From Nitrospinota bacterium (GTDB lineage: Bacteria > Nitrospinota_A > UBA7883 > JACRGQ01), in NCBI GenBank assembly GCA_029881495.1, contig JAOUMJ010000007.1, positions 59,793 to 123,792 of the forward strand: a stretch of DNA of 64,000 nt, given 5' to 3'. Positions 1 through 64,000 of the stretch are shown here, piece by piece. The position numbers and the translations under genes are program-made. Within the stretch, counting starts at the first letter, position 1. Every line of letters starts with the position of its first letter. The notes beneath the pieces are model-generated. The model saw only the letters and a program-made list of their open reading frames with translations. It did not search any database and had not been told where the DNA came from.

Positions 1-4
1 TTTT

Positions 5-991
5 ATGAGTATGGATTTGCAGGATATGGTGAGTCCCAAGCGTCTTGAGTGCGTGGAAAAAAGCGCAGACAAAACATTTGGTAGATTCGTCGCAGAGCCT
101 CTCGAAAGGGGATTTGGCGCGACAATAGGTAACTCAATACGGAGGTATCTCCTATCCTCAATTAGGGGCGCGGCTGTTTACGCCATCAAGATAGAAGGCA
201 TACATCACGAGTTCTCCACGCTTCCAAGCATTTACGAGGACGTTTCGGAGATCATTCTTAATTTCAAGGAACTGGTCATAAAGCATCAGGAAGGTACGGA
301 CAAGGCGGCTATTACGATAGATGAATCTGGGAAAAAAGAAATCACCGGCGACGACATTAAATGCCCTGCCAATGTTGAAGTAATAAACAAGGGGATACAT
401 ATCGCGAGTCTGATGGATAAAAACTCCAATTTCAAGGCAGAGCTTTTCACCAGGATGGGGAGAGGATACGTCCCTTCCGAAGAGCAGGAAGTCGATTCCA
501 CCGATATAGCGCTTATCCCGCTCGATTCGAATTTTTCGCCGATATTAAAAGTAAACGTGATAGTCGAAAAAACAAGGGTAGGTCACTATTCAGACTACGA
601 TAAATTGATCCTTGACGTATGGACCAACGGGACGATCGATCCCGAGGACGCGGTTTCGGACGCGGCCAAGATACAGCGCGACCATATGCTCCTTTTCATG
701 AACAAGGAAGACGAAATTGAAATTCCGGTTAAGGAGAGCAAGGCAGAGAAAGTCAAGCAGCCGACGATCAACCTCAATAGAAGCGTTGAGGAGCTTGAAC
801 TTTCGGTGCGTTCATATAACTGCCTTCAGAAGGCAAACATCAAGACCATCGCCGAGCTGGTGGAAAAAACGGACAGCGAAATGCTCAAGACAAGGAATTT
901 CGGCAGAAAATCCCTTAATGAGATAAAGGCAATCCTTACCGAGATGGGACTCAGGCTCGGCATGTCCAAAGAAGAAATTGAAGGCAACTAG
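5..991 (+). CDS. rpoA: DNA-directed RNA polymerase subunit alpha
   Basis: Alpha subunit of RNA polymerase. It dimerises to nucleate assembly of beta and beta', and its C-terminal domain contacts UP elements and activators. The 328-residue translation has the N-terminal assembly domain (about 1-230, with the conserved stretch [18 protein letters not shown] near residue 37) and, after a charged linker, the helix-hairpin-helix C-terminal domain (about 260-325, with [19 protein letters not shown] and [11 protein letters not shown]). Length is normal for the family. The first ATG lies only 4 bases from the window edge, so the ribosome binding site is not visible. A second ATG two codons on is an alternative start, and an extension to the left cannot be excluded. 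rplQ follows after 20 bases, the usual end of the alpha operon. Confidence 0.97.
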
Positions 992-1011
992 GAAAACGGG
1001 AGAATAGGGTA

Positions 1012-1461
1012 ATGCGACACTTAAAAGACGGCAGAAAACTAAACCGGACGGCCAGCCACAGGAAGGCGCTGTTCAGGAATCTCGTAACCTCACTTCTGGA
1101 ATTCGAGAGGATCACCACAACACTGCCGAAAGCAAAAGAGCTTAAACGCTACCTCGACAGGATGATCACACTCGGTAAGAAGGGTGATCTCGCCGCCCGC
1201 AGAAGGGCGCTCGAATTCGTCCAGAGCAAGGAAGTTGTTCAAAAACTATTCTCCACGCTTGCGGAGAGATACTCGGCTCGCAAAGGGGGCTACTCCCGCA
1301 TTTTTCGATCGGGCGTAAGGCATGGCGATAACGCGCCGATGGCCGTCATTGAGCTTGTAGACCGAGACGCATCGGCCCAGGCGAAACGACGCGTGAAAAG
1401 GGCGAAGGAAGAAGAGACCGCGGCCGTCGCACCGGCAGCCGAAAAGAAAAAATCCGCCTGA
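1012..1461 (+). CDS. rplQ: 50S ribosomal protein L17
   Basis: Large-subunit ribosomal protein bL17, which sits near the polypeptide exit tunnel. The start [20 protein letters not shown] is diagnostic. At 149 residues it is longer than the common size of about 120-130 residues; the extra length is a charged, low-complexity tail (about residues 125-149, ending EKKKSA). It lies 20 bases after rpoA in the standard rpoA-rplQ order and is followed by a strong hairpin that ends the operon. Confidence 0.97.
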
Positions 1462-1499
1462 CCTCAAGGCTGGCGGACACCTGATAAGATTTTAAAGAC

Positions 1500-1524
1500 G
1501 GCAAGCCTTTTCAAAAGGCTTGCC
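1500..1524. terminator. Hairpin between convergent rplQ and alpha/beta hydrolase genes
   Basis: A perfect 12-base inverted repeat (GGCAAGCCTTTT / AAAAGGCTTGCC around a single central C) lies between the rplQ stop and the stop of the convergent hydrolase gene. T- or A-rich flanks are short on both sides. It probably acts as a bidirectional terminator. Confidence 0.75.
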
Positions 1525-1525
1525 T

Positions 1526-2407
1526 CTATTTCCCATTCTGCGAGCCATTCAAAAATCGAATCGCATGATCCACTGTCTTTATATCCTTCAATAACCTGCT
1601 GTGTCCAAGGCCGTACGTTTTTATTATTTTGGAATGTTTAAGATATTTCCTGAGTATGGTTGCCTGGCTTATTGGTGTGATCTTGTCCAGTTCGTCATGG
1701 ATTATCAGTGATTGAGAGGAAACCCTCTCAGAAAGCGTTGAGGGCGAGACGTCGGACAGGTTGAAACCATGTTTCAATTCAAGTTCCTCAATCACTTTCT
1801 TGTACGGCGCCTCGTAGAGGCCGAACATACGCGCATATTTATAGATCTCTTCCTCGAGATAGAAGATTGGCGAGATAAGGACAAGTTTTATATTTCCTTT
1901 TACCGCGTCATCAAGATTCAAGGCGGCCGCGGCACCAAAGGAGTGCGCTATCACTGCTTTGACGCCGTCAGTGGAGTCGTAAACCGCCTTAATAGTCTCT
2001 ACGAATTCAAAATAGTTTGTATTTATTCCTCCTGAATCACCATGCGCAGGGTTGTCATAGGCAATCACCGAGTGTCCTGAATCAATTAGAGGGGAAATAA
2101 ACTCGGAAAGCTGTATTCCTCTGCCTCCCCATCCATGGGCAAGAACAACAGCCGGGCCTTCGCCCCATTTCCATACCTTTACCGTTTTGTCTCTCAGAGT
2201 GATGTGAAATACCTCGGCCTTTTGAAGCATAGTCTTTTGTGATTCGCTGGTTTTGAAACCTTTAGGTGAAAAAAACATCCTGAAAATGAATTGCGTTGTA
2301 AATCCAGGTGCGATCAGCCATATGAATTTGGTAAAAGTATATACAAGACGTTTTGATAAATTGCTTTGACCGTAGAAGCCATTACTATTAGCAGATGTTT
2401 TATTCAT
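1526..2407 (-). CDS. Alpha/beta-fold hydrolase
   Basis: A 293-residue alpha/beta hydrolase of unknown substrate. Visible are the oxyanion-hole stretch AHGWGGRG (about 90-97), a nucleophile elbow AHSFG with Ser156, an acid in HDELD (about Asp238) and the late GLGHS with His269, in the order expected of a catalytic triad. The N-terminal 60 residues include a hydrophobic stretch (about 27-46) that may be a membrane anchor or lipid-facing helix. It lies 25 bases downstream of a TetR-type regulator on the same strand, so the pair probably forms a small operon controlled by that repressor. Esterase, lipase and epoxide-hydrolase-like activities cannot be told apart from the sequence. Confidence 0.8.
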   Translation of the reverse strand: MNKTSANSNGFYGQSNLSKRLVYTFTKFIWLIAPGFTTQFIFRMFFSPKGFKTSESQKTMLQKAEVFHITLRDKTVKVWKWGEGPAVVLAHGWGGRGIQLSEFISPLIDSGHSVIAYDNPAHGDSGGINTNYFEFVETIKAVYDSTDGVKAVIAHSFGAAAALNLDDAVKGNIKLVLISPIFYLEEEIYKYARMFGLYEAPYKKVIEELELKHGFNLSDVSPSTLSERVSSQSLIIHDELDKITPISQATILRKYLKHSKIIKTYGLGHSRLLKDIKTVDHAIRFLNGSQNGK

Positions 2408-2432
2408 GATAAATCTCCCTGGATGTATTTAT

Positions 2433-3020
2433 TTATTGCCTGTTCTTTTCTATCAAATTATCTAAAGCTTTAGCGTGAAGTTCCTTCGCCTTTTTGTCGC
2501 CAAGCATTCTGAGATAGTGGTTGTATCCGAGCATTAAGGCGTTAAATTCAAATGCAAAAAGTTTACAGTCAGTTTCCTTTTTGAATTCCCCTGCCTCGAC
2601 AGCCAGTTTGGCCGAATGAGCCAGCGTATCTATCCATTGCTGTTGAAGGGATTGAAGACGATCTCGTACTTTTCCGGGCCGATCGTCAAACTCCACCGAG
2701 GCGGAGATAAAAGGACAGCCGCCAGGGAGGGAATTGGTATCCCACATGCGCCAATTTTCCGCAATTGCCCTGATTCGCCCAATGCCTCGTGGTTTTTTGA
2801 TTGCCGGCACCATAACGGTGTTAATGAAAACCTCAGAGGCATATTCGAGCATTGAAATTTGCATAGTCTCTTTTGATTTGAAATGCGCAAAGAGACCGCT
2901 TTTTGACATTCCGACGATTTCAGACAATTTTCCGATTGTAAGCATTTCGATGCCGTATTCGCTGGCATAGAGGAGTGCGGCATCCAGGATTTTTAATTTA
3001 GTATCGCGCTCTTTTTTCAT
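2433..3020 (-). CDS. TetR/AcrR family transcriptional regulator
   Basis: A 195-residue repressor with an N-terminal TetR helix-turn-helix (about residues 8-55, with LTIGKLSEIVGMSKSGLFAH) and a C-terminal ligand-binding domain that carries the GGCPF...EFDDRPG signature of one large TetR subfamily. Its ATG follows closely behind a promoter whose spacer is a near-palindrome, which points to autoregulation together with the downstream hydrolase. The inducer is unknown. No Shine-Dalgarno sequence is visible before the ATG, so the message may be almost leaderless. Confidence 0.88.
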   Translation of the reverse strand: MKKERDTKLKILDAALLYASEYGIEMLTIGKLSEIVGMSKSGLFAHFKSKETMQISMLEYASEVFINTVMVPAIKKPRGIGRIRAIAENWRMWDTNSLPGGCPFISASVEFDDRPGKVRDRLQSLQQQWIDTLAHSAKLAVEAGEFKKETDCKLFAFEFNALMLGYNHYLRMLGDKKAKELHAKALDNLIEKNRQ

Positions 3021-3026
3021 GCCAGT

Positions 3027-3055
3027 AATATAACACGAACGGTCGTGCTATACAA
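3027..3055 (-). promoter_or_regulatory. Promoter with embedded TetR operator
   Basis: Read on the minus strand there is a TTGTAT -35 element, a 17-base spacer and a TATATT -10 element. The spacer and its edges form a near-palindrome centred on CACGA(C/A)CG...TCGTG (3029-3052), typical of TetR-family operators. The predicted start of transcription falls only a few bases before the tetR ATG at 3020. Confidence 0.6.
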
Positions 3056-3090
3056 CCGGGCTGAATTATTGAGCTTTTTCAGGAAATAAT

Positions 3091-3119
3091 AAAAGGGGAG
3101 GATGGGGTCCTCCCCTTTT
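3091..3119 (-). terminator. Duplicated cysH-type terminator hairpin
   Basis: A 12-base perfect stem (AAAAGGGGAGGA / TCCTCCCCTTTT) with a 5-base loop, identical to the hairpin after the intact cysH at 4687-4715. Here it follows the truncated cysH copy, and it can also stop transcription coming from rsgA. Confidence 0.75.
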
Positions 3120-3170
3120 AGGGGGTGCGCAACCGGGACATAGATATCCCGCATACGGGTTGGGCTAGCT

Positions 3171-3301
3171 TCAGACCATCGCCACGATTTCGTCTTTGAG
3201 TGGCCTAGTATGAATTCCGCATTCGCCGCCGCACTTGGAGGTTCCGGCCCAGCGTCCGTCTCTTTCGTTTTCAGACGTTGTGATAGCCGTACATGGCGCG
3301 C
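3171..3301 (-). pseudogene. Truncated 3' fragment of a cysH homologue
   Basis: The minus strand encodes the last 43 codons of an APS/PAPS reductase, from APCTAITTSENERD through the active-site stretch CGGECGIHTRPLK to a TGA stop. The intact cysH ends the same way at 4767 but with TAA. The match stops abruptly at about 3301 (inside the codons for GCAPC), so no 5' part remains. Within the coding part only two amino-acid changes are seen (Asp to Glu and Ser to Ile near the end) against about seven silent changes. The fragment therefore looks like the end of a diverged but once functional cysH, not a fresh copy. Confidence 0.8.
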
Positions 3302-3343
3302 GAGCAACGCATCGAATGGAATTTATGGGTTGGCGCCGATAAA

Positions 3344-4399
3344 TCACTCTTTCTTTTTCTTCTTGTACGATTTGATAAACCGACCGAATGCCTTATCCTT
3401 TTTTCGCTTATCAAGGTATGACATTTCGTAGTACTCCGATTCCTTCTTCAGCTTGATATAGCTGGTATATCGGTCTTCGCTCAATTTATCGCTTTCGATC
3501 GCGGCCCGGATGGCACATCCCGGCTCATGCTCGTGGTTGCAATCCGCATAGCGGCAATTTGCAGATAGTCCCACAATGTCTTCGAAACCCGCATCGATAC
3601 CGCCGCCGGTACTTAGAATGCCAAGCTCTCTCATGCCGGGGGTATCTATCAGCATCGCGCCCTGATCGAGAACAATGAGCTGCCGTCGCGAAGTCGTGTG
3701 GGTGCCTTCTCCCGTGACGCTTACCGGTTTTGTGTCGAAGGCTTCTCGTCCTACGAGGCGGTTGATGAGTGTCGTCTTTCCGACTCCAGATGAACCAAGG
3801 AGACAGTATGTCCTTCCTGGATAGAGTGTCTGTTGGAATTCGCTAAATCCGCTCCCCGTGGTGCTGCTGAGAGCGAGTACCCTGGCTTTGGCGGCGGTGC
3901 TGAGGATCGCAAGCTTCTGCTCCAGTTCGTCATGGGTGATCAAGTCTGTTTTGGTAAGCAAGACTATTGGTTCAACGCCACCATCCGCTGCCATGACCAT
4001 GTATCGATCCAGGCGGCGGGGATTAAAATCGAAATGACATGACTGAACAATGAATGCGACATCTATGTTGGCCGCAATCATTTGGAAATCGATGTTCGCG
4101 CCCGCGCTCTTGCGGCGCAGAAATGTTTTTCGCGGAAAAACCCCATGGATGATAGCTGCCGTGTGATTGTCATAGTACTGTGCCGATACCCAATCTCCAA
4201 CACACGGCAGGTCAACAGGACTTTCAATCTGATAAGAGAACTTTCCCGATAGCTCGGCAGAGACTTCTCCTAATTCATTTCTTATCAGGTATGAACCGCG
4301 ATCGACTGCCGATACGCGCGCAATTTCGTCTCCTTCATGGAGGAACTGGGCAGGATGTATTTCAAACCATTGTTCGAAACCGAGGTCGCTCAATTTCAT
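3344..4399 (-). CDS. rsgA: Ribosome small subunit-dependent GTPase A
   Basis: A circularly permuted GTPase that helps late maturation of the 30S subunit. The 351-residue protein shows an N-terminal OB-fold (about 35-105), then the permuted G motifs: G4 LTKTDL (about 155), G1 GSSGVGKTTL (about 205), G3 DTPGMRELG (about 255), and the C-terminal zinc module CRYADCNHEHEPGC (about 285-298). The tail is lysine-rich (YKKKKKE). Length is normal. It stands alone on the minus strand between two copies of the cysH 3' end, which suggests it reached this place, or was separated from its neighbours, by recombination. No promoter was assigned in the AT-rich region upstream (4400-4686). Confidence 0.95.
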   Translation of the reverse strand: MKLSDLGFEQWFEIHPAQFLHEGDEIARVSAVDRGSYLIRNELGEVSAELSGKFSYQIESPVDLPCVGDWVSAQYYDNHTAAIIHGVFPRKTFLRRKSAGANIDFQMIAANIDVAFIVQSCHFDFNPRRLDRYMVMAADGGVEPIVLLTKTDLITHDELEQKLAILSTAAKARVLALSSTTGSGFSEFQQTLYPGRTYCLLGSSGVGKTTLINRLVGREAFDTKPVSVTGEGTHTTSRRQLIVLDQGAMLIDTPGMRELGILSTGGGIDAGFEDIVGLSANCRYADCNHEHEPGCAIRAAIESDKLSEDRYTSYIKLKKESEYYEMSYLDKRKKDKAFGRFIKSYKKKKKE

Positions 4400-4686
4400 A
4401 CGACAGTATTGCAGAAAATGTAAATAAATATATTTTGATATCGCTGAAGTATTCGATTTTCAACTCTCATCCCCATAGATTATACCGATGCGCAATTAGC
4501 CGGCTTATTTTATTATCAAGGTTAATCTACGTTACCTTTGCATGTTTATCGAACCTTCCGTCAAACATGCAGTCGTATTTATTAATTTCTCTCAGAAGTT
4601 CCCTATTAAAAACTAGAATCTTGCTAAAAGAAAGAAAAATCGCAAATTGTCGCATATGGGGGTGTACCGCTTTTTCTAGAAATAAA
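4400..4686. other. Intergenic region upstream of rsgA
   Basis: An AT-rich stretch with no convincing gene. It should contain the rsgA promoter (minus strand); no strong -35/-10 pair was recognised. Confidence 0.5.
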
Positions 4687-4715
4687 AAAAGGGGAGGATG
4701 GGGTCCTCCCCTTTT
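4687..4715 (-). terminator. Rho-independent terminator of the cysH operon
   Basis: The same 12-base stem and 5-base loop as at 3091-3119. Read on the minus strand it is followed by a run of seven T, the standard form of an intrinsic terminator, 51 bases after the cysH stop. Confidence 0.88.
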
Positions 4716-4897
4716 ATGGGATGCGCAAGCGGGACATAGATATCCCGCTCACGGGTTGGGCAATCTTTAGACCATCGCCACGCTGTCGTCTTTGAGAGGC
4801 CTAGTATGAATTCCGCATTCGCCTCCGCACTTGGAAGTACCGGCCCAGCGTCCGTCTCTTTCGTTTTCAGACGTTGTGATCGCCGTACACGGCGCGC
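4687..4897. repeat. Direct repeat, copy 2 (cysH 3' end plus terminator)
   Basis: The intact-gene copy of the 211-base segment also found at 3091-3301. It is the real 3' end of cysH plus its terminator. Confidence 0.85.
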
Positions 4898-5483
4898 ATC
4901 CGAGCGATCGAAGGCCGGTCTTGTAAAGTTCGTTCGCCTTCACGCCGTAAACCGCCAGGTACTGCCAGATCTCTCGCTCCTTGAAAAGAAGTATTGGATT
5001 GAGTTTCAGCAGATCTCTGTCCCTCTGTTCCACTTCCTTGTAATCTGTCCGTGTTCTACCTTCGGTACAGCGAAGGCCGGTTATCCAGACCTTTACGTCC
5101 ATCTCTTCAACCGCTCTTTTCACAGGCTCCACTTTGTAAATGTTGCAGCACTCGTCCGCGTTCTCCTTGTAAAGTTCGCGGGTCGGCTCGTTCGACCGGT
5201 ATATCTTCAGGTTCGGATACTCGGATACAAGCCAGTTCATGTAATCGACTGTCTGGCGCGGTTTGAACGGCGTAGTAACGATAAATCCCCTGGCATTAGG
5301 ATTGATCCTTGTCGCCATGTCCCAGACAACCATCGAATCCTTTCCGAGTGAATTCGCGACAACCGCCTTGTCGCCGTACTTCTCGTAAAACTCGGCCAAA
5401 AGCTTTTCAGCTCGCGCTACCTTTTCACCGAAGTGAAGTGAATCAACCAATTCCTTGATATTCTCTGACACGATAACCTCCAA
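4767..5483 (-). CDS. cysH: Adenylylsulfate (APS) reductase, CysH family
   Basis: Reduces adenylylsulfate (or PAPS) to sulfite in assimilatory sulfate reduction. The 238-residue protein has the PP-motif NSLGKDSMV (about 44-52), an iron-sulfur cysteine pair ECCNIYK (Cys112, Cys113) matched by GCAPC (Cys196, Cys199), and the C-terminal catalytic stretch GGECGIH (Cys223). Having both cysteine pairs, which bind a [4Fe-4S] cluster, points to the APS-using bacterial/plant type rather than the cluster-free PAPS reductase of enterobacteria. It is the third gene of a sulfur operon, 15 bases after the TusA-like gene, and ends at a strong terminator. Its 3' end is duplicated beyond rsgA. Confidence 0.92.
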   Translation of the reverse strand: MEVIVSENIKELVDSLHFGEKVARAEKLLAEFYEKYGDKAVVANSLGKDSMVVWDMATRINPNARGFIVTTPFKPRQTVDYMNWLVSEYPNLKIYRSNEPTRELYKENADECCNIYKVEPVKRAVEEMDVKVWITGLRCTEGRTRTDYKEVEQRDRDLLKLNPILLFKEREIWQYLAVYGVKANELYKTGLRSLGCAPCTAITTSENERDGRWAGTSKCGGECGIHTRPLKDDSVAMV

Positions 5484-5498
5484 ATATGTTTTACTTTA

Positions 5499-5744
5499 TT
5501 AACCTTTAGTCACGGTAAGCCTGAACGTATCGCCTTCCCGCTTCACGTTGCTTATCGTATGACCCTCTTCTTTAAGCTGAATGCTGATATTTCGCACGGG
5601 ATCGCCGGAACCGCATACAACTTCCAGAGATTCTCCCGTGTTAATACACCCGATAGCCTGCTTGGTAAGTATGAACGACATCGGACAGACCTCCTGGGAG
5701 ATGTCCAGAATGTTGTCGCTGACAGGCACATTTTCGGTTGTCAT
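5499..5744 (-). CDS. TusA-family sulfur carrier protein
   Basis: An 81-residue protein with the TusA/SirA fold signature: a short N-terminal strand, DISQEVCPMSFILTKQAI with the single sulfur-carrying Cys20 in a Cys-Pro pair, then a GESLEVVCGSGDP loop. TusA-type proteins carry persulfide sulfur between enzymes. Its ATG overlaps the TGA of the upstream sulfite reductase (ATGA), so the two are translationally coupled, and cysH follows 15 bases later. In this setting it probably takes sulfur from, or serves, assimilatory sulfite reduction. The same frame stays open far upstream, but that part lies inside the reductase gene and is not real coding sequence. Confidence 0.88.
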   Translation of the reverse strand: MTTENVPVSDNILDISQEVCPMSFILTKQAIGCINTGESLEVVCGSGDPVRNISIQLKEEGHTISNVKREGDTFRLTVTKG

Positions 5745-6787
5745 ACTGCTACTCCTTTCGGGTTTGTAATTATTCTCTGCGGAAGCTCCGGGTTCTCTAC
5801 CAGCTTTTCCTTCCCGATAGCTTTTTCCAGCGCTCTCATGTAATCGTCCATAAGTTCCCTCTCCTGAAGCAGGTTGCCTATGCGGATCTTCCCTTTTCCT
5901 TCCGCGGCCTTGGCGTACCACTTGATGGTCGCGTCGATAAGGTCGAGAGCCTCCACGTCGGTTAAAAATTTGGCGACGATAGAGCCGATAATCGGATGCC
6001 GTCCTCCGTGTCCTCCGACGCGGACTATATGCCCCTCCTTTTCCTGCTTCCAGGAATATGTGGGACAGGCGCGGACGCAGTCGTCGCAATATACGCACTG
6101 CGAAGCGTCGAAGATCGGTTTGCCCGTGATGGCGTCCGACACAATAGCATCTTCCGTGCAGGCCGACGCGCAGATGGTGCACCCTGTGCAGAGAGTTTCG
6201 TCCCATTTCGGGAATATCGCTCCCTGAAAACCAAGATCGGCTGAAACGGACCTTATGCAGTCGTGAGGACACGCGGAGAACGCGGTCTTGAACTTGTGGC
6301 TTGTCCTCTCGCCGAAAAAAAGTTTTGTCACCTCTTCTGCCATTGCCTGGGTGTCGGTAATTCCGTTTGGATTGTATTCGCATCCGCCGCACGCTGTAGG
6401 GACGCGGACCCTCGGCCCGCAAGAGGCGACCTCCTGCCCCTTCTCCTTCAGTTGCTCGATAAGAGGCTTGAAATTGTGATAGTCGACGGAAGTTATCTCG
6501 AGCGACTGCCTTGTGCTGAAATGGACGAAATCGCCTCCGAACTCATCTGCCGCTTCTGCAACCGCTTTGAGCTTCTCGACAGACATCCTCCCCCCCGGGC
6601 AATTGAGCCTTACGGTGAATTTGTCTTTCTGCCTCTGTTTTATGAGGCCACCGGCTCTCAAGGCGGCGAAATCTATCTTCCCCATCTCGTTTCGTCCGGC
6701 GATATCGGCATCCACGGTTATTTTCTTCATAACACCCTCTTCGATGTTGTGATTTACCGTTATCTTCAGTTTCTTTTCACTTTTCAT
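5741..6787 (-). CDS. Siroheme sulfite reductase with ferredoxin domain (DsrA/AsrC-like)
   Basis: A 348-residue single-chain sulfite (or nitrite) reductase, probably making sulfide for biosynthesis. An N-terminal ferredoxin-like half (to about 120, with KDKFTVRLNCPGGR) precedes the siroheme-[4Fe-4S] cysteines TACGGCEYNPNG (Cys133, Cys136) and SACPHDC (Cys173, Cys177). An inserted ferredoxin module follows with two cluster motifs, CTGCTICASAC (200-210) and CVYCDDCVRAC (231-241). This small, ferredoxin-bearing layout resembles Dsr-like and AsrC proteins rather than CysI. The first cysteine pair is spaced C-x2-C instead of the usual C-x5-C. An internal ATG at 6730 preceded by GAGGG is an alternative start. 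It heads the operon with the TusA-like gene and cysH. Confidence 0.88.
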   Translation of the reverse strand: MKSEKKLKITVNHNIEEGVMKKITVDADIAGRNEMGKIDFAALRAGGLIKQRQKDKFTVRLNCPGGRMSVEKLKAVAEAADEFGGDFVHFSTRQSLEITSVDYHNFKPLIEQLKEKGQEVASCGPRVRVPTACGGCEYNPNGITDTQAMAEEVTKLFFGERTSHKFKTAFSACPHDCIRSVSADLGFQGAIFPKWDETLCTGCTICASACTEDAIVSDAITGKPIFDASQCVYCDDCVRACPTYSWKQEKEGHIVRVGGHGGRHPIIGSIVAKFLTDVEALDLIDATIKWYAKAAEGKGKIRIGNLLQERELMDDYMRALEKAIGKEKLVENPELPQRIITNPKGVAV

Positions 6788-6836
6788 TTCAGCTTTTCCT
6801 CAATGCAAAATTGAAGTTCCATTTATGTTGAGGATG

Positions 6837-6865
6837 ATAATAATAAACCTTAGTGGAATAGTCAA
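6837..6865 (-). promoter_or_regulatory. Sigma-70 promoter of the sulfur operon
   Basis: On the minus strand TTGACT, a 17-base spacer and TATTAT precede the sulfite reductase gene. Transcription would start near 6830, giving a leader of about 43 bases to the ATG at 6787. Confidence 0.6.
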
Positions 6866-7169
6866 TAATTAAAAACAACAAATAATAAAAAGATATATAG
6901 CAAAAGAAAAGGAAAATCAAGAAGATATAAAAAATGAAGCCAAAAATGAATTTATGATAGCAACAGCCAAGATAATGGCAGGGGTCTAGGGTCGGGCTTT
7001 GTGGGCGGTTTTGCAGTCATACGCCCCGTATTTCTGCCTATGGAGAGGATTTAGTGATAAAATAACATTGGAAGGGCGAGAGAAATCTCCAAGATCAGCT
7101 GGCGGTTGCCTGGTTGACCTCTCTCATCTACCCCTTAACGGACCTGATAACTGGGCAGCTGCCAGCCTG
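6866..7169. other. Intergenic region, no gene recognised
   Basis: About 300 bases between the sulfur operon promoter and the stop of the gamma-carbonic anhydrase gene. No RNA gene, riboswitch or credible reading frame was recognised. Confidence 0.5.
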
Positions 7170-7700
7170 TTATTTCCCGGTTTTCAAGTAATCGTTCTTG
7201 TATCCAACATAGTTGTTGGCAGATTCAAGAAGCCCTTTGCGCTCCTTTTCCGTAAGTTCCCTTACAGGTTTTGCTGGAGACCCGATTGCGAGCCAGCCGG
7301 ACGGGATCTTTTTCCCCTCCGTAACGAGGGCGCCGGCCCCGATGATGCAGTCCGATCCAACCTCCGCGCCGTCGAGGATTATCGCCCCCATACCGATGAG
7401 AACGCGGGAGCGGATCACGCATCCGTGAAGAGTAACCGAATGGCCTACCGTGATATCGTCCTCAAGGAGGGTAGGGAAGGTCTTGTGGGTAACGTGGACT
7501 ATCGAACCGTCCTGGATGTTTGTCCGGTCGCCGATGCGGATATAGTTGACGTCTCCGCGCACCACCGCGTTGAACCATACGGATGAATCGTTGCCTATTT
7601 CGACATCGCCGATGATCTGGGCGGAATCTTCTATGAAGGCGGAAGGGGCTATTTTAGGCCACTGGCCTTTGTAATCTTTTAGCATGCCGGACGGCGGCAT
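7170..7700 (-). CDS. Gamma-carbonic anhydrase family protein
   Basis: A left-handed beta-helix protein of 176 residues in the YrdA/PaaY/Cam family. Hexapeptide-repeat sequence runs from about residue 20 to 150 (IGDVEIGNDSSVWFNAVVRG, then IGMGAIILDGAEVGSDCIIG). The three zinc-ligand histidines are visible in SIVHVTHK and VGHSVTLHGC. Members bind zinc or iron; some hydrate CO2, others are inactive or act as acyl-CoA thioesterases. A start at Met6 (7685) is equally possible. Neither start has a Shine-Dalgarno sequence, and both lie in a nested hairpin (7657-7723). It lies 36 bases downstream of flaG. Confidence 0.9.
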   Translation of the reverse strand: MPPSGMLKDYKGQWPKIAPSAFIEDSAQIIGDVEIGNDSSVWFNAVVRGDVNYIRIGDRTNIQDGSIVHVTHKTFPTLLEDDITVGHSVTLHGCVIRSRVLIGMGAIILDGAEVGSDCIIGAGALVTEGKKIPSGWLAIGSPAKPVRELTEKERKGLLESANNYVGYKNDYLKTGK

Positions 7701-7723
7701 GGAGGAGGTCCTGGCCAGTGGCC
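7657..7723 (-). repeat. Nested inverted repeats over the gamma-carbonic anhydrase start
   Basis: An 11-base perfect inverted repeat (GGCCACTGGCC at 7657-7667, its complement at 7713-7723) encloses a second one (CATGCCG 7683-7689 / CGGCATG 7695-7701). The inner stem pairs the two candidate ATG codons with each other. It could control translation, or the outer stem could be a flaG terminator. Confidence 0.5.
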
Positions 7724-7736
7724 GCTAAGTAAATTG

Positions 7737-8135
7737 CTAGACCTGTTTATCAAAAAGCTGGCTGATGCCGTCGCGTATCGCCTGCTTGACGGCCTGCGCC
7801 GCCTTGCTCGGGATCTGCCTGACCTCAGAGCCGTTGTTTCTGTTCTTAACCTTGATGACGAGTTCATTATCGGAGTTTACTGTATAGTCGAGATAGTTTC
7901 CAGCTTTCTCCGGCTCTGAAAAATTCATCTCAGGCCTCTCAACCTTTTCACCGGGATTTACGCCTGTCACGTCAACCAGGTCTTGAATCGGAGCGGAGCT
8001 CTCCGCCTTTACCTTTTCGACCTTTGGTGCGGATTTGGCGCTTTCGGGTTTCGGTGCGCTCTCTTTAGCGTCGGCGCGAACTTGCCTTGCGACTGCCTTT
8101 ACCACATCCATATTGTTTACTACCATTGTCATCAC
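7737..8135 (-). CDS. flaG: FlaG family flagellar protein
   Basis: A 132-residue protein whose C-terminal half (about 78-132, LDYTVNSDNELVIKVKNRNN followed by RQIPSKAAQAV) matches the FlaG domain, while the first half is a low-complexity Lys/Ala/Pro/Glu-rich linker. FlaG proteins are linked to filament assembly and filament length, usually next to fliD and fliS. No other flagellar gene is in this window, so it is an outlier from the main cluster. The MMTMVV start has several ATG choices within four codons. Confidence 0.82.
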   Translation of the reverse strand: MMTMVVNNMDVVKAVARQVRADAKESAPKPESAKSAPKVEKVKAESSAPIQDLVDVTGVNPGEKVERPEMNFSEPEKAGNYLDYTVNSDNELVIKVKNRNNGSEVRQIPSKAAQAVKQAIRDGISQLFDKQV

Positions 8136-8464
8136 TTCCTATCTGTTCAATCTATCCTATTTATCGTTCACCTCTCCTATCGGAAATTCATTTTTAAACC
8201 TTAACCCCTTTTTTGGCAGGGTATCGAATTTTGTGTGACTGAAAAATATTGAAAATAAAAAGGTTATTTGGGCGGGAAAGATGGATCGAATTATTTTTCT
8301 AAAGTTTTCCCTTTTGGTTGCCGGGTGTATGCGGTGTAAACGGAAATTTTTCCCTCCTTTTTGCACCGCGGTACGCAAATTAACTTCAATACCATGTGCC
8401 CTATCTTTGATTTAAGGCATAATAAGTCAAGCTCTCTTTAAGACGCACCCTGCCGAGAATCCTT
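8136..8464. other. Intergenic region upstream of flaG
   Basis: An AT-rich region between flaG (minus strand) and the hairpin array. No sigma-54 or sigma-28 promoter with correct spacing was found, and no gene is supported. Confidence 0.5.
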
Positions 8465-8752
8465 CATTGCGAGCATGGTGAAGCAATCTCTCTCCTTCTT
8501 GGTAGCATAGACTTTAGTCTGTGGTTGCCCCGAAGGGGCAAATGGATTGGTAGCACAGGCAATCTTGCCTGTGGTTCAAGCAAAGCGCAAAGTCTTCTTG
8601 GTAGCATAGACTTTAGTCTGTGGTTGCCCCGAAGGGGCAAATGGATTGGTAGCACAGGCAATCTTGCCTGTGGTTCAAGCAAAGCGCAAAGTCTTCTTGG
8701 TAGCATAGACTTTAGTCTGTAATTGCCCCGAAGGGGCAAATGTATTTGTACC
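8465..8752. repeat. Left array of 99-bp palindrome-rich repeats
   Basis: Starts with CATTGCGAGC...GAAGCAATCTC (8465-8490), then a unit with an exact 99-base period: GGTAGCATAG begins at 8501, 8600 and 8699. Each unit carries hairpins AGACTTTAGTCT, TTGCCCCGAAGGGGCAA (8525, 8624, 8723) and CACAGGCAATCTTGCCTGTG (8554, 8653). The third unit is cut short. The same family lies in inverted orientation at 10324-10615. Confidence 0.9.
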
Positions 8753-8872
8753 CCCAGATATCTCGGAGCTTACCCACCCCTTTAGTGCTTCTCGATTCCC
8801 ATACTGCCATAAAAGGGGGGGATTTTCAGACCATATTGCACTAAAATACGAAAAACCAGAAAAGGGGAAAAC

Positions 8873-10312
8873 TTGGAATTTATAACTACTCACATAACTG
8901 AAATATTGATTGGTTCGATAATCGCAATGATTACGGCAATTATAGGGTTAGCCAGTGATTCCATAAAAACTATTGTTTCATCAATCTGGAATTGGATTTT
9001 TTCCCCAAAACCTCCAAACGGAAATATGTTCAATGAAGACCAAGTATACAGTCTGATAAAAAAAGCGCAGGAAGATGGGAACAAATCACCAATCCCCATC
9101 GAAGAGTACAAAAGATTGGAAGACGAAATAGTAAGGTTAAAAAGGGAAAAGGAAACTGCCGAAATTAAACTAAAATTAAGTTCGCTCTATCTCGGTAGAG
9201 AGGCGGCAAAGATCGCGCTTGAAGGTAGAGTAAATGAAGCAAACGCCAAATTCCAGCATGCATTAGAGACCTACCCGGAACCGGAAATTATAAACCTTTT
9301 CGGACTATATCTTACTAGGATCGGAAGGCTTGATGAATCAATTGCACAGTTTGAAAAGCTACTCGATACAGGCAAAGCGCTACACGAAAAAGTCTATATC
9401 GCTACCGCCTATGGCAACCTTGGGATTATCTGCAGAACAAAAGGGGAACTCGATAAGGCTAAAGAATTTAATAATAAATCACTCGCAATAGAGATAGAGC
9501 TTGGAAGAAAAGAAGGGATATCTGATACCTATACCAGCCTTGGAGTAATCTACCAAACAAAAGGGGAACATGATAAGGCAGAAGAATTTCACAAAAAAGC
9601 ACTCACAATTAACACAGAACTGGGAAGAAAAGAAGGAATTGCTGGTGACTATACTAACCTTGGGAATATCTGCCATACAAAATGGGAACTTGATAAGGCT
9701 GAAGAGTATTTTAATAAATCACTCGAAATTAACAAAGAACTGGGAAGTAAAGAAGGAATTGCTGGTGACTATACTAACCTTGGGAATATCTGCCATACAA
9801 AATGGGAACTTGATAAGGCTGAATGGGAACTTGACAAAGCTGAAGAGTTTTATAATAAATCAATCCAAATCAACACAGAACTGGGAAGAAAAGAAGGAAT
9901 AGCTGATAACTATGGCAACCTTGGAGTAATCTACCAAACAAAAGGGGAACATGATAAGGCAGAAGAATTTCACAAAAAAGCACTCGCAATCAACACAGAA
10001 CTGGGAAGAAAAGAAGGGGTAGCAGATAACTATACCAACCTTGGGAATATCAGTCATACAAAATGGGAACGTGATAAGGCTAAAGAGTTTTATAATAAAT
10101 CAATCCAAATTAACAAAGAACTGGGAAGAAAAGAAGGAATTGCTTCTAACTATAGTAACATTGGGGTTCTCTACCAAGAAAAAGGGGAACTTGAAAAGGC
10201 CATGGAATTTCTCATTAAAGCATTAGTTCTCTTTGAAGAGTTAGGGGCAAAAGATAAAATTGCCTTAACCAAAAAGAATATCGCCATTTTAAAAGAAAAG
10301 ATGGGTGAATAG
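8873..10312 (+). CDS. Membrane-anchored tetratricopeptide repeat protein
   Basis: A 479-residue protein with an N-terminal hydrophobic segment (about 8-27), a coiled-coil-like charged region (about 70-105) and from about residue 110 a run of TPR units of the kinesin-light-chain/NPHP3 style, each 40 residues (120 bases): NLGxIxxTKGExDKAEEFxxKxLxIxxELGRKEGIA. The repeats are nearly identical in DNA as well as protein. One unit holds a 21-base tandem duplication (WELDKAEWELDKAE, near 9810-9846). TPR proteins are protein-binding scaffolds; the partner is unknown. The frame opens at a TTG (8873) after AGGGG; an ATG at 8927 would remove part of the membrane segment. The gene sits exactly between two inverted hairpin arrays. 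Confidence 0.85.
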   Translation: MEFITTHITEILIGSIIAMITAIIGLASDSIKTIVSSIWNWIFSPKPPNGNMFNEDQVYSLIKKAQEDGNKSPIPIEEYKRLEDEIVRLKREKETAEIKLKLSSLYLGREAAKIALEGRVNEANAKFQHALETYPEPEIINLFGLYLTRIGRLDESIAQFEKLLDTGKALHEKVYIATAYGNLGIICRTKGELDKAKEFNNKSLAIEIELGRKEGISDTYTSLGVIYQTKGEHDKAEEFHKKALTINTELGRKEGIAGDYTNLGNICHTKWELDKAEEYFNKSLEINKELGSKEGIAGDYTNLGNICHTKWELDKAEWELDKAEEFYNKSIQINTELGRKEGIADNYGNLGVIYQTKGEHDKAEEFHKKALAINTELGRKEGVADNYTNLGNISHTKWERDKAKEFYNKSIQINKELGRKEGIASNYSNIGVLYQEKGELEKAMEFLIKALVLFEELGAKDKIALTKKNIAILKEKMGE

Positions 10313-10323
10313 CGACTGACTGT

Positions 10324-10615
10324 CAACGTTACCAATACATTTGCCCCTTCGGGGCAACCACAGACTGAAGTCTATGCTACCAAGAAGACTACACGCTTTG
10401 CGTGAACCACAGGCAAGATTGCCTGTGCTACCAATACATTTGGCCCTTCGGGCCAACCACAGACTAAAGTCTATGCTACCAAGAAGACTACACGCTTTGC
10501 GTGAACCACAGGAAAGATTGCCTGTGCTACCAATACATTTAGCCCTTCGGGGCAACCAGAGACTAAAGTCTATGCTACCAAAAAGAGGAGAGATTGCTTC
10601 GCTACGCTCTCAATG
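10324..10615. repeat. Right array of 99-bp palindrome-rich repeats (inverted)
   Basis: Reverse-complement counterpart of the array at 8465-8752, also with a 99-base period (CTATGCTACC at 10372, 10471 and 10570) and ending with the inverted GAGATTGCTTCGCTACGC motif (10590-10615). The second unit has GGCCCTTCGGGCC where others have GCCCCTTCGGGGC, a paired change that keeps the stem. The CACGC...GCGTG hairpin is intact here but degraded in the left array. Confidence 0.9.
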
Positions 10616-10681
10616 GCGGATGCGTCAGAGTACGCCCAAAGGAGAGACTGCTATGCCGGGTTCGTGATGGCGGGAAAAAGA

Positions 10682-11092
10682 TTACGAATATTTTTCCGGG
10701 TGTTTTTTGCGGAGATAGTAGAGGTAGCCGATAAAAGGTCCCATGAAGAGAACGGTGGCCCCAACGATAAGGATCACGAGTGTTGTCGCGATAGAGAAGT
10801 GCTCCAGCAGTTTGTTGATAATGCCCGGTGACCTCTGGGCGGCCCTGTCCGGTTCAGCCCTGTTGAAGAGCGGGTGTCCTTCACCCTCCCTAGGCGCGCG
10901 CAACATCCTCTCATCGTCCGGCGAAATCGGCCCCGCCTGGGTCTGCGAAGCAGTGGCGGTCTGCGGAATGTCGGATGCTGGATTGTCGGTTTTAAGGAGA
11001 TCCCACGCCGTTACTGCCGAGAAGATGACAAGTATGACGAGGAGCGGCTTTGAGGCAATGCAGACCGAGTATTTTGAATCGCAACTTTTCAT
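10682..11092 (-). CDS. Small membrane protein of unknown function
   Basis: A 136-residue protein with one hydrophobic segment near the N-terminus (about 17-32) and one near the C-terminus (about 100-123), joined by a polar, Pro/Gln/Arg-rich stretch. The end YYLRKKHPEKYS is basic and probably cytoplasmic. No family was recognised and no clear Shine-Dalgarno precedes the ATG. It is divergent from mtaB, with 53 bases between the two starts, and lies just beyond the right hairpin array. The two plausible transmembrane helices are the main reason to accept it. Confidence 0.6.
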   Translation of the reverse strand: MKSCDSKYSVCIASKPLLVILVIFSAVTAWDLLKTDNPASDIPQTATASQTQAGPISPDDERMLRAPREGEGHPLFNRAEPDRAAQRSPGIINKLLEHFSIATTLVILIVGATVLFMGPFIGYLYYLRKKHPEKYS

Positions 11093-11145
11093 CTGGAGAT
11101 TATATACGATTTGACTATGCAGGTGTTACTAAACATAATCAACGG

Positions 11146-12414
11146 ATGGAAAAAGCGAAAATAATCACCTGCGGGTGCCGTTTCAACAGGTACGAATCCG
11201 ACGAAATAAAGGAACGCCTGAACCCTGCAGGAGAGAGAAAACTGGTAATTATCAATTCATGCGCCGTCACTTCCAAATCGGAGGCGAAAAGCCGCTACGC
11301 GGTACGCCGGGCGGTGAAGGAGAATCCCGGTGCCGCGATAGTCGTAGGGGGGTGCTGGGCGGAACTCGATCCGGAAGCGGTAAAGGCTATCGAGGGTGTG
11401 GATCTCGTCCTTGGCAACGAGGAGAAGTTCCGCGTGAATGAGTTCGGCGCAGACAAAAACGGGGAGACTGAGGTTCATACCGGCGCAGTGAAAGCCGCGA
11501 CCGATTTCATAGAGAGCCGGGTGGGGGGATTGACCGGGCGCACGGCCGCATACCTGAAGATACAGAACGGATGCGGTGAGATATGTTCATTCTGCGTTGT
11601 CCGAATCGCGAGGGGGAAGAGCAGGTCGGCTACCCCCGAATTTGTGCAAAGGAGAATAGACGAGCTTGCCGACGGAGGCGCAAGGGAGATAGTCCTTACA
11701 GGGATAAATATCGGAGAGTACGGGAACGACATCCCCGGCGCCCCGACTCTCGCGTCGATTTTAAAAAGGGGGGCCAAGCGCAAGGATGTAAGGTTCCGCC
11801 TCAGCTCCATAAATCCCCGCGAAGTTACGGAAGAGCTGATAGCCGTTATCTCGGATAATGAGAATATCTGCAAGCACCTCCATATCCCTATGCAGTCTGG
11901 GAGCGACGCGGTCTTGAAAAGAATGAACCGCCCGTATACTGCCGATGACTACAAAAGGAAAATAGAAATGGTGGCCGCCGCGCTACCGGATGCCGGAATA
12001 GGGTGCGATATATTGGCCGGGTTTCCGGGAGAAACCGAGGAGGAGTTCAGCGAGACTGCGGAGATGTTGGCCTCTCTTCCATTCAGCTACGCGCATGTTT
12101 TCACATATTCCGACAGGCCGCAGTCGACAGCGCACGGTTTTGACGGAAAGCTGGCGGAGAATGTAAAAAAGGAGCGGATGTTGCATCTGAAAAGTATTGC
12201 TGACGAGAAGAACAGGCTGTTCCGCGAAAGGTTCATAGGGAAGAGGCTCTCCATCCTGGTTGAGGAGAAGAGCACGAAAGCTGGACATCTAAAGGGGAAG
12301 AGCGACAACTTCATTTCCGTGGAGATTGATGGAGGGGGAGCGGTGAGAGGTTCGCTGATAGAGATAACTGCCGAGTCGCTTACGGAAACAGGGCTCCGCG
12401 GCAAGATAGCGTGA
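11146..12414 (+). CDS. mtaB: tRNA t6A37 methylthiotransferase MtaB family
   Basis: A radical-SAM enzyme that adds a methylthio group to t6A at position 37 of tRNAs reading ANN codons. The 422-residue protein has the N-terminal UPF0004 domain with three cluster cysteines (ITCGCRFNRYESDE, INSCAVTSKSE, VGGCWAEL), the radical-SAM CxxxCxxC motif in GCGEICSFCVV (about residues 140-150) and a C-terminal TRAM-like domain (about 365-420). The TCGCRFNRYE start is closer to MtaB than to MiaB or RimO. The frame extends 32 codons further upstream, but the ATG at 11146 begins the conserved domain. The next gene starts within its stop codon. Confidence 0.9.
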   Translation: MEKAKIITCGCRFNRYESDEIKERLNPAGERKLVIINSCAVTSKSEAKSRYAVRRAVKENPGAAIVVGGCWAELDPEAVKAIEGVDLVLGNEEKFRVNEFGADKNGETEVHTGAVKAATDFIESRVGGLTGRTAAYLKIQNGCGEICSFCVVRIARGKSRSATPEFVQRRIDELADGGAREIVLTGINIGEYGNDIPGAPTLASILKRGAKRKDVRFRLSSINPREVTEELIAVISDNENICKHLHIPMQSGSDAVLKRMNRPYTADDYKRKIEMVAAALPDAGIGCDILAGFPGETEEEFSETAEMLASLPFSYAHVFTYSDRPQSTAHGFDGKLAENVKKERMLHLKSIADEKNRLFRERFIGKRLSILVEEKSTKAGHLKGKSDNFISVEIDGGGAVRGSLIEITAESLTETGLRGKIA

Positions 12415-13223
12415 GGAAGGTAGTTACTCTCACCACCGATTTCGGCCTTTCCGATCCTTTCGTCGGGATAATGAAAGGGGTGATGCTCTCCATAGATCCC
12501 GAAATAGATTTCATAGATATGACGCACGATCTCCCTCCGCAAGATATAGCCGCGGGGGCGATATCCCTCCGAAGTATTGAAAACAGTTTTCCGCCGGGGA
12601 CAGTGCATCTCGCCGTAGTCGACCCGGGGGTCGGTACCGACAGAAATCCCATCATCGCAAGAACCGACCGCTATTATTATGTCGGACCGGATAACGGAAT
12701 CTTCACGCTGATAGAGCCGGAGATACTGGAAGTGGTCAGAATAAGCAACGAAAAGCTTATAGCAAAAAGGCCGAGCGCGACATTTCACGGGCGGGATATT
12801 TTCGCTCCTGCAGCCGCGCGGCTCTTCAGCACCGAGATGAAGGAGTTTGGAGAGAGGCTCGAAGGGATAACAAAACTCGATTTTCCAGCGGTGGAAACGG
12901 GAGCAGGAGCGATAGAAGGGGAGATAATATATATCGACAGGTTCGGAAACCTCTTCACGAACATCAGAGATGAGATGCTGGAGGAGGCTTTCAAAGGGTG
13001 CAAAGCTGACGACCTGGAGATAACGATAGGGGGGAGAACGATAAAAGGGCTATGCCGTGCATATGCCTTTGGCGGGAGAGGGGAGCTTTCGGCGATAGTG
13101 AACTCCTTTGGATACGTGGAGATATTTACGAGAAATGGAAACGCGGCGCTCCTTTCGAACTTTGCAAAAGGTGAAAAGGTTTCGGTAAGCCTGGCTAAGC
13201 AGAAAGGTTCAAGTGGAGAGTAG
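12411..13223 (+). CDS. SAM hydroxide adenosyltransferase (SAM hydrolase, DUF62)
   Basis: A 270-residue member of the S-adenosylmethionine hydrolase/fluorinase-chlorinase family, which splits SAM into adenosine (or a 5'-halo-adenosine) and methionine. Family marks: LTTDFGLSDPFVGIMKG at the start, IDMTHDLPPQDI, HLAVVDPGVGT, YVGPDNGIFT and FHGRDIF, with the C-terminal beta-barrel from about residue 165 (IDRFGNLFTNI). Most bacterial members are hydrolases rather than halogenases, so hydrolase is the safer call. It starts at GTG, overlapping the mtaB stop by four bases (GTGA), and overlaps the next gene by 11 bases. Confidence 0.9.
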   Translation: MRKVVTLTTDFGLSDPFVGIMKGVMLSIDPEIDFIDMTHDLPPQDIAAGAISLRSIENSFPPGTVHLAVVDPGVGTDRNPIIARTDRYYYVGPDNGIFTLIEPEILEVVRISNEKLIAKRPSATFHGRDIFAPAAARLFSTEMKEFGERLEGITKLDFPAVETGAGAIEGEIIYIDRFGNLFTNIRDEMLEEAFKGCKADDLEITIGGRTIKGLCRAYAFGGRGELSAIVNSFGYVEIFTRNGNAALLSNFAKGEKVSVSLAKQKGSSGE

Positions 13224-14727
13224 CAACGGTTTCAGCAACGAATATTTTTCTATATTGAACCGTACAGTAGACAAGGTGGAGGAGCCCGCAAAGGGGCGGT
13301 ACTTCCCGGTTCCAAAGAGGGGGGTCTCGGAACATCTGGTTCAGCTGGTCTGGAAAAATATCCTATACAACAACGGTTCAATGACGACTACCGATGGCAT
13401 CCCGATAAAGATACTGAAGCCGGGGCGCCTGAACAGGAGGGAAGGGCCAGATTTCAAGAACGGCGTACTTCTCCTGAACGGAGAGAAGGTTGCCGGAGAC
13501 GTGGAAATCCATGTGGAAGCGCGCGAGTGGTACGATCATAAGCACCACCTCTCCCCCCACTATAAAAGAACTATTCTCCATGTTTTCCTGAACAGGACGG
13601 AGGATGCCAGGCCATCGGTTACGGTGAACGGGAAGTCGCCGCACGAGCTTGAACTGGGCCTTTACCTTCGTCATTCGATCGATGAGTTGCAAAGGGAGGT
13701 GGAGCTGGGTGATACCCCTCTATCTGGAAGGGCGCAAAATCCTCCATGCAGAAGGTATTTTTCCGAAACGCCGACGGGCAAAATTGAGCGTCTCATGGAT
13801 GTCATAGGCGAGGGGAGAATGCTGATTAAATCCAACCTGTTATTTGAAAGGCTGGAAGCATCCGACCCTGAACAGGTTCTGTATGAAACCGTTTTTGAGG
13901 CGCTTGGATATTCAAGATTTAAAAAACAGTTCGGACATATGGCAAAGGCTATGCCGCTGAAAAGGCTTAAAGAGATTATCAAAGCCAACAGTGGGATCGA
14001 ACCGGCGTTGACGGTGCAGGGGGTGTTTTTTCGGCTTGCCGGACTCGATATGGAGATCGAAACGGATCGAGCGGATGTCGCCTTGCAAGAATTTCTCCGC
14101 GTCTATGCCGATGTGAAAGCCGAGGGAGTAGAGCCGATCTATGATGCCGGGGAGTGGAGTATCGCCGGGAGCAGACCTGCCAATTCACCATTCAGGAGAA
14201 TTGCCGCCTTTTCCCGGCTGGTTGTGGAGCCGCTTGATCCAGCCATGCTTGAAAAACAGTTCTCGTCCATCACTGCTGGAAGGGAGAAGATCAAGGAAGC
14301 GAGGAAAACGATCACCGAAGTGATGGAGATTTTCTGCAGGATCTCGGATCCGTTCTGGGATTACCGGTACAGTTTAGGCAGCCGGGCAAGAGGTGGGAAA
14401 AAACTTGTGGGGCGTGATCGTGCGGTTGCGATATTGGTTGATTCCCTGATCCCGCTATTCCTGGCGATAAGCCGTTCGCGACACGATATCGAGCTGGAAA
14501 AGAAACTTGTCTCGGCAATCTACGCCGCCCCGAAACCTTCTTCAAACTCGGTTGTCGATTTCATGTCGCGCAACCTCTTTGGAAAAGAGAGAGGTGGGAT
14601 TGTCAGGAGCGCTCTTCATCAGCAGGCACTGATACAGCTGTATAACGATTTCTGCTTCAGCTTCCCCTCTCACTGCGGGAGTTGCCCCATGCCTGACTAT
14701 CTTTCAAAGAACATGAAAAGAGGGTAG
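13213..14727 (+). CDS. DUF2851 family protein
   Basis: A 504-residue protein of the DUF2851 family, function unknown. The conserved region is near the N-terminus: LNRREGPDFKNGVLLLNGEK, then GDVEIHVEAREWYDHKHH and ILHVFLN. The pattern G-P-D-F followed by G-D-V-E-I-H resembles the acidic core of a PD-(D/E)XK-type nuclease, but this is an impression from the motif only. The C-terminus holds a possible metal site (HCGSCPMPDYL). It starts at GTG inside the end of the SAM hydrolase gene and is the last gene of the mtaB operon. Confidence 0.85.
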   Translation: MESSNGFSNEYFSILNRTVDKVEEPAKGRYFPVPKRGVSEHLVQLVWKNILYNNGSMTTTDGIPIKILKPGRLNRREGPDFKNGVLLLNGEKVAGDVEIHVEAREWYDHKHHLSPHYKRTILHVFLNRTEDARPSVTVNGKSPHELELGLYLRHSIDELQREVELGDTPLSGRAQNPPCRRYFSETPTGKIERLMDVIGEGRMLIKSNLLFERLEASDPEQVLYETVFEALGYSRFKKQFGHMAKAMPLKRLKEIIKANSGIEPALTVQGVFFRLAGLDMEIETDRADVALQEFLRVYADVKAEGVEPIYDAGEWSIAGSRPANSPFRRIAAFSRLVVEPLDPAMLEKQFSSITAGREKIKEARKTITEVMEIFCRISDPFWDYRYSLGSRARGGKKLVGRDRAVAILVDSLIPLFLAISRSRHDIELEKKLVSAIYAAPKPSSNSVVDFMSRNLFGKERGGIVRSALHQQALIQLYNDFCFSFPSHCGSCPMPDYLSKNMKRG

Positions 14728-14826
14728 TTTTTCCGCGGCGCGGAGCCATCGGTCTCAGTCAAATATGCCGTTCTGGTTATATGGAGCGGTTCGAGTTTTC
14801 ACGGTGGTAAGAGGAGATGTAGATAT

Positions 14827-14855
14827 TTGACATCGGCCTTGGATAGGATTATATT
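14827..14855 (+). promoter_or_regulatory. Sigma-70 promoter of the copper operon
   Basis: TTGACA (14827-14832), a 17-base spacer and TATATT (14850-14855): a near-consensus promoter about 70 bases upstream of the copA ATG. Confidence 0.8.
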
Positions 14856-14863
14856 GTAGACAT

Positions 14864-14886
14864 CCCCACCCCCATAGGGGGAGGGG
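14864..14886. promoter_or_regulatory. Candidate CsoR operator upstream of copA
   Basis: A GC-rich interrupted palindrome, CCCC-A-CCCCC-ATA-GGGGG-A-GGGG, just after the -10 element. Known CsoR sites are C-run/G-run pseudo-palindromes of this kind. A csoR gene ends the same operon, so feedback by Cu(I) is likely. The same bases could fold as an RNA hairpin, but no T-run follows, so it is not an intrinsic terminator. Confidence 0.7.
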
Positions 14887-14922
14887 TAGAGCCGCTTCAC
14901 ACTGCAGAAAGAGGTTGAAAAT

Positions 14923-17340
14923 ATGGATAATAACAATAAATCTGAAATGACCTTCGACGTTACTGGTATGACATGCGCCTCTTGCTCTTCAGCCGTCGAA
15001 CGCTCTGTGAAAAAAGTAAGCGGCGTCAAGGAGGCAAGCGTAAACCTCCTGAATGAAAAACTGGTAGTAGTTGCAGACCCGGAAAACGGGATCGATCCTT
15101 CGAAGATAGAAGAGGCGGTCATAAACGCCGGCTACGGTATAAAAAAAAGAACGCCGTCAAAGATCACCATCGGTATTGATGGGATGACATGCGCTTCATG
15201 CGTCGGCAGAATAGAAAGAGAGCTTAAAAAAACGGCGGGTGTAGAGGATGCGATTGTAAACCTCGCTACAAACAAAGGGACCATATTTTACGATTCAGAG
15301 GTCGCGTCGGTTTCAGACCTGAAAAATGCTATCACTGTTGCCGGATATGCTCCGGTTTCACTTGAAAAGGAGGAGGAGAAAAAAGAGGAAAACCTCATTT
15401 CATCGCCAGGTTTCAATCTCGCGCTTGCACTCGCTTTCCTCTTTCCGCTCGCGCTTCTTACGATGGGGCATATGCTCGGTTTCCCCTTGCCCGGTTTCAT
15501 AGAACCTGAAACGAACCCTCTTAGAAACGCGTTCCTGCAACTCTTTCTTACGGCACCTATAATCATTGCGGGGCGACGTTTCTATACGTCAGGGAGCCGC
15601 GCCGTTTTGCATGGCGGTGCGAACATGGATACGCTTATCGCGCTTGGCACGAGTTCGGCGATACTCTATTCGCTTTGGGGGATGTGGAGGATCGTTTCGG
15701 GAGAAGTCCACTACATCCATCACCTCTACTTCGAATCAGCAGGGTTCATCATCGGCCTCATACTGATAGGAAAATATCTGGAGGAGCGCGCGAAAGGGAG
15801 GACGTCGGCGGCGATCAAGGCGCTGATGAATCTCACCCCTCCCACGGCGACTTTGATAGAGAACGGCAGCTATCGCGTAATTGATGCGGAGGATATTAAG
15901 CCGGGGGATCTCCTGCTGGTCAAGGCGGGAGAAAGGATACCGACCGACGCAGTTCTCATGAAGGGTGAGACAAGCGTTGATGAATCGATGATCACAGGCG
16001 AAAGCATCCCGGTAGACAAGAAGCCGGGGGATAAACTGACAGGCGCGACCGTGAACGGCAACATAGTCATAGAGGTCCGCGCCGAAAGGGTGGGTAGCGA
16101 CACCACACTGGCGCAGATAATCCGTCTTGTCGAGGAGGCGCAGGGTTCCAAGGCGCCGATAGCATCTCTCGCCGACAAGGTATCGGCGATCTTTGTGCCT
16201 GCGGTTCTTGTGATAGCCTTCTTTTCTGCCGGTGGGTGGTTGCTTGCGGGTGAGAGTTTTACATTTGCCCTTTCGATTTTCATATCCGTACTTATCATCG
16301 CTTGCCCATGCGCTCTTGGCCTTGCCACGCCGACGGCGATAATGGTCGGCACGGGAAGAGGGGCACAGCTAGGCGTTCTTGTTAAGAACGGCCGCGCCTT
16401 GGAGGCGGCGGCGGAGCTTGACACCATACTTTTTGACAAGACCGGCACAATAACCGAGGGGAAACCGGCAGTGACGCTCGCAAGTGCATCGAATGGAACC
16501 AGCGAGGAAGAGCTCTGGAGATATACAGCGGGACTTGAAAGCGGTTCCGGACATCCGCTATCGAAAGCGGTTGTGGAGGGGGCCGTTGCCAGGGGTATAT
16601 CCTTTCCAAATCCGTCCGAGGTTGAAACGTGGCCCGGCTTTGGTATATCAGGCCGGGTGGATGGAAGGGTGGTTCTCGCCGGCAAGAGCGGATTCCTTGC
16701 GAAGGAAGGGATCGATATCGCACAAGATACTGGAGGCGACATCAATGTTGCCGTTGACGGAAAATATATTGGCCATTTCATGGTTGCCGATGAGATCAAA
16801 CCTACGGCTGTAAAGGCTGTGGAGATGCTCCATGAACTTGGATTGAAAACCGTGATGATCACGGGAGACAGGAAAGGGATTGCTCTTGATATCGCCGGGA
16901 AAGCGGGCATCGACGAGGTCATTAGCGAGGTGCTTCCAGAAGAGAAGGAGAAGGAGGTAGGGAGAATGATCGAATCTGGCCGGAAGGTCGGGATGGTGGG
17001 GGACGGCATAAACGATGCCCCCGCGCTGGCGCGGGCGGATATCGGCATAGCGATCGGCACAGGTACCGATGTCGCCATTGAAACCGCCGACATGGTGCTG
17101 GTCAGCGGAGATCCGCAAGGGGTGGCAAGGGCGATAAGGCTGAGCCGCTCGACTATCAGGAACATAAAACAGAATCTCTTTTGGGCGTTTTTCTACAACA
17201 CCCTTGGTATACCGGTTGCGGCAGGCCTCCTGTACATTTTCGGAGGGCCGACGCTGAATCCGATGTTCGCGGCGGCGGCAATGAGTTTCAGCTCCATATC
17301 GGTAGTTCTAAACGCGCTACGGTTGAAAAATTTTAAATAG
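14923..17340 (+). CDS. copA: Copper-translocating P1B-type ATPase
   Basis: An inner-membrane Cu(I) export ATPase of 805 residues. Two N-terminal heavy-metal-associated domains each carry GMTCASC (Cys18/Cys21 and Cys90/Cys93). They are followed by transmembrane helices, the actuator loop TGES (about 354), the membrane metal site CPCALG (about 465), the phosphorylation site DKTGT (about 505), the HP motif in SGHPLSKA and the hinge GDGINDAPAL (about 690). CPC together with two HMA domains marks the Cu(I) subgroup. The ATG is preceded by AGAGG. copZ and csoR follow at once, so the operon is self-contained for copper sensing, carriage and export. Confidence 0.95.
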   Translation: MDNNNKSEMTFDVTGMTCASCSSAVERSVKKVSGVKEASVNLLNEKLVVVADPENGIDPSKIEEAVINAGYGIKKRTPSKITIGIDGMTCASCVGRIERELKKTAGVEDAIVNLATNKGTIFYDSEVASVSDLKNAITVAGYAPVSLEKEEEKKEENLISSPGFNLALALAFLFPLALLTMGHMLGFPLPGFIEPETNPLRNAFLQLFLTAPIIIAGRRFYTSGSRAVLHGGANMDTLIALGTSSAILYSLWGMWRIVSGEVHYIHHLYFESAGFIIGLILIGKYLEERAKGRTSAAIKALMNLTPPTATLIENGSYRVIDAEDIKPGDLLLVKAGERIPTDAVLMKGETSVDESMITGESIPVDKKPGDKLTGATVNGNIVIEVRAERVGSDTTLAQIIRLVEEAQGSKAPIASLADKVSAIFVPAVLVIAFFSAGGWLLAGESFTFALSIFISVLIIACPCALGLATPTAIMVGTGRGAQLGVLVKNGRALEAAAELDTILFDKTGTITEGKPAVTLASASNGTSEEELWRYTAGLESGSGHPLSKAVVEGAVARGISFPNPSEVETWPGFGISGRVDGRVVLAGKSGFLAKEGIDIAQDTGGDINVAVDGKYIGHFMVADEIKPTAVKAVEMLHELGLKTVMITGDRKGIALDIAGKAGIDEVISEVLPEEKEKEVGRMIESGRKVGMVGDGINDAPALARADIGIAIGTGTDVAIETADMVLVSGDPQGVARAIRLSRSTIRNIKQNLFWAFFYNTLGIPVAAGLLYIFGGPTLNPMFAAAAMSFSSISVVLNALRLKNFK

Positions 17341-17352
17341 GAGGAAATTGAA

Positions 17353-17568
17353 ATGGAAAAGGTTCTATCGATAGAAGGGATGACATGCGGACACTGCAAG
17401 ATGCACGTTGAGAAAGCGCTGTCAGGAATCGACGGGGTAACATCCGCAAAGGTCGAGCTTGAAAAGAAAAAGGCGATTGTCGAGATGGACGATAATGTAA
17501 GCGAAGCCGCGCTATCCGAGGCGGTTGCGGAAGCGGGATATCAGGTCACCGCAATATCCGGAAAGTAG
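17353..17568 (+). CDS. copZ: Copper chaperone, heavy-metal-associated domain protein
   Basis: A 71-residue single HMA domain with the copper site GMTCGHCKMH (Cys13, Cys16). It delivers Cu(I) to CopA. It lies 12 bases after copA, preceded by AGGAGG, and just before csoR. Confidence 0.92.
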   Translation: MEKVLSIEGMTCGHCKMHVEKALSGIDGVTSAKVELEKKKAIVEMDDNVSEAALSEAVAEAGYQVTAISGK

Positions 17569-17575
17569 CGGCGCG

Positions 17576-17848
17576 ATGGATGCAAAAGCTCACAGCGAGG
17601 CGGCCCATCAGCTGAAAACAGCCAGGGGTCAGATAGACGGCATAATAAAAATGCTGGATGAGAACAGGTACTGCATCGACGTATCGAAGCAGATACTGTC
17701 GGCGATGTCACTCCTTAGAAAAGCGAACCTGGAAGTGCTAAAAGGGCATATAAAGACCTGTGTTGCCGATGCAGTAAACAAAGGGGAAGGGGAGGAGAAG
17801 ATAGAAGAGATATTCGGGATCATAGATACATACGCCAAACCGGTTTAG
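17576..17848 (+). CDS. csoR: CsoR/FrmR-type metal-sensing repressor
   Basis: A 90-residue all-helical repressor. The Cu(I) ligand set is present: Cys33 in NRYCIDV, and His58 and Cys62 in KGHIKTC, the Cys-His-Cys arrangement of copper-sensing CsoR as opposed to the FrmR and RcnR sets. Copper binding would release it from the operon promoter, where a matching operator lies at 14864-14886. The ATG at 17576 begins the conserved sequence; a reading from 17525 would overlap copZ and is unlikely. Confidence 0.92.
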   Translation: MDAKAHSEAAHQLKTARGQIDGIIKMLDENRYCIDVSKQILSAMSLLRKANLEVLKGHIKTCVADAVNKGEGEEKIEEIFGIIDTYAKPV

Positions 17849-17907
17849 CTGTCCTCGGCGTCATGTTTCCCGGCGCATCTGAGGGAGAGGCGGGAGAGGG
17901 TAATTTA

Positions 17908-18489
17908 ATGTATAATTGTCTCGCTTCGAAGAATATATTTTTACTTTATGAGGATCAAACAGCAGTGCTGGAAAAAATAGAATATTGGTTTGAGTGGCTG
18001 ATCTGGCAGAGCAGGCTCATTGTTCTGCTCGCAGTAGTGTCGAGCATCATTGCCTCGGCTGTTCTTATTATCACGGGCACTGTCGACATAGCCCTTGTGC
18101 TGGTCGAGTTCTTCCACACTCTTGAAAACAGGGAGTTGTACAAGGAGTTCCATACCGAGATGCTCACGCATGTCATCAGCGCGATAGATGCCTATCTGAT
18201 TGCGACAGTTCTCCTGATCTTCGGTGTCGGCCTTTACGAGCTGTTCATCAGCAAAATAGATTTTCTCGAAAGGGATACCAAAGGTTCCGGGATACTGGTG
18301 GTGCATTCACTCGATGAGCTTAAGGAAAAGCTTGCGAAGGTGATACTGATGGTGCTTATCGTGGTTTTTTTCAAACACGCGGTACATTTGAAATACGACA
18401 CGATCCTAAACCTGCTCTATCTCGGTATAGGTATTTTCTTTATAGCGGTCTCAATTTTCCTTACCGGGAAAAAGATGTCCGATAAATAA
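17908..18489 (+). CDS. UPF0114 (YqhA-like) integral membrane protein
   Basis: A 193-residue membrane protein matching the YqhA family: an aromatic N-terminal helix (YWFEWLIWQSRLIVLLAVVS), about four transmembrane segments and the conserved middle LIATVLLIFGVGLYELFISK followed by an acidic IDFLE. Function is unknown; ion-channel roles have been suggested for relatives. The ATG at 17908 follows GAGAGGG and is preferred to a start 15 codons upstream. It lies 59 bases after csoR and may be read through from the copper operon, but nothing else links it to copper. Confidence 0.82.
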   Translation: MYNCLASKNIFLLYEDQTAVLEKIEYWFEWLIWQSRLIVLLAVVSSIIASAVLIITGTVDIALVLVEFFHTLENRELYKEFHTEMLTHVISAIDAYLIATVLLIFGVGLYELFISKIDFLERDTKGSGILVVHSLDELKEKLAKVILMVLIVVFFKHAVHLKYDTILNLLYLGIGIFFIAVSIFLTGKKMSDK

Positions 18490-18790
18490 TTTTTCCCGGC
18501 TATCAGGTATGAAAAGTGAGCAAGAAAACAGCGCGAAGCCGGAAAGCGCGCTTGTGTATGAAAGATATGAGCAATCTATATGTTTCTGTTATGCCGATAA
18601 ATAGGGAAAGTTAGCCCTTTTTGACCGAAAATATCACACCTGGAAACCTCTTTTTCACATTATTGTAACGAGGTATGCAAAATCAATGATTTTGCAACCT
18701 GTCTGCTAAGCTAACCAATTGAATATATAAAGCATAATAGGAAAAAATAAACCTCAAAACCGACCGTATAAATGTTAAAATCCCTAGCTT
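18490..18790. other. Intergenic region upstream of gyrA
   Basis: About 300 bases, AT-rich towards gyrA, expected to hold the gyrA promoter. A 31-codon frame (18509-18604, beginning MKSEQENSAKPESALVY) has no good ribosome binding site and is not called. No RNA gene was recognised. Confidence 0.5.
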
Positions 18791-21244
18791 ATGGATGAAA
18801 ATACAGGGAAGCTGATACAGGTAAGCATCGAAGACGAGATGCGAACCTCCTACCTCGATTACGCGATGAGCGTCATCGTAGGGAGGGCGTTGCCCGACGT
18901 CCGTGACGGACTGAAACCGGTTCATCGCAGGGCTCTTTTTGCGATGAACGAGATGGGGAACCATCATAACAAACCGTATAAAAAATCCGCACGCATAGTC
19001 GGCGACGTAATCGGTAAGTACCACCCGCATGGCGATCAGGCGGTGTACGATACCATCGTCCGTCTTGCGCAGGATTTCTCCATGCGTTACCCGCTTGTCG
19101 ACGGACAGGGTAACTTCGGCTCAATAGACGGCGATTCCGCCGCCGCCATGCGTTATACGGAGATCAGGCTCGACAAACTCTCCGACGAAATGCTTGACGA
19201 TCTTGACAAGGATACCGTCGACTTCGCGCCGAACTACGATGATTCCATGAAGGAGCCGACGGTATTGCCGTGCAGGTTCCCGAATCTCCTTGTTAACGGG
19301 TCGTCAGGTATCGCGGTCGGTATGACCACGAACATCCCCCCTCACAATATTCAAGAGGTATGCAAGGGGGTTGAGTATCTGATAGACAATCCCGACTGTT
19401 CGGTCGATGATCTGATAGCGATCATACCAGGCCCGGACTTTCCGACAGCCGGGATAATACAGGGGCGCGCCGGGATACTCTCGGCCTATAGAACCGGGAA
19501 GGGGCATCTTAGGGTAAGGGCCAAGTGCGAGTTCGAGCAGAACAAGAGAAAGGATCAGGAGAACATAATCATCACCGAGTTCCCGTACCAGGTGAACAAG
19601 GCGAAGACGCTTGAGAAGATTGCCGAACTGGTGAGGGACAAAAGGGTCACCGGTATATCTGACATAAGGGACGAGTCGGACAGAAACGGAATACGCGTAG
19701 TCATTGAATTGCGAAAGGATGCTATTCCAAGCGTCGTGCTGAACCAGCTATACAAGCATACAAACCTCCAAGATACGTTCGGCGTCATCATGATCTCGCT
19801 GGTGAACAGGCAGCCGAAGCTCCTGAACCTCAAGGAGATGCTCCACTATTTTGTAGACCACAGGCGCGTGGTCATTACGCGAAGGACGCTCTTCGAGCTT
19901 GCAAAGGCGAGAGCCAGGGAACATATACTCGAAGGGCTTCGCACCGCGGTAGACAATCTTGACGAAGTGGTAGATCTGATAAAGAAAAGCGCTACACCGG
20001 CTGAAGCGCAGGAAGGGCTCAAAACACGATTTAAACTTTCGGCGGAACAGGCCAAGGCGATCCTCGAACTCCGTTTACAGCGTCTTACCGGCCTTGAACG
20101 GCAGAAGATCATCGATGAGCTGGAGAGCATAAAGAAAGAGATCAAGGAGCTTGAGTACATCAGGGATCACGAAGAGAAGAAGTTCGCGATGATAAAGGAG
20201 GAGATGGCTTTGATCTCCCAGAAATTCGGCGATAAGAGGCGAACAGAGATCGTTGAGGCTGAAGAGGAACTGGACGAAGAGGACCTGATTGCCGATGAGG
20301 ATATGGTCGTGACACTGACCCAGGATGGATACATTAAGCGTGTTCCAATAGGTACCTACCGGGCGCAGAGAAGAGGGGGCAAAGGGGTCAAGTCGATGAG
20401 CGTCAAGGATGAAGACGTGGTTGTAAGGGTCTTCATAGCTTCTACTCATTCGTATCTTCTTATATTTACCTCTTCGGGAAAGGTCTTCCGGATAAAGGTT
20501 TGGGAAATACCGCTCGCTTCAAGGGCGGCGCGTGGGAAATCGCTCGCAAACCTCCTTGAAGTAGAGCCAAACGAAAAGGTAGCCGCAGTTTTCTCCATAA
20601 AGGATTTTGAGGAAACCGAAAGGTACCTTCTCCTTGCCACGCGCGCCGGCACAGTAAAGAAAACCGAGCTAAAGGCATACGCAAACATTCACAAACGCGG
20701 GATTTACGCGATCAAGCTTTCAGAAGGGGATCAGCTGGCAGGAGCCGAGCTTACCGATGGAAACTGCACCGTGTTTCTCGCCACTGCTCATGGTAAAGCG
20801 ATCCATTTCCATGAAAAGGACGCGCGTTCAATGGGCAGGCATACCGGAGGCGTTCGCGGCATCAATCTGAATGAAGGTGATGAGGTGGTCGGTCTCGCCC
20901 TTCCGGGTCCCGATTCAACGGTCCTTTCGGTAACAGAAAACGGATACGGCAAGCGGACAAAAATTTCCGAGTACCGCGTCATAGGACGCGGCGGCAAGGG
21001 GATGATAAACATCATCTCCTCGGAGCGAAATGGTCAGGTTGTAAGCGTGAAAGTTGTAGATGACGATGCCGAGATAATGCTTGTCACCGAGGATGGGCAG
21101 ATGATAAGGACCCGCGTGAGCGAAATATCGGTTATCGGAAGGAACACCCAGGGGGTGAAGATACTCGACACCGAAGGGAAACATGTCATATCTGTGGCGG
21201 TGCTTGAAGAGGACAAGGAAGAGAAGGAAGACAAGGAAAAGTAA
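18791..21244 (+). CDS. gyrA: DNA gyrase subunit A
   Basis: Breakage-reunion subunit of DNA gyrase, 817 residues. Catalytic Tyr122 lies in AAAMRYTE; the N-terminal numbering matches E. coli GyrA. The C-terminal beta-pinwheel runs from about residue 500 (six-blade repeats, e.g. [36 protein letters not shown]) and includes the GyrA-box-like QRRGGKG, which supports gyrase rather than topoisomerase IV. In the quinolone-resistance region the usual Ser83 is Gln ([10 protein letters not shown]; codon CAG), while Asp87 is kept. The tail is a run of acidic and lysine residues. The stop codon overlaps the ATG of the next gene by one base. Confidence 0.96.
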
Positions 21245-22029
21245 TGGTTCGACCGGGCACACTGTATATCCTGATAGCAATTCTTGTATTTGCCGCATGT
21301 ACGTCAAGGCAGACACTCCTTCTGCAGGAGGCTGAAAACCGATGGTATAAAAACGAGTACTCCGAAGCTGTAAGGATTTTCATCCAGATAATAGACAGGT
21401 ACCCGGATACTCCAGAAGCGGAGACCGCTCTGCTGAGAGCCGGGGAGACGTTTATGCTTAACCTCTCGGATCATAACAAGGCGCTTGAGTATTTCAAAAG
21501 GCTCACCGAAGAGTTTCCCCACGGCGAAAAAGCCAGAACCGCGAGGATCAACATGGCCTCGATAATGGAAAATACAACAAAGGATTACGACAGCGCCGTG
21601 ATCCAGTATCAAATACTCATAGATAATTCCAAGGGACTCGAAGGGGATGTATTTCAATTCGCCCTTGCGAGATGTTTCTATAAGAAGAACGATTACGAAC
21701 AGGCGATTATCGAGTACAAGAATCTCCGCAAAAGATTTCCATCGAGCAAGCTGTTGCCTGAAGCGTCTTATCAGATAGGCAACTGCTATTTCGTGATGAA
21801 TAATTGCGAAGAGGCGATAAAGCAGTACGAGAAAACGCTGGAGAATTTTCCCGACATCCCGGAAAGATACGACATAATGCTTTCGACCGGAGTCTGCCTG
21901 GAAGGCAAGGAGGATTACGGACAGGCACTTCACATCTATCGCGAAATACTCGACAAGTACCCGAATACGAAACTGATAGAGAGAAAGATCGACGCCGTTC
22001 TTTCGCGCATGAGAGACAAGAACCGCTGA
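21244..22029 (+). CDS. Tetratricopeptide lipoprotein (BamD/YbgF-like)
   Basis: A 261-residue lipoprotein: a hydrophobic signal with lipobox LVFAAC (Cys19), then about six TPR units, each beginning with an aromatic/acidic helix (e.g. [39 protein letters not shown]). The repeat style matches BamD and YbgF/CpoB, periplasmic scaffolds of outer-membrane assembly or of the Tol-Pal system. It starts at the gyrA stop (TAATG) and precedes serS by 13 bases. The true BamD partner genes are not in the window, so the exact role stays open. Confidence 0.82.
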
Positions 22030-22042
22030 GAAGGATGGATTA

Positions 22043-23317
22043 ATGCTCGACCCAAAACTCCTTAGAAAAGAAAAAGACTTGATCGCGAAAAAACTTTCCC
22101 GGCGCTCGGGCAACGTCGATATCGGGCCGGCATTGATCGCCTATGAAGAGTATCTCTCCGTAAAGACCGAGCTTGAGGAGATGCAGGGGAAGATGAACAC
22201 AGCCTCCGCGGAAATTGGAAAACTCGTAAAAGAGAAGAAGGACGCCACACAGGCAAAGTCCGAACTGAAGGAATTTTCTAACAGCATAAGGGAAAAGGAG
22301 ATACTTTTCCGCGAGCGCGAAGAAAGTTTTAATGGTTTGATCTACATGATACCGAATCTCCCAGACGATTCTGTGCCGGACGGCAAGAGCGAGGACGAAA
22401 ACATTGAGATACGAAAGTGGGGGGAGCCTCGGCAGTTTTCGTTCAAGCAGAGATCGCATGTCGAGATAGGTGAATCACTTGGCATACTCGATTTCAAGCG
22501 CGCGGCTAAAATATCGGGAGCGCGATTCGTGCTATATCGTGGCGCCGGGGCAAAGCTGGAACGAGCGCTTATCTCTTTCATGCTCAATTCGCACGCGGAG
22601 AAGGGATATGAAGAGATCATCCCCCCTTTCATGGTGAACAGAAAATCCATGACCGGCACGGGACAGCTTCCGAAATTCGAGGAGGATCTTTTTAAAGTTG
22701 AAGGGGGAGAGTATTACCTCATCCCTACTGCCGAGGTGCCGGTGACGAATATTTATGCCGACGAAATTCTAAGCGCAAGCGAACTTACAAAAAAGTTCTG
22801 CGCATATACTCCATGTTTCAGAAGCGAGGCGGGCTCATACGGAAAGATCGCGACAGGGTTGATCCGGCAACATCAATTCAATAAGGTTGAACTGGTGAAA
22901 CTCAGCAAGCCGGAAGATTCGATGGCCGAGCTGGAGAGTTTGACGGCGGATGCGGAAGCGATACTTCAGGCACTTGAGATACCGTACCGCGTGGTACAGC
23001 TCTGCGCGGGTGACCTCGGATTCTCGGCAGTGAAGACTTATGATCTGGAGATATGGTTGCCATCGCAGGAACGCTATGTTGAGATCTCTTCGTGCTCGAA
23101 TTTTGGGGATTTCCAGGCGAGGCGCGCGGCGATACGTTTCCGCCGTGAGCAGAAGGGGAAGCCGGAACTTCTGCATACGCTGAACGGCTCCGGGCTTGCT
23201 GTCGGGCGTACGGTCGTTGCGATACTGGAAAACTTTCAGAACGAAGACGGGAGCGTAACCGTGCCGGAAGTCCTTCGCCATTATTTGGGCGGAATGGAGA
23301 AGATAGAGAAGGCGTAA
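22043..23317 (+). CDS. serS: Serine--tRNA ligase
   Basis: Class II aminoacyl-tRNA synthetase of 424 residues. The N-terminal antiparallel coiled-coil arm (about 30-105) grips the long variable arm of tRNA-Ser. Motif 2 is in [12 protein letters not shown] (about 255) and motif 3 in [18 protein letters not shown] (about 385). Length is normal. A tRNA-Ser gene follows 73 bases downstream in the same orientation, so enzyme and substrate may share a transcript. Confidence 0.96.
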
Positions 23318-23390
23318 ATATTTTTACGTTTATTCGCCTCAAGCGGCGGAGTTTGGTATACAATTATTTTTCCGAATTTGGCACATGACC

Positions 23391-23476
23391 GGAGAGGTGG
23401 CCGAGCGGTTTAAGGCAGCGGTCTTGAAAACCGCCGAACGAAAGTTCCGGGGGTTCGAATCCCTCCCTCTCCGCCA
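23391..23476 (+). tRNA. tRNA-Ser(TGA)
   Basis: The full cloverleaf can be read by eye: acceptor GGAGAGG pairs with CCTCTCC, discriminator G, and a genomically encoded CCA (23474-23476). The D-loop has the long AGCGGTTTAAGGC; the anticodon loop CTTGAAA carries TGA; the long variable arm (GAACGAAAGTTC) marks a class II serine tRNA; the T-arm has GGTTCGAATCC. Confidence 0.96.
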
Positions 23477-23730
23477 CTAAGCAATTGAAACATATAACAT
23501 ATGTGCTTTGGAAATCCCTGTAAGTTCCCTGTACAGTTTGAAATCTATGAATAAAATCCACAACTTCTTTTATGGATTGAAAGCAGGAGTTTGGATTGTT
23601 TAAGAAAACAAAAATAAGGTGATATCTGTAAATTTGTTAGCTGAGGTATGGGCCTATTTCTTTTCGTCTTTCAGTGACCTTTCTCCACTAAACGAGACCA
23701 TGTTTATGGCTATAGACTGGTCAAAATTAG

Positions 23731-24292
23731 GAGCCAATAAATCAGCCAAAGCGCAAAAGGTTATGGCTCAATGACGGTTCTTCCATCAGGCTTAGGGCAG
23801 ACCATAAAAACCATATCTGGAGTTACGATTTTGGTATATACCGTACTTATGATGGAAGGCCGGTCAAAATCCTGACTCTTATCGATGATTTCACCAGAGA
23901 ATGCATAGCTTTGGAGGTTGGAAGAAGGCTGACCTTTCAGGATGTATTAGAGACTCTGGCAGAGCTGTTTATCTTAAAAGGTGTTCCAGAACATATACGC
24001 TCTGACAACGGGGCGGAGTTTACGGCTAAGGTAATCCGGAAGTGGTTAACAAGTTGGAGTGAAGACTCTTTACATCGAGCCTGGGAGTCCTTGGGAGATT
24101 GGATATATCGAGATTTTCAACGGCAAACTTAGGGATGAGCTTCTTAATGGAGAAATATTTGAAACCTTACTTGAAGCAAAGGTCTTGATAGAACGATGGA
24201 GGCAGGAATACAATACTGTCAGGCCACACAGTTCCTTGGGCTATCGACCACCCGCTTCAGAAGCTGTTGAATCGATACCGGTTGCTGTTTAG
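23731..24292 (+). pseudogene. Decayed IS3-family transposase (OrfB) with frameshift
   Basis: From 23731 the plus strand reads QPKRKRLWLNDGSSIRLR, then IWSYDF (first catalytic Asp) and SDNGAEFT (second Asp), the rve integrase core of IS3-family OrfB. After WLTS, near 24048, the frame shifts and continues in another phase as VKTLYIEPGSPWEIGYIE (catalytic Glu) to HSSLGYRPPASEA. The N-terminal HTH part and OrfA are missing, and upstream codons in this phase hit stops (e.g. TAG at 23713 and 23728). The element is therefore dead unless the shift is a sequencing error. Confidence 0.85.
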
Positions 24293-24336
24293 AAATATGA
24301 AACTTTATAGCTGGTATCACACTTGGGGGTTGGTCA
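23731..24336 (+). mobile_element. IS3-family insertion sequence remnant
   Basis: Covers the broken transposase and the apparent right end, ACTTGGGGGTTGGTCA (24321-24336), which matches the usual inner-to-outer order of IS3-type right termini. No left inverted repeat was found, so the 5' side has been lost. It lies about 250 bases beyond the tRNA-Ser gene. Confidence 0.7.
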
Positions 24337-24397
24337 ATATTTGAACAGTAAGTAGGAAAGTCCGATGTAAAAGGATACAATAACAAACGGAAAACAT

Positions 24398-24805
24398 ATG
24401 GAAAAAGATATCGGATATTATTTAAAGAGGATCGGCATCGCCATAATTCTTTTTGCCGCGGTATTGGCAGTTGTGGTGAAGACCTGGATGACCGGAGCGC
24501 TGGATCGCTATGTTTACGGATTCAACACGATAAGTATAGAAGCAAAAGGGAACAGATGGATTCAGTCCTCCAGCAGTGTAGAGCTGGAACCGGGGAGTAT
24601 CGTAAAGCTGGTTGTGAGAAACCGTGATAAAGGGATACATCACAATATCGTAATACCATCGAAAGAGATAGAAAGTGACGTAATCGAATACGGCGGCATG
24701 GTCGGCATCGGCTTCGAGGTGCCGGAGAGCGGAGTATTCGAGTATTATTGCTCATTCCATCCGCCGATGAAATCGTCATTTGAAGTCATAAAACAGGCCA
24801 AGTAG
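24398..24805 (+). CDS. Membrane-anchored cupredoxin
   Basis: A 135-residue protein with one N-terminal transmembrane helix (about 11-29) and a periplasmic blue-copper-type beta-sandwich. Likely ligands are His81 or His82 in KGIHHNI, and Cys118, His121 and Met124 in YYCSFHPPM. This C-x2-H-x2-M loop is common among small cupredoxins with an N-terminal anchor, which carry electrons or copper. It has no redox partner next to it; the copper operon is 6 kb away. Confidence 0.88.
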   Translation: MEKDIGYYLKRIGIAIILFAAVLAVVVKTWMTGALDRYVYGFNTISIEAKGNRWIQSSSSVELEPGSIVKLVVRNRDKGIHHNIVIPSKEIESDVIEYGGMVGIGFEVPESGVFEYYCSFHPPMKSSFEVIKQAK

Positions 24806-24833
24806 CATCGGCTAAGCTAGAAAAAGAGGGGAT

Positions 24834-25334
24834 ATGGCTATCATTGGAAGGATAGAAAATCCGGAAAAAGCACATATCGAAAGTAATATATGGATTGAAG
24901 CATTCAAATATATACGATCATTTCTATATGAAGGAAGCGAAACGCGTGAGAGGCTACTTTCAATGGAGCCGGGCGATGTAGCAAGGGTGGAGCTTTCGGA
25001 CGGTCTTTTTGCCATGGAGCAGGTTTACATGACCAAGGAGGAGAAAGAAGGGCGTTTTGAATCTCATCGAAAATACATAGATATCCAGGCTGTAATTGCG
25101 GGAAATGAGATAGCGCAAACATCAGATATAAAAGTACTTACAGTTGAAACCCCATATGACGAAGAAAAAGACGTCACCTTCTACAAGGATGGTGTTGATA
25201 AAGCCGAGCATCTCCTTTCCTCAGGGATATATGCAGTTTTCTATCCGTCCGACGCCCATAAACCGTGTTTGATGCGCAACAAATCGGAAATTGTTTATAA
25301 GACAGTTGTAAAAGTTCCGATAGAAAAGCTGTGA
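24834..25334 (+). CDS. YhcH/YjgK/YiaL family protein
   Basis: A 166-residue cupin-like protein of the DUF386 family (YhcH, YiaL, EbgC). Family marks: the middle SHRKYIDIQAVIAGNE with its metal-ligand His and Glu positions, and FYPSDAHKPCL near the end. Characterised relatives act in sialic acid or sugar metabolism, or as a beta-galactosidase subunit; the family's exact chemistry is uncertain and no sugar genes are adjacent. Translation of the next gene begins in its stop codon. Confidence 0.88.
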   Translation: MAIIGRIENPEKAHIESNIWIEAFKYIRSFLYEGSETRERLLSMEPGDVARVELSDGLFAMEQVYMTKEEKEGRFESHRKYIDIQAVIAGNEIAQTSDIKVLTVETPYDEEKDVTFYKDGVDKAEHLLSSGIYAVFYPSDAHKPCLMRNKSEIVYKTVVKVPIEKL

Positions 25335-25543
25335 TGAACATCGAAATCGGCGCGCACTTTTATCTTTCGATGTTTTTCGGCATTATCGGGATGGGATACT
25401 TCGTATACGGGAAGAAGCAGGCACGCTTCATAGCGCTTTTTGCCGGAATGGGGCTGATGGTATTTCCCTATTTCATACCGGAAGCGATAACTCTTTTTGC
25501 CGCATCGGCAGGATTGATGGCTGTACCGTTTATCCTGAAATAA
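25334..25543 (+). CDS. Small two- or three-helix membrane protein
   Basis: A 69-residue hydrophobic protein (IGAHFYLSMFFGIIGMGYFV, a basic loop GKKQARF, then two more hydrophobic segments). The ATG overlaps the yhcH stop (TGATG); a GTG three bases earlier is also possible. The basic loop between hydrophobic helices and the FPYFIPEA motif recall short conserved membrane proteins of unknown function seen in many proteobacteria. No role can be given. Confidence 0.65.
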   Translation: MNIEIGAHFYLSMFFGIIGMGYFVYGKKQARFIALFAGMGLMVFPYFIPEAITLFAASAGLMAVPFILK

Positions 25544-25614
25544 TTTCTACGTTATTTAATATTTCAAATCTTTAAGATTTAAATAGTCAAATATGATGAT
25601 CGAAAGACTGTTTG

Positions 25615-27258
25615 CTACCTCCCCTTATTCTTTCCCCGTTTAGGGCCTTTCTTGTCATCATTGTTTGCCGAGTCCCCACCCTGTGTAGTCTGGAGACGTT
25701 CCTGCGCGCGAAGCTGGCGGGCCTCCTTTTTGCTCAGTTTGTTTTTTTCCTTTTTCTCGGCGACAGGCTCCCCTTCCCATCCTATCTTTTCGAGGAAGTC
25801 GTCGTACCCGCCGAGGAAATATTCCGCTTTGCCGCTGTGGAAAATGATGAGGTTTTGCGCAAGGCTCCTTAGGAGAAGCTCGGAGTGGGTGACTATGACC
25901 ACGGCTCCGGGGTAGGAGTCAAGCTCCTCTATGAGCGATTCGATCGATTCGACATCGAGGTGGTGGGTTGGCTCATCGAGAAGCAGGAGGTTCGTGGGGT
26001 GAGAAATGATTTTTCCCAGGAGAACACGGCTACGCTCTCCACCGGAGAGTACCTTGATAAGTTTCTTGCTGATATCCCCTTCGAACATCATGGCACCGCA
26101 GATCGCGTGCGATGCCTGGAGTGAAAGATTCGGATTTGATTTCTGTATTTCATCGACAACGCGGTTATCGGCGGTCAGCCTGTCAATATTCGTCTGACCA
26201 AAATGCCCTATGCGTGTTTCAGGATGGGTTGTGACTGTCCCTGCCGTCGGTTTCAGTTCCCCCGCGAGGCAGTTGAGTAGCGTCGATTTTCCTTTTCCGT
26301 TCGCACCGATTATGGCGATCCTGTCACTGCGGCCTATGCTGAATGATATATTCCTGAAGATGCTGTTTTCCTCTTTCCCGTCGTAAGAGAAGGAGATATT
26401 CTGCGCTGACATTACTGTTTTGCCTGGACATGCGAGATGGTTGAAGCGGAAACCGAGCGTCTTTTCGTCTTCCAGCTTGTCCAGCGTTCCCATTTTTGCC
26501 ATCATCTTCACGCGTGACTGCGCCATGGCCGCTTTTGAAGCCTTCGCCTTGAACCTGTCGATAAGCGCTTGCATCTCCTTCTTTTTCTTCTCGATGTTTT
26601 GCCGGGTCTGTTCGTACGTTTCCTCCTCCATCATGATCATCTCGTAGAACTTGATGGTGTCGCCTTTCACCTTTCGCGCCTGCCTTCGGTGAATCCCCAT
26701 GGTATGGGTTGTCACCTTGTCCATGAAATCGCGATCGTGGGTGATGAGCATCATCTCCCCCTGCCATGATGTGAGATACCCTTTCAGCCATCGGAGCGAA
26801 AGAATATCGAGGTAGTTTGTCGGCTCGTCGAGAAGCAGCATATTCGGATTATTGAGGAGCGCTTTGCAGAGGTTGATGCGGACCTGGTAGCCGCCGCTGA
26901 AGGAGTGCGGATCTTTCTCGAAATCGGCTTGGGAGAATCCGAGTCCGGAGAGGATCATCTCCGCCTTGTAGTGGTCCCACTGCTCCTCAGGTGGGAGCGC
27001 CTGTATGCATTCGTCAAGTACGTTTGGTTTCGTGAAGCGTATATGCTGTTCCAGGGTCCCTATCTTGTAGTTTTTGGGCATGGAAATCTCCCCGGAATCA
27101 ATATGTTCTTCACCAAGGATTATTCTGAAAAGTGTTGATTTTCCAGTACCATTGCGACCGACGAGGCCAACACGCTCCCCCTTGCCGATGAGGAAAGAGA
27201 CATCCTCAAAGAGAGTCTGCGCACCGTATGATTTCTGTATACTGCTTGCCTGTATCAT
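25615..27258 (-). CDS. ABC-F family ATPase
   Basis: A 547-residue soluble protein with two ABC ATPase domains in one chain and no membrane part, i.e. an ABC-F translation factor. Domain 1: Walker A GRNGTGKST (about 35), signature FSGGYQVRI, Walker B LLLDEPTNYLD. A charged linker (about 205-275, KKKKEMQALIDRFKAKASKA) follows. Domain 2: Walker A GANGKGKST, signature LSGGERSRV, Walker B LLLDEPTHHLD. The lysine-rich tail (KKGPKRGKNKGR) is typical of Uup/YheS-like members. ABC-F proteins act at the ribosomal E-site; some give antibiotic resistance, but a housekeeping role is more likely. It converges on the small membrane protein gene. Confidence 0.93.
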   Translation of the reverse strand: MIQASSIQKSYGAQTLFEDVSFLIGKGERVGLVGRNGTGKSTLFRIILGEEHIDSGEISMPKNYKIGTLEQHIRFTKPNVLDECIQALPPEEQWDHYKAEMILSGLGFSQADFEKDPHSFSGGYQVRINLCKALLNNPNMLLLDEPTNYLDILSLRWLKGYLTSWQGEMMLITHDRDFMDKVTTHTMGIHRRQARKVKGDTIKFYEMIMMEEETYEQTRQNIEKKKKEMQALIDRFKAKASKAAMAQSRVKMMAKMGTLDKLEDEKTLGFRFNHLACPGKTVMSAQNISFSYDGKEENSIFRNISFSIGRSDRIAIIGANGKGKSTLLNCLAGELKPTAGTVTTHPETRIGHFGQTNIDRLTADNRVVDEIQKSNPNLSLQASHAICGAMMFEGDISKKLIKVLSGGERSRVLLGKIISHPTNLLLLDEPTHHLDVESIESLIEELDSYPGAVVIVTHSELLLRSLAQNLIIFHSGKAEYFLGGYDDFLEKIGWEGEPVAEKKEKNKLSKKEARQLRAQERLQTTQGGDSANNDDKKGPKRGKNKGR

Positions 27259-27673
27259 TCAAATTCCCTAATAAAACCGGTAAGTATAATAGAAGTTGGC
27301 GAAGGATGCACTACTTTTTAATATCGCTTGAGATCCAGGGCTTTGATTTATTTTTTTTCCAGGCGGCCCGAAAAAAAATACGCAAAAATGCCTCCAGTTG
27401 AGATGAGATGGTTTAAAGACCACAGTGACCTCTGAATATGTTGAAACCGCGCATACTCAGCTATCTTTTAAAAGGAAACTATTTAGATTTTACATCTGCG
27501 AAATGTGGGGTAAAATCACATGTCAGGTGGATCCTGAATCCTGAAAGTGCTTTTCCTGAACAGCGGACGTTGTTCGTAATCATTTTGCAAAAGGGAAGAG
27601 TATGCAGGATCAAAAGGGTCATACGATTACGGTTAAGGCGTTGAGGAAATAATATTTTGCGGGTTTTTATATT
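27259..27673. other. Intergenic region before the hybrid histidine kinase
   Basis: About 415 bases between divergent genes. A plus-strand frame at 27438-27644 has an atypical composition and no family features, so it is not called. No RNA gene or repeat was recognised. Confidence 0.5.
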
Positions 27674-30553
27674 ATGAAAAAACGTTTTGCGACAACGTTC
27701 CTCTCATTTTCCACTATTCTGTCGATTTTTTTCTGGTCCATATACTACACATCGTCGAATGCCAGGCTGGAGGCATTAAAAATTAACGAAATGGAGAACC
27801 TGGAAACGCAGATTGAACTGGTTTCGCAAGATGTGAGCCATATATTTTCCGATTTGATATATCTTTCTGAGCAGCATGAGCTTGCTCAAATGATCGAAGG
27901 AGAGAAGGGATACGATCTGACGGCATTAGAGGGAGATCTTCGTACTTTTTCAAAAAGGAAAGGTTTATACGAACAGATTCGGATAATCGACGCAACCGGC
28001 AATGAAATAGTAAGGATAAATTACAATGATGGCGATCCTGAAGTGTTGCCAAAAGAGAAGCTTCAATACAAAGGGGACAGATATTATTTCAAGGAGACGC
28101 TAAAAATGAACACAGGAGAGATATATATCTCTCCCTTTGATCTAAACGTCGAAAAAGGACAAATCGAAAAACCCTTTAAGCCGATGATTCGCGTTGGTAC
28201 ACCGTTATATAACCGCAAAGGCGAGATCAAAGGGATAGTCTTTTTAAATTATCTTGGGAAGATATTGATCGCGAATATAAAGGATTTTTCAAAACGCTCC
28301 AAGGGTAGAACCTCACTATTGAATCAGGATGGTTATTGGCTGGTAGGAGAGAATTCCGAAGATGAATGGGGCTTCATGCTCGAGGCAAGGAAGAATAAAA
28401 GATATGAAGCAGTTTTCCCGGACGCATGGAAGAAGATCTCTGAAGCGGAATCCGGCCAATTCATGAGCAACAATGAATTATTCAGCTTTATAACAGTTTA
28501 TCCGCTTATGGAAGATCATGTCCCTGGCAACGCACTTGAAAAGCACCTTTCTCATACTAGTCACAACGTCGCGGATACCGAATATTACTGGAAAATCGTA
28601 AATCGCATTCCCGAAGAAGTTCTAGACGGGGTATCGACCGAACAGTTTTCAGGTTTATTGAATTTATACGGTCTGCTGTTAGTGCTATTTGCCGCCGGCT
28701 CCTGGGTCGAGGCGAAGGCAAATCAAAAGGAAAAGAACGCGGCGGAAGAAATGGAACTTTACAGGATGATGATAGAAAAGACCGGCGACCCGGTGTTTCT
28801 CATAGATGATGACGACGGCTGCAGAATGGCGTATGTGAACGAAGCCGCGGTAAAGCATTTCGGAGCTACGAAAGAAGAGATACTGAGATGGCAGATTCCG
28901 GATTGGGATCCGAATTTTACATTTGAAAAACTTCCTGAGCATGTGGAAGAAATCAAAAAGGTACAAAATCTGTTCATTGAATCAATTCACCGCGTAAAAT
29001 CCGGCGAATTGGTGCCAGTTGAAATTTCGCTTAACATCACCAATTACAAGAACAGATTGTGTCATTTTGGATATTTTAAAAATATCAGCGAACGAAAAAG
29101 AGCAGAAGCCAGCCTAAAGAAGATGAGCAAGGCAATTGAGACGCTGGAGGAGAGCATCATAATAACTGATATGAAAGGTTTTATTGAATATGTAAATCCT
29201 TCATGTGAAAAAATTACCGGCTACACCGAGGATGAGCTGTTAGGTAAAAACCCGCGCATATTCAAGTCTGGTCTTGAATCGAAGGAAACCTATGAAGAAA
29301 TGTGGAAAATGCTTTCAGCCGGCAGAGTATGGAGAGGGGAGCTTGTCAACAAACGCAAAAACGGCGAATTGTACAACGAAGAGATGACAATCTGTCCGAT
29401 CCTGGATGACGGAGGCAATGTAACCAATTTTGTGGCGATCAAAAGGGATATTTCAAAAAGGAAGCTTGCCGAGAAGGAGCTTCGAGAAGCCAAAGAGCAG
29501 GCTGAGCGCGCAACAATACTTAAGGATAAGTTCGTATCGCTTGTTGCGCATGACCTCCGTTCACCCTTTAATTCCATTATAGGTTTCTTAAAGATAGTAC
29601 AGAAGAAAAATGAAGAACCGATTGGAGAGAAAAAACTTGAACTTGTGAAGAGGGTGATAAGCGTCAGCGAAGGGATGCTGAAAATGATAGAAGACCTGTT
29701 AAATATCAGCAGGCTCAATACAGGGGAACTAAAGCCTGTAAAGTATTTTTTAGATGCATCAGCCATTTCGGCGGGGATTATTGAAAACATTTCCTACTCT
29801 GCGGAGGATAAGGGGATAGTTGTTGCCAATAATATTCCAAAGGGGACAAGAATATATGCGGATCCTGCGCTTATCAGGGAAACGATACACAATCTTGTTT
29901 CGAACTCGATTAAATTTTGTGATAAGGGCGGGCTTGTGGAGATCTACATGCCTGAAGCGGGGAAGCCGAGCATTGCCGTGAAAGACAATGGAGTTGGTAT
30001 TGATAACGAATATATAGAAAAACTGTTCCGGCACGGAGAAAAGACAACCTCCCCGGGTACGAGGGGGGAAAAGGGAACAGGTCTTGGCCTCCCTTTTTCA
30101 TACGACATAGTTAAGGCGCATGACGGCAGTCTGGACGTTGTCTCTAAAAAAGGGGAGGGGAGCATCTTTGTGATCAATCTCCCGTATGTTCGTCCTCGTA
30201 TCCTGATAGTTGAAGATGACCCAGGCATAAGGGGTCTGATAAAACAGTATCTGAATGGAATGGATGTGGAATTTCTTGAGGCGGAAAATGGTACGGACGC
30301 GCTTGAGATGTTAAAAAAGGAGACGGTACATCTATTAATTACTGATCTGTTTATGGAGAAAATGGATGGGCTGGCATTGATCAAACAGATAAAGCAAAAC
30401 CACAAGTGGGATAACATCAGAATAATTGTTGTAACCGCCAGCAATGATGCTGAAAAACGGCAGGAGGTATTCAGCCTTGGCGCGGATGATTTTATAAACA
30501 AACCAATTCATATAGATGAATTCGTCCCCAGGGTAAAAAGGTTTGTTCTCTAG
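27674..30553 (+). CDS. Hybrid sensor histidine kinase (Cache-PAS-PAS-HisKA-HATPase-REC)
   Basis: A 959-residue membrane sensor. Order: transmembrane helix (about 8-27), a large extracytoplasmic Cache-type domain (about 40-325, with IRIIDATGNEIVRINY and GTPLYNRKGEIKGIVFLNY), a second helix (about 330-346), PAS 1 (about 365-480), PAS 2 (about 490-600, YVNPSCEKITGYTEDELLGK), HisKA with the phosphorylated His in SLVAHDLRSPFNSI (about 625), HATPase_c with DNGVGI and GTGLGLPF (about 740-840), and a C-terminal receiver (about 842-959) with acceptor Asp in LLITDLFMEKMDG. There is no output domain, so a separate Hpt or response regulator elsewhere must take the signal. No regulator gene is adjacent. 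Confidence 0.93.
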   Translation: MKKRFATTFLSFSTILSIFFWSIYYTSSNARLEALKINEMENLETQIELVSQDVSHIFSDLIYLSEQHELAQMIEGEKGYDLTALEGDLRTFSKRKGLYEQIRIIDATGNEIVRINYNDGDPEVLPKEKLQYKGDRYYFKETLKMNTGEIYISPFDLNVEKGQIEKPFKPMIRVGTPLYNRKGEIKGIVFLNYLGKILIANIKDFSKRSKGRTSLLNQDGYWLVGENSEDEWGFMLEARKNKRYEAVFPDAWKKISEAESGQFMSNNELFSFITVYPLMEDHVPGNALEKHLSHTSHNVADTEYYWKIVNRIPEEVLDGVSTEQFSGLLNLYGLLLVLFAAGSWVEAKANQKEKNAAEEMELYRMMIEKTGDPVFLIDDDDGCRMAYVNEAAVKHFGATKEEILRWQIPDWDPNFTFEKLPEHVEEIKKVQNLFIESIHRVKSGELVPVEISLNITNYKNRLCHFGYFKNISERKRAEASLKKMSKAIETLEESIIITDMKGFIEYVNPSCEKITGYTEDELLGKNPRIFKSGLESKETYEEMWKMLSAGRVWRGELVNKRKNGELYNEEMTICPILDDGGNVTNFVAIKRDISKRKLAEKELREAKEQAERATILKDKFVSLVAHDLRSPFNSIIGFLKIVQKKNEEPIGEKKLELVKRVISVSEGMLKMIEDLLNISRLNTGELKPVKYFLDASAISAGIIENISYSAEDKGIVVANNIPKGTRIYADPALIRETIHNLVSNSIKFCDKGGLVEIYMPEAGKPSIAVKDNGVGIDNEYIEKLFRHGEKTTSPGTRGEKGTGLGLPFSYDIVKAHDGSLDVVSKKGEGSIFVINLPYVRPRILIVEDDPGIRGLIKQYLNGMDVEFLEAENGTDALEMLKKETVHLLITDLFMEKMDGLALIKQIKQNHKWDNIRIIVVTASNDAEKRQEVFSLGADDFINKPIHIDEFVPRVKRFVL

Positions 30554-30735
30554 CTGAGCGAATATTTCAGAGAATTCTTAAATTCCAAAGTCGTAAAAAC
30601 CGATATTTGCACGGTGCATTTAAGGTCGTGTCCGTCTCCGAAAATTCACAGCAAGAGGTGCTATTGAACTAATATTGTCAAAAGCCTAAACATATCAAAT
30701 AGATAGCGACGCAGAAAAAAAATAATAAGATAGGA

Positions 30736-30764
30736 TTGACTTTTCTGTTTCGTGGATATATAAA
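30736..30764 (+). promoter_or_regulatory. Sigma-70 promoter of the tetR-RND operon
   Basis: TTGACT (30736-30741), a 17-base spacer and TATAAA (30759-30764). Transcription should start inside the operator that follows at 30775. Confidence 0.8.
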
Positions 30765-30774
30765 TTAATTAAGA

Positions 30775-30792
30775 AAAACGAATGTTCGTTTT
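30775..30792. promoter_or_regulatory. TetR operator 1
   Basis: A perfect 8+8 inverted repeat with a 2-base centre, AAAACGAA-TG-TTCGTTTT, directly after the -10 element and just before the tetR ribosome binding site. A near-identical site precedes the RND gene (31495-31512), so both are probably bound by the encoded TetR. Confidence 0.82.
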
Positions 30793-30804
30793 AAAGGAGT
30801 GTGT

Positions 30805-31458
30805 ATGCCGAAAGTTGAAGAGTCACACAAGGAGGCGAGGAGAGAGCAGATCCTTATTGCTTCGCTTGAGTGCTTTGCGGAACAGGGAATTCATAAAACC
30901 ACAATGCAGGATATTTGCAAAAAATCTAATCTGAGCGCTGGCGCTGTATACAGCTACTTTAAAAGCAAGGACGAGATAATAGAGAGCATCGCGAAAATTG
31001 GACAGCAGCAAAGTGACGAAAGGTTCATGTCCGCGAATACGACAGGGAAAGATTACCTGGAAAAATTCAGGATCGCGCTTAGTGCATTTCTTGATTCCCT
31101 GCACGACCCTTTCAGACGCACTTGCACAAGAATGGATATCATGGTGCTATCGGAATCATTCTCAAACGAGAAACTAAATAAACTCTTTTCTGCAAACTAC
31201 AATGCTGTACTGGGAAATATCAAAAAGATGATGTTGGAAGGGCAGAAAGAGAAGATAATAAGTTCAAAACTTGATGCTGATGCACTTGCACAGATCCTTT
31301 TCGGCGTGGTTCAGTCACTTTCCATACAGCTTAACATCAATCCAAAGATCGACATAAACGCCTACAAGGAAACAGTCATTGAGGTGCTGCTTGACGGGAT
31401 GAGAGCTGAAGGCAAAGGTTCCTCGCGGAATGAAAATAAAGTCAATGAGGTATTATAG
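30805..31458 (+). CDS. TetR/AcrR family regulator of the RND operon
   Basis: A 217-residue repressor with an N-terminal TetR HTH (about residues 12-58, HKTTMQDICKKSNLSAGAVY) and a variable C-terminal ligand domain. The ATG at 30805 has AGGAG five bases before it; a GTG at 30799 overlaps that ribosome binding site and is rejected. It is autoregulated by the operator in its own leader and very likely controls the downstream transporter genes through the matching site at 31495-31512. By analogy with similar operons the inducer may be a lipid or hydrophobic compound carried by the transporter; that is inference. Confidence 0.9.
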   Translation: MPKVEESHKEARREQILIASLECFAEQGIHKTTMQDICKKSNLSAGAVYSYFKSKDEIIESIAKIGQQQSDERFMSANTTGKDYLEKFRIALSAFLDSLHDPFRRTCTRMDIMVLSESFSNEKLNKLFSANYNAVLGNIKKMMLEGQKEKIISSKLDADALAQILFGVVQSLSIQLNINPKIDINAYKETVIEVLLDGMRAEGKGSSRNENKVNEVL

Positions 31459-31494
31459 GTATGAGGACCGTCAGTTTTTTTTGGATATTTATAC

Positions 31495-31512
31495 AAAACG
31501 AAGGTTCGCTTT
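31495..31512. promoter_or_regulatory. TetR operator 2
   Basis: AAAACGAA-GG-TTCGCTTT, one mismatch from a perfect palindrome and almost the same as operator 1. It lies between the tetR stop and the RND transporter start. A weak -10-like TATACA overlaps its left edge; a convincing -35 was not seen. Confidence 0.75.
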
Positions 31513-31532
31513 TAATAGAGGAGGGCTTATAA

Positions 31533-34097
31533 ATGGGACTGTTTAATTTCAAAAAAATCGGGTTTTTCAAGGATATTCCGGATTGGGTACATAGACGCAA
31601 ATACCAAGTCTGGGCAATCTTCATTTTGCTGACCATTATGATTGCTCCCGGGGTTGGAAGGTTCCAGCTTGATCTTTCGGATGAAGCATTTCTTCAGGGG
31701 AAGGACAATGTGCGGATAGCATATGACCGCTTTCGCTCCCAGTTCGGCGGTGACGAGTCGATCTACTTCGTATACAGGGCAAAGGATGGCGACGTCTTCT
31801 CCGACAGATCGCTTAAGGCGTTGTACGGTATTCAGGAAGAACTCCTCGGATACCGCATGAAATTACAACCAGGGGAGAGGTCGCCGCTTGATCATATTGT
31901 CGATGTCACCACGATTTTAAACGTCAGCTATCTGGAGGCTTCTGAAACAGCCCTGGTTTCAAGACCTTTTATCGGAAACAATTTCCCGGCGAATGAGGAA
32001 GAGCGGAATAAACTGAGGGAGAGTGCGTTGAACCATCCCGACTATCCGAAGGTCTATATTTCGGAAGACGGCAAGTATGGCGGCATACTTATTCGCACCG
32101 ATTTCAAGACAAACAAGGTTGGAGATGTTTCCGAAGAAAAACTTCTGGATATGGATGAACCTGGAGATTTCGATGTAACCGAACAAGTGGGGGCCGTTTC
32201 AACGTCCGCTGAGACCGTTTCAGAATTTGAATTTGTGGAGATGGAGGATTATGTCAACCTGACCCACGCTATTTATAGCATAACTGATAAACCGGAATAC
32301 ATGGATGCCTTGGAGTACTTCCCAGTAGGGAGGCCAATTTTCGATACATTCATTTTCGACCACTTTGTACCACAGGTAAATGCTGTCATGATAGCCACTA
32401 CATTGATGATAATGGCAATGCTTTGGATACTGTTCCGCTCGCTGGCGGCTGTTGTTTGGCCTATCGTGATCGTCATGATATCGGCCTTATTGACAGTTGC
32501 GGTTCTAGGATGGTTTGATCTGCGGATGAACATGATGGTAAACATCATTATTCTTCTTGTTTTCGTAGTCGGTGTGGCCGATTCGGTTCACATCCTATCT
32601 GGCTATATTCTGTTCCGAAAGAAAGGCGAGGACCACCGCACTGCGCTTCGGTCTACGTACGAAAAATCCGGGCCTGCCGTGATGCTCACAAGCGTAACAA
32701 CCTCACTTGGTATGCTCGCATTGCTGATCGTTCCAATAGTACCGCTGAAGATATTCGGCTTCGCGGCGGCGGTAGGCGTGCTATTCGCTTTCGTGATTAC
32801 TCTTTTCATGCTTCCTCTCATGCTTGATATATGGAATCCATATACATGGAAAACCAATATTGACGCATCGGAACCGCGACATCATTTTGTGCAGAAGGTA
32901 TTGAGAAAAACGGAACACTGGAGTCATTCAAAACCGTATGTCAACATCGCGATCTTCACCGCAGTAACAATCGTATTGATATTCGGGACATTGAAGGTTG
33001 AGGTAGATTCGAATATTATCAAACTCTTTCCAAAGGATTCATCCGTTAGTCGGGCTTATAATCTTGTAGATACCAAAATGGGGGGTTCGCAGAATCTTGA
33101 AATAATGATCGAGGCCCGACAGCCGGGCGCTTTGCGCGAGCCCGACATCCTAAACGCGATGGAAAGTGTTCAAAACTATCTTGAGAACGATATTGACCCG
33201 GTAGTCACAACTCGTTCGCTTGTAAATATCGTAAAGGAGTCGAACAAGGCCCTGAACGGCGGTCGCGATGAGGAGTACGCGATACCGCAGGATCCGGCTT
33301 TGTTGAAACAGACGATATTCCTGTTTGATAATACCAATCCCGCGGACAGGCGAAAAGTGGTGTCGGACGACTACAGCCAGGGGCATATCTCTGCCACTAT
33401 CATAAACTTGGGGTCAAAATATTTCGCCGGTATGCTGGATGACATTCACGCTGAGGTTGACAAAACCTTTGATCCGTTAAAAACACGGTATCCGGGGCTT
33501 GAGGTTACCGTCACAGGCGGGCTGACAATGATTGCGACCATAGTCAACTACATTGCCTGGTCGCAAATATACGGATTCGGTCTGGCGCTGACGGCGATAT
33601 CCATAATCCTCTTCTTTACATTCGGTTCGATACGCATCGGCCTGATAGCGCTCTTTCCAAATCTTTTCCCGATATTCGTCGTTTTCGGGATGATGGGGTA
33701 TATGCGAATCCCCTGCGATACCGACATTCTTATAGTCGCTCCGCTGATGATAGGGATAGTCGTTGACGATACGATTCATTTTCTGACACACTACAGGCTC
33801 TCACTCCAAAAAGGGGGGGATATCAACAGCGCAATAATTTCCACGTTCCGCGAAGTGGGACAGGCGATAGTATTTACAACGTTGATACTGGCCGGAGCAT
33901 TTCTCTGCTTCCTCGGCCTGGATCATAATGGGCTGAAGAATTTCGGAATTCTTTCCGCGGCTGCGATAACAACCGCGCTATTGGCGGATCTGTTTTTGCT
34001 TCCGGCTCTGCTAAGTGTAACGAATGCAGGGATGATCAAGGAAATTAAAGGTGATCAATTGGCAACCGAAACCGTTTACCAGGGAGAAGTATCATGA
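31533..34097 (+). CDS. RND superfamily (MMPL-type) transporter
   Basis: An 854-residue inner-membrane transporter with the two-fold RND plan: one transmembrane helix and a large periplasmic loop (about 55-270), a block of five helices (about 278-430), then a second helix (about 478), a second loop and a second block (about 675-840). Motifs include VVGVADSVHILSGYILFRKK and, in the second half, IGIVVDDTIHFLTHYRL, the sterol-sensing-like MMPL/HpnN type rather than the AcrB drug-efflux type. Such proteins export lipids and other hydrophobic molecules. Preceded by GAGGAGG; it overlaps the next gene by four bases (ATGA). Confidence 0.93.
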   Translation: MGLFNFKKIGFFKDIPDWVHRRKYQVWAIFILLTIMIAPGVGRFQLDLSDEAFLQGKDNVRIAYDRFRSQFGGDESIYFVYRAKDGDVFSDRSLKALYGIQEELLGYRMKLQPGERSPLDHIVDVTTILNVSYLEASETALVSRPFIGNNFPANEEERNKLRESALNHPDYPKVYISEDGKYGGILIRTDFKTNKVGDVSEEKLLDMDEPGDFDVTEQVGAVSTSAETVSEFEFVEMEDYVNLTHAIYSITDKPEYMDALEYFPVGRPIFDTFIFDHFVPQVNAVMIATTLMIMAMLWILFRSLAAVVWPIVIVMISALLTVAVLGWFDLRMNMMVNIIILLVFVVGVADSVHILSGYILFRKKGEDHRTALRSTYEKSGPAVMLTSVTTSLGMLALLIVPIVPLKIFGFAAAVGVLFAFVITLFMLPLMLDIWNPYTWKTNIDASEPRHHFVQKVLRKTEHWSHSKPYVNIAIFTAVTIVLIFGTLKVEVDSNIIKLFPKDSSVSRAYNLVDTKMGGSQNLEIMIEARQPGALREPDILNAMESVQNYLENDIDPVVTTRSLVNIVKESNKALNGGRDEEYAIPQDPALLKQTIFLFDNTNPADRRKVVSDDYSQGHISATIINLGSKYFAGMLDDIHAEVDKTFDPLKTRYPGLEVTVTGGLTMIATIVNYIAWSQIYGFGLALTAISIILFFTFGSIRIGLIALFPNLFPIFVVFGMMGYMRIPCDTDILIVAPLMIGIVVDDTIHFLTHYRLSLQKGGDINSAIISTFREVGQAIVFTTLILAGAFLCFLGLDHNGLKNFGILSAAAITTALLADLFLLPALLSVTNAGMIKEIKGDQLATETVYQGEVS

Positions 34098-34960
34098 AAA
34101 AAATCGTATTTACACTCTTGATGGCGGCTTTCTCATATGGCACCTCTTATGGCGGGGATGCAAAAGAGATAATGCAGAAGGTGCTTGATCGCGAGAATGG
34201 AAATTCCCAGTACAGCGTGCAGACGGTTTCCACATGTAGATATGAAGTAAAAAAGAAAACCATAGCATGTGCCGAGACCCCGCGGACAAAGGTCGTCGAA
34301 ACGATCCGGAAGGATTACGGCCCTAAAGGGAAGGATATTAAAAGCGTCAGCCTGATTTTGGAGCCTTCATCCGAAAGAGGTATAGGATTTCTTCAATATG
34401 ATTATGAAGACCAGGAGAAGGAATCCGATCAGTGGATGTATCTTTCCGCTCTGGGCAAGGTAAAGCGGGTAGTTTCGGGACGGAGCGATGAGCCGAAAAC
34501 CGGCACCCTTTTCGGATCGGAAATTTCCTATGAAGATGTGGAAGTGAAGCATATCGATGATTTCATTTACACACTCCTGATAGAGGAGAAGTACGATGGC
34601 AGGGAATGCTGGGTAATTGAGTCGGTTCCAACTCCGAAGCACGCCAGGAAAAGCAATTACAGCAAGACCGTTCAATGGATAGACAAGGAGCGCCTGGTGG
34701 TGTACCGCGCGATCATGTACGATCGCCACGGAAAACCTGCAAAGCAGATGACCCAGAGCGATTATGTTTTGAAGGATGGAGTATGGATCGCGAAGAAAAT
34801 GAATATCAACAATGTTCAGAGCAGAAGAATTTCAACTTTGAAACTGGATGATGTGGCCATCAATATTGCGGTAGATGATTCGCTCTTTACGGAACGTACG
34901 CTGACCGACGATTCCTTCCGCGAGGGGAACATGCGGGATATCCGCGTGGCAAAAAAATAG
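34094..34960 (+). CDS. Outer-membrane lipoprotein-sorting protein (LolA-like)
   Basis: A 288-residue secreted protein with an N-terminal signal peptide (about 1-20, cut after SYG) and a LolA/LolB-like half-barrel domain of the type often annotated as 'outer membrane lipoprotein-sorting protein': SERGIGFLQYDYEDQ, DQWMYLSALGKVKRV, GTLFGSEISYEDV. Proteins of this type are regularly encoded next to MMPL-like RND pumps and are thought to shuttle a hydrophobic cargo through the periplasm. It is translationally coupled to the RND gene (ATGA) and followed by a barrel protein gene. Confidence 0.88.
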   Translation: MKKIVFTLLMAAFSYGTSYGGDAKEIMQKVLDRENGNSQYSVQTVSTCRYEVKKKTIACAETPRTKVVETIRKDYGPKGKDIKSVSLILEPSSERGIGFLQYDYEDQEKESDQWMYLSALGKVKRVVSGRSDEPKTGTLFGSEISYEDVEVKHIDDFIYTLLIEEKYDGRECWVIESVPTPKHARKSNYSKTVQWIDKERLVVYRAIMYDRHGKPAKQMTQSDYVLKDGVWIAKKMNINNVQSRRISTLKLDDVAINIAVDDSLFTERTLTDDSFREGNMRDIRVAKK

Positions 34961-34984
34961 CCATAAAGGGAAGAGAGGCAAGCC

Positions 34985-36280
34985 ATGCGTTATTCAGCGG
35001 TTGCGCTTTTGATGATGCTCGGATGGCTGGTTCCATACACGGCGCCAGCCGGTGCGGAAGGGAACACCGATTTCGAAACATTCGAACTTGGCGAGGATTT
35101 CGAGATTGATGAAACATCCACGGAGCCTTTATTAAGTAAAGATTTAAGATTTACCATCTCCGCCGGTGGGGGGATGCCTCCGCAAGGATCGGCCTCCGAG
35201 GGCTCCTACCGGTTTGACCTTCGCACACAGTGGGGGCGTTATTTCGATAATGGACTCTTTTTTTCCCTCGACGCCAAGGGGGTGATCGGAAATTCCGAGT
35301 CACGGTTCATCGACAATAGGGATGTCGCCGCAGGTTCATTAAGATTGCGCGACCTCTATATTCAAAAGGGGGCGGATTGCTGGAGTTTGAAAGCCGGATA
35401 CCAGGTGATCGTTTGGGGAGAGCTGGACATGGTCCAAATCACAGACGTTGTAACTCCATGGGACTACTCGGAGTTTGCATTCACAGCCCCGGAGGATGCG
35501 AGGGTAGGGCAGGCAATAGTCCTTTATGAGTTTTACAAGGCGCTTGGAGGGACAGCGGGCATTTTTATAAATCCCATCCCTCTTACGAACCGATATCCGG
35601 GCGGGGATGCGAGAAATCTTTTCGCGAAGTCTTTTGGCTCAACAAGTTTTATCCTCGAGGAGAATAAACCGGGATCATTTGGTAACAATGCCGAGTTCGG
35701 TTTTAAATGGAAAAAGAATGCTGGAATTATGGACCTGTCCTTTATGGGGGCTTCGCTTTATGCGGATGACGCCGTCTATACGTTCAAGGGGACTGCACCA
35801 GAACCGGTTTTTACATCCGAATATCCAAAATTTGTTGTTGGTGGCGCCGCCGTGAACATAAGGGCGGAAAACCTGCTTTGGAAGGTGGAAGTGGCGCACA
35901 AGGAGCGGGAGGGAGTTCCATCCGGCAGTGAGAAGATCGTTTCGGATGAAGCAGGGCTTGGGGTAGATGTGAACATCAGGGATATATACTCGCTTGTTTT
36001 TGAAACTTCGGTAAGACAAGGGAGCGATGGAGATACCTCCATATATGCCGCAAGAGGGTCAAGATCGTTTCGTAATGAAACGCTTAACGCCGTCATATTT
36101 TTAAGTTATGATACTAATAGCGAGTATCTCGTAAAGGCACTCTATTTCAGGTATTCTGTCAGCGATAATATCTCCGCGGAATTTAGCGGTACTGTCATGG
36201 ATGTCGGCAAGGAGGATTCACCAATGAAATTTGTCGATAGCATGGATGTGGTTACTCTCAGGGTAAACTACTACTTTTAA
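34985..36280 (+). CDS. Predicted beta-barrel outer-membrane protein (DUF1302-like)
   Basis: A 431-residue protein with a signal peptide (about 1-24) and a long run of alternating polar/hydrophobic strands ending in the aromatic VVTLRVNYYF, as expected of an outer-membrane barrel. It resembles the DUF1302-type barrels that accompany RND/LolA-like operons; the assignment to that family is by context and texture, not by a firm motif. It lies 24 bases after the LolA-like gene, so tetR-RND-LolA-like-barrel reads as one trans-envelope export pathway. Confidence 0.78.
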   Translation: MRYSAVALLMMLGWLVPYTAPAGAEGNTDFETFELGEDFEIDETSTEPLLSKDLRFTISAGGGMPPQGSASEGSYRFDLRTQWGRYFDNGLFFSLDAKGVIGNSESRFIDNRDVAAGSLRLRDLYIQKGADCWSLKAGYQVIVWGELDMVQITDVVTPWDYSEFAFTAPEDARVGQAIVLYEFYKALGGTAGIFINPIPLTNRYPGGDARNLFAKSFGSTSFILEENKPGSFGNNAEFGFKWKKNAGIMDLSFMGASLYADDAVYTFKGTAPEPVFTSEYPKFVVGGAAVNIRAENLLWKVEVAHKEREGVPSGSEKIVSDEAGLGVDVNIRDIYSLVFETSVRQGSDGDTSIYAARGSRSFRNETLNAVIFLSYDTNSEYLVKALYFRYSVSDNISAEFSGTVMDVGKEDSPMKFVDSMDVVTLRVNYYF

Positions 36281-36387
36281 AGCACAGAAGCCGGCTATAT
36301 TTGGGCCAGCCACAGGTGTGCGTTCAAACCATGCAGCATTGGGAAAATGATATTTTTTTCAGTTGCGGTTTTCAAAAAGGAGGAGAG

Positions 36388-36780
36388 ATGACGATTGAGT
36401 GGAAAGAAGAATTCAGCGTCGGCGTGGAGAAGTTCGACGAGCATCACAGGAAACTGCTAAGCATTATTAATTCGCTCATGGATTCGGCAAACGCGGGAAA
36501 AGGTGGAGATACTTCCGTGGTCAGCATCCTTAAAGAGCTGTATGAATACTCCAAGTATCATTTCAGCGAGGAAGAAAAAGAGCTTGAATCGCGAGGGTAC
36601 GCAAACCTGGAAAAACAAAAAGAGGAACATGCGCGATTTGGCAAGCAGATACATGAATACAGCTCGATGTTTTTGGCCGATTCGGAACCGAAAGTATCGG
36701 AGGTTGCGGACTTCCTTTCAAACTGGATGCTCAACCATATTCTTGAGGAAGACCGGAGATACATGACCGTTTTCAAGTAA
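36388..36780 (+). CDS. Bacteriohemerythrin
   Basis: A 130-residue four-helix oxygen-binding protein. Di-iron ligands can be read as His in EKFDEHHRKLL, His and Glu in YSKYHFSEEEKELE, His in KEEHARFGKQ, and His and Asp in NHILEEDRRY. The ATG at 36388 follows AAGGAGG and is chosen over a start 29 codons upstream. Single-domain hemerythrins store or sense oxygen, often in microaerophilic or motile bacteria. It stands alone between two operons. Confidence 0.93.
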   Translation: MTIEWKEEFSVGVEKFDEHHRKLLSIINSLMDSANAGKGGDTSVVSILKELYEYSKYHFSEEEKELESRGYANLEKQKEEHARFGKQIHEYSSMFLADSEPKVSEVADFLSNWMLNHILEEDRRYMTVFK

Positions 36781-36883
36781 ATATAGCTGTAATAACAATA
36801 GGTTATCTGGTTATATGAGTAGCTGGAGTTTTTGGGAACCTCTTTTTCTTGCCCACAAATTTTAAAATCTGTATACTTTCCCG

Positions 36884-37393
36884 ATGCAATTCAAACATCT
36901 TTTTCAGATATTGTTTTTTGTTTTATCAGTCTCCAGCCTTCCAGTCTCCGTTCACGCGGAGGATGACCCACCGCAGAGGGAATACGAGAAGTTTCTTGAT
37001 CTCGAAAAGTACAAATATGATGTTATTCTTCTCGATTTTTGGGCGTCGTGGTGCGATCCATGCGTTAGATCGTTCCCATGGATGAGCGAAATGGAAGAGC
37101 AGTACGGCCCAAAAGGCTTCAGGGTTGTAACCGTGAATCTTGACAAAAAAAAGGATGCTGTAGACCGGTTTATGGCGAAGTTCCCTTGGATCAAATTTCC
37201 GGTAATTCTTGATCCAAACGGGAAACTTGCGAACAAGTGGAAGCTTCAGGCTATGCCGACGTCCTACCTGATCGACAGGGAGGGGAAAGTAAGGTATGTT
37301 CACAAGGGATTTTTTCTGGAACAGTTATCGACTTACGAAGCGCACATAAAAGAGCTGGTTGGAGAGTCTCCCTCCGGCAATTCTGCAAAATAA
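36884..37393 (+). CDS. TlpA/ResA-like periplasmic thioredoxin
   Basis: A 169-residue thioredoxin-fold protein with a signal peptide (about 1-25, ending VHAED) and the redox motif WASWCDPCVRSFP (Cys57, Cys60). The cis-Pro site AMPTSYLID and the TlpA-type insert are visible. Such proteins reduce or isomerise thiols outside the cytoplasm. It begins a cluster with a DUF4266 lipoprotein, a DUF3570 barrel and ApbE, so its substrate is probably the Cys-rich DUF4266 peptide or the barrel. Confidence 0.9.
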   Translation: MQFKHLFQILFFVLSVSSLPVSVHAEDDPPQREYEKFLDLEKYKYDVILLDFWASWCDPCVRSFPWMSEMEEQYGPKGFRVVTVNLDKKKDAVDRFMAKFPWIKFPVILDPNGKLANKWKLQAMPTSYLIDREGKVRYVHKGFFLEQLSTYEAHIKELVGESPSGNSAK

Positions 37394-37414
37394 TATTTGA
37401 AGGAACTGGCAACA

Positions 37415-37651
37415 ATGGGTAAAACACGTTCACAAAAGGTCATTTCATTTATGCTGTTCACGATTCTGCTGTTTTCGTCGGGATGCGCGTCGATAGGCGT
37501 ACAGGTTTGGGACAGGGATCTCCTGGCAGAAGAGTCGATGAAATTCGATTCCACCCCGATCCAGACTGCGCTTGAGGAACATATATATTTCAGCAAGGAA
37601 GCATCAAGCGGCGGACGCGGTCTTGGCGGAGGCGGATGCGGATGCAACTGA
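37415..37651 (+). CDS. DUF4266 small lipoprotein
   Basis: A 78-residue lipoprotein. The signal ends in the lipobox LFSSGC (Cys24); the mature part is only about 55 residues: a short VQVWDRDLLAEESMKF helix, EHIYFSKEASSGG and a glycine-rich end finishing GGGGCGCN (Cys75, Cys77). The C-terminal Gly/Cys signature and neighbours identify DUF4266, whose function is unknown. A TTG at 37397 could extend the N-terminus by six residues. The gene overlaps the DUF3570 start by 16 bases. The two terminal cysteines could bind metal or form a disulfide handled by the adjacent thioredoxin. Confidence 0.88.
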   Translation: MGKTRSQKVISFMLFTILLFSSGCASIGVQVWDRDLLAEESMKFDSTPIQTALEEHIYFSKEASSGGRGLGGGGCGCN

Positions 37652-38913
37652 AAAAGAAAGGGCCGATACGCGCCGCGCTCGCAACGGCTACCTGCACACT
37701 GCTCGGGGTGACGTCCATCGCTTCTGCCGCCACAAATCTGGACGGATGGCAGCTAGATGGAGCGTTTCTCCTCTACACTGAAGCAAATCGGATCACTGTC
37801 GTTGAGCCGGTAATAAACGGAAAGAAGGATTTTGGAGGCGACAGGTTCCTGAACCTGAGGCTTATGCTTGACGCCGTGAGCGGTGCTTCTCCCAATGGAG
37901 CGTCACCCTCCGACCAGCCGCAGACATTCACAAGCCCGTCGGGGGTAATGACCTACACGGTAAATGAGGGTGATGCGCCGGTACACCCCCACTTTAAGGA
38001 TACCCGCCTTGCGCTTAGCGCCGCCTGGGATCAGCCGATCACGAGAATAACAAAAGGGAACATCGGCCTGAACTTCTCGAAAGAGAACGATTTCCAGTCA
38101 CTCGGAACAGGCGTTGGAATAGCTCAGGATCTGTTCAGCAGGAACACTACCCTAACTCTGTCGATATCGACCGAAGCGAACACGATAAATCCCACCGGAG
38201 GGATACCAACCCACATGACTAATATGATCCCACCTGGACAGGTGGCATCGTTTGAAGCGCAACAATCCCGGGACGTTCAGGACGGGCTTATAGGGCTAAC
38301 CCAGATTATTAGCCGCCACGCCATCATGCAGCTTAATTACTCATATGGCAAAACAAACGGCTACCAGAATGATCCATACAAGCTTATAAGTATCGTCGAT
38401 AGAACTACCGGAAAACCTATCAGGTATGTTTATGAGAACCGGCCCGAATTACGGATCCGGGAGAGCCTCCTTTGGCAGGGGCGATACCACTTTGCCACAA
38501 ATGTTGCGGGTCTGGCGTACAGGTACTACTGGGATGACTGGGGGGTCGTATCAAATACGGTGGATATCACATACCAGATCATGTTCGGCGAAAAGGATTT
38601 CATCGAACCGCATATAAGGCTTTACCATCAGTCGGCGACCAATTTTTACCGGCACAGCCTCGTTTATGAATCTGATGCGAGCCGGTATCCTGAATTTGCG
38701 AGCGCGGATTACCGCCTTGGCGATATGGACGGGATCACCGTCGGCGTGAAATTCAATACCGACATGTTTCTTAAAAAGGATGCAAGCATAAGGCTTGAAT
38801 ATTACAGGCAGTCGGGCAACAGCCATCCAGCCGACGCGATCGGAGTGCAGAAGGATATGGACATGTTCCCGACTATCCACGCGTTCATTGTTCAAATACT
38901 AGTGACCTATTGA
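37636..38913 (+). CDS. DUF3570 outer-membrane protein with flavinylation-like motif
   Basis: A 425-residue predicted beta-barrel with a signal peptide (about 1-32, cut after ASA). The sequence NLRLMLDAVSGASPNGASPS (73-92) contains D79-A-V-S-G-A-S85, which fits the D-G-x-(S/T)-G-A-(S/T) consensus at which ApbE links FMN to serine or threonine. The rest is alternating barrel strands with aromatic girdles, ending HAFIVQILVTY. It is encoded between the DUF4266 lipoprotein and apbE with overlaps on both sides, so the four genes act together. The family's function is unknown; a surface or outer-membrane redox role is inferred. Confidence 0.87.
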   Translation: MRMQLKKKGPIRAALATATCTLLGVTSIASAATNLDGWQLDGAFLLYTEANRITVVEPVINGKKDFGGDRFLNLRLMLDAVSGASPNGASPSDQPQTFTSPSGVMTYTVNEGDAPVHPHFKDTRLALSAAWDQPITRITKGNIGLNFSKENDFQSLGTGVGIAQDLFSRNTTLTLSISTEANTINPTGGIPTHMTNMIPPGQVASFEAQQSRDVQDGLIGLTQIISRHAIMQLNYSYGKTNGYQNDPYKLISIVDRTTGKPIRYVYENRPELRIRESLLWQGRYHFATNVAGLAYRYYWDDWGVVSNTVDITYQIMFGEKDFIEPHIRLYHQSATNFYRHSLVYESDASRYPEFASADYRLGDMDGITVGVKFNTDMFLKKDASIRLEYYRQSGNSHPADAIGVQKDMDMFPTIHAFIVQILVTY

Positions 38914-39866
38914 AGAGCAAACCAAAGCGCAAAAAGAAATACATACCTCGAAGCAGACCAAACCGCCCCGCAGGGGCGGAACCTGCCGTTACTCTTGCGA
39001 AAGCCGATAGCTATTTCATAGGGCGTTTCAGCGCCATGGCGAGTCCGTGCGAAATACTAATGGAGACCGATGACGCGAAGCTCGCCATGAAACTCCTTCG
39101 CATAGCCGCCCGCGAGGCCTTCCGCATTGAAAGGAAATACAGCCGCTACGTGAGCGGGAATATCATCGACAAGATCAACAACGCCAACGGGGAAAGGGTA
39201 AAGGTAGACGACGAGACCGCTCTCCTTATCGATTTTGCAAACAGCTGTTTTGAACTCAGCGAGGGCTTATTCGATGTAACCTCCGGCGTGTTAAGGAAGG
39301 CCTGGAAATTCGACGGAAGCAGCAACCTTCCGGAGCAGGTGCTGATAGACAGCATTCTGCCCAATGTCGGCTGGGGGAAGGTGACGTGGGAGAAGCCTTA
39401 CTTCAGTATGCCCGCCGGGATGGAGCTTGATTTTGGCGGCATTGGAAAGGAGTACGCGGTAGACAGAACGGTTCTCCTCCTGCGTGAAGCAAAAAAAATC
39501 GCGTTACTGGTGAATTTCGGCGGGGATATCTATACCGGCGGGGAGAAGAGGGACGGCAAGCCGTGGCTGGTTGGTATAGAGGATCCTTCCGGGGGGGAGA
39601 AGGCATCAAAGGTGCTTGAGATAACCAACGGCGCGCTCGCTACAAGCGGCGATACAAAAAGATATCTTTTGAAGGACGGCAAGAGACTTGGGCATATACT
39701 GAATCCTTTAACCGGCTGGCCCGTGGAGGACGCCCCCTCCTCAGTGACCGTAGCGGATGATACATGCACAAATGCGGGGATACTGGCGACGCTTGCCATG
39801 CTGCATGGCGCGAACGCGGAGGAGTTCCTTGAGGAGCAGGGGGTGCGCTTCTGGTGCGTACGGTAA
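38910..39866 (+). CDS. apbE: FAD:protein FMN transferase (ApbE family)
   Basis: A 318-residue ApbE-like enzyme, which transfers FMN from FAD to a Ser or Thr of a target protein. Family marks: FSAMASPCEI (about 46), SRYVSGNIIDKINNANG, LSEGLFDVTSGVLRKAW, LDFGGIGKEYAVDR (about 171-184), NGALATSGDTKRY and GHILNPLTGWPV. The start is a TTG overlapping the DUF3570 stop (TTGA). Unusually the N-terminus is a lysine/arginine-rich stretch (MKSKPKRKKKYIPRSRPN) with no signal peptide or lipobox, although most ApbE proteins act outside the cytoplasm. A metal-site Asp of classical ApbE appears as Asn in CTNAGILATLAML. Confidence 0.9.
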   Translation: MKSKPKRKKKYIPRSRPNRPAGAEPAVTLAKADSYFIGRFSAMASPCEILMETDDAKLAMKLLRIAAREAFRIERKYSRYVSGNIIDKINNANGERVKVDDETALLIDFANSCFELSEGLFDVTSGVLRKAWKFDGSSNLPEQVLIDSILPNVGWGKVTWEKPYFSMPAGMELDFGGIGKEYAVDRTVLLLREAKKIALLVNFGGDIYTGGEKRDGKPWLVGIEDPSGGEKASKVLEITNGALATSGDTKRYLLKDGKRLGHILNPLTGWPVEDAPSSVTVADDTCTNAGILATLAMLHGANAEEFLEEQGVRFWCVR

Positions 39867-39962
39867 GCGTGGCGGGACTCAAGTACCTGATTTTCGGATA
39901 TCCATTCCCCTGTTATATAATCAGAATATTAAGCATTAATAATCATTATTGAAAGGATTTGT

Positions 39963-40553
39963 ATGGGGGCGCGAATTTCGTTTTTCACAATTCTGTTGCT
40001 ACTGAATCTGTCCATGTCCGCTTTTGCGGGGAAATTGCTCACTGCCGGCCCTGTGGTCGACGGTGGAAGCGGGAACAACCTTGGCCTTATAGGGATCGGG
40101 ATATACCATTTCTCGAAGGAATCCCCCACTAGTTTTTATGTTAACTCGTTTTTCCTAACTGGGGATCGTTCAGCCGATAACGAAGTACAAACCGAGGATG
40201 AAATGCGCGGGATTTATTATAGAAACTACATGTTGAATATTGGCGCGACCCGAAGCATATTCAGTTGGTTTGGGGCATACGCCGGGGTTGGTCTCGGTTT
40301 GAAGAAGGCATACGAAGGGTGGGATACATCCGGAAGGCCCTCTACAGGAAGCTGGCTGTCAAGCGCGCTAAGTAGCGGAGGAAACGGAACGGATCCCGAT
40401 TTCTACAAACCGAAAACTTCGAGCGATCAATGGGGGTTGAACGTAAACGCCGGTATCCAGATACTGCTACCTAAAGTATCGCTGGATGTGGGGTACAACA
40501 CTCTCACGGGGAACAGTTACGTCGGATTCGGGATGGTAGTCGAGATGCCGTAA
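39963..40553 (+). CDS. Secreted protein of unknown function, probable small barrel
   Basis: A 196-residue protein with a clear signal peptide (about 1-22, ending SAFAG). The mature part has short amphipathic strands (LGLIGIGIYHF, FGAYAGVGLGLKKAYEG, QWGLNVNAGIQILL, YVGFGMVVEMP) that fit a small outer-membrane or periplasmic barrel. A good ribosome binding site (GAAAGGA) precedes the ATG. It is 96 bases after apbE, so it may be a fifth member of that cluster or stand alone. No family was recognised. Confidence 0.72.
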   Translation: MGARISFFTILLLLNLSMSAFAGKLLTAGPVVDGGSGNNLGLIGIGIYHFSKESPTSFYVNSFFLTGDRSADNEVQTEDEMRGIYYRNYMLNIGATRSIFSWFGAYAGVGLGLKKAYEGWDTSGRPSTGSWLSSALSSGGNGTDPDFYKPKTSSDQWGLNVNAGIQILLPKVSLDVGYNTLTGNSYVGFGMVVEMP

Positions 40554-40571
40554 CGGGCCATGTCGGCATAA

Positions 40572-43500
40572 TCAGGAGCAGTAGACGGAGTTCGGACCGA
40601 GTATAGTTTCTATTTCGTCCAGGAATTTGTCGTCCGCGGTCACTCCATATTTGTCGGAGGCGTTAACGAATACCCTCTTTTTATCCGGGAAGGTGAAGTG
40701 GAGGGTGAGGGTGCTTTTTCCCCTGTGTTTTTTCGCGACGGAGCGTATCTCCTCCAGCAGTTTTTCTTCCAGGCCCACCATATTGATCTTCAGGTGAATT
40801 GTGTTTGTGAACTTGGTTTTTGCCTCCTTGAGCGAGATGATTTCACTCGCGATCATCTTGGTTTCATTTTCGCCGGCGTCGAGCTGGCCGACAAGGAAAA
40901 CAGGATCGTTGCTCTCCAGAAGCGAGTGGGATTTCTCAAGGAGTTCGGGCCAGATGATAACGCTAATCGAGCCTGTAAGATCCTCAAGCGTGACATAGGC
41001 CATCAGCTTTTTCTTTTTCGTAAGCTGGGTTCGAAGCGAGCTGACTACTCCACAGAGCCTTACTTCACGTTTGCTAGGCGTGTCGGCGAGGTCGGTTACA
41101 AAATGGGTGGCGAGGTGTTTGATATCCTTCTGGAAAGGTTCCAGCGGATGTCCGGTTATGTAAAAGCCGACCATCTCCTTTTCGTAGGATAGCTTGTCAC
41201 GTTCCGGCCATGGATTTTTATCGGGTACAAGCCGAAGGGTCTCTTCCTGTTCGGTTTCCAATTGGTCGAACATGCTTTTTTGTCCGCTTGTTTTATCGTT
41301 TCTAGCTTTTGCTGATTCATCGAAAAGATTGTCGATAGCTTCAAAAATTGCCGCCCGGTTTGGGTGGAGACTGTCAAACGCCCCGCATTTAACCAGAGAT
41401 TCAAAAGCCCTTTTGTTGATCAGTTTTGTGTCTACCGCTTTTGCGAAGTCGACTACCGTCTTGAAATGACCGTTCTCATTTCTGGCGCGAATTATTTCCC
41501 GTACCGCGCCGAGGCCGACGTTCTTTATTCCTGCCATGCAGAAGATGATGTCGTTTCCGTCAACGTAGTAGTATTCACCGCTAAGGTTCACGTCGGGAGG
41601 CCTTATATCGATCCCCATATCCTTGCATTCGTTCCTGTAAAGAACCACCTTCGCGGTGTTGTCCATTTCGCTTGTGAGCATGGAGGACATGAACTCGTGC
41701 GGATAGTGCGCTTTGAGGTAGGCTGTCTGGTAACTTAGGAGGGCATACGCGGCGGAGTGTGATTTGTTGAAACCGTATTCGGCGAATTTATACATCAAGT
41801 CGAAAACTTCACCCGCCTTCTTTTCGTTGATCTTCGCCTTTTTCGCCCCTTCCATGAATTTTTCGCGCATGTTTTCCATAACGTCCATCTTCTTTTTCCC
41901 CATCGCCTTGCGAAGAGTATCGGCTTCTCCCATCGTAAAACCTGCCAGGACGTTAGCCAGTTTCATGACCTGTTCCTGGTATACGATTACGCCGTAGGTT
42001 TCCGCCAGCGCTTCGGTCATTTGCGGAAGTATATTTTCGGTCTTTTCAGTGCCATGCTTTCGCCTGATGAATGAATCTATCATACCGCTTCCGATAGGGC
42101 CTGGCCGGTAGAGAGCTACCAGGGCTATTATGTCGGTAAAGTTCTCAGGTTTCAGTTTTCGAAGTATATCCCTCATGCCGGACGATTCTAGCTGGAATAT
42201 GCCGAGTGTTTTAGCTTCCGAAAGGAGTTTGAAAGTCTTTTTGTCGTCCATCGGGATCGACTTGATGGAAAATGCGGGATCCTTTTTAGATTTGATCTTC
42301 TTTTCCGTCCAGTCGATGACCGTTAGTGTGCGGAGTCCGAGAAAGTCCATTTTCAGGAGGCCGAGGTCTTCGCAGTTGTTCATCGGGTACTGCGTGACTA
42401 CGTCCCCCTTGTTTGTGCGGTAAAGGGGGAGGTACTCTGTAAGCTCCGAAGGGGCGATAACCACGCCAGCCGCGTGGGTCGATGCGTGGCGCGACACACC
42501 TTCAAGCACTTCAGCCGTTTCCATCAGTTCCTTTACGCGGGGATCTTTCTTGATGAGGTCGGCGAGCCTCGGTTCGGTCTTTATCGCCTCCTTGATAGTG
42601 ATGTTCAGGGTTTCCGGTATCAGCTTTGCTATCCGGTCGACATCTGAATACCCCATATCCATTACACGTCCGACATCGCGAAGTACGGCCCTTGCTTTCA
42701 TCGTTCCAAACGTGATTATCTGCGCTACGCTCTTTTCGCCGTATTTGTCCGAGACATACTTGATTACCTCATCGCGCCTCTCCATGCAGAAATCTATATC
42801 GATATCCGGCATTGAGATACGTTCCGGGTTCAGGAACCGCTCGAAGAGAAGACCGTATTTTATCGGGTCGATGTCGGTTATGGAGAGGGAGTAGGCCACG
42901 AGGCTTCCAGCGGCGGAACCGCGGCCCGGGCCAACAGGAATTTTGTTTTTAAATGCGAACTGTATGAAGTCCCATGTTATCAGGAAGTATCCTGCGAAAT
43001 TCATGTTGTTTATAACGCCAAGCTCCAGTTTTAGTCTCTCCCTGTACATCTGAACGGTTTTTTCATCCAGTTTCCCCTCCTTTTTCTCCTTCTCATGGAG
43101 GCGTATCTCCAGGTTATGGCTCACGAGATCGTCGAGGTATTTCTGCGGAGAGGAGTAGTCGGAAGGTACCGTGTACTCCGGGAGGTGGTATTGGCCCAGG
43201 TGAAGGTCGAGGTTGCATCTTTCGGCAACTTCCCTGGTATTCGTAATCGCTTCCGGTATCCATGCGAAAAGTTTCCTCATCTCTTCGGCAGACTTGAAAT
43301 AGAACTCCTGTGAGGAGAAGCGCATCCTTTTTTCATCGCTGAGGATTTTTCCCGTGCCTATGCATAGGAGGGCGTCGTGCGCGTGAGAGTGCTCCTTTTG
43401 CAGGTAATGGGCGTCGTTGGTGGCGACTACTTTTGTTCCGATCTTTTTAGCCAGCTCGACTATCTGAGGATTGACCATCTTCTGTTCAGGTATGCCGTGA

Positions 43501-44042
43501 TCCTGGATCTCAAGGTAATACCTGTCGCCGAAAAGCTCCTTATAGAATCCGGCGGCTTTTTCCGCCTCCTCCTGCTTGTTGGAAAGGAGTTTGCGGGCTA
43601 CTTCCCCCTTGAGGCATGCCGACATTGCGATAAGTCCCTGGTTATGCTGTGCGAGGAGTTCCTTGTCGATACGCGGTTTATAGTAGAATCCTTCGGTATA
43701 TCCGGCCGATGAGAGCTTGCAGAGGTTTTTATATCCTTCCAGATTCTTTACAAGGAGTATCAGGTGATGGGAGATGTCGTCATCCGGATTTTCATTTGAC
43801 GTCTTGTCGTGCCTGCTTCCAGACGCAACGTATACTTCACAGCCTATTATCGGCTTTACCGGGCTTTTGAACCCTTTCTGGTAGAAATCGATCGCGCCGA
43901 AAAGGTTGCCGTGGTCGGTGACCGCCACGGCAGGCATGTTGAACTCTTCCGCTTTTTTTAGTAAGTCGGGAAACTGTATAGCGCCGTCCAGGAGTGAGTA
44001 TTCTGAATGGAGATGGAGGTGGACGAAATCCTCATGAGCCAT
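40572..44042 (-). CDS. dnaE: DNA polymerase III subunit alpha
   Basis: Replicative polymerase of 1156 residues. The N-terminal PHP domain begins FVHLHLHSEYSLLDGAI. The polymerase catalytic acids are in MPDIDIDFCMERR (about residue 400), after VGPGRGSAAGSLVAYSL. Further marks are FGTMKARAVLRDVGRV, FNKSHSAAYALLSYQTAYLK, the helix-hairpin-helix region (VGLGAVREII) and an OB-fold (VRLCGVVSSLRTQLTKKKKL, about 970-1050). Length is normal for DnaE1. It is the last gene of guaB-guaA-FYDLN-dnaE on the minus strand, 13 bases after the FYDLN gene, with GAGGAG before the ATG. Confidence 0.97.
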   Translation of the reverse strand: MAHEDFVHLHLHSEYSLLDGAIQFPDLLKKAEEFNMPAVAVTDHGNLFGAIDFYQKGFKSPVKPIIGCEVYVASGSRHDKTSNENPDDDISHHLILLVKNLEGYKNLCKLSSAGYTEGFYYKPRIDKELLAQHNQGLIAMSACLKGEVARKLLSNKQEEAEKAAGFYKELFGDRYYLEIQDHGIPEQKMVNPQIVELAKKIGTKVVATNDAHYLQKEHSHAHDALLCIGTGKILSDEKRMRFSSQEFYFKSAEEMRKLFAWIPEAITNTREVAERCNLDLHLGQYHLPEYTVPSDYSSPQKYLDDLVSHNLEIRLHEKEKKEGKLDEKTVQMYRERLKLELGVINNMNFAGYFLITWDFIQFAFKNKIPVGPGRGSAAGSLVAYSLSITDIDPIKYGLLFERFLNPERISMPDIDIDFCMERRDEVIKYVSDKYGEKSVAQIITFGTMKARAVLRDVGRVMDMGYSDVDRIAKLIPETLNITIKEAIKTEPRLADLIKKDPRVKELMETAEVLEGVSRHASTHAAGVVIAPSELTEYLPLYRTNKGDVVTQYPMNNCEDLGLLKMDFLGLRTLTVIDWTEKKIKSKKDPAFSIKSIPMDDKKTFKLLSEAKTLGIFQLESSGMRDILRKLKPENFTDIIALVALYRPGPIGSGMIDSFIRRKHGTEKTENILPQMTEALAETYGVIVYQEQVMKLANVLAGFTMGEADTLRKAMGKKKMDVMENMREKFMEGAKKAKINEKKAGEVFDLMYKFAEYGFNKSHSAAYALLSYQTAYLKAHYPHEFMSSMLTSEMDNTAKVVLYRNECKDMGIDIRPPDVNLSGEYYYVDGNDIIFCMAGIKNVGLGAVREIIRARNENGHFKTVVDFAKAVDTKLINKRAFESLVKCGAFDSLHPNRAAIFEAIDNLFDESAKARNDKTSGQKSMFDQLETEQEETLRLVPDKNPWPERDKLSYEKEMVGFYITGHPLEPFQKDIKHLATHFVTDLADTPSKREVRLCGVVSSLRTQLTKKKKLMAYVTLEDLTGSISVIIWPELLEKSHSLLESNDPVFLVGQLDAGENETKMIASEIISLKEAKTKFTNTIHLKINMVGLEEKLLEEIRSVAKKHRGKSTLTLHFTFPDKKRVFVNASDKYGVTADDKFLDEIETILGPNSVYCS

Positions 44043-44055
44043 TTCCGCTCCTCAG

Positions 44056-44322
44056 CTATAGCACCGGGAGGTCATCATCCAGGTCTTCAATTTCATCGTC
44101 TGCCACCAGTTCCGTATCGTCATCCGTATCCACAATGTCATCCGCCTCGACCTCAACGGGGACGTATGCTTTTGTCTTGGCGCGTGAGGATGAGCCCCTG
44201 ACAGGAGCCTTTGACGGGTCGGCGTTGCATTTAGGACACTTCGGTTCAGGTTTGTTCAAGTCGTAGAATCGTACTCCACACTTGTGACAGGTATAGCGTT
44301 TACCCCATTTAGGATCTACCAT
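44056..44322 (-). CDS. FYDLN-acid zinc-ribbon protein (TIGR02300-like)
   Basis: An 88-residue protein with an N-terminal zinc ribbon (RYTCHKCGVRFYDLN, then KCPKC: two CxxC pairs) and a very acidic C-terminal tail (about 57-88, many Asp/Glu). This is the 'FYDLN acid' family, conserved in alpha- and deltaproteobacteria and of unknown role. It sits 15 bases after guaA and 13 before dnaE, so it is co-transcribed with nucleotide-synthesis and replication genes. Confidence 0.9.
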   Translation of the reverse strand: MVDPKWGKRYTCHKCGVRFYDLNKPEPKCPKCNADPSKAPVRGSSSRAKTKAYVPVEVEADDIVDTDDDTELVADDEIEDLDDDLPVL

Positions 44323-44337
44323 TTATGAGCCTCCAAA

Positions 44338-45888
44338 TTATTCCCATTCTATTGTTCCCGGCGGTTTAGAGGATATATCATAAACCACCCGATTTACACC
44401 ATTAACTTCATTAATAATCCGGTTGGATATTTTGGCCAAAAGATCCCCCGGAAGGCGCACCCAGTCGGCTGTCATTGCGTCCTTGCTGTTCACCGCCCGG
44501 ACGGCTATCGCATTGTCATAGGTACGTTCGTCACCCATTACCCCTACCGATTTTACCGGGAGGAGCACTGCGAAAGACTGCCATATTTCCCTGTACAGGC
44601 CGGCTTTCTTGATCTCATCCACGACGATTTCATCGGCGTTCCTTAGTATCTCAAGCCTCTCCTTCGTAACGGCCCCGATTATCCTGATTGCAAGACCGGG
44701 ACCGGGAAAAGGCTGTCTGTGTATAAGGGTTTCGCTGATCTTCATCTCCAGGCCGAGGGTTCTCACCTCATCCTTGAAGAGTTCGCGGAACGGCTCCAGG
44801 AGCTTCATTCTCATGACCTTCGGTAGTCCCCCTACATTATGATGGCTTTTGATCACTGCCGACGGCCCTCTGAAGGAAACCGATTCGATCACATCCGGGT
44901 ATAACGTGCCCTGCGCGAGGAAGTTCACGTTCTTTCCTATTTTTTTGGCTTCCTCGCGGAAGACGTTGATGAACTGTCTTCCGATTATCTTTCTCTTCTT
45001 CTCGGGATCCGTGACTTTTGATAGAGGCTTGAGGAAAACATCGGAGGCATCCTTGAATTTAACCTTTATATGAAGCTCTTCCTTGAATGTTTTAAGTACC
45101 TTTTTCGCCTCGTCTTTTCTAAGGAGGCCGTTGTCTATGAACAGACAAGTGAGCTGATCCCCGATCGCCTTGTGAATTATCGCCGCGGCGACAGTGGAGT
45201 CGACTCCGCCTGAAATCCCAAGGAGAACCTTGTCCTTGCCGACTATCTCCTTTATGCGTTCGACTTCATAGACGAGGAACGATCTCATGCTCCAGTTGCA
45301 CGCGCAGCCGCAGATATCCTTCACGAAGTTCTGGAGTATTGTTTTTCCGTTTGGGGTATGCACAACCTCCGGATGGAACTGAAGGGTGAAAACACCCTTC
45401 CCGTTTTTCATCGCCGCCACGGGGGAGTTGTCCGTGTGCGCGATGGAGGTGAAGCCGTTCGGTATTTTTACAATGCGATCGCCGTGGGACATCCAGACCT
45501 GTTCGCTGTCGGCCAGCCCGCGGAACAAGTCGGACTTGTCGTCGATCTTCAGCATAGCATGGCCGTATTCGCGCGTCTTTGATAGCTCCACCGTTCCGCC
45601 GAGTGTTTTTGTGATTATCTGCATCCCGTAGCAGATGCCGAGAATCGGGAGCCCGGCGTCAAGCACCCCTTTCGGGATTTTCGGCGCCGTGCGCTGATGC
45701 ACGGAGAATGGGGAGCCGGAAAGTATTATCCCTTTCGGATTGAATTCACGGATCTTGGAAGTTGGGGCATTGCAGGGAAAAATTTCGCAATAGACGCCGA
45801 TCTCCCTTACGCGCCTCGCGATAAGCTGTGTATATTGCGAACCGAAGTCAAGTATCAGGATCTTTTCCTGATGTACGACGTCATCCAT
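44338..45888 (-). CDS. guaA: GMP synthase (glutamine-hydrolysing)
   Basis: Makes GMP from XMP, glutamine and ATP. The 516-residue chain has the class I glutamine amidotransferase domain (about 8-190; nucleophile in GICYGMQ, His/Glu in LQFHPEV), the ATP-pyrophosphatase loop [13 protein letters not shown] (about 222) and the C-terminal dimerisation domain ending KPPGTIEWE. Three bases separate its start from the guaB stop, so the pair is translated together. Confidence 0.97.
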
Positions 45889-45891
45889 CAG

Positions 45892-47391
45892 TTACTCAAT
45901 TCCGTAATTGGGAGCTTCCTTGGTAATGTCAACGTCATGGACATGGCTTTCCTTCAGCCCCGCGTTGGTTATCCTGATAAATGTGGATTTCTCCTGCAGT
46001 TCCCGTATTGTGGCGGTTCCGCAATAGCCCATCCCGGAGCGGAGCCCGCCAAGGAGCTGGAACACGACCTGGGAGACTGCCCCCTTGTACGGTATTCTCG
46101 CTTCGACCCCTTCCGGCACGAGCTTGTTGCTGGTAGCGCCCGCTTCCTGGAAATACCTGTCTGAACTCCCTTCCTGCATCGCTCCGATGGACCCCATCCC
46201 CCTGTACTCCTTGTAGGTTCTGCCGTGATAGAGGATCTTCTCTCCCGGGCTCTCCTCAGTGCCGGCAAAAAGGGAGCCTATCATCACAGATGATGCACCG
46301 GCGGCGATCGCCTTTACGACATCGCCTGAATACTTGATCCCGCCGTCGGAAATGACAGGAACTCCGTCCTTTTTCGCTTCCCCGGCACAGTGAGCGACAG
46401 CGGAGATCTGGGGAACACCAACGCCTGAGATTATCCTTGTGGTGCAGATGGAGCCCGGGCCGATACCGACCTTGACCGCGTCGACCCCAGCGTCTATTAG
46501 CGCTCTGGTCGCCTTGGCAGTGGCGATATTTCCGGCAATAAGGGAGATGGCAGGGTGTTTCTTTTTTATTTCATCGACGGTCCTCAGCACACCTTCGGAA
46601 TGTCCGTGCGCGGTGTCGATAACAATTACGTCTACGCCGGATTTTACGATGGCATCGGCGCGGTCGAACCGGTCGTCGCCTGTTCCGAGGGCGCCTCCGA
46701 CAAGGAGCTGACCCCTCTCATCCTTAAGGGCATCCGGGTATGTGATCGATTTTTCGATATCCTTAACGGTGATCAATCCCACGAGCTTCCCTTTTTTATC
46801 GACGACGAGGAGCTTCTCCTTGCGGTGTTTCTGCAAAAGCTCCTTAGCCTTGTCCATAGAGATGCCGACTTCAGCCGTTACAAGGTCTTCCTTGGTCATA
46901 AGGTCGTCGATGAGGAGTTTCATGTTCGTTACAAACCTAAGGTCGCGGTTTGAGAGGATACCTACCAGCTTGTCCCCTTCGGTAATAGGGATCCCGGAAA
47001 TGTTGTATTTGTTCATAACCTCAAGCGCTTCTTTGATGGTCTGTTTGCGCGTGAGGGTTATCGGGTCGGCTATCATACCGGAACTGTACCTCTTTACCTT
47101 TTCGATCTCAGCCGCTTGAAGGTCGATAGGGAGGTTTCGGTGTATTATCCCGATGCCCCCCTCCTGGGCGAGAGCTATTGCCAGGGTGGAGGTGGTCACC
47201 GTATCCATCGGAGCAGATATCAGAGGGACGTTCAGTTTTACCGTTTTTGTGAGATTCGTCTTTAGTTCGACATCCCTTGGAAGCACTTTGGAGTGATCCG
47301 GAAGGAGCATAACATCGTCGAACGTAAGATATAAATCGAGAGGAAGTTTTAACATTTTGTAATCATTCCAAATAACCGTTGAAAGAGCCAT
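45892..47391 (-). CDS. guaB: Inosine-5'-monophosphate dehydrogenase
   Basis: Oxidises IMP to XMP with NAD, the committed step to GMP. The 499-residue protein has the TIM barrel split by two CBS domains (about 105-215, e.g. [20 protein letters not shown]), the catalytic loop [18 protein letters not shown] (Cys near residue 315) and the mobile flap [21 protein letters not shown] start at Met13 (47355, [15 protein letters not shown]) matches typical homologues better than the first ATG. guaA follows three bases on. Confidence 0.96.
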
Positions 47392-47565
47392 TACCGACCG
47401 ATAATTTGCCGGGCGTACCTTCGTTTAATAGGGGTGGATAGTATCACAAAGCCGCTGGCAGGTTAAGGGAAAAATTATGCGTAAAGCGACGGATTTGAGC
47501 GAATAAGTATGTTGTTAAAAATCAAGTAGTTATCTTGTGGCATTCAGCGGTTGCAAAGTTGAAAA

Positions 47566-49107
47566 TTAGTTTAAAGAGTAACCAGAAATTTCCTTGAATA
47601 TTTCGCCAAGGTTTTTATTATTTGCAGGGTTTGTATAGATTTTTCCCTGCGACTGTTCGTTTATCCACGCGATTGAAATGGAATCGTCCCCAACACGGGT
47701 ATATATGTTGGCATAATCCATATCCGAAGAGTAAACAATCGTGATTTGGGAAAGCATAAAGCCGAAATCAAGAAGCCTTTCAATAATGGTTTTCAGATTA
47801 TCCGTGTGAACGGCGACTATTACAGCCTTTAATTCCCTTTTTTCATAGGGGTAGATCTTGAATTCCCTGATCTCGCGAAACATGTTGCCGAGCAGATCGT
47901 TTGTCCCATCGCCGAAAAGCTCCCCCCTGGCTTTGTAAAGGATGTTGATGGCCGACCTCTCGAATGATGAGAAGAAGGTGCTGTCAAGCGGATAGATATG
48001 CCCTAGATAGGTAAACCGTCCGGGGTATGAGATTACCAGACCTGTGCAGGTGCTTATGCCTAAGGTCGAAAGAGCTTCCCCCTTTTTCCCGCTGGCATAT
48101 TCATTGATATCGACCTTTATGAGGTTTTCGGTTATTTCCTTGATACCCGAACCGTCGTCGTACCCGATTGAGAGCTTTTTATACATCCGGTTGATAAAAT
48201 ATTCCATATTTTCCCTGAAGTGTTTTGTTATCACTTCATCTTCATCCACTTCGGAGACGATTATCCAGTTGTTCCCCATGAAGCTGAATTTTTCAAAAGA
48301 GCTGAACACGCGCACTCCCCTGTAATCTTCCGAGATTATTTCACCTTCATTTTTCCCAATGGCTTTTTTAAGCGATTCCGTATCAACATTGAAATTCATA
48401 ATTGTATTTGTAGGGAAAAAGCGGGATTGAGAGAGCATTAAATTTTCTTCATTCACGAGGTATATTTCGCCGGTATTGCCGAGTTCGCCGGTCGTTATGA
48501 CATCGGTGAGAAGCGCGTTTATGGTGTTGATCGAATATTGGAAAGCGATCCATCCGGCAAGCTCTCCCTTCTCCTTTACCGGATTGATTATGAAGGAGGC
48601 TGCTTCTTTTGACGGGGCATAATAGTCGTAATCCACAAATCGGACATAGGGGTCGGATTTCAGCAGCGTTGATATACGCGATTTTGCCAGATCCCCTTCG
48701 AATATATTTTTCCGGTAATCGGCTTCCTTTCTAATCGTGCTGAAAATGAACCCGCTGCTGTCGATAAAGAGGATGTCGTAAAATTCATGGAGTTCCTTCA
48801 CGTAATAATACTCAAGCGACGTTTCATCGGCGGAGTACAAAGGGTTGGCGCTTATCAGGCTCTTGTCGCTGGAGCGATGGCGGAAAAAATAGTCAACAAC
48901 GATTTTGTCCTCTCCGGCCCTGGATGCTTTTTTGAATAGCCTCTCAAGGTGCGAGATTACGGTTTCCTTCTTTGCCGTACGCATGGAAGAGAGCTTTTTA
49001 AAGGTCGAGTTTTTAAGGTCGGCGTCAGGCTTTCCACTGCACGAGAGAGGGAGGAGCATAATAACAAGCGCCAGCGCGTATAACCGTTTCAAAAAGTGTT
49101 TCAGCAT
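47566..49107 (-). CDS. Lipoprotein with Cache-like sensor and CheD-like domain
   Basis: A 513-residue lipoprotein: hydrophobic signal and lipobox LLPLSC (Cys23), then a long region (about 45-300) that reads like a Cache sensor (EFYDILFIDSSGFIFSTI, GELAGWIAFQYSINTINAL, TGEIYLVNEENLML), and a C-terminal region (about 320-513) that can be aligned with CheD. In STLGISTCTGLVISYPG and TYLGHIYPLD, Thr348, Cys354 and His370 are spaced 6 and 16, against 6 and 17 for the Thr/Cys/His of Thermotoga CheD. CheD deamidates receptor glutamines in the cytoplasm; an exported form would be new to me. There is no transmembrane helix beyond the signal. It stands alone on the minus strand. The CheD relation is by eye only. 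Confidence 0.65.
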   Translation of the reverse strand: MLKHFLKRLYALALVIMLLPLSCSGKPDADLKNSTFKKLSSMRTAKKETVISHLERLFKKASRAGEDKIVVDYFFRHRSSDKSLISANPLYSADETSLEYYYVKELHEFYDILFIDSSGFIFSTIRKEADYRKNIFEGDLAKSRISTLLKSDPYVRFVDYDYYAPSKEAASFIINPVKEKGELAGWIAFQYSINTINALLTDVITTGELGNTGEIYLVNEENLMLSQSRFFPTNTIMNFNVDTESLKKAIGKNEGEIISEDYRGVRVFSSFEKFSFMGNNWIIVSEVDEDEVITKHFRENMEYFINRMYKKLSIGYDDGSGIKEITENLIKVDINEYASGKKGEALSTLGISTCTGLVISYPGRFTYLGHIYPLDSTFFSSFERSAINILYKARGELFGDGTNDLLGNMFREIREFKIYPYEKRELKAVIVAVHTDNLKTIIERLLDFGFMLSQITIVYSSDMDYANIYTRVGDDSISIAWINEQSQGKIYTNPANNKNLGEIFKEISGYSLN

Positions 49108-49288
49108 TATTTAAGAATTTCCAAATAAGATTAAACTGTTTGTCCCAACCGCCCAATATTAACATCAAGAGTGAAGGAAATGAATAATATACAGACTGAT
49201 TTTCCAAAACAAGTGGATTTTCAAGGATTATCCGACTCAATTGGAGTTGAGGTTAAAAAAAGGGATAAAGTGGAGATATCAAAGTAAA

Positions 49289-49903
49289 ATGGTATGGATG
49301 GAATCAGCGAAGGAACTTGACGAAAAGAGCATAGCGAAGTTCAGATCCGGGGAACAACGCGCGTTCGACGACCTTGTGAAGCGGTATGACGGCATGATCT
49401 ACGGTTTTCTCTCCAGAATGTGCGGGAATACTGAAAAGGCAAAAGACATGGTGCAGGAGACATTCCTGACAGCATACCGCTATCTGGAAGGTTTTCGGGG
49501 TGACGCATCCTTCAAGACGTGGCTTTACAGAATAGCGTCCACATCATGCCTGAGAAGCAAGCGGAGGAAAAAAAATGAGCCGAGCTACCATCTGTCGCTT
49601 GATGATCTCCTGCCGGGTGAGGCGGAGAAGAAAGACGGGATAGCGCAAAGCTGGTATAACGCTCCTGCTGAAGAGCTTTTAAATAACGAATTGAAGGAGC
49701 AGATCAAGAAAAGCCTGCTGAACCTCCCCGAGAAGTACAGACTGGTTTTCGTATTAAGGGAGATGGAGGAGTTCAGCGCCGAAGAGACCGCAAGCACTCT
49801 TGATATTTCCGTCGCGGCGGTAAAATCGAGGCTCCATCGCGCACGCCTTTTCCTGCGAAAGGAACTCGCCGAGTATTACCTGAAAGGCGAGGTCAGCAAG
49901 TAG
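49289..49903 (+). CDS. ECF-type RNA polymerase sigma factor
   Basis: A sigma-70 family factor of about 204 residues with region 2 (GEQRAFDDLVKRYDGMIYGF, DMVQETFLTAYRYL, GDASFKTWLYRIA) and region 4 (LPEKYRLVFVLREMEEFSAE, then AAVKSRLHRARLFLRKEL); regions 1 and 3 are missing as in ECF factors. The linker is fairly long (about 45 residues). Start choice is uncertain: ATG at 49289 or 49298, with no strong ribosome binding site; a TTG at 49241 is also in frame. No anti-sigma gene follows; the next gene is convergent. Confidence 0.88.
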   Translation: MVWMESAKELDEKSIAKFRSGEQRAFDDLVKRYDGMIYGFLSRMCGNTEKAKDMVQETFLTAYRYLEGFRGDASFKTWLYRIASTSCLRSKRRKKNEPSYHLSLDDLLPGEAEKKDGIAQSWYNAPAEELLNNELKEQIKKSLLNLPEKYRLVFVLREMEEFSAEETASTLDISVAAVKSRLHRARLFLRKELAEYYLKGEVSK

Positions 49904-49922
49904 GGGGGAGATAGCTCTTCAC

Positions 49923-51170
49923 TCAGACGAGGCGGATGGTTTCGACCGGGTTTACGCGTCCGGCGCGGAGGGCAGGGTAAAAGCCGGAGAGAAGCGTAGC
50001 AATCATTACCGCCGAAACAATCAATAGGAGGTTTTCGGGGAAGATACTTACGTACATGATCGGGTCAAATGCAACACCGGCGATCTCGGTATTCCCTTCG
50101 CCTACCATTGCGGTCATGTCCAAGCCGGTTGTATTCAAGTACCAGTAAGGCCATGCGGTAACAATAGCCGAAAAGATAAGACCGGAAATTCCTAGCCAGA
50201 AACTTTCCCACATGACGAGCCTGAAAAGTCCGCCGGGACTCATCCCGATAGCCATCAGTATCCCGAATTCGCGGAGGCGCTCCATCACGCTAATGAACAG
50301 GGTATTGAATATCCCTGCGGCGACGAGGATCATGATTATCATTTCAAAGAATTTTGAGCCTGAGACTTTCATTGTTATGAAGCCGGCTAGCTCCGGCTGT
50401 GTCTCGCTCCAGATGTGTACCGCGTTTTCCGGCTCAAAGCGGTGCTTGAGGCGGTTTCGCACCTTGTCGCTGTCACGCTGGTCGTTAATGAATATCGAGA
50501 CGTTGGTACTCTCATCGCTAGAGTAGCCTAGTATCTTTCTCGCCGTATCAATCGGTAGTATGCAGAGGCCGAGGTCTACGCCGGGAGCGCCGGTTTTGAT
50601 TATCCCCGACACCCTTGCAAGGCCGCTGGTTATGTCGCCGTTCTTGTCTGTCATGGTGTAGACAACTTTCTTCCCCATCTTCGCGCCGAGGTTTTTGGCA
50701 AGTACCGCGCCGAGAATGATCCCTTTGTCACGGGAGGTTGCGAACATTTCCCCCTCGGAGAAATCATCCATTAGGGCAAAGGTATTTGCGTCCTCCGTTT
50801 CCGGGTCGATGGCAATGAATCCGGCACCGTAACTCTCGCCGGCAGTCGCGAGCATGACGTTCCCGGTGATCCTGGTGACCACCTTTGAAACCTCCCTGTC
50901 TTCCATGGCAATCATGCTCTTTTCCTTTACGCCGGTCACTGTTCTGTTGAGCGTCGGCTTATCTAGATATTTCGGGTGCTGGATAGTCACATGTCCGCTG
51001 CCAAGCCGCGCGGCGAGGTCTATCATCCCCCCGTAGGTGGCGTCGCCAATACCTGTAAATATTATGGCGAGAAAAGTTCCAAAGGCGATAGCGGAGAGGG
51101 TAATCAATGTCCTCCTTTTGTGCCGCCAGAGGTTTCTCCATGCCATTATCGAGAGTTTCGCTTCATTCAT
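49923..51170 (-). CDS. ABC transporter permease, FtsX/LolE family
   Basis: A 415-residue integral membrane protein of the MacB/FtsX type: an N-terminal helix (KRRTLITLSAIAFGTFLAII), a MacB-like periplasmic domain (about 50-265) and three C-terminal helices with the conserved MERLREFGILMAIGMSPGGL and FYPALRAGRVNPVETIRLV. Such permeases work in pairs with an ATPase to move lipoproteins or lipids, or to transmit mechanical force. It lies 9 bases after a paralogous permease. No ATP-binding gene is next to the pair. Confidence 0.9.
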   Translation of the reverse strand: MNEAKLSIMAWRNLWRHKRRTLITLSAIAFGTFLAIIFTGIGDATYGGMIDLAARLGSGHVTIQHPKYLDKPTLNRTVTGVKEKSMIAMEDREVSKVVTRITGNVMLATAGESYGAGFIAIDPETEDANTFALMDDFSEGEMFATSRDKGIILGAVLAKNLGAKMGKKVVYTMTDKNGDITSGLARVSGIIKTGAPGVDLGLCILPIDTARKILGYSSDESTNVSIFINDQRDSDKVRNRLKHRFEPENAVHIWSETQPELAGFITMKVSGSKFFEMIIMILVAAGIFNTLFISVMERLREFGILMAIGMSPGGLFRLVMWESFWLGISGLIFSAIVTAWPYWYLNTTGLDMTAMVGEGNTEIAGVAFDPIMYVSIFPENLLLIVSAVMIATLLSGFYPALRAGRVNPVETIRLV

Positions 51171-51179
51171 CCTTCGCTC

Positions 51180-52442
51180 CTAATGGTATTGGATCGCCTT
51201 TATGGGATTTATGTACGCCGCCTTCAGGGCAGGGTAGCAGACGGCCATCCCAACGACAAAGATGAGCATGGAGACCGGGGTATATGTTGATTCCACGGAG
51301 ATGACCGCGTACCAGACCGGATCCCACGCCAATCCCATCATTGCGATACCGGTATCTCCCCCCATGCTAATTCCATATTTGGAGAGGTACCAGAAGAGGG
51401 GAGCGCCGCCTATCAGCGCGGAGACGATTGCCAATCCTGTTTGGTATGCCGTTTCGAGAAAGATAAGCGCGACTACTCCTGTCGGTCCAAAGCCTAGCGC
51501 TTTCATTATCCCCAGCTCGCGAACGCGCTCAAAGACCGCCATCAGCATCGCGTTCAGTATCAGGATCCCGATAGCGATGTAGATGATGAATGACATCACC
51601 GCGATCATCCCCTGGGTTGAATCGAGCATCGAGGAGATAGTAGGCATGATCTCCCGCCAGGTTTTTACATCAGCATCCGGTGCAAGCGACCGAACCTTTA
51701 TTGCGGCGGAGGAAAGGTCCAGTTCCGGCGGACGCCGGACTATCATCTGATGAGCCCCATCTGATATTGCCATAAGGTTTCGGAACGTGCCGCTTGTCAT
51801 GAAAATGCCGGAACGATCGGCGGAATCGGATACCCCTTTCAGCACCCCCCGTACGCTGAAAATTTCGTTTGCCATACTGCCGTCCGAGGCCTGGCCGAGG
51901 ACCACCAGTTTGTCACCAGTGGTGATATCAAGTGTGCGCGCCAGCCTTCTCCCCAGAACGACGCCGTTCCTGTCATCATCGTCGAGCCATTTCCCCGATA
52001 TCAGCTGGGTGTAGATGAGGCTCACCTTCGCGTCGCGCTCAATATCTATTCCGATAAACATAACGCCGGAAGAGGTATCTCCAGCGGCGCCAAGACCGGC
52101 GGCAAGGAGCCGTTCAGTTGCCTTGAAGCCTGCGTCTTCCAGCTTTTTCCGAAGGCTGTCCGAATCAATTATCCGTTTGTAGATGGAGGGATTGTCGCGG
52201 TAATCCGGGGCAAAAATCTGGACGTCGCCGACCGCGTAGTCGAGGAGATTGCGCTCCATGTTGTCGAGATAGCCTTGAACAATCCCCTGATAGCATATTG
52301 TGACGATAAGGGCGAGGGTCATGGCGGCGATGGTGACAATTGTACGCCGCTTGTTTCGCCAGACGTTTCTCCAGGCCATTTTATATACGTTAATAGCAGA
52401 CCTCCGCTTCAAAAGAACGGAACGAAATCGGGCGTGGAGCAT
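51180..52442 (-). CDS. ABC transporter permease, FtsX/LolC family
   Basis: Paralogue of the downstream permease with the same plan: an N-terminal helix after MAWRNVWRNKRRT, a periplasmic MacB-like domain and C-terminal helices with VFERVRELGIMKALGFGPTG and CYPALKAAYINPIKAIQYH. Start choice is uncertain. The first ATG gives 420 residues with an unusual basic leader. The ATG at 52379 begins the conserved part but lacks a ribosome binding site. A GGAGG at 52401-52405 is correctly placed only for an ATT codon at 52394, which would give an N-terminus like its paralogue's. Confidence 0.88.
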   Translation of the reverse strand: MLHARFRSVLLKRRSAINVYKMAWRNVWRNKRRTIVTIAAMTLALIVTICYQGIVQGYLDNMERNLLDYAVGDVQIFAPDYRDNPSIYKRIIDSDSLRKKLEDAGFKATERLLAAGLGAAGDTSSGVMFIGIDIERDAKVSLIYTQLISGKWLDDDDRNGVVLGRRLARTLDITTGDKLVVLGQASDGSMANEIFSVRGVLKGVSDSADRSGIFMTSGTFRNLMAISDGAHQMIVRRPPELDLSSAAIKVRSLAPDADVKTWREIMPTISSMLDSTQGMIAVMSFIIYIAIGILILNAMLMAVFERVRELGIMKALGFGPTGVVALIFLETAYQTGLAIVSALIGGAPLFWYLSKYGISMGGDTGIAMMGLAWDPVWYAVISVESTYTPVSMLIFVVGMAVCYPALKAAYINPIKAIQYH

Positions 52443-52511
52443 TGGCTTGTTGCCTATTCCGTTCTCTCCCTATCATTATAATCCATCGGCTCCCAGGCGA
52501 CGGACATAAAG

Positions 52512-53603
52512 TCACAGGAAGGGCAACATTATTATTTCGATTATGATCAATATTATGATGCCTAATTCGAGGAGATGACCCCGTTTGGTGGCGATGTCAT
52601 TGTAAATTATTTTGTAGTAGTCGGTAAGGGCGTCCAGTTTTCCTTTAATGCTCTCCTCGAGTTCCCGACTGCGAAACAGAACCATCGCACGGCGGTATAT
52701 CTTCGCGTAGTAGGCGTCTTCGGTAACTTTTAAGGCGACATTTACCCTCTCTTTCACTTCCGTAATGTCCATGACTGTTCGGCTGAGTTTCAGCGCCGCT
52801 CTTTCGTATGTTCGGATATTCCAGATGGAGATATCCCTCTTTTCCGAAACTTCGCTATAGGTATCGGCAAGTTCCTTATCGAGCACCTTGTCGTAGTATC
52901 GAAGTTCGAGAAGCTGAGCCTTGGCAAACTCCAATATGTCGAGTACGTCGGTAGAATCGGACGGTTCTATGACGAGGGCGCTGTCGGTGTGCAGTACCAC
53001 GAGGTCGGATGGGAAGTAGCTGAACCGGTTTATGTTTATTTCTTCCTTTTGCATATGGCTAACCTTGTTTTTCTCGCAGAGGATAAGCCTTGAAGGGTCG
53101 AATACCTTTCCAAAGTCGGCAGAGTCGGCAGGAGGCGAAACATCTTCGAGCAGGTATGCTGTAAAATATTCGGCAAACTCCTTTTTAATGCTGATGTTCT
53201 TAACCGTATCCCCGGCAATCTGCAGAAAGGAATGAATATACTCTATGGCTTTTGAATCAAGGCTTGTGTCGTTATCAAGTTCGAAGGCGGTTTCTTCAAT
53301 ATCGTGAATGCTTGCGGATGGAGGTATCTCGATAACAAAGGATATCGAAAGTACCCCGAAATCGAATGCTTTCGCGATAACGCCGACATTCATATTGGAC
53401 CCGAAAACCATTTTTTCAAATGATTTCATCTCCATTGAAACAGGGGGGTTCGGAATTTCCAGAACCTTCATGTTCGGTATTTTGTTGAACTTCATTCTGC
53501 GGGCATCCCCCTTCAGAAGCGTTTCAAGAGCGGTTAGGTCTATTGACCAGCCGATATCATGGAGGCGGTAAAGGAAAATCTTCCCCTTCTTTATGGATAT
53601 CAT
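52512..53603 (-). CDS. RMD1/YagE family (DUF155) protein
   Basis: A 363-residue protein resembling the DUF155 family (yeast Rmd1, bacterial YagE): a soluble N-terminal part, a middle stretch DSALVIEPSDSTDVLDILEF, a helical region (LKVTEDAYYAKIYRRAMVLF) and a single C-terminal transmembrane helix after ATKRGHLLELGIIILIIIEI. Eukaryotic members sit in mitochondria and affect translation; the bacterial role is unknown. It is on the same strand as, and 69 bases upstream of, the FtsX-type permeases, so it may share their transcript. Confidence 0.78.
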   Translation of the reverse strand: MISIKKGKIFLYRLHDIGWSIDLTALETLLKGDARRMKFNKIPNMKVLEIPNPPVSMEMKSFEKMVFGSNMNVGVIAKAFDFGVLSISFVIEIPPSASIHDIEETAFELDNDTSLDSKAIEYIHSFLQIAGDTVKNISIKKEFAEYFTAYLLEDVSPPADSADFGKVFDPSRLILCEKNKVSHMQKEEININRFSYFPSDLVVLHTDSALVIEPSDSTDVLDILEFAKAQLLELRYYDKVLDKELADTYSEVSEKRDISIWNIRTYERAALKLSRTVMDITEVKERVNVALKVTEDAYYAKIYRRAMVLFRSRELEESIKGKLDALTDYYKIIYNDIATKRGHLLELGIIILIIIEIIMLPFL

Positions 53604-53787
53604 CTTTCCCTCATGGCGTTTTGAAATTCAACAATACAAAACATATACATCAGATTCCAGCTATATTGTTGCCTTTACGGGATGATAATTCAACTTTGTG
53701 TGAACCTCCAGACGTAGGCAAGCCTGTAGCGCGGAAGCCGGCCATATACGCGGAAACAGCCGATGAAAAGAGGCTTGATCGCCGAAG

Positions 53788-54729
53788 TCAGATGTGTTGA
53801 ATGTCTTCTTTGACCTTCTTCTTTACAATGGTAGCGGCGGCCATCTTCACTTTTGGGATCAGTATTTTTGCGGTCGTTTCGAGCCCTTTGTAAAGCTGAA
53901 GGTCTTCCTTGTCCACCACGTCTACCGCGCCTATTTCTTCCGCCCTGAACCGCTGTTTGCTCCCCTTTTGAGCCACGGAGCTAACAATAACGACCGGCTT
54001 TGGCATATGGATCATAAGCTTTTTCAGGAATGTAACACCGTCCATTTTCGGCATGATTATATCCAGGGTAATAACATCGGGATCCAGCTCCAGTATCCTT
54101 TCCCTCGCATGGTACGGATCCTCCGCGTCGCCGATCACCTCAATATCCTTGTCGGTATGAAGAGCATTGGTGATGATCTGCCTGATGGTGGATGAATCGT
54201 CGACAACAAGTACCCTTATCTTTCTGCTGGCAAGAGCCTTTTTCTTCTGTTCAAGCTGAAGGGTCATTTCCGAGCGTTCGATAAGTTTTGACTCTATTTC
54301 GCCTTTTTCGGTGTCGAAATAGATCTTCCTACCGTTGTTGCCTCCCACTTCCCATGTCTTGATCTTTATTCCGTAGTGATCCAGCAGAGTTTTGGCAAGT
54401 TCGATATTCTTTTTACCAATCCCTTCCCCGGCGCTTAGATGTCCAACTACAGCTCCGCCGCCAAAAACGTGCGCCTGAAGATTTTTTATATCCGGGTCGA
54501 GTTTCATCATCATCTCGACAAGTTTTTCAGTCGCATAGTCGCCGTACTTCCCTTTCATGGATTCGACCTTTTCTCCGGTAGGGAGCATGTAGTGGTTTAT
54601 GCCGCCGTATTTCATCTTCGGGTTATACAGGCATATAGCAACGCAGGAGCCGAGCAGGGTGGAAAACATGGCAGGATGCTTGGAAACGGCCATTTCACCC
54701 GGCAAAATAAATACATTCTTCTTTTCCAT
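53788..54729 (-). CDS. CheD-receiver fusion protein
   Basis: A 313-residue protein with a CheD domain (about 1-155; FSTLLGSCVAICLYNPKMK, with Cys29, and His46 in GGINHYMLP) joined through a short helix to a CheY-like receiver (about 171-290; VVDDSSTIRQII, acceptor Asp223 in ITLDIIMPKMDG, and KPVVIVSSVAQKG). The receiver resembles the N-terminal half of CheB (SSVAQKGS...AIGAVDVV-like end), but the methylesterase domain is absent: the chain stops at IQHI. CheD deamidates chemoreceptors, so phosphorylation by CheA could gate that activity. It is 20 bases downstream of cheA. Confidence 0.88.
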   Translation of the reverse strand: MEKKNVFILPGEMAVSKHPAMFSTLLGSCVAICLYNPKMKYGGINHYMLPTGEKVESMKGKYGDYATEKLVEMMMKLDPDIKNLQAHVFGGGAVVGHLSAGEGIGKKNIELAKTLLDHYGIKIKTWEVGGNNGRKIYFDTEKGEIESKLIERSEMTLQLEQKKKALASRKIRVLVVDDSSTIRQIITNALHTDKDIEVIGDAEDPYHARERILELDPDVITLDIIMPKMDGVTFLKKLMIHMPKPVVIVSSVAQKGSKQRFRAEEIGAVDVVDKEDLQLYKGLETTAKILIPKVKMAAATIVKKKVKEDIQHI

Positions 54730-54749
54730 TATTACTTCCTTGCTAAAAG

Positions 54750-56927
54750 TTATTGCTCTGATTGTTCAATTATACCGTTGATGTCCAAAATCATGGCCAA
54801 CCGGCTACCATCATATACTGAAACCCCTTCATACGGAGACGGTTTTCGCAAAGTCTCAAGCCCCAAATTCTTGTAGATGATCTGGCGTTGACCTATAACC
54901 ATATCTACCATCAGACATACTCTTCTCCTCTTTTGTTGTACCAGCACGATAATCGATTCATATGGATCAGTATGATCCGATTTGACTTTGAAAAGCTGGT
55001 GAAGCCGAACCAGTTTCAGGATTTCCCCGCGCCTTCGGATGATTTCCGCTTTCCCCTCCACGGAAGAAATTTCACCAGGTTTGAGCCTGAATGATTCTAT
55101 GACCAGTTCTATAGGGATAAGGAATACAGACTTTCCAACCGAAATGGCGAGACCTTTTTTTACAAGCGTGGTTTGTGTGAGGGGGAAACGTAATATGATC
55201 TCAAGGCCCTTTCCGATCTCAGTATTGATAGTTATATTCCCCCCCATTTCCGTGATGTATGAATGTACGATATCCATTCCAACACCTCTGCCGGATGTTT
55301 CGGTGATAGTGCTTGAAGTAGAAAATCCGGGGACGAATATGTAGTTGAGGATTTCATTTTTCGTAAGAGTGCCGCCGGTGACGCTATCAAGCAGTCCCGC
55401 TTTGATGGCTTTCATTTTCACTTTTTCCGGGTCAATACCCCTGCCGTTATCCTTTACGGAAATATTCATCATCGTATCGCCGGCGGTGGCGGCAATAGAG
55501 ATCAAACCTTCCTCGCTTTTTTTTGACGCCAGGCGCTCCTCGGGAGTTTCAATTCCGTGATCCATGCTGTTACGCAGCATATGGACCAAAATGGTTTCGA
55601 GTTTTGGGACAAGACTCTTGTCTACCATCTCCTCTTCACCGCTGAGAGAGAGCCAGACCTTTTTACCCAGAGATTTCTGCTCATCCCGGATGATTCGAGG
55701 GAGTTTCTGGAAGGCTTCGCCAATCGGCACCTTTCTGATGTCGTAGAGATCCGAAGAGAGTGATTCAGTAAGTTCCTGGAGTGTCTGAGTAGCATCCCTG
55801 ATGCTGTTCAATTGCCCCTTAAGGTCGCCGTTGCCGCCAGCGATCGAATTTTGTATGTAGTTGAAGAACTCCGAAATCGTCACCAGTTCGCCGGCGGTAT
55901 CGATAGCCTTGTCGAGTTTCGACTGGTCGACCTTGATCTGCCTGGAAAGTGATGGTTCCGCAGGCTCGGGGCGTTCCGGTTTCGGTACTGCTAGTTCGGG
56001 GCCGGATTCGCTGTCTGGCTCAGTTGTTGGCGCTGCCTCTGTTTCAGCTCTTACTTCCGGTTTTACCCTCATCACGCCCTGTTCATATTTTGCGAGCGCC
56101 TCTTCGACTATTTGGGCAAGTACCTCGTCAAATCCGCTCTCATCGTGATAGAACATTTCCAGCTCTTCGAGAAGGTCATTAATAAGCTGAATCTGCTCTT
56201 CCTGCCCTTTTTCCTCGTGCTTTTTCAATAAAAAGTCCAAATTTGTGGTGACGGCAGAGTATTGCTGGTCGGAAAGGTTCCCTTCATTAACCTCCTTGAC
56301 GATGGTTTCAAGGTTCGTGATCTCGCGGGTGACATCTACCCCTTTGCATAAAATGGTGATGGCTTCGGTTTTTGAGGCCCTTCTGTCAGCCAGGAGGTGG
56401 GGGGCAACATCCTGTATCAAGGTGAAAATATCCTTTAACGGCTGGTTGGTTTGAAGTTCCAGCTGAATCTCCGGGTGTCTCATGAATATCATCAATTCCT
56501 TGCGAAGATCGGCGCCGGCCCCACTCTCTTCCGGGGAGAGGACGCTTGAGACCTGCTCAAGAAAAGATTCTTCCTTCCCGGTCAGGGAACCTTTGGCAGA
56601 GCTGTCCGTGAGCCGGGAGAACATCATCTTTATGTGGTCGTTCCCCTCAAGGAGGAGATTGATGATATGCGTAGTGACCTCTCTCTCCCGTTTACGGATC
56701 TTGTCAACAAGGCTCTCCATCTGATGGAGGAAAAGCTTCATCTCGGAAAGACCGAAAAGCGAACTGTTCCCTTTTAAGGAGTGCAGGCTCCTGAAAATAT
56801 TATCGATCGCGCTTTTGCTTGTCGGGTCGCGTTCAAGATTGATGACATCTCTTTCCAGATCGGAGACAAACTCAGAGGCTTCTGAAAGGAAGGCGTCAAA
56901 AATCTCCTTTTCCGAATTTTTGGACAT
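54750..56927 (-). CDS. cheA: Chemotaxis histidine kinase CheA
   Basis: A 725-residue CheA. The N-terminal Hpt domain has its phosphorylated His49 in FRSLHSLKGNSSLFG; a long helical and Pro/Glu-rich stretch (about 120-330) replaces a typical P2 domain; then the dimerisation helices (SRQIKVDQSKLDKAIDTAGE, about 330-390), the ATPase domain (HMLRNSMDHGIETPEER, DNGRGIDPEKVK, GRGVGMDIV) and the CheW-like domain (about 590-725, with FLIPIELVIESFRL). It is co-transcribed with the CheD-receiver fusion. No cheW, cheY, cheR or receptor gene lies in the window, so either they are elsewhere or this is a minimal signalling module. Confidence 0.94.
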   Translation of the reverse strand: MSKNSEKEIFDAFLSEASEFVSDLERDVINLERDPTSKSAIDNIFRSLHSLKGNSSLFGLSEMKLFLHQMESLVDKIRKREREVTTHIINLLLEGNDHIKMMFSRLTDSSAKGSLTGKEESFLEQVSSVLSPEESGAGADLRKELMIFMRHPEIQLELQTNQPLKDIFTLIQDVAPHLLADRRASKTEAITILCKGVDVTREITNLETIVKEVNEGNLSDQQYSAVTTNLDFLLKKHEEKGQEEQIQLINDLLEELEMFYHDESGFDEVLAQIVEEALAKYEQGVMRVKPEVRAETEAAPTTEPDSESGPELAVPKPERPEPAEPSLSRQIKVDQSKLDKAIDTAGELVTISEFFNYIQNSIAGGNGDLKGQLNSIRDATQTLQELTESLSSDLYDIRKVPIGEAFQKLPRIIRDEQKSLGKKVWLSLSGEEEMVDKSLVPKLETILVHMLRNSMDHGIETPEERLASKKSEEGLISIAATAGDTMMNISVKDNGRGIDPEKVKMKAIKAGLLDSVTGGTLTKNEILNYIFVPGFSTSSTITETSGRGVGMDIVHSYITEMGGNITINTEIGKGLEIILRFPLTQTTLVKKGLAISVGKSVFLIPIELVIESFRLKPGEISSVEGKAEIIRRRGEILKLVRLHQLFKVKSDHTDPYESIIVLVQQKRRRVCLMVDMVIGQRQIIYKNLGLETLRKPSPYEGVSVYDGSRLAMILDINGIIEQSEQ

Positions 56928-57188
56928 ACTTTATGGAACTCTATGTAATTTCAAAATATACTTCGCCTGCCGAATATGGAAACGGTTATTCCACGTTTTT
57001 TCAATTATTGTTTAAATTTCACTTAAACGTGTATATTATATCGTCTTTTAGTTAATGAACATAAGAATGGATAATTCATTATTTTGGGTTTGGCGGGCAA
57101 ACTGGAAAATTTTCAGAAGTGACGAAACAGTACAATACAGATTGTAAGTATTTTATAGTTTCTTTCCGTTTTTAAAGAGGTAATCAGG

Positions 57189-57770
57189 TTGGCAAAGCAG
57201 TATTGGCAGGCACGGATTGGGCAAAATATTGAAGTGGCACAGCTTTTATCCGGAGATGAGGCCATTCTGGAAAATATTGAAAAGTCGGCGGATGTAATCG
57301 TAAAAGCATACCAGGGGGGGGGGAAACTCCTTCTCTGCGGAAACGGCGGGAGCGCCGCTGATTCACAACATATTGCCGCTGAACTTGTGAGCAGGTTCTA
57401 CCGGGAGAGAAAAGCCCTTGATGCCGAGGCTCTGACGGTTAACAGCTCTTCCATCACCGCTATCGGGAACGACTATTCCTATGACTCGGTATTCTCAAGG
57501 CAGGTGGAGGCAAAAGGACGGAAAGGGGACGTCCTGATAGGTATCTCAACAAGCGGGAATTCCCCGAATGTTATAAAGGCGATTGAAAAAGGGAACGAGA
57601 TAGGGATGATTACGGTTGGCCTGACCGGCTCAAGGAAAGAAGCGGCGATCAACAAATCAGCTTCAATCGTAATTGGAGTTCCATCCAGCGTAACCCCCCG
57701 TATCCAGGAAATGCATATTCTGATTGGGCATATGATTTGTGAGTATATTGAGGAGAAGCTGTTTCCTTGA
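57189..57770 (+). CDS. gmhA: Sedoheptulose-7-phosphate isomerase (SIS domain)
   Basis: A 193-residue SIS-domain isomerase that makes D-glycero-D-manno-heptose 7-phosphate for the LPS inner core. Family marks: LLLCGNGGSAADSQHIAAEL (about 47-66), RKALDAEALTVNSSSITAIG, IGISTSGNSPNVIKAI and VPSSVTPRIQEMHILIGH. It starts at TTG (57189) with AGAGG correctly spaced before it; no suitable ATG exists upstream. It opens a run of surface-polysaccharide genes. Confidence 0.92.
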   Translation: MAKQYWQARIGQNIEVAQLLSGDEAILENIEKSADVIVKAYQGGGKLLLCGNGGSAADSQHIAAELVSRFYRERKALDAEALTVNSSSITAIGNDYSYDSVFSRQVEAKGRKGDVLIGISTSGNSPNVIKAIEKGNEIGMITVGLTGSRKEAAINKSASIVIGVPSSVTPRIQEMHILIGHMICEYIEEKLFP

Positions 57771-57856
57771 ATCTCTGACGCAAACAAGGAATTGTTTTAC
57801 GGGTGACCGGAGAATAATTCATAGCTCATAACATAAGGATTTTGGAGTTAAAGAAA

Positions 57857-58978
57857 ATGAAGTTCGTCGACCTCTCGGCACAGCAAGGCAGAATAAGAAG
57901 CGATATTGATAGGCGGATAAACGCGGTTCTGGAACATGGGCAATACATCATGGGGCCGGAGATCGCCGAACTGGAGAAAGCCCTTGCGGACTATTTAGGA
58001 GTCAAGCATGCCATATCATGTTCATCCGGTACGGATGCGCTTATGATGGCGTTGATGGCACTCGGAATCGGCCCTGGGGATGCGGTAATCACAACACCCT
58101 TTACGTTTATCGCGACTGCGGAGGCTGTCAGCCTCGTGGGGGCAACGCCGGTATTTGCCGATATTGATCCAAGAACTTTCAATATCGACCCAGCCAAAAT
58201 AAAAGGGGGAATTGAGTATGCGAAAAAGAGCGGCCTGATCCCGAAAGGGATTATAACAGTCGACCTTTTTGGTCTTCCGGCAGAATACGAGTCTATCGAA
58301 GCTATCGCGAAAGAGGAAAGCCTTTTCCTTATTGAGGACGCATGCCAGGGATTCGGCGGGGAGTACAGGGGGAAAAAACTGTGCGGATTTGGCGATTTCG
58401 CGGCAACAAGCTTTTTTCCTGCCAAGCCGCTTGGCTGTTATGGCGACGGAGGAGCGCTGTTTACAAATGACGACAAACTTGCGCACATTGCCAAGTCACT
58501 TAGAATTCACGGGACTGGAGATTCCCAATACGACAACGTAAGGGTAGGGATAAACGGCAGGATGGATTCAATACAGGCGGCAATTCTCCTGTCGAAGCTG
58601 GACATTTTCAAGGATGAAGTAGAAGCCCGTCACCGCGTTGCCGCCAAATACACCGAAGGTCTGAAAGGGGTCGTTGAAACACCATTTCTGCCTGATGGAA
58701 TGCGTAGCGGCTGGGCTCAGTATTCAGTTCTCTCGGACAAGAGGGACAAAATAAGGGGACAACTGCAAAAAGAGGGGATCCCTACAGCGGTGTATTATCC
58801 AAAGCCTCTTCACCTACAGGGGGCATATGCCACCCTTGGACTCTCAAAAGGGGATTTCCCGGTATCGGAAAATGCAGCGAGTAGGATATTCAGCCTGCCG
58901 ATGCATCCTTATCTCGGCGATAAGGAGATCGAATCTGTAGTTAAGGCCATTCACCGCGCTGTAAAAAGCGAGGGTTGA
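57857..58978 (+). CDS. DegT/DnrJ/EryC1/StrS-type sugar aminotransferase
   Basis: A 373-residue PLP-dependent aminotransferase acting on nucleotide-linked keto-sugars for surface glycans. The PLP lysine is Lys190 in ATSFFPAKPLGCYGDGGALF; other marks are SCSSGTDALMMALMALG, EDACQGFGGEYRGKK and GINGRMDSIQAAIL. The ATG at 57857 has TTGGAG nine bases before it and is preferred to the TTG at 57842. It lies 86 bases after gmhA and may belong to the same operon. The sugar substrate (e.g. a 3-keto- or 4-keto-hexose) cannot be told. Confidence 0.92.
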   Translation: MKFVDLSAQQGRIRSDIDRRINAVLEHGQYIMGPEIAELEKALADYLGVKHAISCSSGTDALMMALMALGIGPGDAVITTPFTFIATAEAVSLVGATPVFADIDPRTFNIDPAKIKGGIEYAKKSGLIPKGIITVDLFGLPAEYESIEAIAKEESLFLIEDACQGFGGEYRGKKLCGFGDFAATSFFPAKPLGCYGDGGALFTNDDKLAHIAKSLRIHGTGDSQYDNVRVGINGRMDSIQAAILLSKLDIFKDEVEARHRVAAKYTEGLKGVVETPFLPDGMRSGWAQYSVLSDKRDKIRGQLQKEGIPTAVYYPKPLHLQGAYATLGLSKGDFPVSENAASRIFSLPMHPYLGDKEIESVVKAIHRAVKSEG

Positions 58979-58985
58979 TACCTTT

Positions 58986-60623
58986 CTACATCTTTTCCTT
59001 GTATCTTGAATATCCTTCTCTTAATACGATGAAGGTACAATAGCCAAAGAAGGAGAATACGACTAATATTCCCGGTAGAATTACATATTGCTTAAACAGG
59101 CGTTTGTCGGTGGAAGGATTGATGTATGAGCTGGTAACCGGCGAAACGATTGAGTATATGCCACCCTGCACGCCGGCCTCGGTTTCTTTATAATCTTCAG
59201 AAATTTCAACGCACAATGAGACCCATTTTTTGTAGTCTTCGATGATTAACACGAGCTGTTCTTCAATTTCAGTCCGTAAAGTATCTTTTCGTTCCTTTGT
59301 GAATTCCCCTCTGGGATTCTTGATGGTTTCAAGGTCATTTTTCAGAAGGGCAATCTCATATTCGATCTCCGCATAGCTATTTACGCCTTTTAATAGCCTA
59401 TCGTTCAAGTCCTGAAGATACTGATTGTTTTTGCCAGCTTCTCCCGACCTGAAAACCCTTTCCAAAAGAGAGTCGTCAATGGTAGGCATTTCGCTTCTCA
59501 TTAAAGGAACACTGTTTCCCGTGGTCGATCTAGCGAATGACGTTGAAGCGGATGTTACGCTTTTGGGGTTCATTATTTTATTAATGGTAGATTCCAAAGC
59601 GGCATTGTTTCTGGCAATGATCTCCTTCTCGGCAGTTTTGTCAAAATATTCCTTTTCCAGGTAAAATTTTCTTTTTTCAACGTCTTTATATATTCCAAAG
59701 TTTTTAGGTATGGAATACCAGGCACTTAGTTGGCGCGAGAGGTCGTTCTTTACATAGAAGAATGCTTCCTTGAGCGAGATTTTGTGTTTTTTCGAGATTA
59801 TATTCGATAAATCCCTTGAGGCTTCAAGCTTGTTCATGGCGTCGATGAATAGCTGCAGGTTTTTGTATAGTGTGTCGTAAATATTTCCATATTCAAGCGT
59901 CACAAGCTTGTCAAATTCGATGAGCCTCAATGGGTCCGGGATATTGCTGTAGAGGTACTGCTCCTTGAACTTCATCGCCCAGAAAGTAGGGATATCACTC
60001 ATGACGGTATCTCTCATCTCTTTAGGCCAGTCTTTAATTGCAGCCGTATTCTGGTTTGAATCCATATATATCTGCACCATAGACGGGTTTATCACATGAA
60101 ATAGCTTTTCCTTGTCATCTTTCTTCTCATCAGCAGGTTTGCCTTCATTATTCGCATCTTTATTGTTTGGATTTTCCATGATAGTTTGCGGTTTATAGAC
60201 GTTTTTAAAAGATGCGGAAAACGCGGAAATAAAATCGCTCTTTCTTATGCTTTTCAAGCCTGCCTTGTTGTACACAGCTGAAAGTATGTCAGGTGAAACC
60301 ATATCATTTGGATTGAAGTTCATGCCGTTCGGATACTTCATATCCATAACTCCATTAAACTGTAGCGCCAAATCGACCGAATATCTGATGAACCGCTCAT
60401 TGGATGTTTTTATCCAGTAAAAAGAGAAAAAGAGAGCTAAAAGCACAAATGTAAGGAAAGCCGCAATCCTTATTTTTCTGGAGTGTTTTAGGAGTGAATT
60501 GGCTATGCCGAATAAATCTACTTCATCGCTGTCGTCCATAAAAAGCGCCTGGTTTCTTGTCTGTTCAAAGGCCTGCATTTCACTTCTGGCTGGAAGTTTC
60601 TCTTTTTCCTTTTCACCCTTCAT
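58986..60623 (-). CDS. Wzz-like polysaccharide chain-length/co-polymerase protein
   Basis: A 545-residue protein with the polysaccharide co-polymerase plan: a short cytoplasmic N-terminus, a transmembrane helix (about 51-72, IRIAAFLTFVLLALFFSFYW), a long mostly helical periplasmic region with coiled coils (about 330-480) and a second helix near the C-terminus (about 513-533, QYVILPGILVVFSFFGYCTF). No kinase domain is present. It is longer than usual Wzz proteins (about 325-380 residues) and contains a Lys/Asp/Asn-rich low-complexity insert (about 150-175). Wzz identity is inferred from topology and the sugar-gene neighbours. Confidence 0.65.
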   Translation of the reverse strand: MKGEKEKEKLPARSEMQAFEQTRNQALFMDDSDEVDLFGIANSLLKHSRKIRIAAFLTFVLLALFFSFYWIKTSNERFIRYSVDLALQFNGVMDMKYPNGMNFNPNDMVSPDILSAVYNKAGLKSIRKSDFISAFSASFKNVYKPQTIMENPNNKDANNEGKPADEKKDDKEKLFHVINPSMVQIYMDSNQNTAAIKDWPKEMRDTVMSDIPTFWAMKFKEQYLYSNIPDPLRLIEFDKLVTLEYGNIYDTLYKNLQLFIDAMNKLEASRDLSNIISKKHKISLKEAFFYVKNDLSRQLSAWYSIPKNFGIYKDVEKRKFYLEKEYFDKTAEKEIIARNNAALESTINKIMNPKSVTSASTSFARSTTGNSVPLMRSEMPTIDDSLLERVFRSGEAGKNNQYLQDLNDRLLKGVNSYAEIEYEIALLKNDLETIKNPRGEFTKERKDTLRTEIEEQLVLIIEDYKKWVSLCVEISEDYKETEAGVQGGIYSIVSPVTSSYINPSTDKRLFKQYVILPGILVVFSFFGYCTFIVLREGYSRYKEKM

Positions 60624-60938
60624 GTTTAACTTTTACCTTTCAAGTAATGAATTTTCAATTAAATTGAATTCGCCAATAGCCATAATAAAATCATATATGT
60701 CATATTAAAGGAAAATTCCAAAAAATCGGAAAATATGCAAATACCCTCAGTATGAGCATTTTTCAGTAAGTTAGTCTATCATCAAATAAGAAGAAAGATA
60801 AAAAATATTTAGTATTCAGTTTTTCATTTCCATTCGGATTGATTAAAACCCAATGTTCAAATGCAAGATATTCCAATAATGTGGAAGTTTTGATGATGAA
60901 GGAGAAAGACGCAACGTGGCACGCATGAATCAGGAATC
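60624..60938. other. AT-rich intergenic region
   Basis: About 315 bases of AT-rich sequence between two minus-strand genes, likely carrying the promoter of the Wzz-like gene. No gene, repeat or RNA was recognised. Confidence 0.5.
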
Positions 60939-62072
60939 TTATTCTCCCAGGATCTCAGCTCTCTCTTTCAGGAGATCGGCTTTCTTTTTCAGCAGAAACG
61001 AAATATCTTTTTGCACAAGCTCGCGCTCTTCAGCCACTAATTCAAGGTTCTGCTTTAGAGATTCAAAAATACGCTGGTTTTGCTCCTTTACGGATATATA
61101 TTTTTCGTCAATTGATTGAAGGTCCTTGCCTTTTTTAAATATCTTCTCTTCCACGCTGTTTATTGCCTTCTCGTTTTGTAGGTATGCTTCTCTGTCGATT
61201 TCGACTCCCTTGGAGGCGAGCAGGGCTATTTCTAGATCATTTGGGTATTTTGATCTCAAGTAGCTAAGGATGATTCCGCTTTCAAACATGTCGCCTGCTT
61301 TTTTCATGATCTTGGACGCAGGGACAAGGTCACGATCCCGAAGCAATCCCTTTTCGTAAAATTCGAACAATTCCCATGATGCGAATTGTTGCCTGTAAGT
61401 TTTCTTCACTTTGTTGCCCTGCAAATAATAGGCCCAATACCAGCTATCCGAAAACCAGAGATAGGTTTCGCTATCAAGAAGAAGAGCTTCAAACAATAGA
61501 ATTTCATACTTCTGTTCGTCCAGCAGGACTTTTGATGCTAGAGCTTTATTCATAGCAATATAGAAATTTGATGTGAGATTCAATTTTTCAAAGAATGAAA
61601 CGTTGTTTTTCAGCGGTTGCACAGATGCGATCTTAACGGAAATCGCGATGAAGAATCCTGCAATAACGATGGCTACAATTTCCTTCCTTTTTTTATCCGA
61701 AATTGAGATTTTCGGCAATGCATATATTGAATTGTGATCACCATTTTCCTCTGTTTTAAAGGATTCAAGAATACGGAGAAGGAAATAGATAAAAATGAGG
61801 ATAATGGGGAGTATTGCCAGTGAGGCGTAAACTCCGAAATGCCTTAATGTTCCCGCAAATATTTCAATAGGTATAATTTGCAGGTCAGGGGTTTTGAAGT
61901 GTATAGGGGTGTAATTGAAGCCTACAATCCTGCCGCCGGTATGTTCATTCAGTAACCATTGAAGGACATCGTCATACAAGCCTACTATCAGGAGGATGAC
62001 CAGAATATGGAATATTGGGCCGGCGGATTCCGGCAACAGCCTTGAAAGTTCCCTGTATATTTTATGACGCAT
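60939..62072 (-). CDS. Membrane protein with C-terminal coiled coil, function unknown
   Basis: A 377-residue protein with about three hydrophobic segments in the first 150 residues (near 18-37, 77-95 and 130-150), a soluble middle part rich in aromatic residues (ETYLWFSDSWYWAYYL) and a long charged coiled coil at the end (about 300-377: EEKIFKKGKDLQSIDEKYIS, then ELVAEERELVQKDISFLLKK). It overlaps the upstream GT-C-like gene by 11 bases, so the two are co-translated and probably work together in glycan assembly. No family was recognised. Confidence 0.7.
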   Translation of the reverse strand: MRHKIYRELSRLLPESAGPIFHILVILLIVGLYDDVLQWLLNEHTGGRIVGFNYTPIHFKTPDLQIIPIEIFAGTLRHFGVYASLAILPIILIFIYFLLRILESFKTEENGDHNSIYALPKISISDKKRKEIVAIVIAGFFIAISVKIASVQPLKNNVSFFEKLNLTSNFYIAMNKALASKVLLDEQKYEILLFEALLLDSETYLWFSDSWYWAYYLQGNKVKKTYRQQFASWELFEFYEKGLLRDRDLVPASKIMKKAGDMFESGIILSYLRSKYPNDLEIALLASKGVEIDREAYLQNEKAINSVEEKIFKKGKDLQSIDEKYISVKEQNQRIFESLKQNLELVAEERELVQKDISFLLKKKADLLKERAEILGE

Positions 62073-63441
62073 TGAGTGAGAAATAATAAATAGGGATCAG
62101 GTATCCGAAAAGTGACACCAGGTTTAATGAAATGAAAAACAGCGCAACTGTCTTTTTCAGGTCAAAGCCAGTGGCGCGCCTTGAAAATTCATTGATCCCG
62201 AACATTGCAAATATTGTGATCGGCGCGATGGCATAAGAAAGGTACCTGCCGGATACGCGGTCGACAAGTTCCGGGGAGAAGAACGTAAAGAAGATGGAGA
62301 TAAATATCACGGATATAAATACGATACATAGATAAATTACCCGCATTTCTGGAGTTTGCCACTCCCCCCTGCTATCTGAAACGATGGAATTTCGGATTTT
62401 TCCTGCGACACCGGCGATAACTCCTCCAGAGAAGATCGCAAGTAAAATATAAAAACCGAAGCTCATTTTGTGTATCATCTGGCCGTATGTAAACCAAAAT
62501 GTGACGAATATTATTCCCAAGCCTTTTATCCATTTGACCAGTGTGAGTAATTCCAGTTTGTCCTGGGTAGAGTAGGAAAAACTGAGCGCCAACCCAAGCC
62601 TGTCCGCAATTTGAATGACAGCTTTCGGGAACATTATTTCGCAAAAAACAGCTACCGCCAGAACCGAGATGGCGATGAAACCTATCTTTTTTATAACTTC
62701 AATTACATATTCCTTGAAAGTGGAGCCTCTAAGAATAAGCGTAATTCCTGCGAGTACCAGAGGGAAAAGCAGGACAGCATGCTTCTTTGTAAGCAAACCG
62801 ACAGTGCAAACTGAGATTAGAATTAATATTTCCTCATAGGTTATTTTGCCCCGCTTGATGTAGGCGCAAAGAACGTAAAAGACTAGTGTGAAAACGAGGA
62901 TTGCCAAAGCGTCCGCGTTTACCACAACTGTCTGGTATGAAATTTGCGGGTGCATCCCGGCAAAAAGAGTGGCCAGGTATGGGATGAAAGAGTCGGACTT
63001 ACTGTCGAACACCAGGCTTGTCGTGAGGAAGATCATCCATAGCGTTGCCATCGTTATTATCAATGAGACAAACCTGCACATCAAAAGCGCCGTTTCCACA
63101 GTTTCAGGATGAAATATCCTTAAAGGCAATGCGGCCAGAAGGTAATATAATGGCGGCCTTGTGCCTGATATATCTTCTGTATGTTGCCCGATAGCCGTTT
63201 CCCGGAACAGTGTCGCCATCCTGGGAGGTTTCCTCATTTCAGCCCTTTCCCAGGCATTGGTCTCCGTCATGGAGTTTATGATCATCTCCTGGTTTGACTC
63301 TCCCTCTCCGTATCCGGCAAGTTGCAGGACGTAATCAAAGTGGTTTGGTTCGTCGTTTCCGAGCCATGGCGGGATTAGTATCGCGAACACGATTGATTTC
63401 ACAAGGAGAAAACTGAAAAGTAATGTTCTTTTATCGCTCAT
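62062..63441 (-). CDS. Polytopic membrane protein, GT-C/DUF2142-like glycosyltransferase
   Basis: A 459-residue protein with about ten transmembrane helices. After the first helix comes IPPWLGNDEPNHFDYVLQLA, in which the Asp-Glu pair and the following His match the first-loop acidic motif of GT-C lipid-linked sugar transferases; a large loop follows with GTRPPLYYLLAALPLRIFHP. This layout is shared by GT39/ArnT-like and DUF2142 proteins. The donor would be a polyprenyl-linked sugar and the acceptor a surface glycan or lipid. It overlaps the next gene by 11 bases. Confidence 0.75.
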   Translation of the reverse strand: MSDKRTLLFSFLLVKSIVFAILIPPWLGNDEPNHFDYVLQLAGYGEGESNQEMIINSMTETNAWERAEMRKPPRMATLFRETAIGQHTEDISGTRPPLYYLLAALPLRIFHPETVETALLMCRFVSLIITMATLWMIFLTTSLVFDSKSDSFIPYLATLFAGMHPQISYQTVVVNADALAILVFTLVFYVLCAYIKRGKITYEEILILISVCTVGLLTKKHAVLLFPLVLAGITLILRGSTFKEYVIEVIKKIGFIAISVLAVAVFCEIMFPKAVIQIADRLGLALSFSYSTQDKLELLTLVKWIKGLGIIFVTFWFTYGQMIHKMSFGFYILLAIFSGGVIAGVAGKIRNSIVSDSRGEWQTPEMRVIYLCIVFISVIFISIFFTFFSPELVDRVSGRYLSYAIAPITIFAMFGINEFSRRATGFDLKKTVALFFISLNLVSLFGYLIPIYYFSLNAS

Positions 63442-63712
63442 CTGCTGCCATTCAGTTAAACTTGTTTCCTCATTTGCGCCTAATAAATAAATATCAATTC
63501 AAAAAAAGCCATACGAGACTGATACTGTATTAATCGGAATTATTAATCAATCCCTGTATAGGAAAATTTCTGAGCATATTCGACCTAGACTTTAACACTC
63601 TGAAAGGGGAAATCCCCTAAAAAAAGAATCAACCTGTTTTAAAGGATATAGTTACATTCTTCGCATTAATTTTGTTAAAATTTCTAGCTTCGCAAATATA
63701 GGAGATACGGAA
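63442..63712. other. Intergenic region before leuC
   Basis: About 270 bases between divergent genes. A small hairpin AGGGG-AAAT-CCCCT (63605-63618) lies about 95 bases before leuC and is followed by A residues; it is too short to call a terminator or attenuator. Confidence 0.45.
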
Positions 63713-64000
63713 ATGGGAATGACGATTACAGAGAAGATACTAGCCGCCCACGCCGGAGTAGATTCGGTAAAGCCGGGAGAGCTTATAAATTGCAGGGTGG
63801 ATATTGCCTTGGCCAACGATATCACCGCTCCGATAGCAATAAAGGAATTTCGCCGAATTGGGGCCAAAAAGGTGTTCGACAGGGAGAGGGTCATCCTCGT
63901 GCCGGATCACTTCGCTCCGGCAAAGGATATCGCTTCGGCAAACCAGATAAAGATGCTCTCCGATTTCGCCCGCGAACAGGAGCTCACAAACTACTGGGAT
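63713..64000 (+). CDS. leuC: 3-isopropylmalate dehydratase large subunit (partial, runs off the right edge)
   Basis: The first 96 codons of an aconitase-superfamily hydro-lyase: MGMTITEKILAAHAGVDSVK, GELINCRVDIALANDITAP and VFDRERVILVPDHFAPAKD, then QEL-TNYWD at the window end. The LeuC/HacA type (isopropylmalate or homoaconitate) fits; leucine biosynthesis is the most likely role. The iron-sulfur cysteines lie beyond the window. AGGAG precedes the ATG. Confidence 0.9.
   Translation, partial: MGMTITEKILAAHAGVDSVKPGELINCRVDIALANDITAPIAIKEFRRIGAKKVFDRERVILVPDHFAPAKDIASANQIKMLSDFAREQELTNYWD

Follow-up and report, generated by a model that had tools for sequence, protein, structure and literature searches.

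How does a protein predicted to lie in the outer membrane acquire a covalently bound flavin when the flavin transferase encoded beside it carries no recognisable export signal? This question is raised by positions 36884-39866 of the window (the entire 64,000-nucleotide stretch of DNA analysed), where four consecutive plus-strand genes encode a TlpA/ResA-like thioredoxin, a DUF4266 lipoprotein, a DUF3570 protein, and an ApbE (all features given below lie on this strand). The adjacency of the four genes, claimed in the preliminary description, was confirmed by profile matches to Redoxin, DUF4266, DUF3570, and ApbE; their partial overlap, likewise claimed, holds for DUF4266/DUF3570 (16 nt at 37636..37651, bases common to the CGCN-stop end and the M-R-M-Q-L start) and for DUF3570/ApbE (4 nt) but not for thioredoxin/DUF4266. 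Among 89 non-redundant related loci, each with a close DUF3570 (duplicates L001, L002, L086, L135, and L136 being left out), all four families occur together in 61, several loci ending at contig edges; taken singly, and with the same truncations, the thioredoxin is present in 68, DUF4266 in 85, and ApbE in 72, and an overlap of the same kind as the 16-nt one ([AGT]TGCAAYTRA) recurs in 67 of the 85 DUF4266-bearing loci. The answer favoured here (probability roughly 0.55) is that this ApbE flavinylates the DUF3570 precursor in the cytosol, and that the precursor is then exported and forms an outer-membrane flavin redox system.

Clusters of ApbE, DUF3570, thioredoxin-like, and DUF4266 genes have already been described (Meheust et al., 2021; PMC8238504), a precedent that the first reading of the sequence had missed. 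The DsbD-type clusters reported there resemble the present one in comprising the same four families, in having DUF3570 as the ApbE substrate, and in possessing a DUF4266 that ends in CxC, and 316 of the published clusters are, like that of the window, without DsbD. Covalent flavinylation was demonstrated for the DUF3570 of C. luteolum at two modified sites, and its DUF3570/ApbE pair may therefore belong to another branch. As far as the accessible text of PMC8238504 shows, the published clusters have two conserved [S/T]GA[S/T] sites and a PF13899 thioredoxin, whereas the window branch has a single conserved DUF3570 site, the window thioredoxin matches Redoxin, Thioredoxin_8, and AhpC-TSA, and the window ApbE is without both a recognisable signal peptide and the site Asp; the same text does not discuss the topology of the DUF3570 barrel, which is predicted here for the window branch. 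Relative to that text, the signal-less ApbE, the replacement of Asp by Gly, the Cys-rich enzyme, and the predicted barrel topology with the location of its site are new. The available part of a further paper counts the outer membrane among the localisations of flavinylation sites and leaves DUF3570 unmentioned (PMC11334425).

The DUF3570 gene (37636..38913; profile match 1.6e-118) encodes a protein with a putative leader peptide that is predicted to be an outer-membrane barrel (pLDDT 90.6), the model showing a barrel fold, an even strand number, long loops on one side, and a C-terminal aromatic residue (Tyr in the window); 16 strands may be read from the predicted secondary structure. The leader is weakly hydrophobic (at least 1.4 in 88/89 proteins and at least 2.0 in only 38/89), and the mature part is Cys-free in 87/89, that of the window included. 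The proposed ApbE target D79-A-V-S-G-A-S85 was found at exactly these residues (37870..37890); because the heptad D-x-x-[ST]-G-[AS]-[ST] occurs in 89/89 loci and the D, the G, and the S/T acceptor are each present in 89/89 aligned proteins, the motif is not attributable to chance. The acceptor of a second candidate site, N87-G-A-S90 (37894..37905), is S/T in just 24/89 loci and 59/89 proteins, which leaves Ser85 as the sole conserved site. The confident barrel prediction, the invariant motif, and the published flavinylated homologue (PMC8238504) together lend good support to the flavinylated outer-membrane redox system that had been proposed. The concern that Ser85 might be buried in a strand is borne out in part: in the model, the acceptor belongs to the final few positions of predicted strand 3 rather than to a free loop, but lies at the extracellular end of that strand. 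Strand parity would make the acceptor lumen-facing, but this reading was not upheld, the residues of the same parity being polar at 71, 73, and 77 but hydrophobic at 75 and 79. A bias of conservation towards the extracellular strand halves was unsupported (upper 2.67 vs. lower 2.56 bits, p=0.43); the comparison of all extracellular with all periplasmic parts gave p=0.086, and the extracellular loops are more conserved than the periplasmic turns (2.63 vs. 1.96), the latter comprising only 23 positions. A thiol handshake between ApbE and a conserved DUF3570 leader Cys was dropped because this Cys, present in 70/89 proteins, is missing from many members.

The expectation that the motif would be conserved only beside apbE proved non-discriminating: all 17 of the 89 loci without ApbE retain the motif and an ApbE was found somewhere in 36/36 DUF3570 genomes searched. 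At four of these loci (L008, L035, L045, and L073) the contig ends 70-573 bp past DUF3570, and 12 of the 16 genomes behind the 17 loci encode, at another location, an ApbE belonging to the signal-less group (L134 in the case of L008; L228, L229, L231, L232, L234, L236-L240, and L244 for the others), some N-termini being judged by eye. The genomes of L007, L027, L035, and L073 are without such an ApbE; two of these loci are cut by a contig end, while L007 and L027 have more than 6 kb downstream yet no ApbE, the sole ApbE found in either genome being of the canonical type (in that of L027, an incomplete sequence that does not show the N-terminus).

The remaining two proteins suggest where electrons might come from. 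The thioredoxin (36884..37393; Redoxin 9.6e-22) has a signal peptide and a W-C-D-P-C active site whose CxxC pair provides its only Cys residues, and 65 of 66 scored thioredoxins from related loci have a signal-peptide-like N-terminus. The DUF4266 lipoprotein (37415..37651, counted from the ATG at 37415, with a TTG at 37397 as the alternative; 3.3e-21) carries a lipobox Cys24 and the C-terminal sequence GGGGCGCN, the codons for its Cys-Gly-Cys occupying 37637..37645. A C-terminal CGC is found in 85/85 loci, and the lipobox Cys and GGGCGCN are invariant in a 50-sequence alignment; the predicted structure is of low confidence (pLDDT 67.2, with 46-51 for blocks of the tail), and no DUF4266 structure is therefore claimed. 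Control of the CGC pair by the thioredoxin is plausible. CxC pairs can also bind metals, and it is possible, albeit rather unlikely, that the cluster serves metal handling and not outward electron flow, with the CGC binding Cu or Fe and the barrel flavin reducing the metal or gating its import. Such a role would accord with the 25 published clusters that contain VIT1 (PMC8238504) and with the occurrence, in 9/76 neighbourhoods, of cupredoxin genes and genes for an EfeU-like permease close by, the cupredoxin assignment being that of one member tested and the permease one resting on two members that match EfeU (7.9e-6 and 2.7e-8) far below the 255-bit cut-off, one member giving no match and Pfam giving no name to any of four members tried. 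Against it, no recognised metal transport gene lies directly beside the window cluster, and the presence of the thioredoxin gene in 68/89 loci indicates thiol redox chemistry.

The fourth gene (38910..39866, start codon TTG) encodes the genome's single detected ApbE, which matches the PF02424 profile (2.4e-65; 221.2 bits against a cut-off of 25.6). Its N-terminus holds no signal peptide or lipobox recognisable by our own hydrophobicity rule (used in place of SignalP, with a threshold of 2.0 and a laxer one of 1.4), a trait not remarked on in the preliminary description. By the same rule, signal peptides were found in 0/71 scored ApbE neighbours of close DUF3570s (the pieces of the L072 ApbE standing outside the scoring, and four group members, L028, L036, L040, and L071, counting as hydrophobic at 1.4), and a signal-peptide-like N-terminus in 1/120 database homologues. 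The corresponding figure for unlinked ApbEs is 56/63 (those without being L125, L130, L165, L170, L172, L180, and L196), although this sample, drawn from three sets of 30 loci, consists mostly of best-scoring matches and may therefore favour canonical types. Seven sister ApbEs without a signal and with the same residues occur with no DUF3570 beside them, 5/7 in genomes without a DUF3570 match, and the trait thus extends beyond DUF3570 as a substrate. In the openly accessible literature searched, no account was found of a DUF3570 served by an ApbE without a signal.

In its active site, the window ApbE is identical to FmnB and other ApbEs in the Ser-His spacing of 16 and the metal Thr at +4, as well as in its PF02424 family (PMC8906456; PMC12052999; PMC4767422). 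Of the proposed Asp-Ser-His site, the Ser (Ser246) and the His (His262; together 39645..39695, roles as given in PMC8906456) are each kept in 120/120 database homologues, and the metal-site Thr is kept in 119/120. The Asp of that site (FmnB Asp301, Vc Asp285, and E. coli Asp280) is Gly290 in the window (39765..39779, a segment that also holds Cys286) and is likewise Gly in 77/77 group members and 120/120 database homologues, whereas it is retained in 67/67 readable other ApbEs, which are mostly best-scoring matches and from which rows L169, L178, and L208 are missing through a gap at this column. The tree and residue counts omit fragmentary or repeated rows (L072, L100, L102, L109, and L184); L134, the single ApbE of the L008 genome, was grouped by hand with the DUF3570-associated ApbEs although its contig is without DUF3570, and the L005 ApbE has the Gly yet sits outside the main clade. 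Compared with FmnB and other ApbEs, the branch has two added conserved Cys; Cys47 (39048..39050) is present in 77/77 group members, and the median of 5 Cys, against 0 in the compared exported ApbEs, may fit a cytosolic protein. Since the Asp is a Mg ligand in FmnB, where alanine at Mg- or FAD-contacting residues greatly reduces or abolishes activity (PMC8906456), the signal-less branch could be altered or weak. That it has ceased to be a flavin transferase, and instead binds flavin or metal or chaperones the barrel precursor under the control of a thiol switch, would agree with these crippling substitutions and with the uniform Gly and Cys47, yet seems quite unlikely given the retention of Ser246, His262, and the metal-site Thr and given a target motif whose invariance a dead enzyme would not need. 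Canonical flavinylation in the periplasm, by an ApbE arriving there by an unknown route and acting before BAM insertion, is more improbable still, for although characterised ApbEs are mostly exported (PMC12052999) and those linked to distant DUF3570s are signal-peptide-like in 5/6 cases, it would have to accommodate the counts of 0/71 and 1/120, a Cys-rich core unlike that of the compared exported ApbEs, and a flavin source outside the cytosol.

The absence of a recognisable export signal thus leads us back to cytosolic flavinylation, and we infer that flavin attachment likely takes place within the cell, prior to export. Flavin transferases without a signal peptide are also described in Klebsiella pneumoniae, as a cytosolic ApbE, and in trypanosomatids, as ApbE domains, although their substrates are cytosolic or fused (PMC12052999), whereas the window substrate has a putative leader peptide. 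In the proposed order of events, Ser85 in the DUF3570 precursor would receive FMN from ApbE, the FMN-bearing chain would pass Sec, and BAM would insert a barrel in which the FMN would come to rest close to the extracellular rim. The DUF4266 tail would extend to the barrel from the outer membrane's inner leaflet, and TlpA and this tail would feed electrons to the FMN along a path from DsbD via TlpA and the Cys-Gly-Cys tail to FMN and on to an acceptor in the lumen or on the exterior, for which ferric iron is the likeliest candidate, both donor and acceptor being guessed from neighbouring genes. MtrCAB-type porin-cytochrome conduits use a barrel to carry electrons across the outer membrane. The window barrel would do the same if its presumed function is correct, although its mature DUF3570, with no c-type haem site, would employ flavin and thiols instead. 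The fullest version of this scheme, a haem-free outer-membrane conduit in which FMN is loaded in the cytosol by the Asp-less ApbE branch and carried via SecYEG and BAM to the surface, with the Gly-rich DUF4266 Cys-Gly-Cys tail entering the lumen as a periplasmic wire, is doubtful.

The usual account places the flavinylation of exported proteins by ApbE outside the cytosol, where flavin is then needed. If the present ApbE stays inside, Sec would have to pass, and BAM to fold, a chain already loaded with its cofactor, and the cell would be freed from exporting flavin for DUF3570. A signal-less branch without an Asp held to be important in ApbE would also change the accepted catalytic picture. 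Lastly, if the barrel carries electrons, bacteria would possess a flavin route to iron outside the cell that dispenses with outer-membrane cytochromes.

The four-gene cluster put forward in the preliminary description was borne out, with all four genes in place on the forward strand: a TlpA/ResA-type thioredoxin (36884-37393), a DUF4266 lipoprotein (ATG at 37415, end at 37651), the predicted outer-membrane barrel DUF3570 (37636-38913), and the FMN transferase ApbE, which has a TTG start (38910-39866). The same bases encode the end of DUF4266 (Cys-Gly-Cys-Asn-stop) and the start of DUF3570 (Met-Arg-Met-Gln-Leu), an overlap of a kind seen in 67 of the 85 related loci with DUF4266. The general kind of cluster is not new, since it has already been described (Meheust et al., 2021; PMC8238504); what appears to be new is a signal-less, Asp-free, and Cys-rich ApbE that would serve a predicted outer-membrane barrel. 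At gaps of ~100 bp, the cluster is flanked by a hemerythrin-domain protein upstream (36301-36780) and a small barrel-like protein downstream (39963-40553; OMP_b-brl, below cut-off), neither of which is among the families recurring in at least 5 of 76 neighbourhoods. A separate gene set farther upstream (31533-36280) comprises an MMPL transporter, a LolA-like protein, and a DUF1302-like barrel.

The flavinylation motif reported for DUF3570 (D79-A-V-S-G-A-S85, acceptor Ser85) was likewise confirmed: the heptad D-x-x-[ST]-G-[AS]-[ST] is present in 89/89 non-redundant loci with a close DUF3570 (at least 300 bits against our own profile; window included), and among the 89 aligned proteins, 64 have Ser as the acceptor and 25 have Thr. 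At the second candidate site (N87-G-A-S90), a Ser/Thr acceptor was counted in 24/89 loci and in 59/89 proteins of the alignment. At the corresponding position, most aligned distant DUF3570s show D-x-[ILVY]-[ST]-[AS]-A-[ST], and several carry a second motif copy downstream; the first stretch is missing from the alignment in three (L142, L143, and L158). The published two-site description may be a better fit to these distant proteins. Most of the distant DUF3570s (loci L141-L153 and L158) keep a DUF4266 with CxC, S-A-A-S, S-S-A-S, or T-S-A-T type stretches replace S-G-A-S in most, and several are linked to ApbEs with a signal-peptide-like N-terminus. Close DUF3570s have weak leaders, 88/89 reaching at least 1.4 on our hydrophobicity rule and 38/89 reaching 2.0. 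Conservation of the signal peptide with Cys20 (37693-37695), which lies in A-[TS]-C-x-L-L and recurs in 70/89 proteins, is unusually high; the mature DUF3570 of the window has no Cys.

When this single rule was applied to ApbE, thioredoxin, and DUF4266 alike, a signal-peptide-like N-terminus was found in 0/71 scored ApbEs from loci with a close DUF3570 (1 of 72 was not scorable), in 65/66 thioredoxins, and in 81/84 DUF4266 proteins of related loci; at the laxer 1.4, four of these ApbEs pass as hydrophobic. Such N-termini occur in 56/63 ApbEs not beside a DUF3570, in 5/6 adjoining distant DUF3570s, and in one of the best 120 database homologues (median 17 residues before the domain), a set that includes the window ApbE and some of the same genomes. 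The median Cys count of the ApbE core is 5 (n=70), compared with 0 for unlinked ApbEs (n=64; p=2e-20), and the operon partners of ApbE have few Cys beyond those in use (two in 61/68 TlpA, three in 83/85 DUF4266, none in 87/89 mature DUF3570), a pattern that supports a reducing compartment for ApbE.

In the ApbE tree (147 sequences, 268 columns), one clade with support of 0.999-1.0 unites 69 DUF3570-associated ApbEs, including L134, the single ApbE of the L008 genome, with seven sister sequences (L185, L203-L207, and L211) that are signal-less, have Gly for Asp and both Cys, and lack an adjacent DUF3570; the L005 ApbE falls outside. Five of the seven sister ApbEs belong to genomes that gave no DUF3570 match, so the lack of a signal is not peculiar to ApbEs with this substrate. 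An ApbE similar to the sister group (L230) does adjoin a DUF3570. Directly before a signal-less ApbE, an EF-hand protein carries an S-G-A-S stretch (L223:4278-4820), possibly by chance and possibly as a new substrate. One ApbE is split into two open frames in its assembly (L072:2530-3648).

The window ApbE's Ser246-His262-Gly290 has the same spacings, 16 and 28, as Ser241-His257-Asp285 of Vc_ApbE (PMC12052999) and Ser257-His273-Asp301 of FmnB (PMC8906456), and its Thr294 corresponds to Thr284 of the E. coli enzyme, a metal ligand located four residues after Asp280 (PMC4767422). Gly occupies the Asp position in 70/70 DUF3570-associated and 7/7 sister ApbEs; among readable other ApbEs, Asp is found in 6/6 and 61/61. 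Within the signal-less group, Cys47 is present in 77/77 and Cys286 in 75/77. Since Ala at Mg-contacting residues of FmnB greatly reduces or abolishes activity (PMC8906456), flavin-transferase activity of the Gly-bearing branch is putative.

The window genome (97% complete) encodes one ApbE, one DUF3570, and, on another contig, a full-length DsbD, and neither FMN_bind nor NqrB/RnfD was found in it. Genomes G386 and G404 each have a single ApbE, of the signal-less group, and again neither family was found. ApbE was present in 36/36 DUF3570 genomes searched, 14 of them picked because their locus had no ApbE, and in 31 of a second set of 60 (26/55 without its five DUF3570 genomes). Counting against the signal-less reading are the L007 and L027 genomes, both draft assemblies, in which a canonical ApbE was the only one found. 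The C. luteolum ApbE tested in print may belong to the exported branch.

Modeled alone, DUF4266 gave no confident fold, yet its C-terminal part hardly varies, suggesting that the protein folds against a partner, likely the barrel. Genes for a cupredoxin, an EfeU-like permease, and an unnamed ~240-aa protein are found near the cluster in 9/76 neighbourhoods (L023, L028, L033, L034, L040, L051, L064, L080, and L084), with two-component-like genes in at least six; all nine come from records of Colwellia, Glaciecola, Paraglaciecola, Psychrosphaera, or Catenovulum. A match to EfeU was obtained for two of the three permeases examined (best 2.7e-8, far below the EfeU cut-off). Given the cupredoxin and EfeU-like neighbours and 25 published clusters with VIT1 (PMC8238504), the acceptor or cargo is, at best guess, iron.
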